From Rhizobium sullae (GTDB lineage: Bacteria; Pseudomonadota; Alphaproteobacteria; Rhizobiales; Rhizobiaceae): a stretch of DNA of 64,000 bases. The position numbers were made by a program, and so were the translations under genes. Positions 1-64,000 of the stretch are shown piece after piece (positions within the stretch are counted from its first letter, which is position 1; every line of letters begins with the position of its first letter). The notes beneath the pieces are model-generated. The model saw nothing but the letters and a program-made list of their open reading frames with translations, did no database searches and was not told where the DNA came from. The DNA lies in NCBI RefSeq assembly GCF_025200715.1, contig NZ_CP104145.1:1-64000 (forward strand). Reading direction: 5' to 3'.

Positions 1-1263
1 ATGGCCGGTAAACCGGCACGAAGCCGCCAAGAGGGAAAGATGGCGATAGCACAACGGGTAGAATCGGTGGTTGCTTCCAAGGAAGATGCTGGCAGCAAGA
101 TCACGCGCCATGCGGGCCTCCTGTCTCAACAATTGCAGCAACTTCGAATGCGCATGTATCCGCCGAAGTCGGAAAAGACGTTGCGGCAGTTCCTTACTAA
201 CGAAGTATCCAAGTTGACGTCGATACCAGATTCGACCTTGAAACTGATGTCCAGCGAAGGGCGCGGTCCGAGCCCGAGCAGGCTCGAAAACAATCATCGC
301 GTCTATACGCTTCCACAGATCAATGAGTTGCGTGAACTCTTTGCAAAACAGAAGCCAGCTGATTCACTGCGCTTCCTTCCCCGCCGGCGGGAGGGAGAGC
401 ATCTGCAGGTCATAGCAATCGCGAACTTCAAGGGTGGGAGCGCCAAGACGACCACCTGTGTTCATCTTGCGCATTATCTTGCTCTTCATGGCTATCGGGT
501 TCTCGCCCTTGACCTTGATCCGCAAGCTTCCCTTTCGGCCTTGTTTGGCGCTCAGCCTGAAGTCGATGTGGGAGCGAACGAGACGATCTACGCAGCCCTG
601 AGGTACGACGAAAGCGCTCGGCGCCCAATACGCGACATTATCAGGAAGACCTACTTCGACGGTGTCGATCTCATCCCCGGCAATCTTGAGGTCATGGAGT
701 ATGAGCACGAGACACCTCGTGTTCTGGCGAACAAATCGAGTTCTGGGGCAATCTTCTTCGAGCGGCTCAAACTCGCTCTCGCTGAAGTCGAGGCGGACTA
801 CGATGTTGTCATCCTGGATACGCCCCCGTCGCTTGGGTTCCTGACCCTGAGTGCGATCTACGCTGCGACGAGCATGATTATCACGGTCCATCCAGCGATG
901 CTGGACGTGGCCTCAATGAGCCAGTTTCTTCTCATGATGGGAGACCTGATCAGTGTTCTCAACGAAAGCGGAGCTCAGCTCGATCAGGACTTCATTCGTT
1001 ATCTGATTACGCGACATGATCCGAATGACGCACCCCAGTCGCAGGTGGTTGCCATGATGCGCCACCTCTTCGGAACAGACGTGTTGCTTCCGACGGCAAT
1101 CGAGAGCACCGCGGTCGAAGCCGCCGGGCTGGCCAAGCGATCGATCTATGAACTCGAAATGGGACAGATCGGACGTGATACCCACAAGCGAGCACGAGAG
1201 GCAGTCGACGCCGTGAACGAGGCCATTGTTCGCCTGATCAACACGAGCTGGGGGCGTGAATGA
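1..1263 (+). CDS. repA: RepA plasmid partition ATPase (ParA family)
   Basis: RepA of a repABC replicon: a ParA-type ATPase that segregates the plasmid and, with RepB, represses the operon. An N-terminal DNA-binding part (about residues 50-115, with the YTLPQINELRELF stretch typical of RepA) is followed by the ATPase domain. The deviant Walker A KGGSAKTT lies near residue 145, DLDPQAS near 171 and the Walker B-like VVILDTPPSLG near 270. The reading frame is open from base 1, so the window may begin exactly at the start codon; an internal Met at residue 14 is an alternative start. It overlaps repB by four bases (ATGA), as expected for a coupled operon. Confidence 0.97.
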   Translation: MAGKPARSRQEGKMAIAQRVESVVASKEDAGSKITRHAGLLSQQLQQLRMRMYPPKSEKTLRQFLTNEVSKLTSIPDSTLKLMSSEGRGPSPSRLENNHRVYTLPQINELRELFAKQKPADSLRFLPRRREGEHLQVIAIANFKGGSAKTTTCVHLAHYLALHGYRVLALDLDPQASLSALFGAQPEVDVGANETIYAALRYDESARRPIRDIIRKTYFDGVDLIPGNLEVMEYEHETPRVLANKSSSGAIFFERLKLALAEVEADYDVVILDTPPSLGFLTLSAIYAATSMIITVHPAMLDVASMSQFLLMMGDLISVLNESGAQLDQDFIRYLITRHDPNDAPQSQVVAMMRHLFGTDVLLPTAIESTAVEAAGLAKRSIYELEMGQIGRDTHKRAREAVDAVNEAIVRLINTSWGRE

Positions 1264-2294
1264 GCAAATCCCCCCGCAAATCTATTGTCGCAAGCTTCGG
1301 ACTGCTTTCCGCGGAGCTGGAAAGTGATCAGGCCGCGGATCAGCAGCAGCCGTCAGTGTCCCCTGCGCCTTCTGCTGGCAATCGCGTCGGAGCTGGCGTG
1401 ATCGGAGCGGCCCATCGAGCCATCGATGACATCCGGACGGAGCGAGATCGTTTGAAGGCTCTCCTTGAGGCGGGAGGCGGTTCGGTTCGAGATGTGGACC
1501 CATTGCTTATTGACCCCTCCCCCTACCCGGACAGGCTGCCTGACGACGACGCAGGCGACTTCGAGGCGTTCAAACGTTCGATCGAGACGGATGGACAGAA
1601 GGTGCCCATTCAGATCCGGAAACATCCGTTATCACCTGGCCGCTACCAGGTGGTCTATGGCCATCGGCGCTGGCTTGCTGCCATGCAACTTGGCCTGCCC
1701 GTCCGCGCGATCGAGGTCGAGATTTCCGATGTCGATCTTGTTGTCGCGCAGGGTATCGAAAATGCCAGCCGTCAGGACCTGACATGGATCGAGCGCGCCT
1801 TGTTTGCTTTCCGCATGGATGAAGCCGGAATCAAACCGCGGGATATCTACGCAGCGCTTTCTATCGAGGACGCGGAACTGGCTCGGATGCGAAGCGTTTA
1901 TCGATCCGTCCCTGCTGATGTCATTGAAGCCATCGGACGGGCGCCAAAGATTGGGCGTCCACGCTGGCTTGATTTGGCCAAGACGGTTGCGGGCGACTCA
2001 GGAATGCTTGATGCCCTACGGGCGGCGCTGGTTAAGAAGGGGGATGCGGCTGAGACCTCCGATCAAAGATTTCAGCGTGTGTTGAACGCCATCAAGCCAG
2101 AATCGACCGGTCGCCGGGAGCCAAGCCCGATTACTGACAAGGGCGGGACTAAGCTCGGCGCCTTGCTGATGTCCTCGAAAGAGGTTCGAATTTCGGCCGA
2201 GGGTTCACTCGGGATCGAGTTTTTGAAGTTTGTTGAGGCGGAGATCCCAGCGCTTACGGAGCGCTTTGCCCGCCTAAGACACGAAAAACTCTGA
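1260..2294 (+). CDS. repB: RepB plasmid partition protein (ParB family)
   Basis: RepB, the centromere-binding partner of RepA. The ParB/Sulfiredoxin-like core is seen at about residues 80-170, including PIQIRKHP, YQVVYGHRRWLAA (ParB box II type) and VVAQGIENASRQDLTWIERA. A helix-turn-helix region follows at about 175-230, then a C-terminal dimerisation part. The start overlaps the repA stop and the length (344 aa) is normal. The stop codon lies inside a 26-bp palindrome that is probably RepB's own binding site. Confidence 0.96.
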   Translation: MSKSPRKSIVASFGLLSAELESDQAADQQQPSVSPAPSAGNRVGAGVIGAAHRAIDDIRTERDRLKALLEAGGGSVRDVDPLLIDPSPYPDRLPDDDAGDFEAFKRSIETDGQKVPIQIRKHPLSPGRYQVVYGHRRWLAAMQLGLPVRAIEVEISDVDLVVAQGIENASRQDLTWIERALFAFRMDEAGIKPRDIYAALSIEDAELARMRSVYRSVPADVIEAIGRAPKIGRPRWLDLAKTVAGDSGMLDALRAALVKKGDAAETSDQRFQRVLNAIKPESTGRREPSPITDKGGTKLGALLMSSKEVRISAEGSLGIEFLKFVEAEIPALTERFARLRHEKL

Positions 2295-2310
2295 CAGCTG
2301 TCAGAGTTTT
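2285..2310. promoter_or_regulatory. parS-like 26-bp palindrome at the end of repB
   Basis: A perfect 26-bp palindrome with core CTGACAGCTGTCAG, overlapping the repB stop codon. A second palindrome with the same 14-bp core follows repC at 3731-3756. Palindromes of this position and kind act as RepB-binding centromere sites in repABC plasmids; the function here is inferred. Confidence 0.75.
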
Positions 2311-2334
2311 AGAGGCCAAGAAAGGAAACGCTGC

Positions 2335-2375
2335 AAAAGAAAAAGGCCCCCTAAACGTTGCCGTCGTGGAAGCCT
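2335..2375 (-). terminator. ctRNA rho-independent terminator
   Basis: Read on the minus strand, AGGCTTCC (2375-2368) pairs over 8 bp (two G-U) with GGGGGCCT (2351-2344). A T-rich run to about 2335 follows. This is the conserved terminator stem of ctRNAs. Confidence 0.7.
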
Positions 2376-2390
2376 CTCTCTCTGTGTGAC
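2335..2390 (-). ncRNA. Antisense ctRNA (IncA-type) between repB and repC
   Basis: repABC operons encode a small counter-transcribed RNA in the repB-repC gap that limits RepC synthesis and sets copy number and incompatibility. Here a minus-strand promoter at 2397-2425 would start transcription near 2390. An 8-bp stem terminator with a T-rich tail ends near 2335, giving about 56 nt, close to known ctRNAs. The exact 5' end is inferred from promoter spacing. Confidence 0.8.
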
Positions 2391-2396
2391 AACTAG

Positions 2397-2425
2397 AGAA
2401 TCGCATTTCCCCGAATCCCAGTCAA
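2397..2425 (-). promoter_or_regulatory. ctRNA promoter
   Basis: On the minus strand a TTGACT -35 box (2425-2420) is followed after 17 bases by a GATTCT -10 box (2402-2397). The -35 and the spacing are good and the -10 is weak. It lies directly upstream of the predicted ctRNA. Confidence 0.6.
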
Positions 2426-2470
2426 GAGTCTTTGGCACCGTAATTTGGTGAGCAGGTTTCTTTTGCCTCT

Positions 2471-3700
2471 TTGAAGGTGAAGAAAATGCAGATTGGAAGT
2501 GTGACGACGCCGTTCGGGCGGCGGCCGATGACGCTTGCCTTGGTGAGGCGGCAAATTGAGACGAGCGAGATCAAGCCAGGCAAGTCGGCCGACAAATGGA
2601 AGGTCTTTAGGGACGCCTCCGAAGCGAGGGAGTTGCTTGGATTGCAGGACCGCAGCCTAGCCGTCCTCGACGCACTCTTGAGCTTTTATCCAGACAACGA
2701 ATTGCGCCAAGATGCGCAACTCATTGTTTTCCCATCCAACGCGCAATTGACACTTCGGGCGCACGGTATCGCCGGCGCTACGCTTAGGAGACATCTGGCT
2801 CTTCTCGTTGAGGCCGGACTTATCGTTCGTAAAGACAGCGCGAATGGGAAGCGCTACGCTCGGAAGGACAAGGCGGGTGCGATCGATAATGCATTCGGCT
2901 TTGATCTGTCACCGTTACTCATGAGAGCCGAGCAGCTCGCCATGATGGCGCAACAGGTCGTTGCCGATCGTTTAGCGCTCCGGCGGGCGAAGGAAAATTT
3001 GACAATTTGCCGCCGCGACGTCCGAAAGCTCATTTCGGCCGCGATCGAGGAAGGCGCCTCAGGGGACTGGGAGAACATCGAAGCGATCTACGTCGGCCTC
3101 GTGGGCAAGATTCCGCGCTCTCCGACGCTCAGCGATGTGAATTCAATCCTGGACGAGATGGAACTCCTGCAGGGGGAGATCATCAACGTTCTGGAAATGC
3201 AGCAAAAAGACGAAAATACTAGCACCAATGATGCTCACAATGAGCGTCACATACAGAATTCAAAAACCGAATCCACCTATGAACTTGAACCTAGCTCTGA
3301 AGATGAGCGGGGCGCGAAGTCGGTGGATGATGATCGGCCGAAGCGGGAGCCGGTCCGTAATTTTCCGCTTGGCATGGTGCTGCGAGCCTGCGCAGGCATC
3401 TCGATGTATGGGCCGAGCGGGGCCATCGGCAGTTGGCGCGACATGATGGCCGCCGCGATCGTCGTGCGGTCGATGCTGGGCGTCAGCCCGTCGGCCTATC
3501 AGGAGGCCTGCGAGGTGATGGGGCCGGAAAATGCTGCGACAGCGATCGCCTGCATCCTTGAGCGGAGTGGACATATCAATTCGCCGGGAGGCTATTTGCG
3601 AGACCTCACGCGCAAGGCGGAGCGGGGCGAATTTTCACTCGGACCGATGCTGATGGCACTCCTCAGTACTGCCGGCGACAGCGGACGCAGGGCAGGGTGA
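2471..3700 (+). CDS. repC: RepC replication initiator
   Basis: Replication initiator of repABC plasmids, a 409-aa winged-helix protein. The N-terminal RepC domain is recognisable (TPFGRRPMTLALVRRQ near residue 14, then DRSLAVLDALLSFYP near residue 64). The C-terminal domain contains FPLGMVLRACAGISMYG and AYQEACEVMGPENAA, typical of the family. The 176-base gap after repB is normal and holds the ctRNA. In this family the replication origin lies inside repC itself, so the gene is both initiator and template. Confidence 0.96.
   Translation: MKVKKMQIGSVTTPFGRRPMTLALVRRQIETSEIKPGKSADKWKVFRDASEARELLGLQDRSLAVLDALLSFYPDNELRQDAQLIVFPSNAQLTLRAHGIAGATLRRHLALLVEAGLIVRKDSANGKRYARKDKAGAIDNAFGFDLSPLLMRAEQLAMMAQQVVADRLALRRAKENLTICRRDVRKLISAAIEEGASGDWENIEAIYVGLVGKIPRSPTLSDVNSILDEMELLQGEIINVLEMQQKDENTSTNDAHNERHIQNSKTESTYELEPSSEDERGAKSVDDDRPKREPVRNFPLGMVLRACAGISMYGPSGAIGSWRDMMAAAIVVRSMLGVSPSAYQEACEVMGPENAATAIACILERSGHINSPGGYLRDLTRKAERGEFSLGPMLMALLSTAGDSGRRAG
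3190..3310. other. Candidate oriV inside repC (AT-rich stretch)
   Basis: Replication origins of several repABC plasmids map within repC. The most AT-rich part of this repC is the linker encoding about residues 240-280, rich in A runs. This is position and composition only; no iterons are evident. Confidence 0.3.
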
Positions 3701-3730
3701 AAACGATGGTGGGAGATCGCCAGCAGGGTA

Positions 3731-3756
3731 AAAACCCTGACAGCTGTCAGGGTTTT
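3731..3756. promoter_or_regulatory. parS-like 26-bp palindrome after repC
   Basis: A perfect 26-bp palindrome sharing the CTGACAGCTGTCAG core and outer AAAA/TTTT with the one at 2285-2310; only two base pairs per arm differ. It sits 31 bases after repC, a usual parS position. The remaining bases to 4081 show no convincing gene or RNA. Confidence 0.75.
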
Positions 3757-4081
3757 AGTCGGCGGAACGGGTTGCCGTGATAATTCCCGATGCTGGCGCT
3801 GTTGAGCACTATGGGCGCCAGCGGTTTGTCGTTTGCAGTTTAGAATTGCGGGATTCTGACCAGACATTGGTACCTAATTGAGATTCGCTGAGGTGATCGA
3901 CCGTGGCTAACATCTTGTAATGTGGCTCATAACCTTGCTTCGGAGCAGGGGCGGAGCGAATCGTACGACGAGTCGAAAGCCAGAGGGCGGCGTCGCTTCG
4001 TCGCGTACTGCTCCTAAACAAAAGCTTGATCGCGCCGCACGTCGTCGGCTGACTACACGAGTCGGCAAATGGGAGTTTGTG

Positions 4082-4346
4082 ATGGACGAAGAACTGAGAA
4101 GTTATTGCCTGACATTGTTCGAGGCCTGTCTTGCACAAATTAAAAGTGGGAAGCCGGGACCGAGTATTCTGACTTCTCCCGAATTTGAGGCAACACTCGG
4201 TCTCCTCTGCCGAAAGCTGAAAGCGGTCGGTTTGGCCGCAAGTTTTTTGGGATGTTGGACCTTGAGCCCGCCGATGTTGCGTCTGTCCGTCGCGAACTTA
4301 TTTCCTTATGCCCCAACCCGATCCGGGGCGGACGGCGCCAACTGTG
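4082..4346 (+). pseudogene. Small hypothetical protein, probable frameshift
   Basis: ATG at 4082 is preceded by GGGAG at good spacing. The product begins MDEELRSYCLTLFEAC and reads coherently to about residue 57. The frame then enters unlikely sequence at a run of six T (about 4242-4248). One extra T would continue the protein as FFGMLDLEPADVASVRREL and stop at 4344-4346, giving about 88 residues. This is either a real frameshift or a homopolymer sequencing error. No family recognised. Confidence 0.45.
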
Positions 4347-4606
4347 AAGGTGGGTGAGTCTCAGTTTTCAGTTATTGAGGACGATTGCATCGCTGTCTCC
4401 GATACCTGGCAGCAGACCAATAGGCGTTCACCAATCTTCACGCGAAGGCTCGACCGCTAGGATCCAAGGCTGCTGTAGTCAGCGGGCGATAGCGTACAGC
4501 ATTGAAATCTCGAGACGCCGATTTTGTACGTGCCAGTCAGGATGAGTGTCTACCAAGAATTATCAGTTCGCCATTAGAAGTGGTTCGATAGCTAAGGACG
4601 TTTCTG

Positions 4607-5197
4607 ATGACAAAATATCAAGCCATTTCCACTGTTGAAACGCTTCTGAAGGAAACGATTTCATCTTTCCAGTCCGCTTTCAACATGTCCGAGCCGAGTT
4701 ACGTCCACAATCTCAAGACAGGTAACAATCCTCGCAAATTCCGACCCGAGCATGACGAACTCGATCAGATTGTCACGTTCTTGATCTGTGAACGTTTCGA
4801 TTTTGAAATAGATGAAGATCACCTTGGAAAAATTGCGAACTGCTACAATACCGAGGCGCCGCGTAGGCCAGCCAACCTTCGGCACAACCTAGTTTTGAGC
4901 CTGAAGAACGGACTGCTCACGTACAGCTTGCCAGGTGATAAATCTCCTACTGCGCCAAGGCGACCGGTGGCTTACCCGTTTCCAATCCGGGACCAACTGA
5001 GCTCGATGGGAGATGGCGTGCGGCGTTTGGAGAACTGCTTTGTCAGTCCAGGGACGACTTCGCCCGAACATATAGCGCTCTTCGCCGCGCTATTGCATAC
5101 CGCCGTCAGCGCAACATCCAGCTTTTTTCCAGATATGGCGAAGTACGTTCAGCCTGAGAGCGACTCCCTCATCGCTCAGTTCGCAGCGGCCTTATAG
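4607..5197 (+). CDS. Hypothetical protein, 196 aa
   Basis: An open frame with an AAGGA ribosome site about 8 bases before ATG and coding-like composition. No signal peptide, membrane segment or recognised domain; it has an acidic helical middle (FEIDEDHLGKIANCYN) and a Pro/Arg-rich stretch near residue 115. It stands alone, convergent with the downstream recombinase. The 260 bases before it show nothing else. Confidence 0.55.
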   Translation: MTKYQAISTVETLLKETISSFQSAFNMSEPSYVHNLKTGNNPRKFRPEHDELDQIVTFLICERFDFEIDEDHLGKIANCYNTEAPRRPANLRHNLVLSLKNGLLTYSLPGDKSPTAPRRPVAYPFPIRDQLSSMGDGVRRLENCFVSPGTTSPEHIALFAALLHTAVSATSSFFPDMAKYVQPESDSLIAQFAAAL

Positions 5198-5290
5198 GGC
5201 CACACCGGTCAATCACGCCTCATGTCTATCTCGAACACAAAAAGAAATTGCGGCGGCGGACAGCTTGCTGACCCTGCATCTCATCTCGCC

Positions 5291-6436
5291 TTACAGCAAC
5301 CTGGTTGCTCGCCCGCTTCTACGGGTTGCATTGTTGTAGTAGCTGGACGCTTGCTGCACAGAACGATGCCGTGACTGCTCCATCGCCTCGGGGAGCGGAA
5401 TGCCGCGATTGGCGGCTTCTGTGAGATAGCCTGAACGCAATCCATGCGCAGAAATCTCGCCAGCCGACAGCCCAGCCATCGCCGCTCGCTGCTTGATGAT
5501 GGCATTGATAGACTGCGGATCGAGCGCCCGCCGCGAGATAGTCCCCCAGCGCCCGATCGCCCGGAACACGCTTCCGCTCTCGATCCTGGCAGCAACCATC
5601 CAGGCATTCAGCGCCTCGACAGGCCTACCGGTCAGAAATACGACGTCGTCCTGTTCGCCGGTCGTGGTCTTGGTGCGGCCGAGATGAATGGCGAGAGAGG
5701 GGAGGGGAGGGCCGCCTGGCACCTCGATCGGAGGCTCGACGGTCAGCTGTTCTCGGCGCAATCCGGCGATTTCGCTGCGCCGGCGGCCACCGGATGCAAA
5801 GGCGACCATCAGAATCGCCCGGTCGCGCAGATCCCGCAGGCTGTCGGTCGCGCAGGTCGACAGCAGTTTTGCCAAGACGTCGCCGGTGACCGCCTTGGCG
5901 CTCTTGCGCCGACGCGTCCGAGGGACGGCGCGCACGGCAAGGCGGATCGCCGATTTCACGGAAGGGGAGGCGAAGGTGCCGTCGAGACCACGCCATTTCG
6001 TTAGCGTCGACCAGTTCGCCAGCCGCCGGCGCACCGTTGCTGACGCGTGCGGTCCGACGGATTTGAGAAAGCCTTGGCGCCGGAGGTTTTCGTCGACGTC
6101 GGCCGGCATGCCGTGATCCGGATCGGTCTCGCGGCGTTGCGGGTCCCAGAGATGATGGGCGACGAATTTCAAAAGCAGCGCCTCGGGCGCCGGCCAGGGC
6201 AGGGATTTTCCAGTCACTGCCATCCCCCAGGCTTCGAGATAGGCGAGATCCGAGGTCAAGGCCCGCAGTGTGTTGTCGCCCATACCCTGGTTGACGAGAT
6301 GGCGCAGCGTCTCGACATCCTGGTCGGTGAGCAGCTCGGCAAGCTCGTCGCGGCGCTCGAGCGGCAGCACCGCGGCGATCGTGTCGAGCTCTTCGGCGCG
6401 CCGCTCCACGGCGGTCAGTGATGTCTTGGGTTTGGC
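5291..6436 (-). CDS. Tyrosine recombinase / phage-type integrase
   Basis: Site-specific recombinase of the tyrosine (XerC/D-like) family, with an N-terminal SAM-like core-binding part and a C-terminal catalytic domain. Catalytic residues visible are the Arg in ASGGRRRSEIAGLR, HGLRS (H-x-x-R), SRHRS and the Tyr in SSYYN near the C terminus. The open frame extends to a TTG at 6520, but GTG at 6436 with GGAG five bases upstream is the better start (about 381 aa). It may maintain plasmid monomers or mobilise neighbouring DNA. It is divergent from the DUF1612-type gene. Confidence 0.88.
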   Translation of the reverse strand, partial: AKPKTSLTAVERRAEELDTIAAVLPLERRDELAELLTDQDVETLRHLVNQGMGDNTLRALTSDLAYLEAWGMAVTGKSLPWPAPEALLLKFVAHHLWDPQRRETDPDHGMPADVDENLRRQGFLKSVGPHASATVRRRLANWSTLTKWRGLDGTFASPSVKSAIRLAVRAVPRTRRRKSAKAVTGDVLAKLLSTCATDSLRDLRDRAILMVAFASGGRRRSEIAGLRREQLTVEPPIEVPGGPPLPSLAIHLGRTKTTTGEQDDVVFLTGRPVEALNAWMVAARIESGSVFRAIGRWGTISRRALDPQSINAIIKQRAAMAGLSAGEISAHGLRSGYLTEAANRGIPLPEAMEQSRHRSVQQASSYYNNATRRSGRATRLL

Positions 6437-6524
6437 CACAAGCGCTCCAAATCGCTGTATTCGGCGGCCATGTCGGCCTTGCTTTGCTGCGATTCTTGCT
6501 GATTTGCGCCGTGAAATCAATCTA

Positions 6525-6551
6525 CCATCGATAACCAGTACTTATCGATGG
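6525..6551. promoter_or_regulatory. Inverted repeat between divergent genes
   Basis: CCATCGATAA and TTATCGATGG form perfect 10-bp arms around 7 bases. It lies between the recombinase and the DUF1612-type gene, so an operator or recombination site is plausible; neither is proven. Confidence 0.45.
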
Positions 6552-6636
6552 CCAGGATCGCATTTGGAATCCGCAGCTATGACGGAAGGTAGAGCCGATA
6601 TCACTTCTGGTTAATGGCGGATTTACCATGATTGCA

Positions 6637-7763
6637 ATGGCTTACGATCTTACGAAACGGCCATCCAGAGCCTGCTGCCGCCGATTTCGAACGCCGGCGT
6701 CGCGCCGGAGCGTCTCGACGAGCGCGCCCGCTCGCCGGTCGGTCAGGGATGGATCGAACGCACCCACTTCACTGATGCCTGTGCCTCGCTGTGGATCGAT
6801 GGCGAACTCGTCCATCTCGAAGACCTCGTCCTCCACGACGCCACCCGCGATATCCGCACCCCAACCCACGAGCTGACCATCGCCCGCGACGTGCTGCGCA
6901 CCCGCCGGCGCATCGCTGCGCAGTCGCCGGATTGGGCCTTGTCCGCAGAGGGTATCCGAACCTTGCGACAAACATCGGACATCAATTCGGCCGGCGCGGG
7001 CGAGGGGAAGACTGCCGTCGTCATTCGCCCCGCGGCGCCGATAAATCCGGAAGGGGAGGGGGAGGAGGGTGACGACGCCAAAGATCTGCCCGGCGTCGAC
7101 TATGCCGCCATCGATGCGGTACTTGCCCGATCGGAGGCCGCGATCGAAAACGCAACGCGGCCCGGCCGCGCCAGCGGGGCAGACAGAGACGCACTGGTCT
7201 ATGATCTCGACTGGGACGAGGATTCCAGGTTGGAGGAATGGCGCGGCGTGTTGCGACAAGCCCAAGAACTACCGGCGGTGCTGCAGGCGATTGTCGCCCT
7301 CGATGCCTGGAACGAGCTTGCTGTTCTACAGCACGCACCCTGGCTCGGCCGGCTGCTTTGCGCGTCGATCCTTCGCCAAGCCGGCATCACGTCAGGCGCC
7401 CATCTTGCCGCCATCAATCTCGGCCTGAAAACCATTCCCGTCGATCGGCGCCGGAACCGCGATCGCGAGACTCGGCTGCTCGCGATCGCCCACGGGTTTT
7501 TGGCGGCCGCCGAGCTCGGCTTGAAGGAACATGACCGTCTGGCCCTGGCCCGAACGTTGTTGGAGCGAAAACTCGATGGGCGGCGGACGTCTTCAAAGCT
7601 TCCAAAACTGGTCGAGTTGGTGATGGCGAAACCGTTGGTGTCGGCCGGGATGGTGGCGAAGACGCTCGACGTGACGCCGCAGGCGGCGCGGCGGATTGTT
7701 TTGGAGCTCGGCCTTCGCGAGATGACGGGGAGGGGGAGGTTTCGGGCGTGGGGCGTTGTTTAG
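6637..7763 (+). pseudogene. DUF1612/HTH (RHE_PE00001-type) protein, frameshifted near its start
   Basis: Resembles the plasmid-borne rhizobial family with DUF1612 and a C-terminal helix-turn-helix. The start MAYDLTKRP at 6637 is typical, but the frame is lost after codon 9. A single extra base near 6662 would join it to the long frame that continues [19 protein letters not shown] and on through [20 protein letters not shown] to the C-terminal HTH ([19 protein letters not shown]). The intact part from GTG 6891 is 290 aa. The role is not established; putative DNA-binding. An IS5-family element is inserted exactly at its stop codon. Confidence 0.7.
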
Positions 7764-8680
7764 AGTCCGTTCAAGAAAGCGGATATCGAGCGAGCCTTCT
7801 TGTCATTAGCTTGATCATAGCGGTCTGAATGAAGGCGAGGCTTGTGCCAGAGAAGCGCTCGAAATCCTTTGCCATTCGGCGGTTTATGCCGAGCCACGCC
7901 AACGTCCGCTCGACGATCCATCGCTTCGGGAGCACCTGAAAGCCGGCCTGATTGCGTTTGACGATTTCCATCGATCGCGGACTGGCCTCTTCGACTGTCG
8001 GGCCCTGATACCCGCCATCGCCGCAAATTTTCTCGATGAATGGAAAGCGGTTGACGAGCCTGTCGAAAACAAGTGCTGCTCCATCACGATCCTGAATACC
8101 TGCCGAATGAACCTCCGCTTTCAGAAGCATGCCCAGGGTATCAACCAGAATGTGCCGCTTGCGGCCCTTGATCTTCTTGCCTGCGTCGTATCCGATATCG
8201 AGACGGGCATCTGGGCCGGTCTTCACCGATTGGCTATCGATGATGGCAAATGACGGCTGTTCTTCGCGCCCCTCAAGCCGCCGCGTCCGGCAGTAGAGCG
8301 CGTCATGGATACGACGCCACGTCCCGTCCCGGCAGAACCGCTTGAAATAATGATAGACCGTGCTCTTCGGTGGAAAATCATGCGGCAGCAATGCCCATTG
8401 GCAGCCTGACTGCAGCAGATAGAAAATCGCGTCCATCACCGCCCGAAGCGACGTCTTGCGTCGGCGGCCCAGTCGAGGCTGCCTTGGCATAAAGGGTTCG
8501 ATCAGGCCCCACTCACGGTCAGTCAGATCGCTTGCGTAGCGCATGCGGCTTCTGTCATGATGACGCCGGGTGAAGGGTGTCCAGGCCATTCGATCTCTCC
8601 GTATTTGTCGCAAAATACAAAGAATCTGATTGCCGCCCTTCACTCAACCCCACGACCGCCAGCCATTCTTGAACAGACAC
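7763..8680 (-). mobile_element. IS5-family insertion sequence, copy A (918 bp)
   Basis: Ends are near-perfect inverted repeats: GAGTCCGTTCAAGAA at 7763-7777 and its complement with two mismatches ending at 8680. TTA flanks both sides (7760-7762, 8681-8683) as a likely target duplication. It carries one transposase and appears identical in sequence to copy B at 10215-11132, in inverted orientation, which indicates recent transposition. Confidence 0.9.
7771..8643 (-). CDS. IS5-family transposase (copy A)
   Basis: DDE transposase of the IS5 family (IS427-like). The N-terminal domain is MRYASDLTDREWGLIEPFMP. The catalytic region has SFAIIDSQSVKTG and KKIKGRKRHILVDTLG with the first Asp residues, DGGYQG, and a C-terminal WIVERTLAWLGINRRMAKDFER carrying the Glu. 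The 290-aa frame probably starts internally, at MAWTPF or MRYAS. Confidence 0.92.
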   Translation of the reverse strand: MKGGNQILCILRQIRRDRMAWTPFTRRHHDRSRMRYASDLTDREWGLIEPFMPRQPRLGRRRKTSLRAVMDAIFYLLQSGCQWALLPHDFPPKSTVYHYFKRFCRDGTWRRIHDALYCRTRRLEGREEQPSFAIIDSQSVKTGPDARLDIGYDAGKKIKGRKRHILVDTLGMLLKAEVHSAGIQDRDGAALVFDRLVNRFPFIEKICGDGGYQGPTVEEASPRSMEIVKRNQAGFQVLPKRWIVERTLAWLGINRRMAKDFERFSGTSLAFIQTAMIKLMTRRLARYPLS

Positions 8681-9807
8681 TTAGAACACTGCACTTTTCC
8701 CGGTCCCAGTATTTCGTTTAGAGGAAGCTGCTGACGGCACCTCTTGCGAATTCAGGCGTTCGACTGTTGTCGCGAGGAGCCAGCCGGGCGAAGTGAACTC
8801 GAATGCAAGCCGATCAAACATCTGCCATGCAAGTCTGATGTTTCTCCCGGTGATAGGTTCGATGAGCTCGAATACCGAATCCTCTTCGCGCGAGAAGAGG
8901 GTCGTTTTGAGACCGCGCAATGCTGCCGCGGCCACCAGCTCGTCTAGGTCATAGATGACGAAAACAATGATATCGCCCCACATAAATCGATAGGACGATT
9001 CCCTGTCTCGAATCGAGAGGATAAGAGGGCTGTACGGCGCCCAAGACCGGTTTGTCTTAACCTCGTTAAGTGGATAGGCGATTGGGTGCCCAAGGCTGAA
9101 CCCATGGATGGTGGCGTTTAAGTCAACAGCCCCATCGGCTATCGCGACATACCAGAGACCGCGCTCTGGGGATTTGAAGGCGGCGCCTGTTCTGGCCGCC
9201 GCGATGATGGTGTCCTCCATCACATCGGCGTAACGTAATTCAGGAGAATGATGGGCTGTTCGGTAGATCTTTCCAAGCCCACGCAGGCAGGGTATTTCGT
9301 CGTTCTCAAAAAACTCCATCAACTGGCGAATGGAGTCGCGCTGTTGCCGCCCTCGTCCAGCTCACCAAGCTTGACTTCAATAAGAACGGGGTCCGGGCCA
9401 GCCATGAGGCAAACGTCCCCATGCCGGATCGTGTTTGTGAGGTCGGCGAGCAAAGCGGGGATACCCTGACGGAGCCACTTTTCAACCTCGTCCCATTCGC
9501 CAACAAATCCCGCCTTGCCTGAAAGAAAGCCAGCGTCCTGCTTAGCATTTGTATTATGCGTGTTGTAGAAAGCTTGCCTTAGCGCGAACTTGTCCATGAA
9601 AAGGAACGCAACCGCGTCCCCAAACGATCGCCATATGTACGTGAGATGGCGATAGGCCTCAACTTGCGTCATTAGCGAGATCGACCTATCCGAACCATCA
9701 TGCTCGGCAGTCAGCCTCAGGATCGACTTGATCCGACGAATTTTCCGTTCGGCTCGCGTAATTTCCTTCACCAGCAACCGTTGTAGCAGCCAGAGCGGAT
9801 GCAGCAT
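8681..9807 (-). pseudogene. PD-(D/E)XK nuclease-like protein, split by one frameshift
   Basis: Two abutting frames (9807-9319 and 9322-8681) read as one protein of about 374 aa if one base is restored near 9345. The first frame runs GPDPVLIEVKLGELDEGGNS; the second frame, read upstream of its Met, continues DSIRQLMEFFENDEIPCL. GDVCLM followed by LIEVK gives the Asp...Glu-x-Lys of a PD-(D/E)XK nuclease core. Alternatively the frames are two overlapping genes. It lies between two inverted IS5 copies and beside the NERD-kinase-helicase gene, consistent with a defence role (inference). Confidence 0.6.
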
Positions 9808-9911
9808 CGTCGGCGACGTGTCACCCCAGCTCCCATGGCCGCCTGAAGGTTTCTTATGTCTTCAAGCAAGCCGTGGGCTCGTTCGAACGACATACGACGC
9901 TTTTTAATCAT
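9768..9911 (-). CDS. Short ORF upstream of the nuclease-like gene
   Basis: A 47-aa frame beginning MIKKRRMSFERAHGLLEDIR. The same frame upstream of the Met (DPTESGQWYLET) also looks protein-like, so this may be the 3' end of a truncated gene rather than a complete one. It overlaps the start of the nuclease-like frame. The rest of 9912-10214 shows nothing recognisable. Confidence 0.3.
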   Translation of the reverse strand: MIKKRRMSFERAHGLLEDIRNLQAAMGAGVTRRRRCCIRSGCYNGCW

Positions 9912-10214
9912 TGTCTCCAAGTACCATTGACCGGATTCGGTTGGGTCGCCGTCCTCTCTTGAGACCCAGCGCTATGTCGCCGTCAAGGGCACGGACTGCA
10001 GGTACCCTCGCAGGCAACGGAAAAACATGTTGCCCAAGGACGTTTCAATGTCCATCACGACCGTGACTTAAGTTGTCCCAGACTTGTGGCTCGCGCAGTA
10101 AAAATTGCCGGAGCAAAATAAACCGATTTCCGGGTTTTTTGAGCTTTCGGTAGACCTCGACTGTACGAGAAACTCGGTCTATCAATCTTCGATTGCATTC
10201 GAGATAGGTTCTTA

Positions 10215-11132
10215 GTGTCTGTTCAAGAATGGCTGGCGGTCGTGGGGTTGAGTGAAGGGCGGCAATCAGATTCTTTGTATTTTGCGACAAATACGGAGAG
10301 ATCGAATGGCCTGGACACCCTTCACCCGGCGTCATCATGACAGAAGCCGCATGCGCTACGCAAGCGATCTGACTGACCGTGAGTGGGGCCTGATCGAACC
10401 CTTTATGCCAAGGCAGCCTCGACTGGGCCGCCGACGCAAGACGTCGCTTCGGGCGGTGATGGACGCGATTTTCTATCTGCTGCAGTCAGGCTGCCAATGG
10501 GCATTGCTGCCGCATGATTTTCCACCGAAGAGCACGGTCTATCATTATTTCAAGCGGTTCTGCCGGGACGGGACGTGGCGTCGTATCCATGACGCGCTCT
10601 ACTGCCGGACGCGGCGGCTTGAGGGGCGCGAAGAACAGCCGTCATTTGCCATCATCGATAGCCAATCGGTGAAGACCGGCCCAGATGCCCGTCTCGATAT
10701 CGGATACGACGCAGGCAAGAAGATCAAGGGCCGCAAGCGGCACATTCTGGTTGATACCCTGGGCATGCTTCTGAAAGCGGAGGTTCATTCGGCAGGTATT
10801 CAGGATCGTGATGGAGCAGCACTTGTTTTCGACAGGCTCGTCAACCGCTTTCCATTCATCGAGAAAATTTGCGGCGATGGCGGGTATCAGGGCCCGACAG
10901 TCGAAGAGGCCAGTCCGCGATCGATGGAAATCGTCAAACGCAATCAGGCCGGCTTTCAGGTGCTCCCGAAGCGATGGATCGTCGAGCGGACGTTGGCGTG
11001 GCTCGGCATAAACCGCCGAATGGCAAAGGATTTCGAGCGCTTCTCTGGCACAAGCCTCGCCTTCATTCAGACCGCTATGATCAAGCTAATGACAAGAAGG
11101 CTCGCTCGATATCCGCTTTCTTGAACGGACTC
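10215..11132 (+). mobile_element. IS5-family insertion sequence, copy B (918 bp)
   Basis: Same element as copy A in opposite orientation. Its terminal repeats lie at 10215-10229 and 11118-11132, with TTA on both sides (10212-10214, 11133-11135). Its right end stops just before the ribosome-binding region of the NERD-kinase-helicase gene, so it has displaced any promoter lying further upstream. Confidence 0.9.
10252..11124 (+). CDS. IS5-family transposase (copy B)
   Basis: Protein identical to the copy A transposase, with the same DDE motifs. Reading toward the helicase gene, it could supply read-through transcription to that operon. Confidence 0.92.
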   Translation: MKGGNQILCILRQIRRDRMAWTPFTRRHHDRSRMRYASDLTDREWGLIEPFMPRQPRLGRRRKTSLRAVMDAIFYLLQSGCQWALLPHDFPPKSTVYHYFKRFCRDGTWRRIHDALYCRTRRLEGREEQPSFAIIDSQSVKTGPDARLDIGYDAGKKIKGRKRHILVDTLGMLLKAEVHSAGIQDRDGAALVFDRLVNRFPFIEKICGDGGYQGPTVEEASPRSMEIVKRNQAGFQVLPKRWIVERTLAWLGINRRMAKDFERFSGTSLAFIQTAMIKLMTRRLARYPLS

Positions 11133-11149
11133 TTAGAGGGGGCGGGCTG

Positions 11150-14100
11150 TTGCAAATAAAGAATTGCGGCCGGGGAATACATAAAAACGAAATTGCAGGT
11201 ATCGATAAGCTACGCAATCTCCCCGCATCTTGGTACGCATTTACCAACCTCGACATCTCCTTAAGTGCAGGGACGACGCGCGAGGTTGATGTGATCCTCA
11301 TAACGAGCAAACGAGTGCTCATAATCGACCTGAAGAACTGGGGAACCGCGGCGATCACCGGGACAGACGGCAGATGGTATCTCGACGGCGTAGATCACGA
11401 GCCGTCACCGGTTCAAAAGGTCCTTGAGATCAAGCGCCATCTCTATCAACTTCTCAAGAAAGAATTAGGCAATCGACAGGAGACCCGTAAACTTCCCGTG
11501 CCTCGTATCGATGGCGTCGTTGCTCTGATCGGCAATAACGAGCGCTCAGGAATTCCTGCGACCGAGAGGGCATCGGTCTTCACCGCCGATGATTTAATAA
11601 AGCAGATAACCGATGACAGGCGGGATCGCGAGACTTTCGGCTCCATTGCCGGCGAAATTTTGTCGAGGCCTCTGACCGACCCGTTTTGGAAGGAGCACCT
11701 CACCAGATTCTTCAATGGCGGGAGCAAGTCTCCTCTGGAGCCTGGCCGCCGTAAGTTTGACCGGTACGTTCCCGAAGAGGTATCGGTCTTCAATCATCCT
11801 GGACAGATTTATAGGGAATTCGAAGCCAGAGAGGCTGGTACCCCCCCGAATCTGGGCACCTTGCGCCTCTGGGATTTTGCTAAGGTCACGGATACGAGGT
11901 TTCAGAACGCGGAAGCGCGTAGTGAGATCGTGGGCCGGGAACGTCGAGTGTATCACTGGCTTCGGGACCGGGCGGACAATTTAGAAAAGTTTCTACTTGC
12001 ACCGCGCGTTGACGACACTTCTGGCGGCGTAGATTACTGGGAAGTATTTGACCGGCGGCGAAGGCTGAAAAGGCTGTCAGATTGGTCGGCGACAGAGAAG
12101 GATAATGTTACGGCAGCAGGAAGGACGGAGCTCGCACGCCAGTTGCTTTCGGCAGTCGCCGAGTTTCATCGGGTAGATGCCGCCCACCTTGACCTCGGAG
12201 GGCACAGCATTTGGCTAGAAATGCCAACAACGGTGAGGCTGTCGCATCTCTTCGCCGCCCGGCATCCGAGCGTCAAAACGCTAGGGGAGGCCCGGTACAA
12301 CTTTCTGGCAAGCGTGACGCTTCCTGAGGACCTCCTTGGGGTAAAATCCGATGTATCGAGGCGGGACGTCTACCTCCTCGGCGTTGCGGTGCATCAGATT
12401 CTTTTCGGCCAAACTCCCGAGGGAGAGCCCCCGGAGTGGGACGCAGCGGTTGATCCAGATCTGGGGTTCCAGCATCTCCATGATTGGTTTGCTGAAATGC
12501 TCGACGTCGATCCGCAGAGGCGGTTCGCGAACGCGCGCAATGCGCTTGAGATGTTTAACAGGGCGACGACAGAGCATCCTACTCCTCAAGAAGTGCGAAC
12601 CTCGCTCGAGAAATACCGCCTCGAGATACGATCGCAGCGAGCCCTCGCCGCAAAATTCCCGCTTGCCGACGATCTCCTAAGAGAAAGCGACAGAGTAGAT
12701 GTATGGCGAAGCACGGTCGACGGCGAGGACGTCCTCGTAAAGTTATGGAAGCAGGCCGCTTGGGGCGATCTCGATAAAGAAGGAAAGCGTGTCCTCAGCT
12801 TTCTCGACGCGGCCTCCAATGCGAGGATCGATGCGCCTGCGGGGATATCTAAGATCCGAGGAGTGTACTGGCTCTCTGATGCCTTCGCTCTTGTTCAGGA
12901 CTGGGCTGCGGGAAAAACGTTGGCGGAGCTGCTTGAACATCCTCCTGCCAATTGGTTGAAGCCGGAAGTGGCGATAGAGGCGGTGAGGAGGCTCGAGTCG
13001 GCTGTCTCCCGGCTGCACGAAGCCTCTCTCGCGCACGGTGATCTCAAGCCCGACAACATCGTCTTAACGGAGGGTAACGATTGGTTCCTCATCGACTTCT
13101 TTGACTTCTCGCCCACCGCGGACGGGGACCTGCAGAACGGGAACTATTCGGCAGGCGGAGATCGTTTTCAGCGAGATCGCTTTGCTGTGACGAAGCTTGC
13201 GGAAGAGATGCTCGCGGTTTGTAACCTCCCCGTAGAGATTGCCGTCGGCATAGCTAAGGCGATAGATACCTGCCGCACCAAAGAACCCCGCCTGACGACG
13301 CTCCTTCCGCTCGCGGAGGCTTTGGAGAGGGCGTTGGCAATAGCTACGGCGCCTTTAGGCGAACCCGGCGAAGCCGGAAGACAAATCATGATATCTGTGC
13401 GAAACGCCGAGGTGGGGCCCATTGAGCCTGACGAGGGCCGTTACTTCGTGAGAACCATGGGGCTAAACCAGACGGGGCCAGCGAAGGTGATCATCCGCGG
13501 CGCCTCCGAAGAACTTGAAGTAAAACTAGACGACAATGGGAAGCCGCGCGCGTGTTACCGTCGCACGTTAACCCTAACCCGTATTGCGATCATCAGCCGC
13601 TTCGAAAACTTCTCGTTTGAGGGGTCTGTTGCAATTCACACCTCAACTCACAACGACCTGTCCCAACTCGAACCTCTGATCTCTGAGCTTGTCTCGGACA
13701 AAGCCGTGACAGAATCGGGCTCGGCGGCACCCGATGATATTGAAGATGCGTCCGCACCCGCAATCCCCGAGGAAGAGGCTGAGGAAAGCTTAACCGAACT
13801 TGTGGCGGAGGAAGCCGCGAACGGCGACGTCGAACAAGTTGATGTCCCGCTTTTGTGGCGTGAACTAATCACAATCGAAAAGGAATTGACGACGGACGCC
13901 CGGGTCATTCTCGACAGCTCGTTTGATAGATCCACCCGAAGGCATGTCGCCGCTATCGAACTGGAAAGCGGAAGCTTCGATTTCGACCGAAACGACACCG
14001 TAGGCGTGCAGCGACAATCCAAAGGCGGATGGAGGCGTATCGGAGAGCTCGATCTATCACGCTCTACCGCGACAATCGCCGTAATCGAGCCACCCCAATT

Positions 14101-16120
14101 TTCGGGGCCGCCACACGGGTCATTTCTTGAAGAAGGGCAACGGCTTCGGTTCGTGAGCCATTTCGAAGCAGAATCGCTCAGGAGAAGATCGGGCGCCGTC
14201 GATCGGATATTGGCCAGGGAAGGGAGAGCAGGAAACCTTGTTTCTGTTTTTGATCCTCGATCTGCGGCTGAACCCTCCCGCATCGAGCATATGATAGACG
14301 AGGAGCAGCTCGCTTCCTACGAACTTAACGATGACCAGACACGGGCATTTCGCGCGATTGTGGCCGCTCGCCCGGTTGGATTGCTGCAAGGTCCGCCGGG
14401 AACGGGCAAGACTCGCTTCATAGCGGCGCTTGCGCATTATGCGATCACAAAAGGGCTCGCGCGGAACGTATTGCTTTCTAGCCAAGCGCACGAAGCGGTC
14501 AACACGGCAGCGGAAGCGCTTCTCAGGTTGTTTCGGAAGTCTGGAGGCGACCCGAGCATCCTCAGAGTGGCCATGAGCGAAGACCAAGTCTCGGATCAGA
14601 TCAGAGAATTTCACACGCCTAAAGTGGAGCAATCCCTAAAAGATAGGTTCTCGGCCACTTTCAGTGAGAGGATGGCAATAGTCGGAAAATCCATCGGGGT
14701 CGACAGGGAGGCTGTCAACGACGTCCTTGTCTTCCAGCAACAGGTCCTGCCTATGGCCATGCGCCTAGAGGAGCTGTTGGTAGAAATTAACGACGCTGAC
14801 GCACGCGTGACGGGTCTCAGGGGTTCGCTCGAGCTTGTGCTCGAAAAGCTCGGTCTTCCCTCGCAGCTTGCGGCAGAAGTCGGCTCACCATTTTCCGATT
14901 TTCAAGACGAAGCGCTCTATTACCTTATGGAAAAGCATTCCGGATCCGGTATCAGCGCGGACAAGATCAAGAAACTGCAGGCCGTCGCGGGAATAGGCCG
15001 GGATTTTGTTAGCAGCGCATCCCGATATCTGCGCAGTTTCGAACCTTTCCTGGCCGGAACGCGCCAGATAGTGGCAGGGACGTGCGTGGGTCTCGGCCGG
15101 ACGTCCCTCGGTTTGACCAACACGTCATTTGACCTAGTCATCATCGATGAAGCAGCGAGATGCACTGCCAGCGAACTTCTCGTTCCACTTCAAGCAGCCC
15201 GCTGGGCGGTGCTTGTTGGCGATCAGGCCCAACTGGAGCCGCAACATCGCGCTGAAGTCGTGGACCGGGTAGCAAAGCGAACAAACATTTCAAAAAGAGA
15301 GATTAAGCGGAGCGATTTCGAAAGGGTGTTTGAGGCGACTTACGGGACGCATGCTGGAGCGCGGCTCGCTACCCAGTACAGAATGCTCGAGCCGATTGGT
15401 AAACTGGTGTCGGAGGCGTTTTACCCAGATTTGACTCTCAAAGCTGGCAGACATCACTCCGTGCTTCCTTCCGATGTGTTGCCGGAGCCCTTCGACAGGC
15501 CACTCACCTGGATCGACACCGCTGGAATGTCAGAAAGCGCGTTTGAAGGGAAAGTCGGCGAGTTCGGCCGCGTCAATCGCATGGAAGCCGACGCTATCGT
15601 CAAGACGCTTGAGGAGTGGCTAAGGCACACCGAGTTTAGCGATTGGCTAGTCGGGCAGCGAGAATATCCATTCGGTATCGGTGTGATCTGCATGTATGCC
15701 GCCCAGCGCGACCTCCTACGGAAAATCATGCTGAGGTCGGCGTTGGGCGAGCATCTGGATCGCCGCATTAAGATCGGCACTGTCGACAGTTACCAGGGGA
15801 AGGAGAACCCGATCGTCCTCTTGTCGCTCGTCCGCAATAACCGTGAAGGAAAAACTGCTGGGAATTCGCGCTTCATCAAGGAGGGTTTTCTGGCGACCCC
15901 CAATCGCATTAACGTGGCGGCAAGCCGTGCCATGGATAGGCTAGTGATAGTGGGCAGTCGCTCAGGATGGCGACACGGGGGGCCGGTCGCCCAAATGATC
16001 GGCAAGTTTGATATGGCGTTGGGACAAGGGCACGCGCGCCGGATCGACGCCGCCGACATGCTGACGCCAAGGGACAAGTTGCGGGCAGCCGTATCAAAAA
16101 GCGAGGCGACAGATGCTTGA
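11150..16120 (+). CDS. NERD nuclease - kinase - superfamily 1 helicase fusion
   Basis: A 1656-aa multidomain protein. An N-terminal NERD domain has REVDVILITS near residue 45 and IIDLKNWG near 57. A degenerate kinase-like domain follows, with HLDLGGHSIWL near 346. A second, more complete kinase-like domain has VLVKLW near 527, HGDLKPDNIVL near 628 and DFFDFS in place of DFG. The C-terminal third is an SF1 UPF1/Dna2-like helicase (COG1112 type): GPPGTGKT near 1080, IIDEAAR near 1333, GDQAQLEP near 1357, QYRMLEP near 1408, TVDSYQGKE near 1543 and NVAASRA near 1588. The start is TTG at 11150 after AGAGGGGG. It overlaps the next gene by 8 bases. Kinase-helicase-nuclease fusions occur in antiphage systems (PglW of BREX/Pgl, Mokosh), so defence is the likely role (inference). 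Confidence 0.9.
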   Translation: MQIKNCGRGIHKNEIAGIDKLRNLPASWYAFTNLDISLSAGTTREVDVILITSKRVLIIDLKNWGTAAITGTDGRWYLDGVDHEPSPVQKVLEIKRHLYQLLKKELGNRQETRKLPVPRIDGVVALIGNNERSGIPATERASVFTADDLIKQITDDRRDRETFGSIAGEILSRPLTDPFWKEHLTRFFNGGSKSPLEPGRRKFDRYVPEEVSVFNHPGQIYREFEAREAGTPPNLGTLRLWDFAKVTDTRFQNAEARSEIVGRERRVYHWLRDRADNLEKFLLAPRVDDTSGGVDYWEVFDRRRRLKRLSDWSATEKDNVTAAGRTELARQLLSAVAEFHRVDAAHLDLGGHSIWLEMPTTVRLSHLFAARHPSVKTLGEARYNFLASVTLPEDLLGVKSDVSRRDVYLLGVAVHQILFGQTPEGEPPEWDAAVDPDLGFQHLHDWFAEMLDVDPQRRFANARNALEMFNRATTEHPTPQEVRTSLEKYRLEIRSQRALAAKFPLADDLLRESDRVDVWRSTVDGEDVLVKLWKQAAWGDLDKEGKRVLSFLDAASNARIDAPAGISKIRGVYWLSDAFALVQDWAAGKTLAELLEHPPANWLKPEVAIEAVRRLESAVSRLHEASLAHGDLKPDNIVLTEGNDWFLIDFFDFSPTADGDLQNGNYSAGGDRFQRDRFAVTKLAEEMLAVCNLPVEIAVGIAKAIDTCRTKEPRLTTLLPLAEALERALAIATAPLGEPGEAGRQIMISVRNAEVGPIEPDEGRYFVRTMGLNQTGPAKVIIRGASEELEVKLDDNGKPRACYRRTLTLTRIAIISRFENFSFEGSVAIHTSTHNDLSQLEPLISELVSDKAVTESGSAAPDDIEDASAPAIPEEEAEESLTELVAEEAANGDVEQVDVPLLWRELITIEKELTTDARVILDSSFDRSTRRHVAAIELESGSFDFDRNDTVGVQRQSKGGWRRIGELDLSRSTATIAVIEPPQFSGPPHGSFLEEGQRLRFVSHFEAESLRRRSGAVDRILAREGRAGNLVSVFDPRSAAEPSRIEHMIDEEQLASYELNDDQTRAFRAIVAARPVGLLQGPPGTGKTRFIAALAHYAITKGLARNVLLSSQAHEAVNTAAEALLRLFRKSGGDPSILRVAMSEDQVSDQIREFHTPKVEQSLKDRFSATFSERMAIVGKSIGVDREAVNDVLVFQQQVLPMAMRLEELLVEINDADARVTGLRGSLELVLEKLGLPSQLAAEVGSPFSDFQDEALYYLMEKHSGSGISADKIKKLQAVAGIGRDFVSSASRYLRSFEPFLAGTRQIVAGTCVGLGRTSLGLTNTSFDLVIIDEAARCTASELLVPLQAARWAVLVGDQAQLEPQHRAEVVDRVAKRTNISKREIKRSDFERVFEATYGTHAGARLATQYRMLEPIGKLVSEAFYPDLTLKAGRHHSVLPSDVLPEPFDRPLTWIDTAGMSESAFEGKVGEFGRVNRMEADAIVKTLEEWLRHTEFSDWLVGQREYPFGIGVICMYAAQRDLLRKIMLRSALGEHLDRRIKIGTVDSYQGKENPIVLLSLVRNNREGKTAGNSRFIKEGFLATPNRINVAASRAMDRLVIVGSRSGWRHGGPVAQMIGKFDMALGQGHARRIDAADMLTPRDKLRAAVSKSEATDA

Positions 16121-17597
16121 GAAGCGCAGAATACTCAAGTTAAGGACCGATGATCTTGTTCCACCCGAGGAAGACCGTAAGGTCGAACTGCATACATTCG
16201 ACGTCCTGTTGCCATGCCGCAGATATGACGTGAGCTACAAGGTCGCCGTCCTTGGCCAGATGAGTCCAACTCTCGAATTTCTCATGCGGTTAGTTAAATC
16301 TGTCGACGGAATTGGTGAGGACGAAGCCAGGCAGTTTTTCGGCTACAATCGCGTCGAGATGGAATTCGTTCTGGGCGAAGGAACGACGCCAGGTTACATC
16401 GAGCGCCGCGCGAATAGGCTTTGGTTGACGACCGCTGGAGAAGCACTTTTCTCGAACGGTGATGACGGCCCAGCTATCTATTCTGTCGAGAACCGCCGCA
16501 ATAGTTTCGGATTTGACCAGCTAGCGATCGCGCCTCAGACCCATATGCATCTCGATCAACTGGAGATGAACCTTCCCGACCTCAGCCTCGACGTCTATAA
16601 AGGAGGGGGGAGGGCGTCGAAAGTTGTAGAGGACCGCTTTCACTATTTTTTCCGAGAACTCGCCGACCGTGAAGACCGCGACCGCCTTCAGCGCCGCGAC
16701 CTCTACGCAATAGGATCTGCGATTCCCGGTGATCGTTTTCAAGTTCCAGTGCGGATCAAAGTGGTCGCTCAAGCTTCAAGTCCAAGCGTCGTCGAGGCGG
16801 ATCTTACCTCATGGCGATCGGATCAGGAAATGTCTGATCGCCCCGAGATCGAACAGGCTATTGGACGGTTTCTCTCCGAGCTTCGGCTTCCCAAGCAGGA
16901 AGCTGTTGATGCCCACGCCTACAGACTCTTGACTGAACTTGCTCCTGACTTTTTCAAGGAATTTACGATCAGCAGCGGCCTATCTATCGGTCGATACTGG
17001 CGAGAGGCGGTTTCCCGCGCAGGCGAACCTCGAACGGATAGGCAGACGATCGCTTTGGTCGGATCACTTCTGACACAGGGAAACATTGAGCGGATCCTGC
17101 GAGTGGTGGATTATGGCCTTCGGCAAAGCGAGCCCCCGAAGATGGTCCTCTCTGTACCTCCGGTAACAAAACATTGGGGAGCGACGACCCTTCTTAGGGA
17201 TCTGAATGCCCTTATAAGAATGAAACTCCGTCATTCTGATGGCGACGAGTCCAGTGAACCCGAGACATGCTGCGTTTGCACCGAAAAAGTACCAAAATAC
17301 ATTAGTTCTGCCTTCGACAACGCGGTTGCTGTCGCATACTGCAGTCTTCCCCCCAGTCTCGAGATTTATCTTATGCCGGGGTTGGCCGCGGTTGCACTCG
17401 TTCACGCGCCCATCGGTCCGGCAGGCATGGGTGCGCCGGCACCGCTTGGGTTCGCGACGTTTGATCCCGCGGTGATCCGTCGGATCGAGAATTTGATCGG
17501 TGATGAAGTCGCGCCACGCGTTACCGAAGACGCACGGCGTTCGGCTATCGAACGAGCAATTGCGCCTCGAGCGGCGTTGGAAGCGAAGGTAGATTGA
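16113..17597 (+). CDS. Unrecognised 494-aa partner of the helicase
   Basis: Begins inside the last codons of the NERD-kinase-helicase gene (8-base overlap), so the two are almost certainly co-translated. No known family recognised. Residues 40-120 could form a winged-helix unit (VAVLGQMSPTLEFLMRLV ... IERRANRLWLTTAGEAL). The middle is charged and helical. A C-terminal stretch has a CxxC (TCCVCTEKV near residue 384) followed by a hydrophobic region. There is no HKD phospholipase-D motif, which distinguishes it from the PLD partner described for Mokosh. A regulatory or target-sensing subunit is plausible but unproven. Confidence 0.8.
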   Translation: MLEKRRILKLRTDDLVPPEEDRKVELHTFDVLLPCRRYDVSYKVAVLGQMSPTLEFLMRLVKSVDGIGEDEARQFFGYNRVEMEFVLGEGTTPGYIERRANRLWLTTAGEALFSNGDDGPAIYSVENRRNSFGFDQLAIAPQTHMHLDQLEMNLPDLSLDVYKGGGRASKVVEDRFHYFFRELADREDRDRLQRRDLYAIGSAIPGDRFQVPVRIKVVAQASSPSVVEADLTSWRSDQEMSDRPEIEQAIGRFLSELRLPKQEAVDAHAYRLLTELAPDFFKEFTISSGLSIGRYWREAVSRAGEPRTDRQTIALVGSLLTQGNIERILRVVDYGLRQSEPPKMVLSVPPVTKHWGATTLLRDLNALIRMKLRHSDGDESSEPETCCVCTEKVPKYISSAFDNAVAVAYCSLPPSLEIYLMPGLAAVALVHAPIGPAGMGAPAPLGFATFDPAVIRRIENLIGDEVAPRVTEDARRSAIERAIAPRAALEAKVD

Positions 17598-17739
17598 AAG
17601 TCAACGGTTCGATGGTTCGTTTATCCCATCAAGACCGTCGATCAAAGACGAGCGACCATGTTACCTTGGAAATAGGTCGATCAGCTTGCGCAATCTCTGG
17701 TTTTAGCACCTTAAGGCGAGCATCATCCAGGGGAGCCGA

Positions 17740-18594
17740 ATGTCGATCACTCGTGTCGTTGTGAAGAACTACCGCGCCTTGCGGCATGCAGACGTTACGT
17801 TCGGTGACGAGGTCAACGTGATCGTCGGGGATAATGAGGCGGGCAAATCCACCCTTCTCGAAGCAATTAACCTCGCTTTGCGGCGCCAACTGAACCGGAG
17901 GGCCGCCGACTATGAGCTCCATCCATTCCTGATCAATGCCGACGCGGTGACAGAGTTCGTGGCCAGCCACAAAGGCGGTGTCAAAGTACCTCCTCCGGAG
18001 GCGGTGATTGAGCTGTACCTTCAGGAAACGGCTAAAACGGTGGACCTGATCGGATCCATCAACAGTGAGCGGATAACTTGCCCCGGCATCACCATGGCTA
18101 TCAAGCTCGACGAAAACTGTCTGGATCAATACCGGTCGTACATTAGCGACCCCAGTGTGCTAAACAGCATCCCGATGGAGTTCTACGAGATTGTCTGGAC
18201 TTCCTTTGCGGGGACGCCGCTGTCACCCTCATCCATTCCCATCAAGTCGGCGCTTATCGACCCCAGCAACATTTCCAACTCCTATGCTGCCAATAAATAT
18301 GTATTGGAGATTGTCCGCGATTATCTCACCAAGGAGCAATCCGTGGAGCTTGCGCTGGCCTATAGGACTATGCGCGACACGTTTCAGGGCGATGCGCGAA
18401 TCACTGAGATCAACGCCGAACTGGCGTCCAAGCAGGGAGTGGTCTCTAGCAAAGTCCTTTCGGTAGCAATGGATACCACGACGCGTGCCAGCTGGGAGAC
18501 TGAAGCAGAGGCCAGCTCCCTCAAGAGGAATGAGAAAACGGAAAGAAAACACATCGTAGAGCAAGGCGATGAAGACGACTGCGGTTCCTGCTGA
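17740..18594 (+). pseudogene. OLD-family ATPase, truncated
   Basis: N-terminal ABC-type ATPase of the OLD (overcoming lysogenisation defect) class. SITRVVVKNYRALRHADVTF opens the fold and the Walker A is GDNEAGKST near residue 35. The expected length is over 500 aa with a C-terminal Toprim nuclease. Here homology-like sequence ends near residue 255 (DTTTRASWE) and an unlike charged tail reaches a stop at 18594. The ABC signature, Walker B and Toprim parts are missing, so it is probably inactive. OLD nucleases (for example GajA) are defence effectors, in keeping with the neighbours. Confidence 0.7.
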
Positions 18595-18772
18595 CACTTG
18601 CAAGACGTCCAGCGCGTTATGCCGGCACCTCCCCCGCTGTTCGTGCGGTGGAGTATCTGGCGCCGACAATCGCCGCGCAGGACGTCTTCTACAATCCGCC
18701 TTAAGTCATCGACCGCCGGGAGCCTGTCGGTCACCTTCCGCCCTTTCACCGCATAGAGAGTGAAGTGCCGTC

Positions 18773-19906
18773 ATGTCCGGACAATCCTTGCCGACGCTGC
18801 CGATGTGGCGCGTCGATCACATCGAGCCCTCGCCCGAAATGTTGGCGTTACGCGCCAACGGTCCGATCCACCGCGTGCGCTTCCCGTCCGGACACGAAGG
18901 CTGGTGGGTGACAGGCTACGACGAGTCCAAGGCGGTACTGTCCGATCCGGCGTTTCGGCCCTCGGGGATGCCGCCGGCGGCATTCACCCCGGCTACGGTT
19001 ATTCTCGGTTCGCCGGGGTGGCTGGGCTCGCACGAGGGCAGCGAGCATGCCCGGTTACGCACGATCGTGGCGCCGGCCTTCAGCAACCGCAGGGTGAAGC
19101 TGCTCGCGCAGCAGATCGACGCGATCGCCGCGCAGCTGTTCGAGACGTTGGCGGCCCAGCCCCAGCCCGCCGATCTGCGACATCACCTCTCCTTTCCGCT
19201 TCCGGCCATGGTCATCAGCGCGCTGATGGGCGTGCCCTATGAGAATCACGCCTTTTTCGCCGAGCTGTCCGACGAAGTGATGACGCACCAGCATGAAAGA
19301 GGCCCGCGTAACGCGGCGCTCCTGGCCTGGGAAGAATTGCGCACCTACATTCGCGGGAAGATGCGAGGCAGGCGCCAGGATCCGGGCGACAACCTGCTGA
19401 CGGATCTGCTCGCGGCGGTCGACCAGGGCAAGGCGACCGAGGAAGAGGCGATCGGCCTGGCGGCGGGCATACTGGTGGCGGGGCACGAGAGCACCGTCGC
19501 ACAGATAGAATTCGGCCTGCTGGCCATGTTCCGCCATCCGAATCAGCGCAAACGCCTGGTCGGCGATCCATCCCTCGTGGATAAGGCGGTGGAGGAAATC
19601 CTGCGCATGTACCCGCCGGGCGCGGGCTGGGACGGCATCATGCGCTATCCGAGGACCGACGTGACCATCGCGGGCGTGCTTATTCCCGCGGAGAGCAAGG
19701 TGCTAGTCGGTCTGCCGGCGACGTTGACCTGCCACTGCGAATTTCCTCCAGGATGGATTAGAGTCCGGCCTATTAAAGGACGGACGAATGAAGAAGCAGA
19801 GATTTACGGAAGAGCAGATTATCGGTGTGCTGAAGGAGCAGGAGGCAGGGGCGAAGGTGGCCGACCTCTGCCGCAAGCACGGGCTTTCGGAAGCGACGTT
19901 TTATAA
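18773..19906 (+). pseudogene. cyp112: Cytochrome P450 CYP112-like, 3' end lost to an IS
   Basis: Matches the CYP112 type that opens the rhizobial gibberellin operon. It starts MSGQSLPTLPMWRVDHIEPS and contains the I-helix AGHESTVAQ near residue 240 and the ExxR (EEILR) near 275. Genuine sequence ends near residue 318 (LVGLPAT) at the IS3 element. The frame then reads into the IS and ends at 19906. The haem-binding Cys loop is absent, so the enzyme cannot function. The downstream gibberellin genes (cyp114, fd, sdr, cyp117, ggps, cps, ks) are not in the window. It marks the replicon as symbiotic. Confidence 0.85.
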
Positions 19907-20054
19907 TTGGAAAGCCAAATATGGCGGCATGGAGGTCTCCGAGGCGAAGCGGCTGAAGGCACTCGAGGACGAGAATGCGAGGCTGAAGAAGCTGCTGGCC
20001 GAGCAGATGCTGGATGCAGCCGCACTCCGCGAGCTTCTTGCAAAAAAATGGTAG
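19788..20054 (+). CDS. IS3-family OrfA
   Basis: An 88-aa HTH_8-type protein ([19 protein letters not shown]) with a C-terminal leucine-zipper-like helix. It ends just after an A7 run at 20042-20048, the probable -1 frameshift site that would make the OrfAB transposase. Confidence 0.9.
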
Positions 20055-20977
20055 GGCCTGCCGCCCAGCGTGACGCTGTCACGCATCTGAAGGCCGTCAT
20101 GGGTCTTTCGGAGCGGCGGGCCTGCCAGATCATATCCGCCGACCGCAAGACGATCCGTTACCGGTCAAGCCGGCCGCCGGAGGTCGATCTGCGAGCGAAG
20201 CTGCGTGACCTCGCCAATGAGCGACGGCGTTTCGGCTACCGGCGGCTGTTCGTCCTGCTGCGGCGGGACGGGGAGCCGTCCGGGGTCAATCGCATCTACC
20301 GGCTCTATCGCGAGGAAGGGCTTTCCGTTCGCAAGCGGAAAGCCAGGCGGCGTGCGGTCGGCACGCGTGCGCCAATCCTGGTTGAAGCGAAGGCCAATGC
20401 CCGCTGGTCGCTGGACTTCGTGCATGACCAGTTCGCCTGCGGCAGACGCTTCCGCGTCCTCAACATTGTCGATGACGTGACGCGCGAATGCCTGGCAGCG
20501 ATCCCGGACACATCGATCTCCGGTCGCCGTGTTGCTCGGGAACTGACGACGCTGATCGAACGACGCGGCAAGCCTGACATGATTGTCTCCGACAACGGCA
20601 CTGAACTCACCTCGAATGCCATTCTCGCCTGGTCGAAGGATCACAAGGTCGAATGGCACTACATCGTGCCGGGGAAGCCAATGCAGAACGGCTATGTCGA
20701 GAGTTTCAACGGTCGGATGCGCGACGAGTTGCTCAACGAGAGCCTGTTCTTCGGCCTCGATCATGCCCGCAGCGCCATCGCCGAATGGGCTGAGGACTAC
20801 AACCATTTCCGGCCGCACTCGTCGCTCGGATATCAGACCCCGGCAGACTATGCCGGGACCATCGCCGCAACCGGCTCCAACGCTGCGCAAGATGAAAGCT
20901 TCGCGTTTCCGCCGGTTGCTCACACCGCGCCAATTGGCGTATCCAAAACTGCCGAGGCTCTAACCGCCGCTGGATGA
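20048..20977 (+). CDS. IS3-family OrfB transposase
   Basis: DDE integrase-type transposase. It has an HTH_21-like region ([16 protein letters not shown]), then [10 protein letters not shown] (first Asp), [10 protein letters not shown] (second Asp) and [16 protein letters not shown] (Glu). The frame is open further upstream, but ATG 20048 at the slippery A run is the natural OrfB start. It is probably produced mainly as the OrfAB fusion. Confidence 0.9.
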
Positions 20978-21108
20978 AAGTTCAGTGGCAGGCCATTTCG
21001 TTCCAAATCCAGCAATGCGCTACACGCCCAAGTCTCCGTAAATTGCTATAGGTTCGCTTTGATATTTGTGCCCCATCCCTCGAGTTCCAAGAGCATATGC
21101 ACGCAACA

Positions 21109-23058
21109 CTAACCGCCGACACGTCGGTCTAAATAGCCTCCTGGAAACGCGGTCAGAGCGGGCATTGGCGTGCAGGGGTTCCAAAGTGGAAGCCCGACCA
21201 GGCGGGCGTCCAGCCGGACAATCAGCTTGCGAGCAATAAGGTCTGCAGTCGCACGCTCAATCTGCATCATGTTCGCCCCGCTCAGCTGTCCACAAACGCG
21301 GGCCTCTGGCACAGCTTGATCTGCAGCCAGTAGAATTTCGCGCGCCAAGCCTTTGACTCCCTGTTCACGCTCCACTGCGACGTTACGTGTGTCCTCGACT
21401 ATAATCTCGTCACCGGTGTCGCGCATCGATAGCATGGGTGGCGTGAGGCCGCACCATGCGTCCCCCCAGGCATCCATACCTTGGATAACCGCTTGAACGC
21501 CGGGGCGGCGGTCTGCGTCAAGTGCGCGGAAATTACGGCCGGCATCATCGTCTTCACTGTCTTCGAAGTAGTAAACCTGATCAGCAAGATCGCGCTCAGA
21601 GAGCGGATAGACGTAGCGATAGGAAGCCGCCGGGCTGAGCGTCAGCCCATATTGGTCGGCTGCGCGATGATAGAGACTGAAGCGCTGGTAGCGCAATCTG
21701 ACAGCGTGTCCCGGCTGCAGATGATGCAGCAGCGGCAACAAGCGGCCCATTTGAGCGTACCAGGCGTCGCTTTCGCGGGGGAAGCCCCACAGAATACTCC
21801 AAATGACCCGCACGCCAAATTGGCGACACCATTTCAGGAGTTGAACATTTTGCGCTGCCGTCGTTCCCTTGCCCATAAGCTTCAAAGCGCGGCTATCCAG
21901 GCTCTCGATACCTGGTTGGATGCAGCGGACACCGCCTGCAGCCAACGTCTCGACTTCATCGCGCTTCAAATTGGCTTTGACTTCAAAGAAGATGGCGAGC
22001 TTTTCGGTTAGGGCGACGAGGCGAGGCAATGCCTTTTCAACATAGTCATTCGCCAGAATGTTGTCCACGGCCTCGATGCGCGACGTGCCGTAGCGCTTGG
22101 ACATGTCGATCATCTCCTCTGACGCTTGTGCGGCCGGCTTCTGGCGATACGTCATCAATGCGCCGTTCAAGCCGCAGAACGTGCAGGGGCTGCTGCGCTG
22201 CCACCAACAGCCGCGAGAGAACTCCATCGGCAGCCCGGGATGCACGCGGTCGGCATAGAGCGAACGCTGAAGCTCGGCAAAATAATCCGAGAAATCGGGC
22301 AGCGGCAGGGCATGCATATTCTCGACCACTGCGCGGGGCACCAAGTCGCCTGTCAGCGTGGCGGGATAGCCGGCCTGGCGATGTGCTGGGCCGAAAACGC
22401 CGAACGGCAGGTCGGCTGGTGGGATGTCGCGACCATGAGTGAGGATGTCGCGACAGAGCCCTCCGATCAGTGTGTCGGCCTCCCCCGACACGACGTAGTC
22501 GACCCACGGAAACCGCGCATGAGTAGTACGTCCCATCACGGATTCACAATTTGCACCTCCCATGAGGGTGATTAATCCTGGCGCGAGCTCGCTCAAGCGC
22601 CGCAGCAACGCGAGCGAGGGAACATGCTGATTGAATGTTGAGGTACAGCCCACCATAGCCGGCCGTTCCTTCAGTATCTTGCCGCATGTCCAATCGATGA
22701 AGCCGCCGATGAGCGAACGCAACTTGAGGAAATTAGCACGAAGCTCGGCCTCATTTTTATGTGGGCACCGATTGCGCCGGAAATACCGGTCGAGGAACAG
22801 GGCGTGGTTGGTTTCGAAGTCGGGAAATGCGACGCCTGCGAACAGCCAGTCAACAAGCGCTTCCTCCGGAGGGGAAGTCTCAAGTAAATTATAGTCGGCG
22901 AGGCCAGCGTATTCCAGAAACCAGATATTGGCATAAACTGTCCTCGATTTCAGGCCGGCCCGCGTCAGCGCCGACTGCAGCAGACCAAGCGCCAGCGACG
23001 GTCGTTCAACTGCTGACAAAGGCATGTTCACCAGCACGATCGGCATATCGGCGCTCAT
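21109..23058 (-). CDS. B12-binding radical SAM enzyme, RiPP maturation protein 1 type
   Basis: A 649-aa enzyme with an N-terminal cobalamin-binding-like domain (PIVLVNMPLSAVERPSLALG near residue 6; VGCTSTFNQHVPSLAL near 135; MGGANCE near 165). A radical SAM core follows: SRGCWWQRSSPCTFCGLNG near residue 285 gives a C-x7-C-x2-C cluster motif. This is the architecture of the family annotated as ribosomal peptide maturation radical SAM protein 1. It overlaps the epimerase-like gene by four bases and is the last gene of the RiPP operon. The substrate is presumably the Nif11-type precursor; the reaction (for example methylation) cannot be told from sequence. Confidence 0.88.
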   Translation of the reverse strand: MSADMPIVLVNMPLSAVERPSLALGLLQSALTRAGLKSRTVYANIWFLEYAGLADYNLLETSPPEEALVDWLFAGVAFPDFETNHALFLDRYFRRNRCPHKNEAELRANFLKLRSLIGGFIDWTCGKILKERPAMVGCTSTFNQHVPSLALLRRLSELAPGLITLMGGANCESVMGRTTHARFPWVDYVVSGEADTLIGGLCRDILTHGRDIPPADLPFGVFGPAHRQAGYPATLTGDLVPRAVVENMHALPLPDFSDYFAELQRSLYADRVHPGLPMEFSRGCWWQRSSPCTFCGLNGALMTYRQKPAAQASEEMIDMSKRYGTSRIEAVDNILANDYVEKALPRLVALTEKLAIFFEVKANLKRDEVETLAAGGVRCIQPGIESLDSRALKLMGKGTTAAQNVQLLKWCRQFGVRVIWSILWGFPRESDAWYAQMGRLLPLLHHLQPGHAVRLRYQRFSLYHRAADQYGLTLSPAASYRYVYPLSERDLADQVYYFEDSEDDDAGRNFRALDADRRPGVQAVIQGMDAWGDAWCGLTPPMLSMRDTGDEIIVEDTRNVAVEREQGVKGLAREILLAADQAVPEARVCGQLSGANMMQIERATADLIARKLIVRLDARLVGLPLWNPCTPMPALTAFPGGYLDRRVGG

Positions 23059-24530
23059 GTCGTTCCCTCGCCATTCCGCCAGGCAAAGCGCTCGTCGAGG
23101 TCCTCTTCGAGCAATCCTCTCATGTGCAGCTGGTCGAGCTCATCGGCAACTGCTATGGCGCTCGCTCCATCCGTTACGACCTGCGCAACCAATTCCGACG
23201 CAGTACAACGGCCATCTGCGATCAGATCGCCAAGGGAGGAGGCGGCGTTGTCGGGCACCTGATACTCAATGTGGCAAGATCGGAGGAGGAAGTGATGGCG
23301 CTTGGCCTCGTACTGCAAGTCCCCGCGGAAGCGGATCGGCCGGTTGGGAGGTGGGCTCTCGTGCATGTGGTCATCGATCATGCTCTGGACTTCGTCCCGG
23401 AACTCGTCTGACGTTCCGAAGAAACGTTCATCCACGATGCGATAACCGAGAGGCCAACGTCCGCTCGCCGGTACCGGCGTCACCAATTGCACACGCCGCC
23501 GCGGCATGTTTACGAGAAAGCCGGAAACGCAGGCGATCGTCGAGTGATCGCTCTCAGATTCCATGGTTGCATCGCCGTTTTTGACTGCGCTGAGTTTCTC
23601 CTTTCGCGCGCGGCCGGCGAAAGCTTTTGAACTTCGCATCTCCTTGCCCTGCAGGACGAGTTCAACGCCCATCAGCTCCTCGGGCGAAAATATCGCGTGG
23701 ATCTGATTGAGTTGAGCCGTGCTCAGCACGGAAAAGCGATTGGTCACGCAGCGGTAGCGTTTGAACAGCTCGAGCACGCGCTTGGTGAGTGCCAGATCCT
23801 TGAGAGGCATTGCCGTCGTTGTTTGCGGCAATGTGCCGGTGATTTGATAATAGTCGAAGAGAAAGCGGTCGTAGTCGGGATTATCCATCGGATCTGTGGC
23901 GCAATAGCAGAAGCCAGTGCTTGCTGCCGAACCAAACATTTCCCTGGCGACGCCGACCACGCCGCGCCACAGGTGGGCATGCCCTTTGCTATATTCAAAA
24001 AAACCTTTGAACCGGCCCGCCGAGAGACCGCAAAACCAGCAGCCCCCGGTGCAGCCTTCGCTCAGCTCGAAAGCAATGACGGGGTGTGTAATTGACTGCG
24101 CCGAATCGCCCAACACGTCGTCGCAGCGGCGTATTTGGCGCTCGCGCCACGCATGGAAACGAGGGTAGGTCACCGACATATTGCCTTGGTCGCGCAGGAT
24201 GTCGCGATGACGCACCATCTCATCCATATACTCACGCCAAGTTACCGCCAATGGCCACGACGCACACTCCGGCTTTCGATAAAATTTCCGGTAGTTCGAA
24301 TGCCAGAGCGGCAGCATCTCCATTGGGTCGACTTCGATCCCGTAGCGTGCCGTTACGCTACGAGGGTTGTCGATGTTCTCCGAAAGCGCGCCCTTGAACG
24401 CCGCGTCGCCGGCGAGACATTCCAAGAAGCGCTTGATATGCGCCAACGTGCGGACCTCTCCAGTTGTCCGCCGGTCAAAGATCCGTCGATAGTGTTCCTT
24501 AGCAGAGTGCGCCACGAGGTTACCTCCCAT
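23055..24530 (-). CDS. Radical SAM RiPP amino-acid epimerase-like enzyme
   Basis: Resembles the radical SAM family RiPP maturation epimerases (PoyD-like), which convert L- to D-residues in precursor peptides. The cluster motif is SEGCTGGCWFCGLSAGRF (C-x3-C-x2-C). FKGFFEYS, YCATDPMDNPDYDRF and TTTAMPLKD follow, as usual in this group. The frame is open to 24659, but ATG 24530 (MGGNLVAHSAKEHYRR) gives the normal N terminus, about 491 aa. It lies 52 bases after the precursor gene, with a hairpin between, and overlaps the B12 radical SAM gene by ATGA. Confidence 0.87.
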   Translation of the reverse strand: MGGNLVAHSAKEHYRRIFDRRTTGEVRTLAHIKRFLECLAGDAAFKGALSENIDNPRSVTARYGIEVDPMEMLPLWHSNYRKFYRKPECASWPLAVTWREYMDEMVRHRDILRDQGNMSVTYPRFHAWRERQIRRCDDVLGDSAQSITHPVIAFELSEGCTGGCWFCGLSAGRFKGFFEYSKGHAHLWRGVVGVAREMFGSAASTGFCYCATDPMDNPDYDRFLFDYYQITGTLPQTTTAMPLKDLALTKRVLELFKRYRCVTNRFSVLSTAQLNQIHAIFSPEELMGVELVLQGKEMRSSKAFAGRARKEKLSAVKNGDATMESESDHSTIACVSGFLVNMPRRRVQLVTPVPASGRWPLGYRIVDERFFGTSDEFRDEVQSMIDDHMHESPPPNRPIRFRGDLQYEAKRHHFLLRSCHIEYQVPDNAASSLGDLIADGRCTASELVAQVVTDGASAIAVADELDQLHMRGLLEEDLDERFAWRNGEGTT

Positions 24531-24549
24531 TTCCACTTTCTCATAGGTC

Positions 24550-24571
24550 CGGGGGTGAATGCGCACCCCCG
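24550..24571 (-). terminator. GC-rich hairpin after the RiPP precursor gene
   Basis: CGGGGGTG and CACCCCCG form a perfect 8-bp stem with a 6-base loop between the precursor stop and the epimerase start. No T run follows, so it is more likely an mRNA-stabilising or attenuating element that keeps precursor in excess over enzymes than a full terminator. Confidence 0.55.
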
Positions 24572-24582
24572 TGATCGTTTGG

Positions 24583-24939
24583 TTAGATGAGGACCGCAGC
24601 GACCACGACAATCGCTTCGGCAGCTTCAAAGACAGTCGTTGCCGCTTGTGCCGCCTCAACAGCGGTGGTGGCGGCCACGATCGTCTGGACTGCTTTGATA
24701 GAGGTCACAACGTCCGAACGGCGCTTGCCGGCACCTCCATCGGTCTGCTTGTCAGTTAAGCCACCCGGGCTTCTGGCCTTTATGAAACTTTTGGCCTCAT
24801 CGATCGTGAAATCGTAGCCGTGCGCCTTTCCGCTCGCCACCAGTGATGCAAGACCGGTAGCATTCTTTTTCACATATTCGAGCAGGCTGACGTCTGTCCC
24901 CAGATCGCCAACGAAACGCTTAAGTTCAGTATCAGACAT
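24583..24939 (-). CDS. Nif11-type RiPP precursor peptide
   Basis: A 118-aa precursor. Residues 1-55 form a Nif11-like leader (LKRFVGDLGTDVSLLEYV ... GYDFTIDEAKSFIKA). A Gly-Gly is seen at 59-60 and a second at 68-69. The remaining 50-60 residues are the core region, extremely rich in Val, Ala and Thr with regularly spaced Glu and no Cys, ending VVVAAVLI. Such an aliphatic, Thr/Val/Ala-rich core next to an epimerase-like enzyme recalls proteusins, where D/L alternation gives a beta-helix. ATG 24939 follows GGAG at 7 bases. The mature product is unknown. Confidence 0.85.
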   Translation of the reverse strand: MSDTELKRFVGDLGTDVSLLEYVKKNATGLASLVASGKAHGYDFTIDEAKSFIKARSPGGLTDKQTDGGAGKRRSDVVTSIKAVQTIVAATTAVEAAQAATTVFEAAEAIVVVAAVLI

Positions 24940-25021
24940 CTTTAATCTCCTTCACGTATTCTAGCAGGCTGACGTCTTTCCCCAGATCGCCAACAAAACG
25001 CTTAAGTTCAGTTTTGGACAT
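24932..25021 (-). pseudogene. Truncated tandem copy of the Nif11 leader
   Basis: A 29-aa frame starting MSKTELKRFVGDLGKDVSLL, nearly identical to the first residues of the precursor, then a stop. The duplicated DNA includes the ribosome site (GGAGATTAAAG), so it is a tandem partial duplication of about 80 bases. The frame is also open upstream to ATG 25159. That upstream part combines the start of the TPP-enzyme gene (MPQSDKRR) with an out-of-frame piece of phaC (25077-25140). Confidence 0.7.
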
Positions 25022-25186
25022 CTTTAATCTCCAGATCGCCTCGAGCTCAGAAAGCCTTGGCCGTGCGTGAAGCATGATACGTCTTCGGCGTCGCTCCGAC
25101 ATCGACATCCTCGTCGCGGATGCCGGCGAGCACGTCCGCCGTTTATCAGATTGCGGCATAACAAACCTCCTGACGGTTTAATTAAG

Positions 25187-25211
25187 ATATGACGGTACTA
25201 AGCCGTCATAT
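25187..25211 (-). promoter_or_regulatory. Operator-like inverted repeat upstream of the RiPP locus
   Basis: ATATGACGG and CCGTCATAT form perfect 9-bp arms around 7 bases. A further half-site, CCGTCA on the minus strand, abuts the AGGAGG ribosome site at 25170-25177. The same half-sites recur before both TPP-enzyme genes. Confidence 0.6.
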
Positions 25212-25241
25212 GGCCGAATTATGATCTTTTCGGCAGGAACG

Positions 25242-25621
25242 TCAACGGCCATTAAGCTGCCGCGCCAACAAAATTACCGGCTCCATCGGAGCAAGGCCTT
25301 TCGCGACGGCTTCGGCGGCGGAGACAATTTTGGTAGTGGACTTGCCAATTCCGCCCTTTCCATAGAATTCGATCTGACGCAGAGCTGCCATGCTTGGGGT
25401 TCCTTCATGTGTTCGAAGCAATGCGGTTATCCCGCACCGCGGATGCGGCCGCCCTTCCGCTGCCTCGCAATAGCTCTCAAGATTCGTGCCAAGTCGGCCG
25501 ATTGAGCTGACCAACAATTATTCGCTGCTATTTCAGCGATGTGGGCGGAAAATATGGGATTGGGCGAAGACGATTGCGTGTCGCGCAAGCTGACAAAGGC
25601 GACGACGATGTCGTAGGTTGA
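25242..25621 (-). repeat. nifH promoter/start cassette, copy 1 (inverted arm)
   Basis: About 380 bases nearly identical in reverse complement to 26588-26966. In order it holds a NifA-site-like TGT-N11-ACA (25579-25595), a -24/-12 sigma54-like TGGCACG-N4-TTGA (25478-25493), and a 49-codon ORF (25391-25242). The first 15 or so residues of that ORF are NifH (MAALRQIEFYGKGGIGKS). They then join KIVSAAEAV, the start of the CoA-transferase. The cassette points at the RiPP locus. The -12 element has GA where GC is canonical. Confidence 0.75.
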
Positions 25622-26587
25622 TTGTCATCAACAACCGACCCCACCGGAAAACACTGGCAGGCCAGTGCTATCGCGCTAAACCACTCCCTGGGATACGATC
25701 CCACTTACCCAATAGCGCTGTCTCCGGTGGGATCATCGATCAAGCGCCGCGGCGAGCGATCCCATTCACCAGGACGAGGTAACCTCGTCCCGCATCTGGT
25801 ACCCTGCATAATGTTGCCGTCTGGCGCGCGCGCCTGCTCCGCCATCGGCCAAAAATGTTTGAGCGGCCTCTCCCCACTCAAGGGACCACGACGTCGAGCA
25901 AATGACGCTTGCCGTTTCATAAATGTATCCGGCCCTGCGCGCCTGGAGTGCTGTTGCAGCTGGTCATGATGACAGGTCCGCACGCTCCGTTCGGAATAAA
26001 GAGTTCGGGCACGAAGCCTTTTTTCACAGGATTTACGGCATGTTGATCGACCGTTTCGTCCATCACTATGCCAGAGCGTTGTAATTGAGCGAAGAGCGTC
26101 AGGCGAAAGCAGGATCTCCGAAGGACGATTGTCCGGCATGCAGGAAAAGTCCGAACACAGCGATTCCCTGCTTGATGATGCCAAGGCCTTGCGCAGGGAG
26201 GCGGACGATCCCGTTGGTGTGGGTGACCTCAGCGAGGCTCTCGCCGTGCGCCTGCGACCTGAATAATCATGACGCTTGCATGAACGAAGGTGACACCCCT
26301 GCAGCACGGTCTTGTTCAGCGATAGCTCGGCGACAGTTCGCTTCAGCTTGACGTTCGCCCTTCCAAAATGGCGTTGACGCTTCACTTGCGAGGGCATCAG
26401 ACCGGTATATTTTGTGCTAATTTAGAAGGTCGCGTTAGAAGCTTCTACTTTGCGACAGACATCGGCGATCAGCCTCCCCCTCTATCAAACTTCGGGACAA
26501 TGCGATCTCCGCTTAATTTTTTCCTGCGCGGGTCGTAAGTCGACAAATGCAGTTCCAGATGACCCGATTAACCGAAATTCTCCACGC
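25622..26587. other. Spacer between the inverted nifH cassettes, with a transposase scrap
   Basis: No intact gene. On the minus strand near 26300-26370 a short stretch (VKLKRTVAELSLNKTVLQ) resembles the coiled-coil end of IS3-family OrfA, so this is degraded mobile-element DNA. The remainder shows nothing recognisable. Confidence 0.4.
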
Positions 26588-26966
26588 CAACCTACGACAT
26601 CGTCGTCGCCTTTGTCAGCTTGCGCGACACGCAATCGTCTTCGCCCAATCCCATATTTTCCGCCCACATCGCTGAAATAGCAGCGAATAATTGTTGGTCA
26701 GCTCAATCGGCCGGCTTGGCACGAATCTTGAGAGCTATTGCGAGGCAGCGGAACGGCCGCCGCATCCGCGGTGCGGGATAACCGCATTGCTTCGAACTCA
26801 TGAAGGAACCCCAAGCATGGCAGCTCTGCGTCAGATCGCATTCTATGGAAAGGGCGGAATTGGCAAGTCCACTACCAAAATTGTCTCCGCCGCCGAAGCC
26901 GTCACGAAAGGCCTTGCTCCGATAGAGCCGGTAATTTTGTTGGCGCGGCAGCTTAATGGCTGTTGA
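26588..26966 (+). repeat. nifH promoter/start cassette, copy 2 (inverted arm)
   Basis: Mirror of copy 1: TGT-N11-ACA at 26613-26629, a TGGCACG-N4-TTGA promoter core at 26717-26731, and a 49-codon hybrid ORF from ATG 26817 after AAGGAA. The ORF begins with NifH residues including the P-loop GKGGIGKST and continues into CoA-transferase-like KIVSAAEAV. It points at the TPP-enzyme/phaC cluster starting 80 bases downstream. It is not a functional nifH. Confidence 0.75.
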
Positions 26967-26997
26967 CGCTCCTACCTAATGACGTTAGAAATGCATC

Positions 26998-27035
26998 ATG
27001 ACGGATTATTTCCGTTATATAATAATAGACCGTCA
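26998..27035 (+). promoter_or_regulatory. Operator-like repeat before the first TPP-enzyme gene
   Basis: ATGACGG (26998-27004) and CCGTTAT (27012-27018) form an imperfect inverted repeat with 7-base spacing. TATAAT lies at 27018-27023 and a CCGTCA half-site follows at 27030-27035, next to AGGAGG. It closely matches the arrangement upstream of the RiPP locus. Confidence 0.55.
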
Positions 27036-27046
27036 GGAGGTTTGTT

Positions 27047-27601
27047 GTGACGCAGTCTGTTAAACGTCGGAAGCGCAAGGTCAAGGGGTCTGACCTCTTT
27101 GTGCGGGGGCTTGAGGAGCAGGGGGTCAAATGCATCTTCGGCATCCCCGGCGAGGAAGTCCTCGACATCATGGAATCCATTCGCAAGTCGAAGACGAAGA
27201 TAAAGTTCGTGCCGACCCACACCGAGTGGGCCGCGGCCCTCATGGCTGCGAACTATGGCCGCCTGACTGGCAAGACCGGCGTCTGCCTCGCCACTTGCGG
27301 TCCGGGCGTGCTCAACTTCCCCAACGGGGCTGGCTATGCCTTTCTCGGCGGGATGCCGCTTCTGATGATTGGCGGCCAGAAGGCGATCAAGAGCCGCCCC
27401 CAGGCAGGTTTTCAGAGGGTCGACGCCGTCGCGGTGATGAAGCCCGTGACCAAGCTCGCAATACAAATCGCATCGGCGCAGTTGATCCCGTCGATGGTCA
27501 GGGAGTCCTTCCGCGTCACCCAGGAGGGAAAGCAGGGGCCAGTGTATCTTGAGCTTCCGGAAGATATTGCGGCCGAAAAATGCGAGGAGGAGGAGGTCTG
27601 A
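27047..27601 (+). CDS. TPP-dependent acetolactate synthase-like, N-terminal (Pyr) subunit, copy 1
   Basis: A 184-aa protein equal to the N-terminal TPP-binding domain of acetolactate synthase-type enzymes. FGIPGEEVLDIMESI is followed by the catalytic Glu in THTEWAAALMAANYGRLTG, then LATCGPGVLNFPNGA and GPVYLELPEDIAA. The usual enzyme is one chain of about 550 aa; here the remaining domains are a separate gene. The start is GTG at 27047 after AGGAGG. The reaction (acetolactate formation or a decarboxylation) cannot be settled from sequence. Confidence 0.85.
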   Translation: MTQSVKRRKRKVKGSDLFVRGLEEQGVKCIFGIPGEEVLDIMESIRKSKTKIKFVPTHTEWAAALMAANYGRLTGKTGVCLATCGPGVLNFPNGAGYAFLGGMPLLMIGGQKAIKSRPQAGFQRVDAVAVMKPVTKLAIQIASAQLIPSMVRESFRVTQEGKQGPVYLELPEDIAAEKCEEEEV

Positions 27602-27734
27602 TGATTGCGCCGACGCCCCATCACCGCAGCCAAACGTCCGCTTCTGATGTTCGGGGCAGTCGCCTCGCGTCCCCGCTCTACACCGGATTCGCGCAGTTTA
27701 CGATTCGCACAGGCAGCAATCGAAAGGAATTGAC
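27602..27734 (+). pseudogene. Relic of the original start of the TPP C-terminal subunit
   Basis: ATGATTGCGCC follows the upstream stop, and the next bases repeat sequence found inside the downstream gene (compare ATTCGGGGCAGCCGCCTCGC near 27893), with indels. It appears to be the decayed original 5' end of the second subunit, replaced by the chimeric start at 27735. Confidence 0.5.
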
Positions 27735-28961
27735 ATGACAAGGCAACGAAAGAACACTCGCAGCCCTGAGGGCGAAAAGCGCATGGTCAAGGGGTCCGAC
27801 CTCCTGCACCAGTTCGAACGGCCGATAGCAAGCGATGCGACCCTCAATCAAATCGCCGCCCGCATCACCGAAGCCAAAAGTCCGCTTCTGATATTCGGGG
27901 CAGCCGCCTCGCGTGCCGCCGCCTCTAATCTCGGCTTGGCAGCGGATATGGCGCAGTTTGTGATCCGCACCGGCATTCCGTTCCTTACCACTCAAATGGG
28001 CAAGGGCACCGTATCCGAGAGCTCCCACCTCTATATGGGCACGCCGGCGCTATCCGAAGGCGAGGATGTGCATGAGGTCATCGACAAGGCCGACCTGATC
28101 CTCCCGATCGGCCACGACACGACCGAAAAGCCACCGTTCATCATGCGCAAGGGCGGCCAGGAGGTCATTCACATCGCAGAACAGGCGCCACCAGTCGAGC
28201 CGGTCTACTTCCTTCAATTCCAGCTCATCGGCGAGATCGGCCATTCGCTGAAGGCGCTGGCCGATCGCCTCGAGGGCAAGCTGCCAAACGCGCAGGCGCT
28301 TCTTTACCTACGCGAGCCCATTCTCGAGCGCACCGCCGCGCGGGCGACGGAGGACAGCTTCGCGCTACAGCGTTTGGTCAACGATATAAGCGAGGTGATG
28401 ACGCCGCATGACAGCATCCTGGTGCTGGACAACGGCCAGTACAAGATCTCGGTCGCTCGCAACTACCAGACCAATGCCCCCAATACGCTGCTGCTCGACA
28501 ATGCTCTTGCAACGATGGGAGCAGGACTGCCGTCGGGGATAACGGCCGCGATGCTCAATCCCTGGCAACGCGTCATGGCGCTCTGCGGCGACGGCGGCTT
28601 CCAGATGACCAGCCAGGAACTGGAGACGGCCGTCCGCCTCAAGCTCAACCTGGTCATCGTCATCCTGAATAACAAGGACTACGGCATGATCAGCTGTAAG
28701 CAGGCCTCCAAGGGTTACAAGAATTTCGGCACCAAATTCGACAATCCGGATTTCGTGAAATTGGCCGAATCCTATCACGCCAAGGGCACGCGCGTCGAAA
28801 CGCCGGACGATCTGGTGCCGGCGCTGGAAGCCGCTTTCGAAGGCGGCGGCGTCCATGTTGTCGAAGTGGCGATCGTTTATTCGGATTACAAGCGAGGGCT
28901 TACCGATAAGCCGCGCTCGCGCAAAGCGAAACCAACGAAGCGCCTGAGCGACCTAGGATAA
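27735..28961 (+). CDS. TPP-dependent acetolactate synthase-like, central and C-terminal subunit, copy 1
   Basis: A 408-aa protein carrying the central domain (ITEAKSPLLIFGAAASR; FLTTQMGKGTVSE) and the TPP pyrophosphate-binding domain. The latter has MALCGDGGFQMTSQELETA followed by the NN of LNNKDYGM, i.e. GDG-x(25-28)-NN. The N-terminal 25 residues resemble the leader of the other subunit (PEGEKRMVKGSDLL), so the gene is a recombination chimera. AGGAA precedes ATG 27735. It should pair with the 27047 product to form a full active site. Confidence 0.83.
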   Translation: MTRQRKNTRSPEGEKRMVKGSDLLHQFERPIASDATLNQIAARITEAKSPLLIFGAAASRAAASNLGLAADMAQFVIRTGIPFLTTQMGKGTVSESSHLYMGTPALSEGEDVHEVIDKADLILPIGHDTTEKPPFIMRKGGQEVIHIAEQAPPVEPVYFLQFQLIGEIGHSLKALADRLEGKLPNAQALLYLREPILERTAARATEDSFALQRLVNDISEVMTPHDSILVLDNGQYKISVARNYQTNAPNTLLLDNALATMGAGLPSGITAAMLNPWQRVMALCGDGGFQMTSQELETAVRLKLNLVIVILNNKDYGMISCKQASKGYKNFGTKFDNPDFVKLAESYHAKGTRVETPDDLVPALEAAFEGGGVHVVEVAIVYSDYKRGLTDKPRSRKAKPTKRLSDLG

Positions 28962-29017
28962 ACCGCCTCGGGCGACAGGCACTGCCGTCCGAGAAAGCAA
29001 CCAGTGAGGACCAAAAC

Positions 29018-30193
29018 ATGAAGCCCCTTACGTTCCAGACCCCGTCCAAAATCCTTATCGAGGCAGGCGCGTCCAGCAAGATCGGCGGGCTCCTCAAGGG
29101 CTACAAGGCCACCCATGTGCTGCTCGTCACCGATGAGAAGGTGCGGGCGGCCGGGCTGACGCGCAATGCGGAAGCGGCGATTGCCGAAGCCGGCATCGCG
29201 CGCACCGTGTTCGACGGCGTGGTCGTCGACGCGCCATCGCATGTCATCGAAGCGGCAGCAGAAATCTGCCGCGAGTGCGGCGTCGACGCTGTCGTGGCGA
29301 TCGGCGGCGGCAGCGCGCTGGATACGGCAAAGCTCGTCGCCTATCTCGCCAAAACCCCGGACAAGCTTGATGATATCTATGGTGTCGACCTTGCCACCGG
29401 CGATCGGCTGCCGCTGCTGCTGGTTCCGACCACGGCGGGCACCGGATCGGAAGTGACGCCGATCTCCATCGTTAAGACGCCGAACAACGAGAAGAAGGCG
29501 GTGATCTCGCCGCTCCTCATCCCGGACTGGGTGATCCTCGATCCCCAACTGACGCTCGGCCTGCCGCCGCACCTCACCGCCCAGACGGGCATCGACGCCA
29601 TGGCGCACGCGATCGAGGCCTATACCGGCAAGATCAAGAAGAACCCGACCTCCGACCAGTTCGCGCTGAAGGCGCTGGCGCTGTTGTCGGCCAATCTCAG
29701 GAAAGTCTACACGGACGGCTCGGACCTCGAAGCGCGCTCGGAAATGCTGCTCGGCTCCATGCTGGCCGGCATGGCGTTTGCCAACTCGCCGGTTGCCGCG
29801 GTGCACGCGCTCGCCTATCCGATCGGCGAGATCTTCGATGTCGGGCACGGCCTCTCCATTGCGCTGGTCCTGCCCTACGTGTTGGAATTCAACCGGCCGG
29901 CGGCCGAAGCGCTCTATGCCGAGCTCTCCGACGTTATCCAGCCCGGCTATCGCCGGCAGTCCGATGCGGCGGACGCGGCGGCCTTCATCGCCGAGATCGA
30001 GGCGATCTGCCGAGACTGCGGGGTGCCCGGCTCGCTTTCGGCGGTTGGAATCGGCGAAGGCGATCTTTCCAAGCTGGCGAAGGGTGCGATGAAGCACGCG
30101 GAGCGCCTACTGGTTAACAATCCGCGCGAGCTCGACGACGATCAGGCCCGGGCGATCTATGCCAAAGCACTTGCGGGAGCGAGCAGGCCATGA
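29018..30193 (+). CDS. Iron-containing alcohol dehydrogenase, copy 1
   Basis: A 391-aa group III Fe-dependent alcohol dehydrogenase. The nucleotide-binding GGGSALDTAKLVAYL is near residue 92, with PTTAGTGSEVTP near 140. Metal ligands are in GIDAMAHAIEAYTG, AVHALAYPIGE and VGHGLSIAL. About 95% similar by eye to copy 2 at 40371. It would interconvert an alcohol and an aldehyde with NAD(P)H. Its TGA overlaps the ATGACC that was probably the original phaE start. Confidence 0.93.
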   Translation: MKPLTFQTPSKILIEAGASSKIGGLLKGYKATHVLLVTDEKVRAAGLTRNAEAAIAEAGIARTVFDGVVVDAPSHVIEAAAEICRECGVDAVVAIGGGSALDTAKLVAYLAKTPDKLDDIYGVDLATGDRLPLLLVPTTAGTGSEVTPISIVKTPNNEKKAVISPLLIPDWVILDPQLTLGLPPHLTAQTGIDAMAHAIEAYTGKIKKNPTSDQFALKALALLSANLRKVYTDGSDLEARSEMLLGSMLAGMAFANSPVAAVHALAYPIGEIFDVGHGLSIALVLPYVLEFNRPAAEALYAELSDVIQPGYRRQSDAADAAAFIAEIEAICRDCGVPGSLSAVGIGEGDLSKLAKGAMKHAERLLVNNPRELDDDQARAIYAKALAGASRP

Positions 30194-30226
30194 CCGAGCT
30201 CGGACGACCAACCGGAATTCTCGCAG

Positions 30227-30886
30227 ATGCTGCTGCGCATGTCGGAAATGTGGCGCAGCAACATCGAGCAGGCAGGGGAGGTTGAAAAATTGTGGTTCAA
30301 ATCGATGATGCCCTTCCTCACCACGCGCGCGGCTGACAGCAGCCTGTTTGCCGCCGCGCAGGGCGGCGAGATCTCAAAAACCATCAAGCGCATGGTGGAA
30401 GCCCCGCGCCTTGCCGACATGTGGAACCTCGACCAGGTCTACGCTCTGATGGCGGCCTGGATGGACGTGGGCGAGCGCATGGCGGCCTATCACGCCATAG
30501 CCTCCGTGCCGTGGAGCAAGGCCTATGAACGCTACAGCGCAACGCTCGCCGACACGAAGGAAGAAGACGCCAAGGATTTCGGCTGGCGCAAGGCCTTCAA
30601 CAAGTGGAGGTGCATTGCGAACGAGGAAATGATCAGCAACCTGCGCTCTAAGGATTTCCTCACCGCGCAGCGCGAATTGCTGCTCGCCGCGCTGGACCTG
30701 CGCACCTGCCAGCAGCAAATGACCGACAGCGTCGCCAAGCTGTTAGGCGTTCCGAGCCAGCACGACTTCGACGAGCTGACGCGGCAGTTCACGGAACTCA
30801 GGCGGGAGCTGCGCGCCAGCATCAGGGCACAGCGCGATGAAGTCGAAGGTGCACGCGGTTTCGCCACACAACCAGGAAAGGGATGA
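30227..30886 (+). CDS. phaE: PHA synthase class III subunit PhaE
   Basis: Helical 219-aa protein of the PhaE type, the non-catalytic partner of class III PhaC. It contains AAWMDVGERMAAYHA, FGWRKAFNKWRCIANEEMI and a C-terminal coiled coil. It lies 3 bases before phaC. Compared with the phaE remnant at 41540-41574, two bases are missing just after the original ATG (30190). Translation must therefore now start at ATG 30227 or 30239, with a slightly shortened N terminus. Confidence 0.8.
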   Translation: MLLRMSEMWRSNIEQAGEVEKLWFKSMMPFLTTRAADSSLFAAAQGGEISKTIKRMVEAPRLADMWNLDQVYALMAAWMDVGERMAAYHAIASVPWSKAYERYSATLADTKEEDAKDFGWRKAFNKWRCIANEEMISNLRSKDFLTAQRELLLAALDLRTCQQQMTDSVAKLLGVPSQHDFDELTRQFTELRRELRASIRAQRDEVEGARGFATQPGKG

Positions 30887-30889
30887 GCG

Positions 30890-31999
30890 ATGACCGAACC
30901 CCGCGAAACCGCCTTCACCAGCTTCCTGAAGGATTTCGCCGAGAATGTCGGCAAATTTCACAAGGGGGCGAACGTGCTCGCCGGCATCCGCGACGAGGAT
31001 GTCGATGTCGGAGCAACCCCGAAGACGCTCGTCATGCGCCGCGACAAGGTGGAGCTGTTTCGCTACGAGCCGACGGCCAAGCGCACCGTCGAGACGCCGG
31101 TCCTCATCGTCTATAGCCTGGTCGGCCGCTACACTATCGCGGACCTCCAGTCCGACCGCTCGCTGGTGCGTAGCCTGCTCGCCGAGGGCACCGACCTTTG
31201 GCTGATCGACTGGGGCAAGCCCGGCCGCACCGAGCGCTGGCTGATGATGGACGACTATGTCGACGACTATATCCACCAGGCGGTGCACCGGATCTGCCGC
31301 GAGACGGGCCATGACAAGGTAACGCTGCTCGGCATCTGCCAAGGCGGCGTCTTCGCCACCTGCTATGCGGCACTCCATCCGGAGAAGGTCAAGAACCTAA
31401 TCCTGACCATCACGCCGATCGACTTCCACGCCGATATCGATGACCCGGCGGCGATTCAAGGCCTCCTCAACATCTGGATTCGTTCGCTTGCGCCCGAGGA
31501 TATCGACCGCATGGTCAATGCGCTGGGCGGCGTCATCCCCGGCGAATTCATGAGCTCGATCTTCTCGCTCATGAGACCGATGCACTCGCTGACCAAGTAC
31601 AATGTCGGCCTCTTCGACATCGTCGACGACAAGGACCGGCTGATGAACTTCCTGCGCATGGAGAAATGGCTGGCCGACCGGCCGGATCACCCGGGCGAAG
31701 CCGGCCGACGATGGCTGAAGGAGCTCTATCAGGAGAACCGCCTGGCCGAGGGCAGGTTCGAGCTGTCGGGCCGCATCGTCGACCTCCGCGCGATCGACAT
31801 GCCCGTGCTCAACATCTACGCGCGGGACGACCATATCATTCCGCCGGCCTGCTCCAAGGCCCTCGGCGGCAAGATCGGCAGCACCGACTATACGGAGATT
31901 CCGCATCCGAGCGGGCATGTCGGCCTGTTCGTCTCGAGCGAGTCGCAGGGGAAGCCCGCCAAAACCATAGCCGAATGGCTCCAGGCACGGGACGGGTAG
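30890..31999 (+). CDS. phaC: Polyhydroxyalkanoate synthase class III, PhaC
   Basis: A 369-aa catalytic subunit that polymerises 3-hydroxyacyl-CoA into PHB granules. The lipase-like box has the nucleophilic Cys (LLGICQGGVF near residue 145). The catalytic Asp is in YARDDHIIPP near 308 and the His in HPSGHVGLF near 337. The length fits class III. It follows phaE closely. A short fragment of its 5' end is found out of place on the minus strand at 25077-25140. Confidence 0.94.
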   Translation: MTEPRETAFTSFLKDFAENVGKFHKGANVLAGIRDEDVDVGATPKTLVMRRDKVELFRYEPTAKRTVETPVLIVYSLVGRYTIADLQSDRSLVRSLLAEGTDLWLIDWGKPGRTERWLMMDDYVDDYIHQAVHRICRETGHDKVTLLGICQGGVFATCYAALHPEKVKNLILTITPIDFHADIDDPAAIQGLLNIWIRSLAPEDIDRMVNALGGVIPGEFMSSIFSLMRPMHSLTKYNVGLFDIVDDKDRLMNFLRMEKWLADRPDHPGEAGRRWLKELYQENRLAEGRFELSGRIVDLRAIDMPVLNIYARDDHIIPPACSKALGGKIGSTDYTEIPHPSGHVGLFVSSESQGKPAKTIAEWLQARDG

Positions 32000-32015
32000 G
32001 GGATAGCTATAAGCA

Positions 32016-32090
32016 AACAAGATTTTCTCCCCCGCCGAAGCCGTCACGATCACCCGTTGGGGCGGCAGTCGCCTTTTCCGCTTCGAGGCG
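32016..32090 (+). pseudogene. Scar of a CoA-transferase 5' end after phaC
   Basis: Sequence resembling 41866-41936, the KIVSAAEAV-to-AFSGF coding part of the CoA-transferase, with several mismatches. It implies that phaC was once followed directly by the CoA-transferase gene. Confidence 0.6.
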
Positions 32091-32162
32091 CGATGTCTCC
32101 AATAGAATACAAAATCCCCTCCGAAAAAGCTCGGAGACTGATGAAACTGCTTGGAGAACAAG

Positions 32163-33326
32163 ATGCACTGGATTTCCAGATTATTTGCAACGGGTGCCGT
32201 TTTTACGTTGGCGTCCATACCTCTCGACGGCTTCACTGAGTCTGTCGATGCCAACCTCGCAATCAACAGGCCGGACGAGGCGTCTTGGCGTTTCCTCGCT
32301 TATGTCGCTGGTCCCGTCGCGGCGACGCCTGGCAAGGTTTTGTTCGAAACATGGGCTTCGAACGAAGATACATTCACTCCGCACCCGGTTTTTCCGGGCG
32401 CCAAAGGTGACCCGTCCTGTGGACAGTCGGGTGGAGCGGCGGAAATCGCCACTCCCCTGGCCGGTCCAAAAATACTGAGTCTTCCAGCCCTCCAGCAGTT
32501 GGCTCCGCTGGGCCTCGTCCCGCATGGGTCGCCCGACGGGAGCGAAGAAGTTCGCCGCAACCATGCGACTTTCGATTACATCGTTTGCAACCAGCTCTTT
32601 ACCAAGGCCGGTCTGCGATCCTTCTATAATGCCGGCCGGCCGATCTCAGCTCCTGTCGGCGCCATGGAAGTCAAGGCAAATTGGGTACCCGCCGATGAGG
32701 TCGATAGCGCCGATTATTATGTCAGCGAGGCACCTGACGGGAAGAAATACGCGCTAATCGCCATGCATATCATCAGTAAGGTGCTGCCCAACTGGACCTG
32801 GGCAACGTTCGAGCACCAGAACAATCCAGGCCGTTGCGATTATACCGGATGCCATGATGCCTATGGTGCGGTTGTCGCCGACGTGGACGCGAATGAGGTC
32901 CTTGATCGGCCCTACAGCGCCTGTGCAAAGAACGACGCACTGAAAGCGATGCTGCGCTCTGCGGGCCTTTCGGCTGTGTGGGAACATTACTGCCTGAAGG
33001 GCAGCCAGACCGACTTCGTCTCGGCAACCGGCGTGCCGACGCATCTTGGCAATTCGGTAACGGAGGCTGGATTCGCCGACACTTCGTCCTGCATCACCTG
33101 CCATGCGCGTGCCGCCGTCAACGCAAAGGGAATAAAGACGACGCCAGCAGGATTCGTCGATCCGCCGATCCCGGCGCTCTGTCCCAATCCATCCGGTCCC
33201 TGCAGTCCCAATGGCGCGCCGGATCCGAATTGGTTCTGGACCAATCCCGGCAAGTTCGACCAGGCAGCCGTTGCCATGCAGACGGATTTCATCTGGTCAA
33301 TTGCCCGCTTTGCAATCGGTGACTAA
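32163..33326 (+). CDS. Secreted cytochrome c-like protein
   Basis: About 387 aa. The start at ATG 32163 follows GGAGA and gives a signal peptide (MHWISRLFATGAVFTLASI). One canonical haem motif, CITCH, occurs near residue 310, and CDYTGCHDAYG near 236 resembles a second, imperfect site. It looks like a periplasmic redox or haem-binding protein of a poorly described family. It stands alone between PHB genes and the orphan RepA-like gene; its function is unknown. Confidence 0.7.
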   Translation: MHWISRLFATGAVFTLASIPLDGFTESVDANLAINRPDEASWRFLAYVAGPVAATPGKVLFETWASNEDTFTPHPVFPGAKGDPSCGQSGGAAEIATPLAGPKILSLPALQQLAPLGLVPHGSPDGSEEVRRNHATFDYIVCNQLFTKAGLRSFYNAGRPISAPVGAMEVKANWVPADEVDSADYYVSEAPDGKKYALIAMHIISKVLPNWTWATFEHQNNPGRCDYTGCHDAYGAVVADVDANEVLDRPYSACAKNDALKAMLRSAGLSAVWEHYCLKGSQTDFVSATGVPTHLGNSVTEAGFADTSSCITCHARAAVNAKGIKTTPAGFVDPPIPALCPNPSGPCSPNGAPDPNWFWTNPGKFDQAAVAMQTDFIWSIARFAIGD

Positions 33327-33381
33327 CACCGACCCGCCAGGACGCTGCCCGAGAAAGCGAACCGCCGAAAGTTGCCCGGCG

Positions 33382-33591
33382 ATGAAAATCTGCGCCTGAC
33401 CGTCTATCTTCGCCATCGGCGCCTGGTGCGGCATCGTCCCTGCAGCGGCCGTTGCCCACGATATCGTCCACCCGCTCGATCTGGAAGTCGACGAGATCTA
33501 TAGCCTCGCCTGCCCCGGCACCGCCCCCACATTATCGAGCCGGTCCGGTTCATACGACAAATACCTGCGTGCTGGGCTCCCTAAACCTTGA
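33382..33591 (+). pseudogene. Relic of a small secreted protein
   Basis: ATG 33382 is followed after four codons by an in-frame TGA. The same frame then continues through a hydrophobic, signal-like stretch (IFAIGAWCGIVPAAAVAHD) to a stop at 33591. It may be a short exported protein killed by one nonsense change. The rest of 33327-33650 holds nothing else visible. Confidence 0.35.
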
Positions 33592-33650
33592 CGGGCGCAG
33601 AAAACAGAATAAAAGCGTCATGTACAAGAAATGTCGTCGCGAGGCCACTT

Positions 33651-34907
33651 ATGCCGCACTCTGAGAATCCAGCCTTTCACATGCCAACATCGGAGCGCAT
33701 TGGGCGCTATCGCAAAGAAATCTGCGGTCGCCTAATGGAGTGGGGCGCAGCTCCTGAATATCCAATTGCATTCACCAGCACCCTTCGCTCGTTCTCCTTG
33801 GGCGAGGTTGCCGAGATTCTCGGCGTGTCGGGCAGTTATCTGCGCCAGTTGTCAATTGATGGGCTGGGGCCAACACCGGAGACAGGGACCGCAGGTCGAC
33901 GCTCCTATACGCTTCCACAGATCAACGAACTCCGTGCTCATCTCGCTTCGACCCGTCCGAAAGAGGCTTCGAAGTTTTCGCCGCGCAGGCGGGATGGTGA
34001 GAAACTGCAGATCATCTCAGTAGCCGCCGGCTCCGCCGGCTCCGCAAGCACCACCACATCGTTCTATCTGGCTCAGGGCCTTGCACTTCAAGGATTCCGC
34101 GTTCTCGCTATAGATCTCGATGCGAGGGGCTCATTGTCGAAAATGTTCGGCTATTTACCGACTGGCTATCCCGTCCTTAACGCAAGCATGTCTGCCGTTT
34201 TAAGCTATGATGACGTTCGTCGGGTCAGTATGGGCTCTGTAATTCTAAAAACCAATTTTGATGGTCTTCATTTCGTACCGGGTACTTTCGAGCTCGGCGA
34301 TTTCGAAGAGGAAAGTTCGCGGCGCTACCGCAGCAAGTGGGGATACCCAGATGCTAGCATCAGAATGGTGGATGCGCTCAAGGAAGTCGAAGACCTTTAC
34401 GACGTCGTCGTTATCCACTGTGGAGATGGAAGCTTTCTGACCGCGGGTGCGTATGAAGCAGCGACCGGCGTGCTGATGACGGTCCGCCCTGAAAGGCCTG
34501 AGATCTCGCAAATGACCCTGTCCCTCGGCCATTTCGAGCATTTAGTCTCCTTGATCGAACAGGCTGAAAGGCCCGTAGCGTATGACTTTATTAAATTCTT
34601 GGTGACAAGGCACGATCCGCGTGACCTCTCACAGCAAGAGGCAGTCGCACGACTGCGGGACTCCCTGGGGAATACGCTGTTGACTGCGACCGTCTGGGAA
34701 TCGGGCGCGATTCTGCAAGCTTGGCTGAAACACCAATCGTTATATGAGCTGTCAGTGGGAGAGGTAGGCCGGTCGGCGTACGAGCAAGCGATGGAAACGC
34801 TGAATTCCACCAATGCGGAGGTAATGGACATAGTATATAAGGTTTGGGGCCGTCCCCCGATGTATGTGTCGAGGGCTTCGCGGACTGCAGGTAAGGCGAG
34901 CTCCTAA
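33651..34907 (+). CDS. Orphan RepA/ParA-like protein with destroyed Walker A
   Basis: A 418-aa paralogue of RepA (shared YTLPQINELRAHL, SPRRRDGEKLQIISV, AIDLDARGSLSKMFGYLP, FVPGTFELGDFE, LVTRHDPRD). The P-loop KGGSAKTT is replaced by AGSAGSASTT, so both Lys are lost. The Walker B-like DTPPSLG is replaced by HCGDGSFL. It is unlikely to bind ATP normally but may retain DNA or RepB binding. GAGG precedes ATG 33651. No repB or repC follows. It could be a decaying copy or a non-catalytic modulator of partition. Confidence 0.85.
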   Translation: MPHSENPAFHMPTSERIGRYRKEICGRLMEWGAAPEYPIAFTSTLRSFSLGEVAEILGVSGSYLRQLSIDGLGPTPETGTAGRRSYTLPQINELRAHLASTRPKEASKFSPRRRDGEKLQIISVAAGSAGSASTTTSFYLAQGLALQGFRVLAIDLDARGSLSKMFGYLPTGYPVLNASMSAVLSYDDVRRVSMGSVILKTNFDGLHFVPGTFELGDFEEESSRRYRSKWGYPDASIRMVDALKEVEDLYDVVVIHCGDGSFLTAGAYEAATGVLMTVRPERPEISQMTLSLGHFEHLVSLIEQAERPVAYDFIKFLVTRHDPRDLSQQEAVARLRDSLGNTLLTATVWESGAILQAWLKHQSLYELSVGEVGRSAYEQAMETLNSTNAEVMDIVYKVWGRPPMYVSRASRTAGKASS

Positions 34908-34924
34908 TCCAGGGGACTTAGCAA

Positions 34925-35257
34925 GTGAGCCCACGCACGCAGCGCCTACGCTTCATGTTGTACGAACCGGCTGAGCTCTTGAAGGCGGTCAACGCCATGG
35001 CGGAGGCGGAGACTACGAAGCAGAAATTCTTTGAGGAAATGGTTATATCATCGACGCGGCCACGCCGCGTGCGTCTGGTGATTGTCGCCGGTCTCAAGGA
35101 AATCGGGATCCCTGGTCGCAGATTCCGCCGACAAGAATGGCGCCAGGCGTCCCATGGTCTAAAACAGCGTCCGCGAGCCGCTCGGCCGGGTTATGATCGA
35201 CATGATTGGGATTACGACAACCAGGAGCGTGAACGAGCTGAAAGCTCGCAAATTTGA
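34925..35257 (+). CDS. Hypothetical protein, 110 aa
   Basis: A frame from GTG 34925, 18 bases after the RepA-like gene, beginning MSPRTQRLRFMLYEPAELL. The first 45 residues look coding and the Arg-rich remainder does not. Possibly the remains of a gene once co-transcribed with the RepA-like gene. No family recognised. Confidence 0.3.
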   Translation: MSPRTQRLRFMLYEPAELLKAVNAMAEAETTKQKFFEEMVISSTRPRRVRLVIVAGLKEIGIPGRRFRRQEWRQASHGLKQRPRAARPGYDRHDWDYDNQERERAESSQI

Positions 35258-35462
35258 TCTAGACCTAATCCGCGTAACGCCATATCGGCTCGCAGTTCAT
35301 GGAAGGCCGCCCCAAATACCGCTACCGCCGAACCAATGTTGTTTCCGAACATACCCGATCGCGTGGATCGGGTTGAGTCGCCTAACCCGACCGCGACTAT
35401 GACAATCTCAACTCCGCCGGCCTTATATTTCTTCTGCAGCTGTATCAGGACGGGTATCGCCG

Positions 35463-35615
35463 ATGGTGCGCGACAGGTGGCTCACAATTCGACGGCGCAC
35501 ACTTTCCCCGCTGGAAATTCGCGAGGCAGTCGAACGCTTCGAGCAGTCGTCCCGCAGCCCAGGCAAGTATTGTGGCAGATATAGAACGCGATGGAACAAA
35601 AATAAGGCTGTGTAA
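35463..35615 (+). CDS. Short basic ORF in a gene-poor stretch
   Basis: A 50-aa frame (MVRDRWLTIRRRTLSPLEIR ... YRTRWNKNKAV) within 35258-35624. No ribosome site or family is evident. The surrounding bases look like degraded coding DNA with no other supportable feature. Confidence 0.2.
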   Translation: MVRDRWLTIRRRTLSPLEIREAVERFEQSSRSPGKYCGRYRTRWNKNKAV

Positions 35616-35624
35616 TACTTGGAA

Positions 35625-36454
35625 CTACCTAGGAGAAGCATGTCTTTTCTCTTTCATCGCATTAGCGACATTGCGAATAATATCTATATTTGCCTGATAT
35701 TTCTGTATTTTGTAATATCCTTCATTTAGACAATTGAAATAAAGAGTCTCAAGATATCGGTAGCTTCTGAACCTCAGGAAATCGTTGTACAGTTCATCTG
35801 GATCTGCCGAGAGGATATATTTTATTGTCCGCGCGGTCATGTGATGATTAGGCTCCACCACGATCCGGTTTAGATCCTTGATTGACTTAACGGCGGCAAA
35901 ATTTAGCTCGGATTCTATGTTAGGACGATCGCCCGTGTATCGGGCAAAATACAGGAAAAATGTTTTGTTCTCTAACTGCTGCTTGCGCATGAGGTCGACC
36001 AACTTGTTTTGGTGAGTGCCAGTGATCTTCACATCGTCGATAAACAGAAGACAACGACCTTCAAAATGTTGCGAGTTGAAGTAGAACCGATCACCAGCAA
36101 TCAATGATTTTCGATCTTCTCCTGAAAGAAGTCCGTAATCGTCCATGTAACTGATCTTTCGCGGGACAGTCGCATATTCCACATCAACGATGTGGTTGTT
36201 GAGGCGGTCTAGCAAATGCATCGTCATTACATTTGCTGCATTCGGAACGAAATTGAATGGCGACGGAATCATCAGGCAGCGGCTGTTCAGTATTGTGGAT
36301 GCGTGTTTTTCGAAGAACGCGCTGCAATCTGGTGGCCCATCTCGCGAGCGGCCTCGTCGCAACCAAACTTCAGACGCGAATATTGCTCCGGTCGAAAGGG
36401 TGCATCCTCGATTGATTGAAATTCATGAAGCGCAAACTCCTCAAACTGCGTCAT
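35625..36454 (-). pseudogene. Phosphoribosyltransferase-like protein, one frameshift
   Basis: The PRPP-binding signature CLLFIDDVKITGTH marks a type I phosphoribosyltransferase fold. The N terminus lies in another frame, from ATG 36454 (MTQFEEFALHEFQSIEDAPF) to MGHQIAAR near 36325. Adding one base there gives RFFEKHASTILNSR and a continuous protein of about 276 aa. The start overlaps the end of the HAD gene by 14 bases, so the pair is translationally coupled. The substrate is unknown. Confidence 0.65.
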
Positions 36455-37319
36455 AAACAGCCTCTTGAATGTCCTCAGATCTTCCCACCAGGGCGCCGCG
36501 CATTCCAGAGCTGCGCGCACCTTGCAGATCGCAGATGGCGTCATCGCCCACATGCAGGATGTTGTCGGCCGCAACGCCGCACGACTTGATGATTTTGTTG
36601 AAAAATGCCTCGTTTGGCTTTGCATATCCAAGCAGGTCGGAATAAATTCCGAACCGAAATACACATCCAAAGGTGCTCTCAAGAAAGTTGTGCATCGTCG
36701 TGCCGCTAATAAAACTCGAGTTGCTACCAATTGATAGCGTAAACCCGTCGTCTGCCAACGAATGGACTAACCTCACCGTCGTGTCTAAAACGACTGGCTT
36801 GCAATTCTCAAAAACGTGCTCAAACGCCATTGCGATTAAGCCTGGATCTTTTTGAACATTACAGCGCATCATAAGCAGACGAATATTTTCGGACAGGGAT
36901 GGGGCGTACCCCGTTTCGATCGCGTGTTGGTTAACCCATTTCTTGACCTCCGCGTATGCATTCCTCACAGCTGCTTCTTCCGTATCAAAACAGGTGGCGA
37001 GAAACTTGGTTCTCATCGTCGCATGACTTGGGTTCGCCGTTACGAGAGTGTTCCAAACGTCAAAAGAAATATGACTGATCGACGTGGCTCCCCCGGATCT
37101 GCGATCCCTCAAACGATGTGTAACTGTGGTTGGTCCCGCAGCCGTTTCGGCTGCGGCGTGTGGGCGGGTCCGAAACGGATCGTCGGGATGCGCCACTTCC
37201 AACTGGGCGGGCAGCCCAATCCGATCCGCCGTACAAGCCGTTCCCTGGATCGGCAACATGGCGACGAATGCACTCCGACGCCGACTTCCTTTCAGGGCGC
37301 GCTTTTTCATTTTCGGCAT
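36441..37319 (-). CDS. HAD-superfamily hydrolase
   Basis: Motif I is FDVWNTLV, motif II IGSNSSFI, motif III the Lys of YAKPNEAFF, and motif IV HVGDDAICDLQGA, with a helical cap between I and II. The domain starts near 37085. The 78 residues upstream in the open frame look unlike the family, so the true start is uncertain, with no good ATG near ISHISFD. HAD and PRTase genes occur side by side in some nucleotide-like or stress-metabolite modules; here they form a two-gene unit of unknown substrate. Confidence 0.75.
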   Translation of the reverse strand: MPKMKKRALKGSRRRSAFVAMLPIQGTACTADRIGLPAQLEVAHPDDPFRTRPHAAAETAAGPTTVTHRLRDRRSGGATSISHISFDVWNTLVTANPSHATMRTKFLATCFDTEEAAVRNAYAEVKKWVNQHAIETGYAPSLSENIRLLMMRCNVQKDPGLIAMAFEHVFENCKPVVLDTTVRLVHSLADDGFTLSIGSNSSFISGTTMHNFLESTFGCVFRFGIYSDLLGYAKPNEAFFNKIIKSCGVAADNILHVGDDAICDLQGARSSGMRGALVGRSEDIQEAVYDAV

Positions 37320-37339
37320 AAAATCTCCATGACGTAGTT

Positions 37340-38035
37340 TGGGCCAAATGGCGCTTTAAATCCGTCACGGAATTTAAACCGGTCGCCCTCGTCAGTCAAC
37401 AGTCTGCGTATAATGCCGCGGCAACAATTCAACTCGCTACTAGCGGCCGGGGTGAACCGAGCATCGGCGTACAGAGCTTCGAACCCGATGCTCAAGAAGC
37501 AAACCAATCGAATCCAAGGCGAGGAGTTGACGGCGAGTGTGGCCAATCCACTGCGCCGCCACGAGGTAAACCGCATCAATTTTGACTTGATCAACGGCCT
37601 TCCAAATCAGACGACGCAGTCCTGCGCCAACGCCGCGGGAGCTGCCGCCGCCATGCACCCCAGTCGATTTGCCGTGTTCGGCTACGCACATGTTCCAGCC
37701 TTAGAATAAACCAACGTCTGATCGAGGAGGAGGCGCTTCGCTGCCGGACCTGTCAGCTCGCGGCCGTGGCCAACACGCTGATTGCGGAAAGGCTAACTCC
37801 CGATCGGGCTCGATCATTTCGCTTTACGGGACGATGAGCTAGCGTTGGCCCAGGAGGCCGGCCGGCTGCGGCGTTTTGCGGGTATTCGGCACACTCCTGC
37901 GCAACGGTGATCGGCTGCGGCGCGTCAGCTATTCATGGTGTAGGCGACGGCTATGTCGTCGATCTCTCCGGTCAAGGCCGGGAGCAGGTTAAACTTGCGG
38001 CAGGCAAGTTGATGGGGCTGTCACAGATTCCGTCA
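37340..38035 (+). pseudogene. hemN: hemN (oxygen-independent coproporphyrinogen oxidase) remnant
   Basis: A decayed middle and C-terminal part of HemN. RQQFNSLLAAGVNRAS, VNRINFDLINGLPNQT and PSRFAVFGYAHVPA lie in one frame (37413-37709). Then RLIEEEAL, LAQEAGRLRRF and VIGCGASAIHG with DGYVVDL follow in shifting frames. The N-terminal radical SAM cluster motif is absent. hemN copies are common on symbiotic plasmids for haem synthesis at low oxygen; this one is dead. Confidence 0.75.
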
Positions 38036-38167
38036 GCCGCAGTTATGAGTCGTTTCATTGCTAACCTTTTGGCAGTCCGAAAGGCGTCCCGGTCGGAGGC
38101 TAGTCCACGCCTGCCCGCAGAGCCGAGGAAGCTTGCCTCGATGCGCCCCACTGAGATGAGCAACAAA

Positions 38168-38579
38168 AAACTCGATGCGGCTGGCGAAAGGCCTGCTCGA
38201 TGGACCGGCGGGTCTGTCGGCGCGAAAAACGGTGATTGGCCATTGACCAACAAAGTCAGTTTACCTATAAACGCATTTATAACGTCATGCGGCACTAAAT
38301 CCGTCATGGATGTATAGCGTGTCGATTGGCAATTCACCTGACCCGAAGAGCGAACAGCGTATGATCAAGGATTCCGACCTCCTCGTCCGGGGGCTCGAGG
38401 AGCAGGGGGTCAAATGCATCTTCGGGTAAACTCGATGCGGCTGGCGAAAGGCCTGCTTGATGGACCGGTGGGTCTGTCGGCGCGAAAAACGGCGTTTGGC
38501 CATTGACCAAGAAAACCACCTTGGCTATAGACGCTTTTATAACGTCATGTGGTATTGTTTCCGTCAGAGAGGTTCCATC
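38168..38579 (+). repeat. Tandem duplication of the upstream region of the second TPP-enzyme gene
   Basis: A segment starting AACTCGATGCGGCTGGCGAA near 38169 is repeated near 38428, with about 258 bases per unit. Each unit contains TTTATAACGTCATG followed by TCCGTCA (38278-38306 and 38538-38566), half-sites like those before the RiPP locus. Unit 1 ends with a truncated start of the TPP enzyme (SEQRMIKDSDLLVRGLEEQG, then stop at 38426-38428). Confidence 0.7.
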
Positions 38580-39143
38580 TTGTCCATTAGTAATTCATCT
38601 GGCGCAAAGAGCGAACAGCGCAAGGGCAAGGGTTCCGACCGAGTTGTCGCGGTCCTTGAGAGAATGGGCGCCGAGCGCATCTACGGCGTCCCCGGCGAGG
38701 AAATCCTCGACATCATGGAGTCGCTGCGCAAGTCGAAGAAGATCAAGTTCGTGCCGACCCGTACCGAGTGGGGTGCGGCCCTCATGGCCGCCACCGAGGG
38801 CCGGCTCACCGGCCGCCCAGGCGTCAGCCTCGCCACCTGCGGCCCGGGCGCACTTAACTTCCCCAACGGCGCTGAGTATGCGCATCTCGGCGGATTTCCG
38901 CTGGTGATGATCGCCGGCCAGAAGCCGATCAACAGCAGCCTCCATGGGCACTTTCAGGTCAGCCCCCTCGTCTCCGTGATGGAGGGGCTCACCAAGTACG
39001 CAGTGCAGATCGGGTCGGTGCAAATGATCCGGCCAGTCTTCAGTGAGGCGTTCCGCATCGCTCAAGAGGAAAAGCAAGGCCCAGTGTCTGTTGTAATACC
39101 GGAAGACATTGCGGCCGAAGAATGTGAGGAGGATGAACTGTGA
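38580..39143 (+). CDS. TPP-dependent acetolactate synthase-like, N-terminal (Pyr) subunit, copy 2
   Basis: Close paralogue of the 27047 gene: YGVPGEEILDIMESL, catalytic Glu in TRTEWGAALMAATEGRLTG, LATCGPGALNFPNGA and GPVSVVIPEDIAAEE. The start TTG 38580 with AGAGG nine bases upstream matches the paralogue N terminus (188 aa). The longer open frame to 38457 runs through the duplicated promoter. Three bases overlap the next gene. Confidence 0.85.
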   Translation: MSISNSSGAKSEQRKGKGSDRVVAVLERMGAERIYGVPGEEILDIMESLRKSKKIKFVPTRTEWGAALMAATEGRLTGRPGVSLATCGPGALNFPNGAEYAHLGGFPLVMIAGQKPINSSLHGHFQVSPLVSVMEGLTKYAVQIGSVQMIRPVFSEAFRIAQEEKQGPVSVVIPEDIAAEECEEDEL

Positions 39144-40249
39144 TTACCAAGACCTTCGATCGCGCGGTTGAAATGATCGTTGCGGCCAAGCGTCCGCTGA
39201 TCATGTTTGGCGGGGCGGCAAGCCGCCTCGACCAGCACTCGAACGCCCAATTCCGCGACTTCGTGCAACGCACCCGCATTCCCTTCTTCACCTCGCAAAT
39301 GGGCAAGGGCGTCGTGGCGGAGGACTCCGACCTCTATATGGGCACGGCGGCGCTTTCCAAAGGTGACCATGTCCACGAGGCCGTCGACAAGGCCGACTGG
39401 ATCATCGCGATCGGCCACGACACGTGCGAAAAGCCTCCGTTCATCATGTCTGAGGGCGGCCCGAAGGTCATTCACATCGCACATCAGCCTGCGACCTTCA
39501 CACAGGCCTATTGGCCGCAGCTCGAAGTCATCGGCGAGATCGGCGCTTCAGTCGCGGCGCTGGCGGATCGCCTCGAGGGCAAGCTGCTCAATGCCGGCGC
39601 GCTACTGCCGCTGCGCGAGGAGATCCTCTCCCTGATTGGCGAGGGTGCCGATGATAAAAGTTGGCCGGTCACGCTGGATCGCATAGTGCACGTTGTTCGC
39701 AAGGTCATGCCGGAAGTCAGCATTGTTACGCTCGACAATGGCCTTTACAAGATCCCGTTCGCCCGGAAGTATCGGACCAATCACCCCAATACGCTGCTGC
39801 TCGACAACACGCTCGCGACCATGGGCGCCGGCGTGCCCTCAGCGATCGTGGCGGCGATGCTGAATCCCGGGCACCGCGCGATGGCGGTCTGCGGCGACGG
39901 CGGCTTTCAGATGACCGGCCAGGAACTGATGACGGCCGTCGAACAAAAGCTAAACCTCGTCGTCCTGATCTTGGACAACGGCGGCTGGGGCATGATCGAA
40001 GCGAAGCAAACCGCCAAAGGTTTCCCGAATTACGGTGTCAACTTCCTCAATCCGGATTTCGTGAAACTGGCCGAAGCCTGTGGCGCCAAGGGCACGCGGG
40101 TCGAAACGCTGGACGATCTGGTGCCGGCGCTGGAAGCCGCTTTCGAAGGCGGCGGGGTGCATGTGGTCGCAGTGCCGGTCGATGATTCAAAGTACAAGCG
40201 ACTGCTCGGCGAACTTCGCTCGCCCAAGGCGAAACCGCCGAGCGCCTGA
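39140..40249 (+). CDS. TPP-dependent acetolactate synthase-like, central and C-terminal subunit, copy 2
   Basis: A 369-aa subunit with the central domain (IVAAKRPLIMFGGAASR; FFTSQMGKGVVAE) and the TPP domain (MAVCGDGGFQMTGQELMTA, then LDNGGWGMIEAKQ). GTG 39140 overlaps the stop of the Pyr subunit, so this copy preserves the original coupled arrangement that copy 1 has lost. The second Asn of the usual NN is Gly here (DNGG), a possible effect on TPP-metal binding. Followed by the Fe-ADH. Confidence 0.85.
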   Translation: MITKTFDRAVEMIVAAKRPLIMFGGAASRLDQHSNAQFRDFVQRTRIPFFTSQMGKGVVAEDSDLYMGTAALSKGDHVHEAVDKADWIIAIGHDTCEKPPFIMSEGGPKVIHIAHQPATFTQAYWPQLEVIGEIGASVAALADRLEGKLLNAGALLPLREEILSLIGEGADDKSWPVTLDRIVHVVRKVMPEVSIVTLDNGLYKIPFARKYRTNHPNTLLLDNTLATMGAGVPSAIVAAMLNPGHRAMAVCGDGGFQMTGQELMTAVEQKLNLVVLILDNGGWGMIEAKQTAKGFPNYGVNFLNPDFVKLAEACGAKGTRVETLDDLVPALEAAFEGGGVHVVAVPVDDSKYKRLLGELRSPKAKPPSA

Positions 40250-40370
40250 TTGACCCGAAATAAACCGCCTCGGGGAGTGCCGGGGCGGTCGACAGCAAGG
40301 ATCGGCTTTTCAGAGGGGGCGGGCGGGCAGGCCCTGCCGCCCGAGAGAGCCAAACAAAAGGACCAAACAC

Positions 40371-41543
40371 ATGGCCTTCACTTTCCAGACCACGCCCAAC
40401 ATCCGTTTCGGGGCAGGCGCGTCCAGCGAGATCGCCGACCTTCTCAAGGGCTACAAGGCCGCCCATGTGCTGCTCGTCACCGGCAACAACGTACGCGCGG
40501 CCGGGCTGACGCGCAAAGCGGAAGCGGCGATTGCCGAAGCCGGCATCGCGCTCACCGTGTTCGACGGCGTGCTCGCCGACGCGCCGTCGCATGTCATCGA
40601 AGCGGCGGCAGAAATTTGCCGCGAGTGCGGCGTCGACGTTGTCGTGGCGATCGGCGGCGGCAGCGCGATGGATACGGCAAAGCTCGTCGCCTATCTCGCC
40701 AAAACTTCGGACAAGCTTGATGATATCTATGGTGTCGGCCGTGCCACCGGCGATCGGCTGCCGCTGCTGCTGGTTCCGACCACGGCGGGCACCGGATCGG
40801 AAGTGACGTTGACCTCCATCGTTAAGACGCCGACCAACGAGAAGAAGGCGGTGATCTCGCCGCGCCTCCTCCCGGACTGGGCGATCCTCGATCCCGTACT
40901 GACGCTCGGCCTGCCGCCGCACCTCACCGCCCAGACGGGCATCGACGCCATGGCGCACGCAATCGAGGCCTATACCGGCAAGATCAAGAAGAACCCGATC
41001 TCCGACCAGCTCGCGTTGAAGGCGCTGGCGCTGCTGTCGGCCAATCTGAGGAAAGTCTACACGGACGGCTCTAACCTCGAAGCGCGCTCGGAAATGCTGC
41101 TCGGCTCCATGCTGGCCGGCATGGCGTTTGCCAACTCGCCGGTTGCCGCGGTGCACGCGCTCGCCTATCCGATCGGCGAGGTCTTCGATGTGGGGCACGG
41201 CCTCTCCATTGCGCTGGTCCTGCCTTACGTGTTGGAATTCAACCGCCCGGCGGCCGAAGCGCTCTATGCCGAGCTCTCCGACGTTATCCAGCCCGGCTAT
41301 CGCCGCCAGTCCGATGCGGTGGACGCTGCGGCCTTCATCGCCGAGATCGAGGCGATCTGCCGAGACTGCGGGGTGCCCGGCTCGCTTTCGGCGGTTGGAA
41401 TCGGCGAAGGCGATCTTTCCAAGCTGGCGGAGGGTGCGATGAAGCACGAGGAGCGCCTACTGGTCAACAATCCGCGCGAGCTCGACTACGACCAGGTTCG
41501 GGAGATCTATGCCAAAGCGCTTGCGGGAGTGAGCCGACCATGA
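40371..41543 (+). CDS. Iron-containing alcohol dehydrogenase, copy 2
   Basis: A 390-aa paralogue of the 29018 gene, with long identical stretches and the same nucleotide-binding GGGSAMDTAKLVAYL and metal-ligand His motifs. It ends AGVSRP with TGA overlapping the ATGACC start of a phaE remnant. Direct-repeat recombination between the two copies would delete or duplicate about 11 kb. Confidence 0.93.
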   Translation: MAFTFQTTPNIRFGAGASSEIADLLKGYKAAHVLLVTGNNVRAAGLTRKAEAAIAEAGIALTVFDGVLADAPSHVIEAAAEICRECGVDVVVAIGGGSAMDTAKLVAYLAKTSDKLDDIYGVGRATGDRLPLLLVPTTAGTGSEVTLTSIVKTPTNEKKAVISPRLLPDWAILDPVLTLGLPPHLTAQTGIDAMAHAIEAYTGKIKKNPISDQLALKALALLSANLRKVYTDGSNLEARSEMLLGSMLAGMAFANSPVAAVHALAYPIGEVFDVGHGLSIALVLPYVLEFNRPAAEALYAELSDVIQPGYRRQSDAVDAAAFIAEIEAICRDCGVPGSLSAVGIGEGDLSKLAEGAMKHEERLLVNNPRELDYDQVREIYAKALAGVSRP

Positions 41544-41575
41544 CCCCAAGCTCGGGCGACCAACCGGAATCTCCA
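41540..41575 (+). pseudogene. phaE: phaE 5' remnant
   Basis: ATGACCCCAAGC and the next codons (MTPSSGDQPE) match the upstream reading frame of phaE at 30190-30220, then stop at a junction with nifH-promoter DNA. phaE and phaC have been lost from this copy. Confidence 0.65.
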
Positions 41576-41604
41576 CATTCAACTTACGACATCATCGTGA
41601 CCTT

Positions 41605-41722
41605 TGTCGGCTTCGCGACACCCATTCCTCTTCGCCTAATCCCGTATTCCCGCCCACGTAGCTGAAATAGCAGGAAATAATTGTTCGTCGGCTCAATCCG
41701 CCGGCCTGGCACGAATCTTGAG
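41605..41722 (+). promoter_or_regulatory. nifH-type NifA/sigma54 promoter driving the CoA-transferase
   Basis: A canonical NifA upstream site TGT-N10-ACA lies at 41605-41620. The -24/-12 core TGGCACG-N4-TTGA lies at 41707-41721 (GG at 41708, with GA rather than GC at -12). The sites are about 90 bases apart, within the normal range. It is the third copy of the cassette seen at 25242-25621 and 26588-26966. Confidence 0.65.
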
Positions 41723-41807
41723 AGCTTTTGGGAGGCAGCGGAACGGCCGCCGTATCCACATTGCGGGTTAACCGCATTGCTTCGAACACATGAAGGAACG
41801 CCAAAGC

Positions 41808-43472
41808 ATGGTAGCACCGCATCAGAGCGCATCCTATGGAAACGGTCGAATTGACAAATTCACCAAGATTGTCTCCGCCGCCGAAGCCGTCGCGACCATC
41901 CGTCCGGGCGATACAGTTGCTTTTTCCGGCTTCGTCGGCATCGGCACGCCGGAGGCGGTGATCTGCGCCCTTGGGAAGCGTTTCCTCGAAACGGGCGAGC
42001 CGAGCAATCTCACTCTCGTCTTTGCCGCCGCCCCAGGCAACGGCAAAGACAAGGGCCTCAACCGACTGGCGCATGACGGGCTCGTGAAACGCCTCATCGG
42101 CGGGCATTTCAAGCTGGTGCCGAAGCTGGCCCAACTGGCGGCCAGCGGCAAGTGCGAGGCCTACAATCTGCCGCTCGGGATCATTTCCCATCTCTTCCGC
42201 GAGATCGCTGGGGGCGAGCCCGGGCTGATCTCGAAAGTCGGACTTCGGACCTTCGTCGACCCGCGCATCGACGGCGGCAAGCTCAATTCCAAAACGACGG
42301 AAAACCTCGTCAAGCTCACGGAAATCAACGGCAAGGAGTGGCTCTTCTACAAGACCTTCCCCATCCACGTCGCCATCCTGCGCGGCACGACGGCCGATTC
42401 ATCCGGCAATGTCACGATGGAGAAGGAGGCGCTGACGCTCGACAACCTGACGATCGCCACCGCCGCCAAGAACCGCGGGGGTATTGTCATCGCGCAGGTC
42501 GAGCGGATCGCCGCCGCCGGCTCGCTCAGCCCTCGCGAGGTTAAAATCCCCGGCCATCTGGTCGACTGTGTCGTCGTCGCCGAGCCGGAGCATCACATGC
42601 AGACCTATGCGACCCAATACAACGGCGCCTTCTCCGGCGAATTCCGCGCGCCGGCGGACAGCGCCGCCTCCATGGAACTGAACGAACGCAAGATCATCGC
42701 GCGGCGCGGCGCCTTAGAACTGCGGATGGGCGATGTCGTCAATCTCGGCATCGGCATGCCGGAAGGGGTTGCGGCGGTCGCGACGGAAGAGGGGATCATC
42801 GACAAGATCACGCTCACTACCGAATCCGGCACCATCGGCGGCACCCCACAGAGCGGGCTGGACTTCGGCGCGGCCAAAAACCCCGAATCGATCATCGACC
42901 AGAACCAGATGTTCGATCTCATCGATGGCGGCGGGCTGGACCTCGCCGTTCTCGGCTTCGCGCAGGTCGATGCGCAAGCCAATGTCAATGTCAGTCGGTT
43001 CGGTGATGTCCTCGCCGGCGCCGGCGGCTTCATCAACATTTCGCAGAACACCCGCCGTCTCGTCTTCTGCGGCACATTTACCAAGGACCTCCGCACCGAG
43101 ATCCGGGACTGCAAGCTCGTCATCCTGCAGGAAGGGCAGGCGAAGTTCATCGAAAAGGTCGAGCAGATCACCTTCTCGGGCGAATATGCCCGCGAGACCC
43201 CCCAGACCGTGCTGTTTGTCACCGAGCGCTGCGTCTTCTCGCTGATCCCTGAGGGGCTGGAACTAATCGAAGTCGCGCCGGGGATCGATATCGAGCGCGA
43301 CATCCTCGCCCATATGGAGTTCCGGCCGATCATCCGCCAGCCGCGCGAAATGGCGGCTGTGATCTTCGCCGACGGTCCGATGAATCTCGACCAGCTGCTG
43401 CTCGAACGCCTGCTTTCAGAGGGCATAGAGTTCGATGCAGAGCGCAGCACGAGGCCGCCAGCTATGGGCTAG
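41808..43472 (+). CDS. Acyl-CoA:acetate/propionate CoA-transferase with a nifH-derived start
   Basis: About 554-aa single-chain family I CoA-transferase (alpha plus beta halves). The alpha half begins KIVSAAEAVATIRPGDTVAF and the beta half follows near residue 290, with the catalytic Glu in TTESGTIGGTPQ. By alignment with the nifH cassettes the start is ATG 41808 after AAGGAA. The first 20 residues (MVAPHQSASYGNGRIDKF) are a diverged copy of the NifH N terminus. It could convert acetate or another acid to its CoA ester, feeding PHB. Confidence 0.88.
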   Translation: MVAPHQSASYGNGRIDKFTKIVSAAEAVATIRPGDTVAFSGFVGIGTPEAVICALGKRFLETGEPSNLTLVFAAAPGNGKDKGLNRLAHDGLVKRLIGGHFKLVPKLAQLAASGKCEAYNLPLGIISHLFREIAGGEPGLISKVGLRTFVDPRIDGGKLNSKTTENLVKLTEINGKEWLFYKTFPIHVAILRGTTADSSGNVTMEKEALTLDNLTIATAAKNRGGIVIAQVERIAAAGSLSPREVKIPGHLVDCVVVAEPEHHMQTYATQYNGAFSGEFRAPADSAASMELNERKIIARRGALELRMGDVVNLGIGMPEGVAAVATEEGIIDKITLTTESGTIGGTPQSGLDFGAAKNPESIIDQNQMFDLIDGGGLDLAVLGFAQVDAQANVNVSRFGDVLAGAGGFINISQNTRRLVFCGTFTKDLRTEIRDCKLVILQEGQAKFIEKVEQITFSGEYARETPQTVLFVTERCVFSLIPEGLELIEVAPGIDIERDILAHMEFRPIIRQPREMAAVIFADGPMNLDQLLLERLLSEGIEFDAERSTRPPAMG

Positions 43473-43516
43473 ACGCCCGCAACCTTGTAACCCCATCGTT
43501 TGAGGAGAAGCCCACC

Positions 43517-43942
43517 ATGCCTACATCGCAGACCCCGGATATCCAAACGTTGACCAACCAGATCAACGAGATGCTCGCCAAGTTCAACATGCCGGGCGTC
43601 GATCCGGCAGCACTTGTTAGGGAGCAGGCCAGGAATATCGAGGCCTTCGCGCAGGCCACGCAGGTTGCCAACAAGGGCGCCTACGGCGTCGTCGAAAAGC
43701 AGCTGGAATTGTTCCGCGCGGCTTCCTCACAGCTCCTGATGATGTTTGAGGATGCGGCCCTTGCCCCCAAGGAGCGCGGCGAACTGGCGAAACAGGCTTA
43801 CGAGGTGGCGCTGATCGGCTCGCGCGAGATCACCAGCATGGCGGTCAAGGCCAGCGAGAACGCTTTCGCCATCACCCGCAAGCGGATGACCGAGATTTTC
43901 GAGCAGTTCCGCAAGGCCGCGACAATCGGAAAGGATACGTGA
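43517..43942 (+). CDS. Phasin-family granule protein
   Basis: A 141-aa, almost wholly helical protein of the phasin type (IEAFAQATQVANKGAYGVVE; AALAPKERGELAKQAYEVAL), which coats PHB granules. It has no signal peptide. It lies between the CoA-transferase and acetyl-CoA synthetase genes in the same orientation, supporting a PHB role for the cluster. Confidence 0.85.
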   Translation: MPTSQTPDIQTLTNQINEMLAKFNMPGVDPAALVREQARNIEAFAQATQVANKGAYGVVEKQLELFRAASSQLLMMFEDAALAPKERGELAKQAYEVALIGSREITSMAVKASENAFAITRKRMTEIFEQFRKAATIGKDT

Positions 43943-44043
43943 GGCCGGACCTGCCGAACGGAAAGCATAATTCGTGCGTGACAATCTTCCACCCGTCGAG
44001 GTGATGGGGAGCTGCGAATAACGTCCTAGGAGGGACAACGACA

Positions 44044-46008
44044 ATGAACGGAAACAAGCAGGCGGCGGGCGTCTATTCAGTTCCGAAGCAATGGGCCGAG
44101 CGCGCGTTCATCGATGCGCAGCGCTACGAGGCGATGTACGCGGCCTCGATCGCCAACCCGGAAGAGTTCTGGGGCGAACACGGCAAGCGCATCCACTGGA
44201 TCAAGCCTTACAGTACCGTCAAGAACACTTCGTTTGAATCGGGCAAGGTCTCGATCAGGTGGTTCGAGGACGGCACCACCAACGTCTCCTATAATTGCAT
44301 CGACCGGCATCTGACCGAGCGGGGCGACAAGTTCGCCATCATCTCGGTGGGGGACGACCCGAAGGATGACGCCCGCATTACCTATCGCGAACTGTACGCC
44401 CATGTCATGAAATGGGCGAATGTTTTGCGGTCGCAGGGCATCGGGAAGGGCGACAAGGTCACCGTATACCTGCCGATGATCCCCGAGCTCACCTATGCGA
44501 TGCTCGCCTGCACGCGCATCGGCGCGATCCATTCGACGCTCTCCACCAATTGCCCGCCCAAAGTCCTGGCAAGCTGCATCGCCGATGCGGCGAGCACCGT
44601 CGTGGTCACCGCCGACTCGGGCACGCGCGGTGGGCGCAAGTTGGAGCTGAAGGTCAAATTGGACGCTGCGCTGGACAAGCTTCCCGAGGTGGTGACAAGC
44701 GTCATCGTGGTCAAGCACACCGGCGCGCCGGTCAGCATGCTGAAAGGTCGCGACCACTATTATGACGAACTCGCCGAGACCGTCCCCGATCAATGCCCGC
44801 CAGAGGAGATGAAGGCGGAAGACCCGCTGTTCGTCCTCTATACGTCAGGTTCCACCGGCAAACCGAAGGGCGTGGTGCATACCACAGGCGGCTATCTCGT
44901 CTATACCGCCATGACGCACCAATATGTCTTCGACTACCGCGACGGCGACATCCACTGGTGCACTGCCGAAATCAGCTGGATCACCGGCCACAGCTACACT
45001 GTCTACGGGCCGCTCGCCAACGGTGCGACGACCCTCATCTTCGAGGGCACCCCAACCTACCCGAGCATGTCGCGATACTGGGACATCATCGACAAGCACA
45101 AGGTCAGCCTGTTCTACACCGCCCCCGCGGCGATCCGCTCCTTGATGGGATCGGGCGAGGATGCGGTGAAATCGAATTCGCTCGCCTCGCTCCGCCTCCT
45201 CGGTTCAGTCGGCGAGCCGATCGACCCGAAAACCTGGGAATGGTATCACCGCGTCGTCGGCGGCGGGCGCTGCCCGATCGTCGACACCTGGTTTCAGACC
45301 GAGACCGGCGGCATCCTGATGACGCCGCTTCCCGGCGCCACCGAGCTGAAGCCAGGCTCCGTCGGCACCCCCTTCTTCGGCGTCAGGCCTGAGCTGGTCG
45401 ATGCGGCGGGCAACGTGCTCGATGGCGTTGCAAACGGAAACCTGGTTATCGCTGACAGCTGGCCGGGCCAGATGCGCACGCTTTACCGCGACCACGAGCG
45501 CTTCGAGCAGGAATATTTCTCCATCTATCCAGACAAATATTTTACCGGCGACGGCGCCCGGCGCGATGCAGGCGGCCATTACTCGATCACGGGCCGCATC
45601 GACGACGTCATCAACGTCTCCGGCCACCGCATCGGCACGGCGGAAGTCGAATCCGCCCTGGTCGCCCACGCTAGCGTTTCGGAAGCCGCGGTGGTCGGCT
45701 ATCCGCACGAGATCAAGGGGCAGGGCATCTACGCTTACGTAACCCTTATCGACGGCGAGGCTGCCTCTGACGAGCTGCGCAAGGAACTCGTTTCCTGGGT
45801 GCGCAAGGAGATAGGCCCGATCTTCACGATCGACAAGGTCCAGTTCGCGCAGGGCCTGCCGAAAACAACCTCGGGGAAAATCATTCGCCGCATCCTGCGC
45901 AAGATCGCTGAGGACAAATGCACCGAGTTCGGTGACACCTCGACGCTCTCTAACCCCGCCGTGGTCGATCACCTGATAGACAACCGGCTGAACCGGAAGG
46001 CTGCCTGA
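44044..46008 (+). CDS. acs: Acetyl-CoA synthetase (AMP-forming)
   Basis: A 654-aa enzyme that activates acetate with ATP and CoA. Motifs: [19 protein letters not shown] near residue 265, [16 protein letters not shown] near 415, [20 protein letters not shown] near 520, and the acetylatable Lys in [15 protein letters not shown] near 610. The length is normal. GGAGGG lies upstream of ATG 44044. AMP made here can be recycled by the adenylate kinase gene next door. Confidence 0.96.
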
Positions 46009-46109
46009 CGACACCATGAAGACGTGGGTTCCGGCGCGTTACCGCACCGGAGCCGACGGGACGATCAAGGGAAGGACAATTTGTGGCCAGACGTACGAGG
46101 GAGGGAACG

Positions 46110-46724
46110 ATGAGATTGATCATCCTTGGACCGCCGGGGGCGGGCAAGGGAACACAGGCAGCGCGCCTCGCCGAGCGGCTGGGCGTGCCACAACTGTCGA
46201 CGGGAGATATGCTGCGCGCCGCGGTCACCAAGGGCTCGCCGGTTGGCCTTGCTGCGCGCGACCTCATAGCGCGGGGCGAATTGGTTGGCGACGACATCGT
46301 CGTCAATTGCGTCCTGGAACGCATCGCCGAGCCGGGCGCTGCGTCCGGCTTCATCCTCGACGGCTTTCCCCGCACGCTGGGACAGGCGCGGGCCCTCGAC
46401 GAAGCGCTCGAAAAGGCACACCTCGGTCTGGATGCGGTGCTCGAACTGAAGGTCGACGAATCCGTGCTGCTAGACCGCATTATCTATCGGGCGCGCGAGG
46501 CCAAGGCCGCAGGCCTGCCGGTGCGCGCCGACGACAATCCGGAAGCGCTGAAAGTCAGGCTCGAGTCCTACCGGACGCAGACGCAGCCGCTCGCGGATCA
46601 CTACCGCCCCGCCGGGCTCCTACGCACCGTTAATGGGCTGAGGCCCGTCGATGAGGTTACGTCCAGCCTTTTTGCGGAATTGCGGCTCCAACCGAGAACG
46701 GCCGACCCGGGCTCTCTTGGGTGA
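46110..46724 (+). CDS. adk: Adenylate kinase, plasmid copy
   Basis: A 204-aa short-form adenylate kinase. The P-loop is LGPPGAGKGTQ, with STGDMLRAAV, FILDGFPRTLGQA and DDNPEALKVRLESYRTQT; the zinc-finger LID is absent, as in many alpha-proteobacteria. ATG 46110 after GAGGGAGGG is preferred to GTG 46083. An extra copy next to acetyl-CoA synthetase fits removal of AMP. Confidence 0.93.
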   Translation: MRLIILGPPGAGKGTQAARLAERLGVPQLSTGDMLRAAVTKGSPVGLAARDLIARGELVGDDIVVNCVLERIAEPGAASGFILDGFPRTLGQARALDEALEKAHLGLDAVLELKVDESVLLDRIIYRAREAKAAGLPVRADDNPEALKVRLESYRTQTQPLADHYRPAGLLRTVNGLRPVDEVTSSLFAELRLQPRTADPGSLG

Positions 46725-46906
46725 CTTTCGATGAGCGACGCAAATCGTCTTTAAAAACCTACGGCTGGCGTTTTAGCCTCCCTGCATTTCTTGTCAGAAG
46801 CCCGAGCCAAGTAAAGTTGTCTGTCATTAATAACACCCACCAGGAAACCCAGCAGGCGACATTGAACTGGTAACTGGGTTATCTGTCCGATACCCGGAAG
46901 GTAGTG

Positions 46907-48232
46907 TGCGGAAGGTTCTGCAAATTCTCTGAAGGAGGCGGTCATGGCAGTCTGGTGATGTTCAACGTCACCTGATTCCCTGGAAGGAACGCCACCATGA
47001 CCAAGAGTGAAGGTAAGACAGCCAGCGCCGCCGTCAAAGACATTTTGCTTTCGAACCCCGACGGGCTGCGCGAGGTGATCCGCACAGTGATGCAGGAGGT
47101 ACTGGAAGCGGAGATGGACGAGACACTGGGGGCTGCAAAAGGCGAGCGCACACCGGACCGGCTAGGCTACCGCTCGGGCCACTATGGCCGCACGCTGATC
47201 ACGCGGGTGGGCAAGCTTGAACTGCGGGTGCCGCAGGATCGCTCTGGGCACTTCTCCACCGAACTGTTCGAGCGCTATCAGCGCTCCGAGCGGGCGCTGG
47301 TGGCGACCTTGGCGGAGATGTATGTGCAGGGGGTGTCAACCAGGAAGGTCAAGGCGATTACCGAGGAGCTCTGCGGCCACGCCTTCTCGGCATCATCGAT
47401 CTCGGCGATCAACAAGCGGCTGGACGAGAGCCTGAAGGCCTTTGCCGAACGCCCGCTGCAAGAGCCCTTTCCCTACCTGATCCTCGATGCCCGTTACGAG
47501 AAGGTGCGCGAGGCCGGTGTCGTGATGAGCCAGGCGGTGCTGATCGCCGTTGGCATCGACTGGGACGGACGGCGGCAGATTCTGTCCGTCGAGATGGCCG
47601 GCCGCGAGAGCCGCTCGGCCTGGAAGGACTTCCTCGTCAGGCTGAAAGGACGCGGCTTGAAGGGCGTCGAACTGGTGGTCTCCGACGATCATGCCGGTCT
47701 CGTCGCAGCGATCGGCGAGGTGATCCCGGAGGCTGCCTGGCAGCGCTGCTACGTGCATTTCCTCAGAAACGCCCTCGATCACCTGCCGCGCAAACATGGC
47801 GACGACTGCCTACAGGAGCTTCGATGGCTCTACGATCGGCGCGATCTCGATGAGGCGAAAGCCGATCTCGCCGCCTGGCTCGCCAAATGGTCGGTCCGCT
47901 ACCCGCGGCTGACCACCTGGGTTGAGGAAACCATCGAGCAGACGCTGACCTTCTTTCGACTGCCGCGCCAGCATCACAAGCACTTGAAATCGACCAATAT
48001 GCTGGAACGCCTCAATGAAGAAATCCGGCGCAGAACCTACGTCGTGCGCATCTTTCCCAATACCGAGAGCTGTCTACGCCTCGTGCGAGCGCTCGCCGTC
48101 GAAACCCACGAAAACTGGATGGAGGCCAACCGCTACATCAATATGGACGACCTGCGCGAGCACAAGAAACTCGCACTCCGTCAAGCCGCATGACCAGTCT
48201 CATGACCGCCCAATTTTGCAGAACTTGACGCA
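46907..48232 (+). mobile_element. IS256-family insertion sequence
   Basis: Imperfect inverted ends share GTTCTGCAAA and GGCGGTCATG (left near 46907-46946, right near 48200-48232), around a single Mutator-type transposase gene. Target duplications are not clear. It lies about 180 bases after adk, in non-coding DNA. Confidence 0.82.
46997..48193 (+). CDS. IS256-family (Mutator-type) transposase
   Basis: A 398-aa DDE transposase. YLILDARYEKVREAG carries the first Asp and VELVVSDDHAGLVAAI the second. WQRCYVHFLRNAL is the family C/D-x2-H-type signature, and STNMLERLNEEIRRRT carries the Glu. Full length and apparently intact. Confidence 0.95.
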   Translation: MTKSEGKTASAAVKDILLSNPDGLREVIRTVMQEVLEAEMDETLGAAKGERTPDRLGYRSGHYGRTLITRVGKLELRVPQDRSGHFSTELFERYQRSERALVATLAEMYVQGVSTRKVKAITEELCGHAFSASSISAINKRLDESLKAFAERPLQEPFPYLILDARYEKVREAGVVMSQAVLIAVGIDWDGRRQILSVEMAGRESRSAWKDFLVRLKGRGLKGVELVVSDDHAGLVAAIGEVIPEAAWQRCYVHFLRNALDHLPRKHGDDCLQELRWLYDRRDLDEAKADLAAWLAKWSVRYPRLTTWVEETIEQTLTFFRLPRQHHKHLKSTNMLERLNEEIRRRTYVVRIFPNTESCLRLVRALAVETHENWMEANRYINMDDLREHKKLALRQAA

Positions 48233-48787
48233 CACAACCACCCGGAAACTGAAATGCACCGGGGCGGCACGACGGACAGCGTGGCGCCGGGCCAGGGCTC
48301 TGGCCCACCCGGGATGCCCGGCCGACGGCATGAGAGGCGTTGTCGCGCCCGCGGCGCCATCTAACCGCACGCCGAGCCAGCAGGAAGTTGCTTGGATGGC
48401 CCAGGATGAGGCGATCCGGCAGGGAGTTGATCTGCGCGCTCATAGCTCCCAACGTTCTCTTTCTCCATGGGGAGTGTCGAATTGGTTTCTCTTTCCCTGT
48501 GGCCACAACGCCTCAGTAGTAAGATTGACAGAGCGGCACCCGCCAAGCCGCCCGCTTTCCTCAGTCCGCAATGAATAGCTAACCCGCTGTTTAGGAGGTT
48601 AAATTCGAGGTGTGCACCTATGCGGGCGTCTTTCGATTTCATCCTTAGCAATGTCGGGAGTAAGCGATGCAGATAGTCTAACTACCATGGCGAGTACCGC
48701 CTCTCATCAGACGTAGAACACGGACAAGACGCCTCCGACTGCATCGGTGGGCGCACTCATGCGACACCTGAACGGGAAGCGGAGCCG
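48233..48787. other. Gene-free stretch after the IS256 element
   Basis: No coding frame with a credible start or composition, and no RNA or strong repeat is seen. It may contain the promoter of the lysozyme-like gene. Confidence 0.4.
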
Positions 48788-49411
48788 ATGCTCAGAAGAC
48801 TCGTTGCAGCATGCCGGATTGTTTCTCTTTGCGTCGCCGTGGCGTTTGCCGCCAAAAGCGGCGTCGGCAACCTCGATCGCGGGGACACCAGACTTCTAAT
48901 TTCGGAATGCAAGTTGCATGCATTACTGCGCACCCAATGCGCCTACGTGTTGGCTACAGCATTTCATGAGACTGGAGGCCTTATGATGCCGGTGCGAGAG
49001 ACTTTCGCGACATCTGACGATCAGGCGATTGCCTGTCTTGACAGTGCATGGGCAAAGGGCAAACTGCCTTGGGTCACCTCCCCATATTGGCGTCAAGGCT
49101 GGTTTGGAAGAGGATACTCCCAACTCACGCACGAGAACAACTACCGCACGGTCAGCATCAAGCTCGGCATCGATCTCGTGTCCTTTCCAGCAAAAGCACT
49201 GATACCAGAAATTGCGGCGAAGGTGCTTGTCATGGGCTTGAAGGAAGGCTGGTTTACCGGCAAGAAACTCTCTGATTACATTAACCTTGGCACAACCAAC
49301 TTCATCGGCGCTCGCCATGTTATCAATGGAACGGATCATGCGGGTAAGATCGCGAAATATGCCGTCGCGTACGACGCGACACTTGAGCAAGGCGGCTATA
49401 GTGTGATGTAA
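48788..49411 (+). CDS. Secreted lysozyme-like/GH19-type glycosidase
   Basis: 207 aa with an N-terminal signal-like segment (IVSLCVAVAFAAKS). AYVLATAFHETGGLMMPV carries a candidate catalytic Glu. YWRQGWFGRGYSQLTHENNY and NFIGARHVINGTDHA are typical of chitinase/lysozyme-fold proteins. Likely a periplasmic muramidase or chitinase-like enzyme; the natural substrate is uncertain. It stands as a single gene. Confidence 0.7.
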   Translation: MLRRLVAACRIVSLCVAVAFAAKSGVGNLDRGDTRLLISECKLHALLRTQCAYVLATAFHETGGLMMPVRETFATSDDQAIACLDSAWAKGKLPWVTSPYWRQGWFGRGYSQLTHENNYRTVSIKLGIDLVSFPAKALIPEIAAKVLVMGLKEGWFTGKKLSDYINLGTTNFIGARHVINGTDHAGKIAKYAVAYDATLEQGGYSVM

Positions 49412-49746
49412 ACTACAGCAAAGGTCGCCGCTCCATAGCAGGAACTAACTACGGAAAGGAAATCGCTGGTCCCATTCCAGCGTAGTCGGGGCCAGGGCAA
49501 TGACCTCGTTGATATGATCAGCTTCAGGCGGCAATGATGAAGAACAAAGAATGACCAGTATTTAGACCCGTGCTCCCAAGCCCGCGCGAATGTCTCAACG
49601 CAGCCTTGATAGAGCAGCCGTCGAAACCGCGGCTTACCGAAGTGGTTCACAATTTCGTATGCGGCGGTTGGGAGCATTAATCGACAGGACCAAAACCGTT
49701 CAGGTGTTCCATAAGTACCTAAGTGTTGTAGCCGCAAAGTTGAAGT

Positions 49747-49923
49747 GTCCTGTTTCTGCAAAGTTGGAATGTCACTCTCCCCGGGTTTTGATGACGTGGG
49801 AGATTGCGGATGGGACTGATAGCGATGAGCGCGCGCGACCTGCAACGGATCGAGCGCCGGCCGGGCGACGATGGTGTCGGCGGCGCATGCGCAGCAGAGA
49901 TGCACAGGCGCTGCCAATGACGG
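49747..49923 (+). mobile_element. Fragment of an ISNCY-type transposase gene
   Basis: An N-terminal piece reading MGLIAMSARDLQRIE, typical of ISNCY transposases, then unrelated frame to a stop near 49920. Only the left end remains. The rest of 49412-49923 shows no gene. Confidence 0.5.
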
Positions 49924-50568
49924 TCAAATAGAAGTGATCTGGCCACGATCCATGCGATAAACCATATCGAGGCCCTTACCGGCGTGCCGAAGATCGGCGC
50001 CAGAAAGAAGGATGGAAAGACCAAGCGGCCGCAGGGATGCGACGACCTCGGAAATGCGCTTGGAAAGCGCGGGGGCGACGCCTTCGAATGGCTCGTCTAG
50101 CATTAACAGCTGGGTGCCAGTCATGCGTGCGCGACCGATGGCCACGAGTTTCTGCTGGCCGCCTGAAAGCTGGAGGGCACGGCGATGGCGGAAGTCTGCT
50201 GCCTCCGGAATGAGCGCATAGACATCGTCGAGCCGCTTCTGCGCATCTGTGACGCCAGCTGCCCATGCCGGAATAAGCAGGTTTTCCTCAACAGTCAGTT
50301 CGGGAATAAGGCGCCGGTCTTCCGGCGCGAAGCCCATCTGGTGGCGCACGCGCAGATGCGGCGCCTCACGAGAAATGTCCTTCTTCTCATAATGGATCGA
50401 ACCTGCCCGGAGTGGCAAGAGCCCCATTATCGCACGCATCAGCGTGGTCTTACCGGCACCATTGCGGCCGACGATTCCGACCATCGAGTGGGCTTCGACC
50501 TTCATGGAAACGTCACGCAGAATAGGAACCCCGCCGATGGAGACGTTGATTGACTTCACCTCAAGCAT
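49924..50568 (-). CDS. ABC transporter ATPase, LivF-like
   Basis: About 214-aa ATPase of the branched-chain amino-acid (HAAT) class. Walker A is GRNGAGKTT, the signature LQLSGGQQKLVAIGRA, and Walker B LLMLDEP. ATG 50568 (MLEVKSINVS) is chosen because it overlaps the LivG-like stop by 8 bases. Last gene of a five-gene minus-strand transport operon. Confidence 0.92.
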   Translation of the reverse strand: MLEVKSINVSIGGVPILRDVSMKVEAHSMVGIVGRNGAGKTTLMRAIMGLLPLRAGSIHYEKKDISREAPHLRVRHQMGFAPEDRRLIPELTVEENLLIPAWAAGVTDAQKRLDDVYALIPEAADFRHRRALQLSGGQQKLVAIGRARMTGTQLLMLDEPFEGVAPALSKRISEVVASLRPLGLSILLSGADLRHAGKGLDMVYRMDRGQITSI

Positions 50569-51337
50569 GGTTGTCCTCCTTGGGAACGCGATGTTCTTCA
50601 CCAATGATGAGTTCACGCACTTGTCGGTCGCTGAGGACCGTTTCCGGAGGTCCATCAATCAGTACCCGGCCTTCGAAGAAAGCGAGCACGCGGTCGGAGT
50701 AGCGGCGAACGATCTCCATGTCGTGCTCGACGAAGAGCACGCTGACGCCTGCGACACGGGTCGCGTCAATAATGCGGTCCATGACCGAGAACTTTTCTTC
50801 GCTGGCGACGCCGCTCGTCGGCTCGTCCAGGAAAAGAACCTTCGGCTTGCCAACCATGGCAATTGCAATGTCGAGAAGCTTGCGGATGCCTTCGGGCATC
50901 GTGCCGGCAATCGAGTTGCGGAACGCTCCAAGTCCGAACACCTCGAGCGTCTCGTCAGCATGGATCGCGAGCTCATCGTCGGAAAGAATCGAAAAGCCCT
51001 TGGCGCCAACGCTACCCGTTGCGCTGTAAGCAAACATCAGGTTCTCAATCGCTGTCAGCGAGTTGAACAATTGCGGAATCTGAAAGGACCGGGCAACGCC
51101 GCGCCGAGTGATCTGACGAGGTGAAAGCCCGACGATTTCCTGTCCCTCGAGCAGGATCGAACCGGAGTCCGGGCCCAGATAGCCCGTAATCATATTGATA
51201 AACGTCGTCTTGCCGGCGCCGTTTGTGCCGATTAGCCCCGAAATCGTTCCAGACATGATGTCGACATTCACGTCGTTTGCGGCAGTTACCGCGCCGAACC
51301 GCTTGACGAGGCTCTTTGCTTCAATAATCAGTTTCAT
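50561..51337 (-). CDS. ABC transporter ATPase, LivG-like
   Basis: 258 aa. Walker A is GTNGAGKTT, with the LivG-type long insert (TRRGVARSFQIPQLFNSLTA), signature-region MPEGIRKLLDIAIAM (a divergent LSGGQ) and Walker B VLFLDEPTSG. It overlaps its neighbours on both sides. Pairs with the LivF-like ATPase. Confidence 0.92.
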   Translation of the reverse strand: MKLIIEAKSLVKRFGAVTAANDVNVDIMSGTISGLIGTNGAGKTTFINMITGYLGPDSGSILLEGQEIVGLSPRQITRRGVARSFQIPQLFNSLTAIENLMFAYSATGSVGAKGFSILSDDELAIHADETLEVFGLGAFRNSIAGTMPEGIRKLLDIAIAMVGKPKVLFLDEPTSGVASEEKFSVMDRIIDATRVAGVSVLFVEHDMEIVRRYSDRVLAFFEGRVLIDGPPETVLSDRQVRELIIGEEHRVPKEDNHA

Positions 51338-52293
51338 GCTTTTTCTCCTGCCTCGACGGTTGCCTTTCGCTTACCAAAACGGACGCCGCCAAGTCCTGTC
51401 GGCAGAAACAGGATCATCGAGAGGATTATGACTCCAAGTACCAGTTGCCAAGTGTTGGGCGCATGCTGGTAGGCGAACGTCCTGACAAATTCGAGTGCGA
51501 GCGCGGCGATGAAGGGCGTGAAGATGTTCCCGGTACCGGCAAGGACCGCGATCACCACGAATTCGCCCGAGGTTGCCCAGAACGCCATTTCCGGATCCAC
51601 ATGCGCGACGAGAATGCCGCTCATGGAGCCACCTACGGCGGCTAGAATTGCCGCAAGGATGTAGGAGAGATAGATCGTCTTGCTTGCAGACGCGCCGAGA
51701 TACTCGACGCGAATCTCGTTATCCTTGATGCCAGGCAGCAGGCGACCGAGCGCCGTCTTGCCGAAGTACCAGACGGTTATCACCGCTGTGAAACAGATCA
51801 GGACGAGGATAACCAGGCCGTTGAAACGCGCAGTACCGCTCAGCGGCAGGCCGAACAAGGTCACGCCTCGGATGTTGAAGCCGTCCGTGCCGCCAAGTTC
51901 CACCGACTTCACCAGAAGACCGTAGAGAAGCATCGACAGGGCGAGCGTCAGCATCGCGAAGAAGATGTCGCGGTAACGCGACAGAAGGAGACCGGCGACT
52001 GCAGCAGTCGCCGCGGCGATGACGACCGGGGCGATGAGCAAGAGAACCGCTTCGTTGATTTTCCAGAGATTGACCATCAGGCCGACGCAATAGCCGCCGA
52101 TCGCGTAGTAAAGTCCTTGGCCGAACGAGACCAGCCCGGCGCGCATCATCAGCACAAGGCCGAGTACCGCGAGCCCCTTGGCAAGGCCGATCGAGATGAC
52201 GAAGTTCCAGGTGGGTAGCGCCCAGGCTGCGACGATAAGGATAAGTGCCGCGCCGACGGCGACCGGCACAAAGGTTTGGGCTTTGTTCATCAT
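51334..52293 (-). CDS. ABC transporter permease, LivM-like
   Basis: About 319 aa, eight to ten hydrophobic segments. YFGKTALGRLLPGIKDNEIR is the conserved cytoplasmic loop, followed by SGILVAHVDPEMAF. The open frame is longer, but ATG 52293 overlaps the LivH-like stop (ATGA) and begins a membrane protein directly. Confidence 0.9.
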   Translation of the reverse strand: MMNKAQTFVPVAVGAALILIVAAWALPTWNFVISIGLAKGLAVLGLVLMMRAGLVSFGQGLYYAIGGYCVGLMVNLWKINEAVLLLIAPVVIAAATAAVAGLLLSRYRDIFFAMLTLALSMLLYGLLVKSVELGGTDGFNIRGVTLFGLPLSGTARFNGLVILVLICFTAVITVWYFGKTALGRLLPGIKDNEIRVEYLGASASKTIYLSYILAAILAAVGGSMSGILVAHVDPEMAFWATSGEFVVIAVLAGTGNIFTPFIAALALEFVRTFAYQHAPNTWQLVLGVIILSMILFLPTGLGGVRFGKRKATVEAGEKA

Positions 52294-53186
52294 ATCTTGC
52301 GCAACTCCACACCGGAAAACAGCCCCTGCGGACGCATGGCGAGAACGATAGCCATCACTGCATAGATGCTGAACACTTCGACTTCGGGCCAGTAGTGGAC
52401 CGCAAGTGAGCGGACGAAGCCGACGATCAGGGCACCGACAATGGTGCCAGGAATCGATCCAAGCCCCCCGATCACCACCGCTGCGAACATCATGACGACC
52501 ACTTCGACGCCCAGGCCCGGCGCCACGGAGATGGTCGGCGCTGTGAAGGCGCCGCCGAGTGCGGCGAGGATCGAGCCGGCCACAAAGGCCGACACTTTCC
52601 AACGGCTGACATTGATGCCCATCGCCTGCGATACTTCCGGATCATGAATGACGGCGCGCAGCATCTTCCCCTTGGCAGTGAATTGCAGAAACCACGTGAG
52701 GAAACCACCACTGACGATCGCCACGACGACGATAATGAGGTTGTAGGTCGGATACACAAGGGGGCCGAGATAGACGTTGCCGAAAGCCCACACCGGGTCG
52801 GAGGCTATCCATGGATCGACACCCCAGATGAGCTTCACCACGTCTTCCAGAATGAGGAAGAGCGCGTAGGTTACCAGCAGCAGCACGATGGGATCGCGCC
52901 CCGTGAAGAAGCGCAGGACGCCCCGTTCGATGACGAGGCCGACAATCGTACCGGCGATCAGCGCCGCGACAATCATGACCGGAATGCTTCCAGCGGGCGG
53001 CAGGCCCTGGGCGAACCACCAACCCAGCAAAGTCACCGACATGTAGGCGCCGATGGCATAGAACGTGCCATGGGCCATGTTTAGGATCTTCATCACGCCG
53101 TAGATCAGCGTCAGGCCGACTGCGATGATGAAGAGCCATGCGGAATACAGAATGCCGTCAATAATAGCGCCTACAAACGCGTTCAT
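52290..53186 (-). CDS. ABC transporter permease, LivH-like
   Basis: About 298 aa. MNAFVGAIIDGILYSAWLF opens the first membrane segment, with GLTLIYGVMKILNMAHG, the family signature, near residue 25. ATG 53186 is preferred to the upstream 53222. Confidence 0.92.
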   Translation of the reverse strand: MNAFVGAIIDGILYSAWLFIIAVGLTLIYGVMKILNMAHGTFYAIGAYMSVTLLGWWFAQGLPPAGSIPVMIVAALIAGTIVGLVIERGVLRFFTGRDPIVLLLVTYALFLILEDVVKLIWGVDPWIASDPVWAFGNVYLGPLVYPTYNLIIVVVAIVSGGFLTWFLQFTAKGKMLRAVIHDPEVSQAMGINVSRWKVSAFVAGSILAALGGAFTAPTISVAPGLGVEVVVMMFAAVVIGGLGSIPGTIVGALIVGFVRSLAVHYWPEVEVFSIYAVMAIVLAMRPQGLFSGVELRKI

Positions 53187-53325
53187 GTCACACACCATTT
53201 CGAAACAAGGGGCGGGATTCATCTTTCGGTGCCAGCGTGGCGGGCGACGGGTGAAAACCGCTTAAAAGGGATTGCGACGCCAAACGCGCCGGGAAACCCC
53301 CGCGTGCGATGCCGCGGTGAATAGA

Positions 53326-54606
53326 TCACTTGAGCTTATTCTTGATCCACTCATGGCTGGTCATGCCTTCCGGTGGGTTCACCCTTTCTGGGGCGTAACG
53401 GATCACATCGACGAAGGTCAGCTTGCCATCGACGGTTTTGGTGCGGCCATAGACCATTTCCTGCACAGCCTGGTTGCCCTTGCCCAACGACATCTTCACT
53501 TCGCCCGAGGGACCCTGGAAGGTGGCGCCCTTGAGAGCAGCGGCGATCTCCTCGGTAGTCGGCGTCTTCGCGGTGTCGCCCCCCTGTGCCTTCTCATAAG
53601 CGAACTTCGCCGCAAAAAGCGTCTGCACCATGTGGTAGGACGGATAGCTGGGGGGCGTGGCGGACTTGGCGTTGTAAGCGGCCTTGAACCAGTCGTTATA
53701 AGCGTTCTCCGGTGCAAAGATACCGTTTGGACCGCGGGCGCCGATGATGGTGCCATCTGGGATTTGTTTGGCCTGGCGATGGATCGCCGTTTCGCCTGCC
53801 GTCAGAACGACAGTGGCGTTTTTGAATAGGTCGCGCGGCGCTCCCTGAAGCACGAGACCCTCAAGGTCGCCACCCCAGAAGCTCGAATGAATGATATCGG
53901 GTTTGCTGCCGAGAATTGCGGAAATTTCGGTATTGTACTGACCGGCACCGAGCTTCGGCATCTGCGAGGTCGTCAGCGTCACTTCGGGGCGAAGGCTCTT
54001 CAGTGTGCCCTCGAAGTCGTTCCAGGCGTCCCGACCCCAGGCGTAGTTCTGGTTGATGCCGGCGTAGGTGTTGAATTTCTTGACTGTCTCGTTGACGTAG
54101 AGTGCGGCACCGGCGTTGTCCATCGTCGCGGTTGCAACGGGGCGGAATACATATTCGTAGTCAGCTTCCTCGAAGATGCGCGGCGTGCCGCAATCGAAGA
54201 GAAGTGTCATGGTCTTCAGTTCTTCGGCAACAGGCGCGACCGCAAGACAATCGCCCGAGGACGTGTAGCCTACGATCATGTCTACGCCCTGCTGTTCGAC
54301 TAGGTTGCGTAGTTCGGAAACCTGCTTGGTGGTGCCACCGGCCTCGTCGATGACGACGAGTTCGATCGGACGGCCGCCGAAGCCGACCTTGTCATACGGC
54401 GCCGGGAGCTTGCCACCGGCATTGACCTGCTCGGCGAAGACTTCGGCGGCAATCTTTGCGGGTATGCCGAAGGGACCTGCCGGTGCGCCGGACAGGAACG
54501 TCACGACACCAATCGTGAAGGGCTTTGACTCCTGAGCCAAAAGGCCAGCGGGGGCGGTGGCGGACAGAAAGATCGCTGCAATGGTCAGAGACCGCGACTT
54601 TTTCAT
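53326..54606 (-). CDS. ABC transporter substrate-binding protein, type 1 periplasmic fold
   Basis: A 426-aa exported binding protein with a signal peptide (MKKSRSLTIAAIFLSA ... LLAQE). The ligand-binding fold begins FTIGVVTFLSGAPAGPFG and includes ELVVIDEAGGTTKQVSELRN. First gene of the transporter operon. The operator half-sites upstream match those at the GHB operon. The ligand may therefore be a related short acid or lactone rather than an amino acid (inference). Confidence 0.9.
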   Translation of the reverse strand: MKKSRSLTIAAIFLSATAPAGLLAQESKPFTIGVVTFLSGAPAGPFGIPAKIAAEVFAEQVNAGGKLPAPYDKVGFGGRPIELVVIDEAGGTTKQVSELRNLVEQQGVDMIVGYTSSGDCLAVAPVAEELKTMTLLFDCGTPRIFEEADYEYVFRPVATATMDNAGAALYVNETVKKFNTYAGINQNYAWGRDAWNDFEGTLKSLRPEVTLTTSQMPKLGAGQYNTEISAILGSKPDIIHSSFWGGDLEGLVLQGAPRDLFKNATVVLTAGETAIHRQAKQIPDGTIIGARGPNGIFAPENAYNDWFKAAYNAKSATPPSYPSYHMVQTLFAAKFAYEKAQGGDTAKTPTTEEIAAALKGATFQGPSGEVKMSLGKGNQAVQEMVYGRTKTVDGKLTFVDVIRYAPERVNPPEGMTSHEWIKNKLK

Positions 54607-54713
54607 AGATTTCCTCCTCTACGGCAATTGCCGGATCTGATGCAAAGACACATGCCCTTGCGGTGTAGGCCGAAGCGTCCTCTCACGCTGCGGTGGCGCA
54701 ACATAGTTCGGTA

Positions 54714-54732
54714 TATTGAACTTAGTTCAATA
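54714..54732. promoter_or_regulatory. Palindrome upstream of the transporter operon
   Basis: TATTGAACT and AGTTCAATA form perfect 9-bp arms around a single central T. The half-site ATTGAAC/GTTCAAT is the same as in the IclR/dehydrogenase intergenic region. Bases 54733-55196 hold no supportable gene. Confidence 0.6.
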
Positions 54733-55196
54733 CTGTGTATAGTAAAAATTGCAACCAGGGTCAAGATGGTGGAACAACTGTCCAGCCAACAAGCGAGTAC
54801 AAGCCGCGGCGCAAACTGTTCCGAAAGGGAAAAAGAACCGTAAGGCGCACGAAGAATCACTGAATATGAGGACGGCTTCTCGTGAATTCCCCAAGAGCTC
54901 GGTTCTGGCAAAGCTTTCATCAACAAGTCGACGTGGAGAAGACTTTCGTTAGCCTGCTTATGCAGCTATTCTCGCCTGGAGAGGGAAAGCGCGACATCGA
55001 CCACAGTCGATAGTTCACATGTCATACTGCATCGAGTTGACGGTGAGCCCAGCTGCACGATTTTTGCGGCCATTCAGTTCGAGGCTGTGACGGATCGCTT
55101 TGCAGTCAAAAGAACAGACGCGCTACTGCTCACACGGAGCCCAACCCAGTCGGCCTCCTTGGTTGGAATGAATTTCCGCGCTTTCCAAATGCTACG

Positions 55197-56027
55197 CTAT
55201 CCTTCGTCACGGAAGCGTGATGAGCTGTTATGTCCCAATTGTTCAGAAAGAGTGGCGGCTGATCTGCACATCGTCTCTCCGAGCAACTCGATAAGCGCCG
55301 GAGTTGTTTCGCTTTCCAGAAGGCTGATGGCAATGCCGGCAACCGCGCATCTCGTATGATCTCGCACAGCGCTGCCGATGCAAATCATCCCTTCGCGAAC
55401 CTGACCGTTATCGATCGAAAAACCGCGCGTACGGATGTCAGCCAGCTCCTGCCTTAGCAAGGCAAGATTTTTGACGCTTCTGGAGGTGATGGGCGGAGGA
55501 AACTTTGCGCTGAACAGCGCCTCGAGTTTATCTTCCGGCATTTCGGAAAGCAGCATTTTGCCGGTCGCAGTAAAGGTGGCAGGGAGACGCATTCCAATCC
55601 GGAAAGTATGCCCCAGGGGCTGGTCGGAATTTCGGCAATCAATATAGACGACCTCGTCACGGTCAAGAGTTGTCAATGTGACCGTGTAGGGAGACAGTGT
55701 GGTATCGGAAGCGAAATAATTTCGGAAAATCGAGACGATGTCCATCTCGGACAAAAAGCCGTGCGCCCAGCGCATAGGATGGGGGCCGAGGCGGTAAGTG
55801 CCGTCCTGTTTGCGAACGAGCAAGCCAAGCTCTACCATGACGCCAAGTAGCCCGTGCGCCGTACTCTTCGGCAACGACATCGCCCGTGTGATGTCGGCGG
55901 CCGACATTGCGTCGCCAGATTTGGTGACAAGATCGAGGATCGAAACCGCGCGCCTGAGCGCCGGAACAGAATCGACCGATTTGCCGATCGCAGTGTCTTC
56001 CACTGCGGCGCGTCTTGTACTTGACAC
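55197..56027 (-). CDS. blcR: IclR-family repressor (BlcR/AttJ-like)
   Basis: 276 aa. The winged HTH at about residues 22-85 includes LRRAVSILDLVTKSGDAMSA and LPKSTAHGLLGVMVELGLL. An effector domain follows (FRIGMRLPATFTATGKMLLS). It is divergently placed from aldehyde dehydrogenase, Fe-ADH and lactonase genes, exactly as BlcR (AttJ) is from blcABC in Agrobacterium. It probably releases DNA on binding GHB or succinate semialdehyde (family knowledge). Confidence 0.85.
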   Translation of the reverse strand: MSSTRRAAVEDTAIGKSVDSVPALRRAVSILDLVTKSGDAMSAADITRAMSLPKSTAHGLLGVMVELGLLVRKQDGTYRLGPHPMRWAHGFLSEMDIVSIFRNYFASDTTLSPYTVTLTTLDRDEVVYIDCRNSDQPLGHTFRIGMRLPATFTATGKMLLSEMPEDKLEALFSAKFPPPITSRSVKNLALLRQELADIRTRGFSIDNGQVREGMICIGSAVRDHTRCAVAGIAISLLESETTPALIELLGETMCRSAATLSEQLGHNSSSRFRDEG

Positions 56028-56045
56028 GGTACCTCCTATCAGGCT

Positions 56046-56082
56046 AGTTCAATATAACGATAATGGTTCATCAAATTGAACT
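56046..56082. promoter_or_regulatory. Operator-like repeat between blcR and blcA
   Basis: AGTTCAAT (56046-56053) and ATTGAACT (56075-56082) are perfect 8-bp inverted arms 21 bases apart, with GGTTCAT between them. It lies in the 73-base divergent promoter region and is probably bound by the IclR repressor. Confidence 0.6.
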
Positions 56083-56100
56083 CTATGCTCGGACGAGGTC

Positions 56101-57552
56101 ATGGTCAATCTAAAAAAAACGGAATTCCTGCGTGATCGATGCCTAATAAATGGCAAGTGGGTTGCCGGCTCTCAGACCAATATCACCGTAAAGAACCCCG
56201 CAACGGGGGAGATTGTCGGCACCGTTCCTTCACTGGACGCGGCAGATGTTGAGCAGGCGGTCGTAGCGGCCGAAATGGCGTTCCGTACGTGGAGTGCGCT
56301 TGCAGCGAAGGAAAGAGCTGCCGTCCTGCTCCGCTGGTTCTATCTGATAATAGAAAACGCGGACGATCTGGCCGCGCTGATAACGGCTGAACAGGGCAAA
56401 CCCTTGTCCGAAGCCAAGGGGGAAATACTTTACGCCGCCTCCTTTATCGAATGGTTTGCCGAGGAGGCAAAGAGGGTCTATGGGGACATCATACCCGCAC
56501 CAACCGCCGACAAGCGCATCCTGGTTTTCAAGCAGCCGATCGGTGTCTGCGCAGCAATCACGCCGTGGAACTTCCCGGCAGCAATGATCACACGCAAGGC
56601 GGCGCCTGCGCTGGCTGCCGGTTGCACCATGGTGGTTAAGCCGGCTGAGCAGACACCCCTCACGGCGCTGGCTCTCGGCGTACTAGCCGAACAGGCGGGT
56701 ATTCCCGCCGGCGTTTTCCAGATTGTGACAGGAAAATCACGCGAGATCGGCAAGGTGCTGACGGAAAACGACATAGTCAAAAAGCTGTCTTTCACCGGAT
56801 CGACCGAGGTGGGGCGAATTCTCATGGCGCAGTCTGCGCCGACGATAAAGAAACTGTCCATGGAGCTCGGCGGCAACGCACCCTTCATCGTTTTCGACGA
56901 CGCCGACCTCGATGCCGCCGTCGACGGTGCTGTCGCTTCGAAATACCGTAATGCTGGTCAGACCTGTGTCTGCACAAACCGTATCTACGTGCAGTCGGGT
57001 GTTTACGATGTCTTCGCTGAAAAGCTTGCAGCGAAGGTTTCTGCACTGAAAGTCGGTGAAGGCACGCTGGTGGATGTAACAATTGGACCGCTGATTGATG
57101 CTGAGGCCATCGCCAAGATCGAGGACCATATTAGCGATGCGATCGGGAAGGGCGCGAAAGTGGTCGTAGGTGGCAAGCGACACAGCCTCGGCGGGACATT
57201 CTTCGAACCGACTGTCCTGACAGGAGCGACACAGGCGATGAAGATCGCCCGCGAGGAAACCTTCGGGCCACTCGCGCCTCTCTTCCGCTTTGAGACAGAG
57301 GAAGAGGCGGTCGCTATGGCCAACGATACGGAATTCGGATTGGCTGCCTATTTCTATACTGAAAACATCCGCCGAACATGGCGAGTGGCCGAAGCGCTGG
57401 AATACGGCATGGTGGGTCACAACACCGGTCAGATCTCGAACGAGGCAGCGCCATTTGGCGGCGTCAAGCAGTCCGGCCTCGGACGAGAAGGCTCCCGCTA
57501 CGGAATCGATGACTATCTGGAAATCAAATATCTGTGCTCGGCCATCGCTTAA
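56101..57552 (+). CDS. blcA: Succinate-semialdehyde dehydrogenase, BlcA/AttK-like
   Basis: A 483-aa aldehyde dehydrogenase oxidising succinate semialdehyde to succinate, the last step of GHB breakdown. Motifs: ITPWNFPAAMITRK near residue 155, SFTGSTEVGR near 231, MELGGNAPFIVF near 254 (catalytic Glu) and NAGQTCVCTNRIY with the catalytic Cys near 287. First gene after the divergent promoter. Confidence 0.92.
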   Translation: MVNLKKTEFLRDRCLINGKWVAGSQTNITVKNPATGEIVGTVPSLDAADVEQAVVAAEMAFRTWSALAAKERAAVLLRWFYLIIENADDLAALITAEQGKPLSEAKGEILYAASFIEWFAEEAKRVYGDIIPAPTADKRILVFKQPIGVCAAITPWNFPAAMITRKAAPALAAGCTMVVKPAEQTPLTALALGVLAEQAGIPAGVFQIVTGKSREIGKVLTENDIVKKLSFTGSTEVGRILMAQSAPTIKKLSMELGGNAPFIVFDDADLDAAVDGAVASKYRNAGQTCVCTNRIYVQSGVYDVFAEKLAAKVSALKVGEGTLVDVTIGPLIDAEAIAKIEDHISDAIGKGAKVVVGGKRHSLGGTFFEPTVLTGATQAMKIAREETFGPLAPLFRFETEEEAVAMANDTEFGLAAYFYTENIRRTWRVAEALEYGMVGHNTGQISNEAAPFGGVKQSGLGREGSRYGIDDYLEIKYLCSAIA

Positions 57553-57577
57553 GCGGCTGACGATAAGGGAGGAGTTA

Positions 57578-58738
57578 ATGACGATCAATCCATTCGAGTT
57601 TCGAACTGTCCCATCCATGGAGATGGCGTGGGGCGGAGCTAAGCGATTAGGTGGACTCATCGCTGAGCGTTTTGCTGCGCGCAAGGTGCTTTTGGTCACC
57701 GATGCGGGCCTTGTGAAGGCTGGGTTGATTGCGCCCATTGCCGCCAGTCTGGAGGCGGCTGGTTTCAGTGTGGCTATTTTTGACAGGGTTGTGCCCGATC
57801 CACCGGAAAGCGTTTTGTATGGTTGTGTCAAGGAGGCGCGGCAAGTCGCAGCCGATATTGTGATTGGTCTCGGTGGTGGCTCGTCCTTGGACATAGCAAA
57901 GCTCGCGGCGGTGCTGCTGTCGTCGGCACAACCGCTCGCCGAAATGTATGGCATCGGCAAAGTTCAGGGGGCGCGTGTTCCACTGGTTCTCGTTCCGACA
58001 ACTGCGGGCACAGGTTCGGAAGTCACCAACATTTCCATCATCACCACCGGCGAGACGACCAAGATGGGAGTCGTGTCGCCGCAACTCTATGCGGATTTCG
58101 TGCTCCTGGATGCGGAACTGACCGTTGGTTTGCCGCAGGTTCACACCGCAGCAAGCGGCATCGATGCGATGGTGCATGCTATCGAAGCCTATACAAGTAA
58201 GCATAAGAAAAACCCGCTTTCGGACGCGCTTGGGCGTGAGGCGTTGCGGCTTCTCGGCAGCAATCTAATCGCTGCCTGCAAGGAGCCGACAAATCGGGAT
58301 GCTCGCGAAGGCATGCTTCTCGGTGCAATGCTTGCGGGCCAGGCTTTCTCCAATTCCCCGGTGGCTGCGGTCCACGCGTTGGCCTATCCGCTCGGTGGAC
58401 ATTATCACATTACGCATGGTCTTTCGAACGCTCTGATGCTCGGTCCAGTCCTTCGCTACAATGCACAGGAGGCTGCCCCGCTTTACGCCGAGCTTGCCGA
58501 TGTGCTTGGCGTCACGGGAAGCGGCGACGCCACTGCCCGTTCGGAATACTTTGTTGCCCATATGCAGGTGCTGATGGATGAAAGCGGCGCGCCGCGACGG
58601 CTTCGCGATGTCGGTGTAACCGACAACAGTCTCGCCATGCTCGCCGCAGACGCAATGAAACAAACCCGCCTTCTCGTCAACAATCCAGTCGAAGTCCGGG
58701 AAGAAGACGCGCTTGCCCTTTATCGGGAAGCCTTCTGA
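57578..58738 (+). CDS. blcB: Iron-containing alcohol dehydrogenase, BlcB/AttL-like
   Basis: A 386-aa GHB dehydrogenase-type enzyme: GGGSSLDIAKLAAVL, PTTAGTGSEVTN, and metal-ligand motifs GIDAMVHAIEAYTS, AVHALAYPLGG and ITHGLSNAL. ATG 57578 follows GGGAGGAG. Only moderately similar to the two PHB-cluster ADHs. It would oxidise 4-hydroxybutyrate to succinate semialdehyde. Confidence 0.9.
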   Translation: MTINPFEFRTVPSMEMAWGGAKRLGGLIAERFAARKVLLVTDAGLVKAGLIAPIAASLEAAGFSVAIFDRVVPDPPESVLYGCVKEARQVAADIVIGLGGGSSLDIAKLAAVLLSSAQPLAEMYGIGKVQGARVPLVLVPTTAGTGSEVTNISIITTGETTKMGVVSPQLYADFVLLDAELTVGLPQVHTAASGIDAMVHAIEAYTSKHKKNPLSDALGREALRLLGSNLIAACKEPTNRDAREGMLLGAMLAGQAFSNSPVAAVHALAYPLGGHYHITHGLSNALMLGPVLRYNAQEAAPLYAELADVLGVTGSGDATARSEYFVAHMQVLMDESGAPRRLRDVGVTDNSLAMLAADAMKQTRLLVNNPVEVREEDALALYREAF

Positions 58739-58785
58739 AGCTTTCGCAGAAATTCACCGTTCAAATCACCGCGGGAGGATCCAAC

Positions 58786-59577
58786 GTGACGGATATCAGA
58801 CTTTACATGCTTCAGTCCGGCACCCTGAAATGCAAGGTGCACAACATCAAAATGAATCAAGGAAATGGCGCTGACTACGAAATCCCGGTTCCCTTTTACC
58901 TCATCACCCATCCCGACGGTCACACGATCATCGACGGTGGCAACGCCATTGAAGTGGCAACGGACCCCCGCGGCCATTGGGGCGGTATTTGCGACGTGTA
59001 CTGGCCCGTTCTTGACAAGGACAAAGGCTGCGTCGATCAGGTCAAAGCTCTCGGCTTCGATCCGGCCGAGGTTAGATATGTCGTGCAGTCCCACCTGCAT
59101 CTCGACCATACCGGCGCGATCGGCCGCTTTCCGAATGCCACGCATATCGTGCAGAGGGCCGAATATGAATATGCCTTCACGCCCGACTGGTTTGCCGATG
59201 GCGGCTATATCCGCAAGGATTTCGATCGCCCGGGTCTGAAATGGCAGTTTTTGAACGGCACTCAAGACGATTTTTATGATGTTTATGGCGACGGAACGCT
59301 GACGACGATCTTCAGTCCTGGCCATGCGATGGGCCATCAATCCTTTCTCGTCCGCCTTCCCAGCAGCGAACCGCTGCTTCTGACGATCGATGCCGCCTAC
59401 ACACTCGACCATTGGGAAGAAAAGGCGCTGCCGGGCTTCCTCGCATCGACGGTGGATACTGTTCGCTCTGTACAGAAGCTGCGCACAATCGCGGAAAGGA
59501 CGGGGGCAAACGTCGTCACCGGTCACGACCCGGATGCGTGGTCGAGCTTCAAGAAGGCACCAGAGTATTACTCTTGA
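58786..59577 (+). CDS. blcC: Gamma-butyrolactone / N-acyl homoserine lactonase, BlcC/AttM-like
   Basis: A 263-aa metallo-beta-lactamase-fold lactonase. The zinc motif is SHLHLDHTGAIG (HxHxDH near residue 103), with further ligands in GHAMGHQSF, TIDAAYT and GHDPDAW. In Agrobacterium the homologue opens gamma-butyrolactone to GHB and also degrades AHL quorum signals. Third gene of the operon, after GGGAGG. Confidence 0.9.
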   Translation: MTDIRLYMLQSGTLKCKVHNIKMNQGNGADYEIPVPFYLITHPDGHTIIDGGNAIEVATDPRGHWGGICDVYWPVLDKDKGCVDQVKALGFDPAEVRYVVQSHLHLDHTGAIGRFPNATHIVQRAEYEYAFTPDWFADGGYIRKDFDRPGLKWQFLNGTQDDFYDVYGDGTLTTIFSPGHAMGHQSFLVRLPSSEPLLLTIDAAYTLDHWEEKALPGFLASTVDTVRSVQKLRTIAERTGANVVTGHDPDAWSSFKKAPEYYS

Positions 59578-59743
59578 GAAGTCGCCGCGGTCTGGCCGCG
59601 ACATGATCCCACAGGGGCGAATAAGCCCTTAGAAGCTGAGAAGTTTTGACCTGGATCAATGTGAAATCCAGTGACTAGGATACGGCTTTGGAAGGCTGAG
59701 GCCACCGCTTTGTTTCGTTGGTAATCCGACCAAGGAGAAGTAA

Positions 59744-60919
59744 ATGCGTCTGAAAATACTCATCACTATTGCCATGATGGCCGGCCCTGCATTGGCGTAC
59801 GAGCCATTAGTTGAAAAGCGGGAATTTACCCTGAAAAACTTCGTAACACGTGGAGGCAGGACGGTTCCCGAAATGCGGCTGGGGTATGAAACTTATGGCA
59901 CGCTGAACGACGCCAAGGATAATGCCATCCTGATTCCGCATTATTTCAGCGGAAACAGTCACGCGGCGGGAAAATACAAGGAGGCGGATGTAAGCGCCGG
60001 CTATTGGGATGCGATCATAGGGTCCGGCAAGCCCGTTGATACGGATAAATACTTTGTTGTGTCGGTCGACACACCCGTCAATCTCGGTGCCAACGATCCG
60101 AATGTCATCACCACCGGCCCGGCGACGACCAATCCCAAAACAGGAAAGCCTTGGGGTATGGATTTCCCGATCATGACAATCGGCGATTTCGTTGATACGC
60201 AGAAAGGGCTGATGGAGCAACTGGGGATTGGGAAATGGCATGCTGTCATGGGCGCCTCTATGGGAGGGCTGCAAAGCTATGAATGGGCAGCACGCTATCC
60301 CGACAAGTTGGAGCGGGTGATTCCGGTCATTTCCTCTGGTTGGGCAGACGCGAACCTTATCGCGTGGCTGGACGTATGGGCGTCACCGATCAAACTGGAT
60401 CCAAACTGGAACGGTGGAGATTATTACACAGGCCAGCCGCCGAATGCAGGGCTGGCTCAAGCGATGAAGACTTTAACACTGCAGGCAAATTCGGCAGAAT
60501 GGACCGACGGTACATTTGGGCGTGACTGGGCCAGCGAAGGTGCGGATCCCGGGCAGAGTTGGGCGAATGATTATAAGGTTGTCACGAAGCTGAACGAGGC
60601 GGGCGCAGCACGAGTAGCCCAGTCAGATGCGAACCATTTCCTTTATCTCGCGCGCGCCAATCAGCTGTTCGTCGCTGGACAGCCCAAAGACAGCCTCTAC
60701 AAAGGGCTTCTGAATATCGACGTGCCCGTGATGCTGATCTATACCGACGAAGACCTGATTTTTCCCGGAAATGCAGTGCGGGAGACAGGAACGATTATTA
60801 AATCCGACGGTACGCCGGTCGAATTTGTCGAACTGGAAGGTACGCGAGGACATTTGGATGGCTTGTTGAGCATTGCTCAGGCGGGAGAGCGAATTCGAGC
60901 ATTCCTTGAGGCCAAATAG
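59744..60919 (+). CDS. Exported alpha/beta hydrolase (homoserine acetyltransferase-like fold)
   Basis: 391 aa with a signal peptide (MRLKILITIAMMAGPALAYE). The fold resembles MetX-type proteins: LGYETYGTLN, nucleophile elbow GASMGGLQSYEWAARYP near residue 171, catalytic Asp in IYTDEDLIFP and His in RGHLDGLL. The export signal argues against methionine synthesis; an esterase or lactonase role beside the GHB operon is possible. Own promoter likely. Confidence 0.8.
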   Translation: MRLKILITIAMMAGPALAYEPLVEKREFTLKNFVTRGGRTVPEMRLGYETYGTLNDAKDNAILIPHYFSGNSHAAGKYKEADVSAGYWDAIIGSGKPVDTDKYFVVSVDTPVNLGANDPNVITTGPATTNPKTGKPWGMDFPIMTIGDFVDTQKGLMEQLGIGKWHAVMGASMGGLQSYEWAARYPDKLERVIPVISSGWADANLIAWLDVWASPIKLDPNWNGGDYYTGQPPNAGLAQAMKTLTLQANSAEWTDGTFGRDWASEGADPGQSWANDYKVVTKLNEAGAARVAQSDANHFLYLARANQLFVAGQPKDSLYKGLLNIDVPVMLIYTDEDLIFPGNAVRETGTIIKSDGTPVEFVELEGTRGHLDGLLSIAQAGERIRAFLEAK

Positions 60920-60944
60920 GAGCGGGCGGGCCCTCCCTTTGCTT

Positions 60945-61620
60945 AAGGCGAGGCCGCAGAGGCTGCCGTGCTCGAGGCGGTGTTCGGCCACACCCACCGT
61001 CCTCGGAGTCCCTAAACAGAATATAGCGGCCTCCGGCAAGTCCAAGATAGCCGAGGCGGTCCGGTATGCTTTTACTCGCCGCGACGCGTCATCGAGAACG
61101 ATGAGCGGCGCGTTTCCGCCAAGCCCGGCGCTGAGTTTCACGATCTCGTTGGCCCTAGAGGTTGGGGAGATTCCAAGGCCTGACCGCGGCGACGATGCCG
61201 ATCGGCTGCTTGATTGCGATGTTCCGCTTGTCCGGCTGGCGTCGCCGTTAACGCGCTGGCTTCCGCGCCAACCATTCGACATAGGACGCGCCACAGAGGA
61301 CCCCGCCTTTCGCCTCGGCCAACGGCTTTCCCATCTCCATGGTCAAGACCGGGGCGTGGTCGTCGTCATTGGCGACCTTCAGGTTGTAGAGCTTGCGAAA
61401 AACGGGGGTACATTGCTTGCCGGTCTTCTTCGCTTACTCCTTCAGCGCTTGGTAAGCGGCGTCCATGACGCGGCCCCTCCTCGGCACGTCTCATGCCTGG
61501 CAGGGCGACGATCACCTCACCGTTCGAGGGATTGGTGACGTTGAAGGTCTTGCCGCGGAGTCCGTGAGCTTCAAAAGCGGCGTATAGAAAATCGTCATGG
61601 ATCAAGCCTCCGCAGCGCAC
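60945..61620 (-). pseudogene. gabD: gabD (succinate-semialdehyde dehydrogenase) remnant
   Basis: Reading right to left: a degraded N terminus (FNVTNPSNGEVIVALPGM near 61500), then a KQPIG piece near 61215 and LGGNAPLIVLDDAS near 61100, with frameshifts and large deletions. Catalytic Cys region missing. Confidence 0.7.
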
Positions 61621-61639
61621 TCGCGAAATGTCTCTTAAA

Positions 61640-61850
61640 GAATGCCCAGCGTTTCCCGCAAGCTCGTTATCTTCGGTCGGCGCAAGGGAGCGGATGACGT
61701 TGCCCTAGACGCGGCCGGTGAGCAGCATCAGCCCTTGGACGGTGCCTTTCTCGCGGACCTGACTGATAAATTCGCCAGCGTCGCTGTTGCGAGTAATCGA
61801 ACACATGGCTAATGAAATCCCGCACTGATTTTGACCTGCCACGGGATTCC
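61640..61850 (-). pseudogene. gabT: gabT (GABA aminotransferase) 3' remnant
   Basis: A short stretch reading VQGLMLLTGRV, a stop, then GNVIRSLAPT resembles the C terminus of GabT (RGLILLTCG-x-x-GNVIRFLAPL). With the adjacent gabD remnant it marks a decayed gabTD pair. Confidence 0.5.
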
Positions 61851-61963
61851 AAACGTGCCCGTTTCTTTCCTATGCGAACGCATTTTCAATGCAGCGTTCA
61901 AGACGCTTCCTTGAATCGAGCGTGCCTATAACCGGCAAATTGCGCCTGAACGAAAGTGCCGAG

Positions 61964-62404
61964 ATGAACCACGAGAAAAAATATATCAACATCGCGGAAG
62001 CTGCACGTCGAGCCGGCGTTTCTCCATCGACACTTCGGCTTTGGGAGAAGGAGAACCTCATCGTACCGTCTCGTTCGGAAAAAGGCCACCGGCGGTACGA
62101 CGCTGACCAGGTTACGCAGTTAAATGAAATCGCATCGCATAGAAAAAGCAGACGACTGACCATCCCGGGGATCCGCGAATATCTCGGGAAGTCTTCGCCA
62201 GAAGCGGCCACGCCTCGGGACGCGATTGATGCCATTCCGGAAATGAAGGAACTGGAGCAGCTCGAACACGAAAACACCCGGTTGAAACAGAGGGTCGTAG
62301 CGCTGGAACGCAAGATTTCGGCGGTTCGCGAAATCCTCGAAGTAGAGGAGTCTTCGCCAGAAGCGACCACGCCTCGCGATGGGAGTGATGCCGTTCCGGA
62401 GTGA
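61964..62404 (+). CDS. MerR-family regulator with a duplicated, frameshifted tail
   Basis: ATG 61964 begins MNHEKKYINIAEAARRAG and the MerR winged HTH follows (STLRLWEKENLIVPSRSEKG, HRRYDADQV), then a coiled coil. Residues around SSPEAATPRDAIDAIPEMK recur as SSPEATTPRDGSDAVPE just before the stop. With two single-base insertions after 62400 the repeat would continue into a helix like IS3 OrfA (RRVADLTLDCEML), ending near 62510. The DNA-binding part is intact; the effector region is atypical. Confidence 0.65.
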   Translation: MNHEKKYINIAEAARRAGVSPSTLRLWEKENLIVPSRSEKGHRRYDADQVTQLNEIASHRKSRRLTIPGIREYLGKSSPEAATPRDAIDAIPEMKELEQLEHENTRLKQRVVALERKISAVREILEVEESSPEATTPRDGSDAVPE

Positions 62405-62504
62405 AGAAGCTGAAGCAGCTCGAAGACGAAAATGCACATTTGAACGGAGGGTCGCAGATCTGACGCTGGACTGCGAGATGTTGCGGTTGTTATTAGTTGA
62501 AAGC

Positions 62505-62680
62505 TCTTAAGGCTTCACTGACGACGCGGAGGGTCTTGGCGCGGGCAGCGGTATCCGGCCAGTCCCGAGGCTGGGCCAGGCACGAGTCTTTGCGGATGTA
62601 CCGGAACGGCCGCTCGACCTTGCCCTTAGTGTTGGCGCGGGCCTTCGGATGGAACCGTAGGGGCGTGCCAAGCCGATGAG
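62505..62680 (-). mobile_element. Transposase fragment (IstA/IS21-like)
   Basis: On the minus strand the bases read FHPKARANTKGKVERPFRYI and RKDSCLAQPRDW, the conserved region around the catalytic Glu (KGKVER) of IS21-type transposases. Only this piece remains. 62681-62790 shows nothing. Confidence 0.55.
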
Positions 62681-62790
62681 CGCGCGATTGTAGACGATGG
62701 CTTCCGTCTGGCAGCGGACCTTACCACCTCGGTCTCCGGTCGTCGTGTTGCTAGACTGAGGATGCTCCTCAATAATCGCGACAGTGCAAC

Positions 62791-63453
62791 CTAATACTGC
62801 GCCGGCTGGAGACCAAAATGCGGTTCCTCTGACGGTTTGGCGACAACAAGGTCATACTCCTGCCGGCTGTTGACCTTGTCTAGCAACAACTCTCTTTCGG
62901 TCCTTATCGCCTCTACTCGTGCCGAAGGATTCTGCACAATCGTTAGTTGGGCTTGACTGCGCTCTGCCGCGTCAAAGCTGATCCGATATATGTGATATCG
63001 TTCACCAAGATTGTTGGCGGCGATCCACTCGTTGTCCGAAAATCGCACGCTGCCGGACTTCGTCTCGATGAACCGGCTGACCAAATCGATCCGATCCAGA
63101 TCCTTCTGAAATTCGGTGCAATCCTCTTCACTACCAAAGGTGAGATAATCGCACCCGAAAGCTTTCGAGCCTTGCAGGTGAGCAACGAGCAGAGGCCAGC
63201 GGCCGTCGGCGCGTTCAAATGCTGCTGTCCAATGCACCGCATCAGCGGCACGGTTCGGGTCAGAACCATTTGGGCTTGCAACGTGGCCTGTAGGCCCTGC
63301 GATCCGTAGCGTTCGGCGAGGGAAGATCGCGCGCTCCCGCGATGGATTGTTCTGCAGCTGACGCTGACGAACGGTTAGCTCCACGTCTGAAGCGTCAGCT
63401 TCACTTGATAAGCTGTTCCGGTCGCCACCCTGCGGAGGGCTTCGCGGCTGCAA
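62791..63453 (-). pseudogene. DUF3883-type nuclease-like fragment
   Basis: RFIETKSGSVRFSDNEW followed by ERYHIYRI matches the DUF3883 pattern (ExK...NEW...Y-x-hY), a restriction-endonuclease-like domain common at the C terminus of defence helicases and McrB-like proteins. The upstream part looks degraded and lacks a credible start, so it is probably the remains of a much longer gene. Confidence 0.5.
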
Positions 63454-63506
63454 AATATGCCGGCGAGGAAAGACTACCAGCGGTGGATATCATCAGGTGC
63501 TTTAAC

Positions 63507-64000
63507 TCATCGAGGCGAGGGCTGAGCACTATCTACTCGCAATCCGCTCTCCAGTGCTCGAATGTTGACCTGAAAATATTTCGAGCCCGATGCTGCCTCG
63601 CCAAGTTCCGTTGCGGCGGCCTTGAGGTGCGGGGCGAGTTCGGCCATCCGGGCCGCCGTCATGCGGACGGCGGGACCAGCAATCGAAAGACAGCCCACCA
63701 CCGGTCCGGAAAGGCGATAACGAACGGGAACGGCCATGGCTGCCATTCCGGCCAGGTAGCTATCGACCGCGACCGCGTATCCGAGGGTGCGCGCTTCGGC
63801 AAGTTGATCTAGCAACAGTTTGAGACTTCTTGGTGCGTTCGGTCCGGCGCTGTCGGCTTTCCTGATCAGGCCCTGCTCGCTGACGCGCGCCAGCGCATCT
63901 TCGTCACTCATGGTCGAAAGCCATGCCTTGCCGCCGGAAGAGCTCGCCAAGTGGACGACGACGCCCTGTTCCTGGCCGGGGTCGTAACGAAGACCCCGTG
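63507..64000 (-). CDS. IclR-family regulator, C-terminal part (runs off the window)
   Basis: Effector-binding domain of an IclR regulator: LRYDPGQEQGVVVHLASSS (partly encoded by the last bases of the window) to GYAVAVDSYLAGMAAMAVPV and SIAGPAVRMTAARMAELAPH. The HTH part lies beyond base 64000. Its target is unknown. Confidence 0.8.
   Translation of the reverse strand, partial: RGLRYDPGQEQGVVVHLASSSGGKAWLSTMSDEDALARVSEQGLIRKADSAGPNAPRSLKLLLDQLAEARTLGYAVAVDSYLAGMAAMAVPVRYRLSGPVVGCLSIAGPAVRMTAARMAELAPHLKAAATELGEAASGSKYFQVNIRALESGLRVDSAQPSPR

Follow-up and report, generated by a model that had tools for sequence, protein, structure and literature searches.

A three-gene Nif11 locus and its predicted products

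The window, by which we mean the whole 64,000-nucleotide stretch analysed here, belongs to a 470,679-bp symbiosis plasmid of Rhizobium sullae; the contig bears a full nifH at 279619-280443, and the initial annotation was right in placing it on a rhizobial symbiotic plasmid. On the minus strand lie 3 consecutive genes, all intact: a Nif11-leader RiPP precursor of 118 residues (24583..24939), a PoyD-family radical SAM peptide epimerase (23055..24515) and a PoyC-like, B12-type radical SAM RiPP C-methyltransferase with a Cx7Cx2C motif (CWWQRSSPCTFC; 21109..23058). Gene order and profile matches thus confirm the Nif11/epimerase/B12 radical SAM locus that had been proposed. One correction concerns its upstream end: 25021 is the ATG not of the precursor but of a tandemly duplicated, truncated leader start (24932..25021, minus strand), whose stop overlaps the precursor ATG and which holds the precursor's GGAG ribosome-binding site. 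Of 7 upstream regions aligned from Rhizobium, 6 contain this duplicate, and in the seventh, L002, the leader-start copy is fused into the annotated ORF. Chance is excluded, because a precursor-like ORF is present in 24 of the 26 loci encoding a related epimerase, many of which also have the B12 gene; the genome-mining check proposed at the outset, whether the enzymes are conserved with the precursor elsewhere, therefore came out positive.

The precursor scores 27.4 bits against Pfam Nif11 (PF07862; cut-off 23.8), as expected of the Nif11 leader first noticed, and 25.7 bits against NCBIfam TIGR03798, under its cut-off of 32.3; database records annotate close relatives, for example that of R. 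johnstonii 3841, as TIGR03798. No NHLP model is found among its NCBIfam or Pfam matches at E <= 0.1. With borders of our own choice we divided it into leader (residues 1-56, 24772-24939), linker (57-74, 24718-24771) and core (75-118, 24586-24717). The core is rich in Val, Ala and Thr, with no Cys and 2 Ser, and its earlier description as aliphatic and free of Cys or Ser clusters holds. Among 23 precursor homologues, those named are all from Rhizobium or Mesorhizobium, and a candidate leader cleavage motif reads VGG-K in Mesorhizobium and AG-K or VG-K in Rhizobium. The alignments show the core to be better conserved than the leader, and pN/pS (36 pairs, 9 loci) is 0.14 for the core, 0.41 for the leader and 0.97 for the linker, so that purifying selection acts more strongly on the core than on either of the other parts. 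AlphaFold gives a mean pLDDT of 57, with a helical leader and values below 50 at residues 58-74 and 90-118, and this model plays no part in the argument. Polytheonamide-like alternation in the core was considered and rejected, the hydrophobic-moment spectra of 5 cores giving no signal at 180 degrees. Four of the 5 peaked at 105-110 degrees (shuffle p of 0.021 for the window, 0.057 for the M. huakuii type, 0.025 for P0019 and 0.43 for S. meliloti) and the fifth, a non-rhizobial core, at 165 degrees (p of 0.21), a result too weak to speak for or against a beta-helix.

The epimerase begins at a GTG preceded by GGAGG, with an alternative in-frame ATG at 24530; searches and residue numbering used the slice 23055-24518. 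Its score of 586 bits against TIGR04517 (rSAM_PoyD; cut-off 325) bears out the suspected resemblance to RiPP epimerases. The Cx3Cx2C cysteines C156, C160 and C163 are kept in 99.2% of 118 aligned sequences and C330 in all of them; we infer C330 to be the equivalent of PoyD Cys372 and thus a candidate hydrogen donor. The 30 rhizobial epimerases in the tree form one supported clade, and a sequence search of the PDB returned no relative at E <= 1.

The ATG of the B12 enzyme overlaps the epimerase stop (ATGA). It reaches 751 bits against TIGR03975 (cut-off 282), in keeping with the likeness to maturation radical SAM protein 1 first pointed out, and matches Pfam B12-binding PF02310 at E = 0.0012 and 19.1 bits, below the cut-off of 32.1; the one sequence match in the PDB was a weak one to OxsB (E 0.027). 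Cx7Cx2C occurs in every homologous piece spanning the motif region and is reported for PoyC in the excerpted text of PMC11285071. By this motif and TIGR03975 the window enzyme would be PoyC-type, PoyC's own membership of TIGR03975 being assumed.

nifH-derived promoter and distribution of the locus

Upstream of the precursor, and reading toward it, lies a copied nifH promoter together with the 5′ part of the gene itself (25333..25552, minus strand; nifH ATG at 25391). It was identified by alignment and shares 77% identity with the promoter region of the plasmid's own full-length nifH. Within it, at -552 of the precursor, is a sigma-54 -24/-12 element, TGGCACG-AATC-TTGA (25477..25491, minus strand), with the A at -12 that excerpts of PMC3538637 describe for nifH of M. 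loti and R. etli; motif and alignment also place a NifA upstream activator-like site, TGT-N11-ACA, at 25579..25595 on the same strand. A second, inverted nifH-promoter fragment copy (26588..26958, plus strand; 98% identity) precedes a split acetolactate-synthase-like gene.

Of 36 rhizobial loci, 23 carry the strict sigma-54 motif no more than 250 bp from the precursor, and 30 do so when the range is widened to 800 bp; it occurs in 0 of 8 non-rhizobial loci and before 1 of 255 control ORFs taken from the same DNA (6 of 255 within 800 bp). TGT-N10-ACA is found within 800 bp in 21 of the 36 rhizobial and 2 of the 8 non-rhizobial loci, and 73 of 720 random stretches of 800 bp contain it; the 15 rhizobial loci lacking it in that range include the window, with its N11 spacing, and all 4 Bradyrhizobium loci. 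Promoter type follows lineage, with the nifH copy in Rhizobium, a nif-promoter repeat in S. meliloti, and sites between -71 and -168 in Mesorhizobium, Sinorhizobium, Aminobacter and Bradyrhizobium. Three loci (L065, L069 and L070) match only a motif relaxed post hoc, in the clover loci L042 and L071 the strict motif comes no nearer than about -1.94 kb, where it precedes a dehydrogenase gene, and L036 has no strict motif within 4 kb. The locus is missing from the list of potential NifA-regulated operons of M. loti R7A in Table 1 of PMC3538637.

Relatives of the locus occur in Rhizobium, Sinorhizobium, Mesorhizobium, Aminobacter and Bradyrhizobium. An order-wide survey gave a TIGR04517 match in 2 of 397 genomes, one of these merely 2 fragments under the cut-off; this is too few for an association test, and a family sample of 297 genomes was therefore used. 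Four of the 297 have the epimerase, all within the 17 that are nifH-positive; nifH is likewise present in 15 of 15 rhizobial genomes reached via the locus versus 1 of 7 non-rhizobial ones. Since 13 of the 17 nifH-positive genomes lack the epimerase, it is dispensable for fixation.

Known systems and bacteroid proteomes

The initial annotation likened the predicted product to proteusins, which stands for the enzymes, PoyD-type and PoyC-type with Cx7Cx2C, and fails for the leader, a Nif11 rather than a nitrile-hydratase-like one; to judge from its sequence, the window peptide is not a strict proteusin, its leader not being of the NHLP type. In the poy pathway, as excerpted from PMC8326336 and PMC11285071, the PoyD epimerase works alongside the B12 radical SAM C-methyltransferases PoyB and PoyC, and both enzyme families recur in the window, with the PoyC Cx7Cx2C motif, a strictly conserved epimerase Cys and an aliphatic core of similar length (poy residues up to 49, PMC11285071). 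The window locus differs in its nitrogen-fixation setting, with a NifA/sigma-54-type promoter in legume symbionts. Its operon also has 3 genes only, whereas poy has further tailoring enzymes, and its core contains Glu, Lys and Gln but no Asn, whereas the poy core has Asn repeats. PlpD, OspD and AvpD are cyanobacterial PoyD-family epimerases according to the excerpts of PMC8326336. Their likeness to the window lies in a PoyD-type epimerase acting on leader-bearing precursors, although 2 cyanobacterial plasmid epimerase copies are only about 36% identical to the window's. The PlpA precursor has a Nif11 leader, and we know of no symbiotic regulation of such cyanobacterial clusters. With the rhizobial NifA-RpoN regulon, as far as PMC3538637 is excerpted, the window shares the -24/-12 promoter that, like that of nifH, has A at -12, and also the arrangement, seen there at msi321-320, in which a nifH fragment stands in front of non-nif genes; it differs in that R7A Table 1 comprises nif/fix, metabolic, porin, peroxiredoxin/rpoN2 and other genes, none of them called a RiPP.

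Two bacteroid proteomes already hold the precursor, a point that the initial annotation had not noticed, any more than the nifH-derived promoter or the greater conservation of core over leader. The excerpted Table 5 of PMC7105596 reports pRL100099 from R. leguminosarum 3841 bacteroids at 14.45 kDa and pI 8.86, the values computed for the 3841 precursor (14450.5 Da, pI 8.86), and excerpts of PMC10454058 report MCHK_12735 at 12.54 kDa in the M. huakuii 7653R bacteroid proteome, which is the locus tag of the 7653R precursor (computed mass 12544.0 Da). In these published proteomes the precursor is present unrecognised, and the available portions of PMC7105596, PMC8436566 and PMC10454058 do not call it a RiPP; the tabulated masses are annotated ones and therefore carry no information on processing. 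Deposited bacteroid spectra are named in PMC7105596 as PXD017485. A term search turned up no direct expression data for the locus in the bacteroid RNA-seq of NGR234 (PMC3732241) or the RNA-seq of 7653R (PMC3973600). PMC8436566, again as excerpted, places MCHK_RS31560/RS31565 on pMHa, and either of 2 epimerase places on CP006583.2 could be these genes. The open-access library searched yielded no paper joining Nif11, rhizobia, epimerase, radical SAM and RiPP, none joining proteusin, Rhizobium and epimerase, and none joining NGR234, radical SAM and NifA.

A candidate fixation-stage peptide and its alternatives

We think it probable that the locus specifies a NifA/RpoN-controlled RiPP made in bacteroids, bearing D-residues and Cβ-methylated Val/Ile and perhaps membrane-active, its chemistry and role being deduced from the enzyme families and the setting. 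By the sequence, NifA and RpoN (sigma-54) would co-transcribe the genes of precursor, epimerase and C-methyltransferase in bacteroids, starting from the captured nifH promoter. The Nif11 leader would recruit the PoyD-type epimerase to the core, where, by family analogy, selected residues would become D-amino acids through abstraction of the C-alpha hydrogen and delivery of a hydrogen from Cys330. The PoyC-type B12 enzyme, judged by its family and Cx7Cx2C, would take L-residues and methylate the C-beta of Val/Ile. A C39 peptidase-ABC exporter, linked to the locus in Aminobacter and M. helmanticense and unlinked in this genome, would then presumably cut the leader near (G/A/V)G-K. The product might be an aliphatic, protease-resistant and perhaps membrane-inserting peptide of 44-49 residues, which inside the nodule could conceivably target rhizobia that compete or senesce, or else the symbiosome membrane. 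This reading draws on the enzyme families and their catalytic cysteines, the nifH-promoter copy, the frequency of the sigma-54 motif at rhizobial loci, the co-occurrence with nifH, the two bacteroid proteomes, the core pN/pS and the linked NHLP exporter of L039 and L009. Counting against it are the window's N11 spacing and the other loci lacking TGT-N10-ACA, the loci with no strict sigma-54 motif nearby, the R7A list, the locus-bearing plasmid records that lack nifH, and the absence of the epimerase from most nifH-positive genomes together with its broken copies; moreover, no exporter or protease was seen in the operon, the sole C39 match of the R. sullae genome being unlinked to it.

A plain bacteriocin-like RiPP borne on a plasmid and directed against related rhizobia, with its symbiosis-plasmid and nif-promoter setting a by-product of shared mobile DNA, seems to us unlikely but is the best of the alternatives. 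The enzyme pair is that of the cytotoxic polytheonamide pathway, an NHLP bacteriocin exporter is linked to the locus in Aminobacter and M. helmanticense, and T6SS genes are co-listed with Nif11/epimerase genes in the excerpted Table 4 of PMC8436566. Moreover, nifH is found on only 4 of the 8 searched plasmid records bearing the locus and missing from the other 4; the locus is therefore not always on the nif replicon. Against this, the sigma-54 motif precedes the precursor far more often than it does control ORFs drawn from that DNA, and the core is conserved, whereas the cores of weapon peptides often diversify. Nor was any exporter or immunity gene recognised adjoining the window's trio.

Still less probable is a decaying or selfish passenger, acquired with symbiosis DNA and transcribed from a nif promoter to no use. 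In its favour, L027 and L041 have just fragments of the epimerase, L004, L018, L036 and L037 have it split, 6 of 48 plasmid records have no place covering 80% of it, and no more than 4 of the family's 17 nifH-positive genomes encode it. The core pN/pS of 0.14, the retained catalytic cysteines and the trio found intact both in the window and, among its relatives, in L002, L005, L035, L071 and L072 for example argue otherwise. An essential product with D-residues only, the B12 enzyme being accessory or inactive, is equally improbable: it fits the epimerase-only loci of Mesorhizobium and Sinorhizobium (a TIGR03975 gene in 0 of 6 such genomes) and the sub-threshold Pfam B12-binding match, but those loci carry a different core from the window's, and the window enzyme is full length, has the PoyC motif and belongs to a clade that keeps both trio and core.

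The reading of a NifA-controlled bacteroid peptide suggests that nodule bacteria make a peptide product hitherto unnoticed. If it is correct, modification machinery familiar from a sponge symbiont and from cyanobacteria would be at work in the fixing stage of the legume symbiosis, with nitrogenase's activator as its switch, and R. leguminosarum 3841, S. fredii NGR234 and M. huakuii 7653R should make an unseen nodule peptide; the precursor of 3841 and 7653R being already in proteomes, existing mass spectra can test the claim, and the epimerase-only and epimerase-plus-methylase lineages would be a natural experiment on the purpose of each modification. More doubtfully, 5 genera of legume symbionts may share one NifA-switched peptide made during fixation, in which D-residues and C-beta-methyls keep a conserved hydrophobic core intact and active in the nodule; it might, for instance, serve the symbiosome membrane as a channel or insulator, or pass from bacteroids to undifferentiated kin as a signal or toxin. 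Such a product would be the first nitrogen-fixation-coupled RiPP and a bacterial counterpart of the plant NCR peptides.

A Nif11 precursor with two radical SAM enzymes

The locus consists of three minus-strand genes: first in gene order, as called from the sequence, a Nif11-leader precursor of 118 aa (24583-24939), then an epimerase of the radical SAM PoyD family (23055-24515; its GTG start follows GGAGG, and an alternative ATG lies at 24530) and a radical SAM protein of B12 type (21109-23058), the ATG of which overlaps the stop of the epimerase gene. The initial annotation had proposed a Nif11 leader with epimerase-like and B12 radical SAM enzymes, and profile searches bear it out: the precursor matches Nif11 PF07862 at 27.4 bits, above cut-off (and TIGR03798 at 25.7 bits, below that model's cut-off), the epimerase matches rSAM_PoyD TIGR04517 at 586 bits, and the B12 protein matches rSAM_ocin_1 TIGR03975, the RiPP maturation radical SAM C-methyltransferase model, at 751 bits, with a Pfam B12-binding match under cut-off. 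By family search, this precursor is the single Nif11 gene of the genome. The 470,679-bp replicon carries a full nifH at 279619-280443 and is therefore named a symbiosis replicon, as the symbiotic-plasmid assignment had it. Beyond the trio, within 18773-20977, a cytochrome P450 ORF (Pfam match stopping at residue 318 of 377) runs into an apparent transposase region, judged by eye to be of IS3 type.

An alignment of 118 epimerases, made up of the window's and those listed homologues that reach 460 aa, conserves the three cluster cysteines and C204 in 99.2% and has C330 invariant (118/118). PoyD homologues are reported to share one strictly conserved cysteine, Cys372, the likely H donor (PMC8326336), and C330 is the probable counterpart. 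The B12 enzyme carries CWWQRSSPCTFC, a Cx7Cx2C motif found in every homologous piece covering that place and reported also for PoyC, which is said to methylate Ile3 and Val5, 10 and 21 (PMC11285071). The suggested likeness to proteusins holds for both enzyme types (TIGR04517; PoyC-type Cx7Cx2C), but the peptide, its leader being Nif11, falls outside the strict proteusins. The core would gain D-residues, its Val/Ile would receive C-beta methylation, and the leader would be removed near a (G/V/A)G-K site. The sole C39 match in the genome, an ABC exporter bearing ECGLAC, sits on contig C2, unlinked to the trio.

Distribution among nitrogen-fixing rhizobia

Precursor homologues number 23 at E <= 1e-3, the genus-assigned ones all Rhizobium or Mesorhizobium, and epimerase homologues at least 1041 at E <= 1e-20, in a search that scored only the 7996 candidates with most words in common. 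Among the 120 matches listed, genus-assigned epimerases of at least 60% identity belong to Rhizobium, Mesorhizobium, Sinorhizobium, Bradyrhizobium and Aminobacter. The enzymes had been expected to be conserved with the precursor in other genomes, and a precursor-like ORF indeed accompanies the related epimerase in 24 of 26 genome-contig loci (exceptions L029 and L030). Epimerase matches at E <= 1e-40 occur in 48 of 72,556 plasmid records (Rhizobium 23, Sinorhizobium 17, Mesorhizobium 5, Aminobacter 1, cyanobacteria 2, the last at only ~36% identity); 21 of the 48 were retrieved, and among the bearers are pRL10 of R. johnstonii 3841 and pNGR234a of S. fredii NGR234. All 30 rhizobial sequences in a 39-epimerase tree group into a single clade (support 99/98) with genera intermixed, as expected of genes travelling with plasmids and islands.

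All 4 epimerase-positive genomes in a family sample of 297 are among its 17 nifH-positive ones; since the epimerase is missing from the other 13, it is an accessory trait. Of the genomes reached via the loci, 15/15 rhizobial and 1/7 non-rhizobial ones have nifH, as do 4 of 8 locus-bearing plasmid records themselves. The annotated trio of R. hidalgonense ends 68 bp ahead of a fixABCX-nifA-nifB run, and R. etli NXC12 has its precursor and epimerase genes ~1.8 kb upstream of nifHDK. A phaE-phaC-like pair (class III PHA synthase; 30227-31999 in the window) also adjoins the RiPP locus in R. johnstonii 3841, R. hidalgonense and S. meliloti.

The gene set varies. Numerous Mesorhizobium and Sinorhizobium loci have precursor and epimerase alone, and a TIGR03975 gene is absent from 6/6 such genomes (L010, L013-L016, L019) and from 5 of 6 such plasmid records searched (L040, L064, L065, L067, L070; L069 has one); Bradyrhizobium loci retain the B12 enzyme. 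In Mesorhizobium and Aminobacter loci a GNAT gene sits between the two enzymes, with an additional NHLP exporter in Aminobacter Y103A and M. helmanticense. Four Nif11 genes are annotated in S. meliloti, one of which is just 55 aa in L003. A Mesorhizobium copy (L008, 10001-16296), in which no B12 gene was found, has a GNAT match ending at residue 91, followed by exporter pieces; L074 has the same cut, and its plasmid also bears an uncut GNAT copy (L075). A Rhodospirillaceae MAG (L022, 5148-10563) carries at least 7 Nif11 ORFs beside one epimerase, their cores diverse in contrast to the rhizobial ones.

Promoters ahead of the precursor

The DNA ahead of the window's precursor is a mosaic. At its start a copied nifH promoter is joined to the 5' end of nifH (25333-25552, minus strand; 77% identity to the same plasmid's real nifH region). 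Within the copy lies a sigma-54 motif, TGGCACG-AATC-TTGA (25491-25477, minus), and upstream of it a TGT-N11-ACA site (25595-25579, minus). The A at -12 is described for nifH of M. loti and of R. etli in a paper that also lists a nifH-fragment promoter preceding non-nif genes (PMC3538637).

The stretch from promoter copy to precursor (25080-25430) is made of gene heads, nifH among them, with a CoA-transferase-like start (IVSAAEAVA, spotted by eye on translation) and a 61-bp piece of 95% identity to the phaC start at 30967-31027; it also holds a perfect inverted repeat, TATGACGG-N7-CCGTCATA (25188-25210), present among the compared loci in this genome only. An inverted nifH-promoter copy (26588-26958, plus; 98% identity) stands before an acetolactate-synthase-like gene split into two ORFs (27047-28961; 184 and 408 aa). 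A third copy (41575-41895; 84% identity) runs into a CoA-transferase-like ORF (41575-43472 with the copy included), possibly a chimeric gene, which has a diverged nifH N-terminus within its start; further partial copies lie on contigs C3 and C4.

The DNA ahead of the first precursor was scanned for a strict motif, TGG[CT][AG]CG-N4-TTG[CA], in 36 rhizobial loci, each counted once. Repeats (L001, L006, L031, L033) and loci with too little upstream DNA (L007, L015, L032) were left out, and L062/L063 and L074/L075 went unscored. The motif occurs within 250 bp in 23/36 and within 800 bp in 30/36, against 0/8 at either distance for non-rhizobial loci and 1/255 and 6/255 for control ORFs taken from that rhizobial DNA. 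Counted by upstream-sequence group (single linkage, 70% over 200 bases; group counts by our own reading), the figures are 8/13 and 9/13, and some of the groups may still have a common origin. A TGT-N10-ACA site is present within 800 bp in 21/36 rhizobial loci, 2/8 non-rhizobial loci and 73/720 random stretches. The sigma-54 motif stands at -358 to -552 in the seven Rhizobium loci with nifH copies, at -155 to -168 in M. huakuii-type Mesorhizobium and Aminobacter, at -71 to -99 in other Mesorhizobium, Sinorhizobium and NGR234, at -98 in Bradyrhizobium, and at -113/-126 in S. meliloti, inside a repeat that has relatives ahead of fixA-like and nifH-like starts elsewhere. Of three clover-type loci, two carry the motif at ~-1.94 kb, ahead of a Glu/Leu dehydrogenase gene; plasmid loci L065, L069 and L070 match only a motif relaxed post hoc, and L036 has no strict motif in 4 kb upstream. 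NifA/RpoN would, on this evidence, switch the operon on.

Core conservation and bacteroid records

Across 15 Rhizobium-type precursors, the window's included, mean identity to the window's is 97% in the core (residues 75-118), 82% in the leader (1-56) and 71% in the linker (57-74), with borders of our choosing; pN/pS is 0.14, 0.41 and 0.97, respectively (36 pairs from 9 loci, the peptides of L007 and L042 being identical). Multi-product RiPP families usually show the opposite of such core-over-leader conservation. We interpret this as selection on the end product, not solely on the enzyme docking site.

Published lists record pRL100099 ("Nif11 family protein", 14.45 kDa, pI 8.86) in strain 3841 bacteroids from 4-week nodules, at a ratio of 1.23 in a gmcA mutant (PMC7105596 Table 5); the annotated 3841 precursor computes to 14450.5 Da and pI 8.86. 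MCHK_12735 (12.54 kDa), at 0.50 in hypE-mutant bacteroids (PMC10454058), is the tag given to the pMHb-borne precursor of 7653R (computed 12544.0 Da). Nodules of an abiEi mutant show a drop, along with nif/fix genes, of two Nif11 genes (log2 -6.00 and -4.35) and one "amino acid epimerase" (-4.46), whichever copies these are (PMC8436566 Table 4). These lists speak for presence in bacteroids only, not for modification, restriction to nodules or control by NifA.

The analysis establishes the gene content, the families and their motifs, the promoter statistics, the co-distribution and the purifying selection. Both enzymes belong to known families, and epimerised, C-methylated aliphatic RiPPs are a known class; for a NifA-coupled, core-conserved Nif11 variant in legume symbionts we found no published description in literature searched on Nif11, epimerase and NifA in rhizobia. 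In the nodule the product might, speculatively, be membrane-active. The locus would tie nitrogenase control to an unseen peptide, a connection that is cheap to test.
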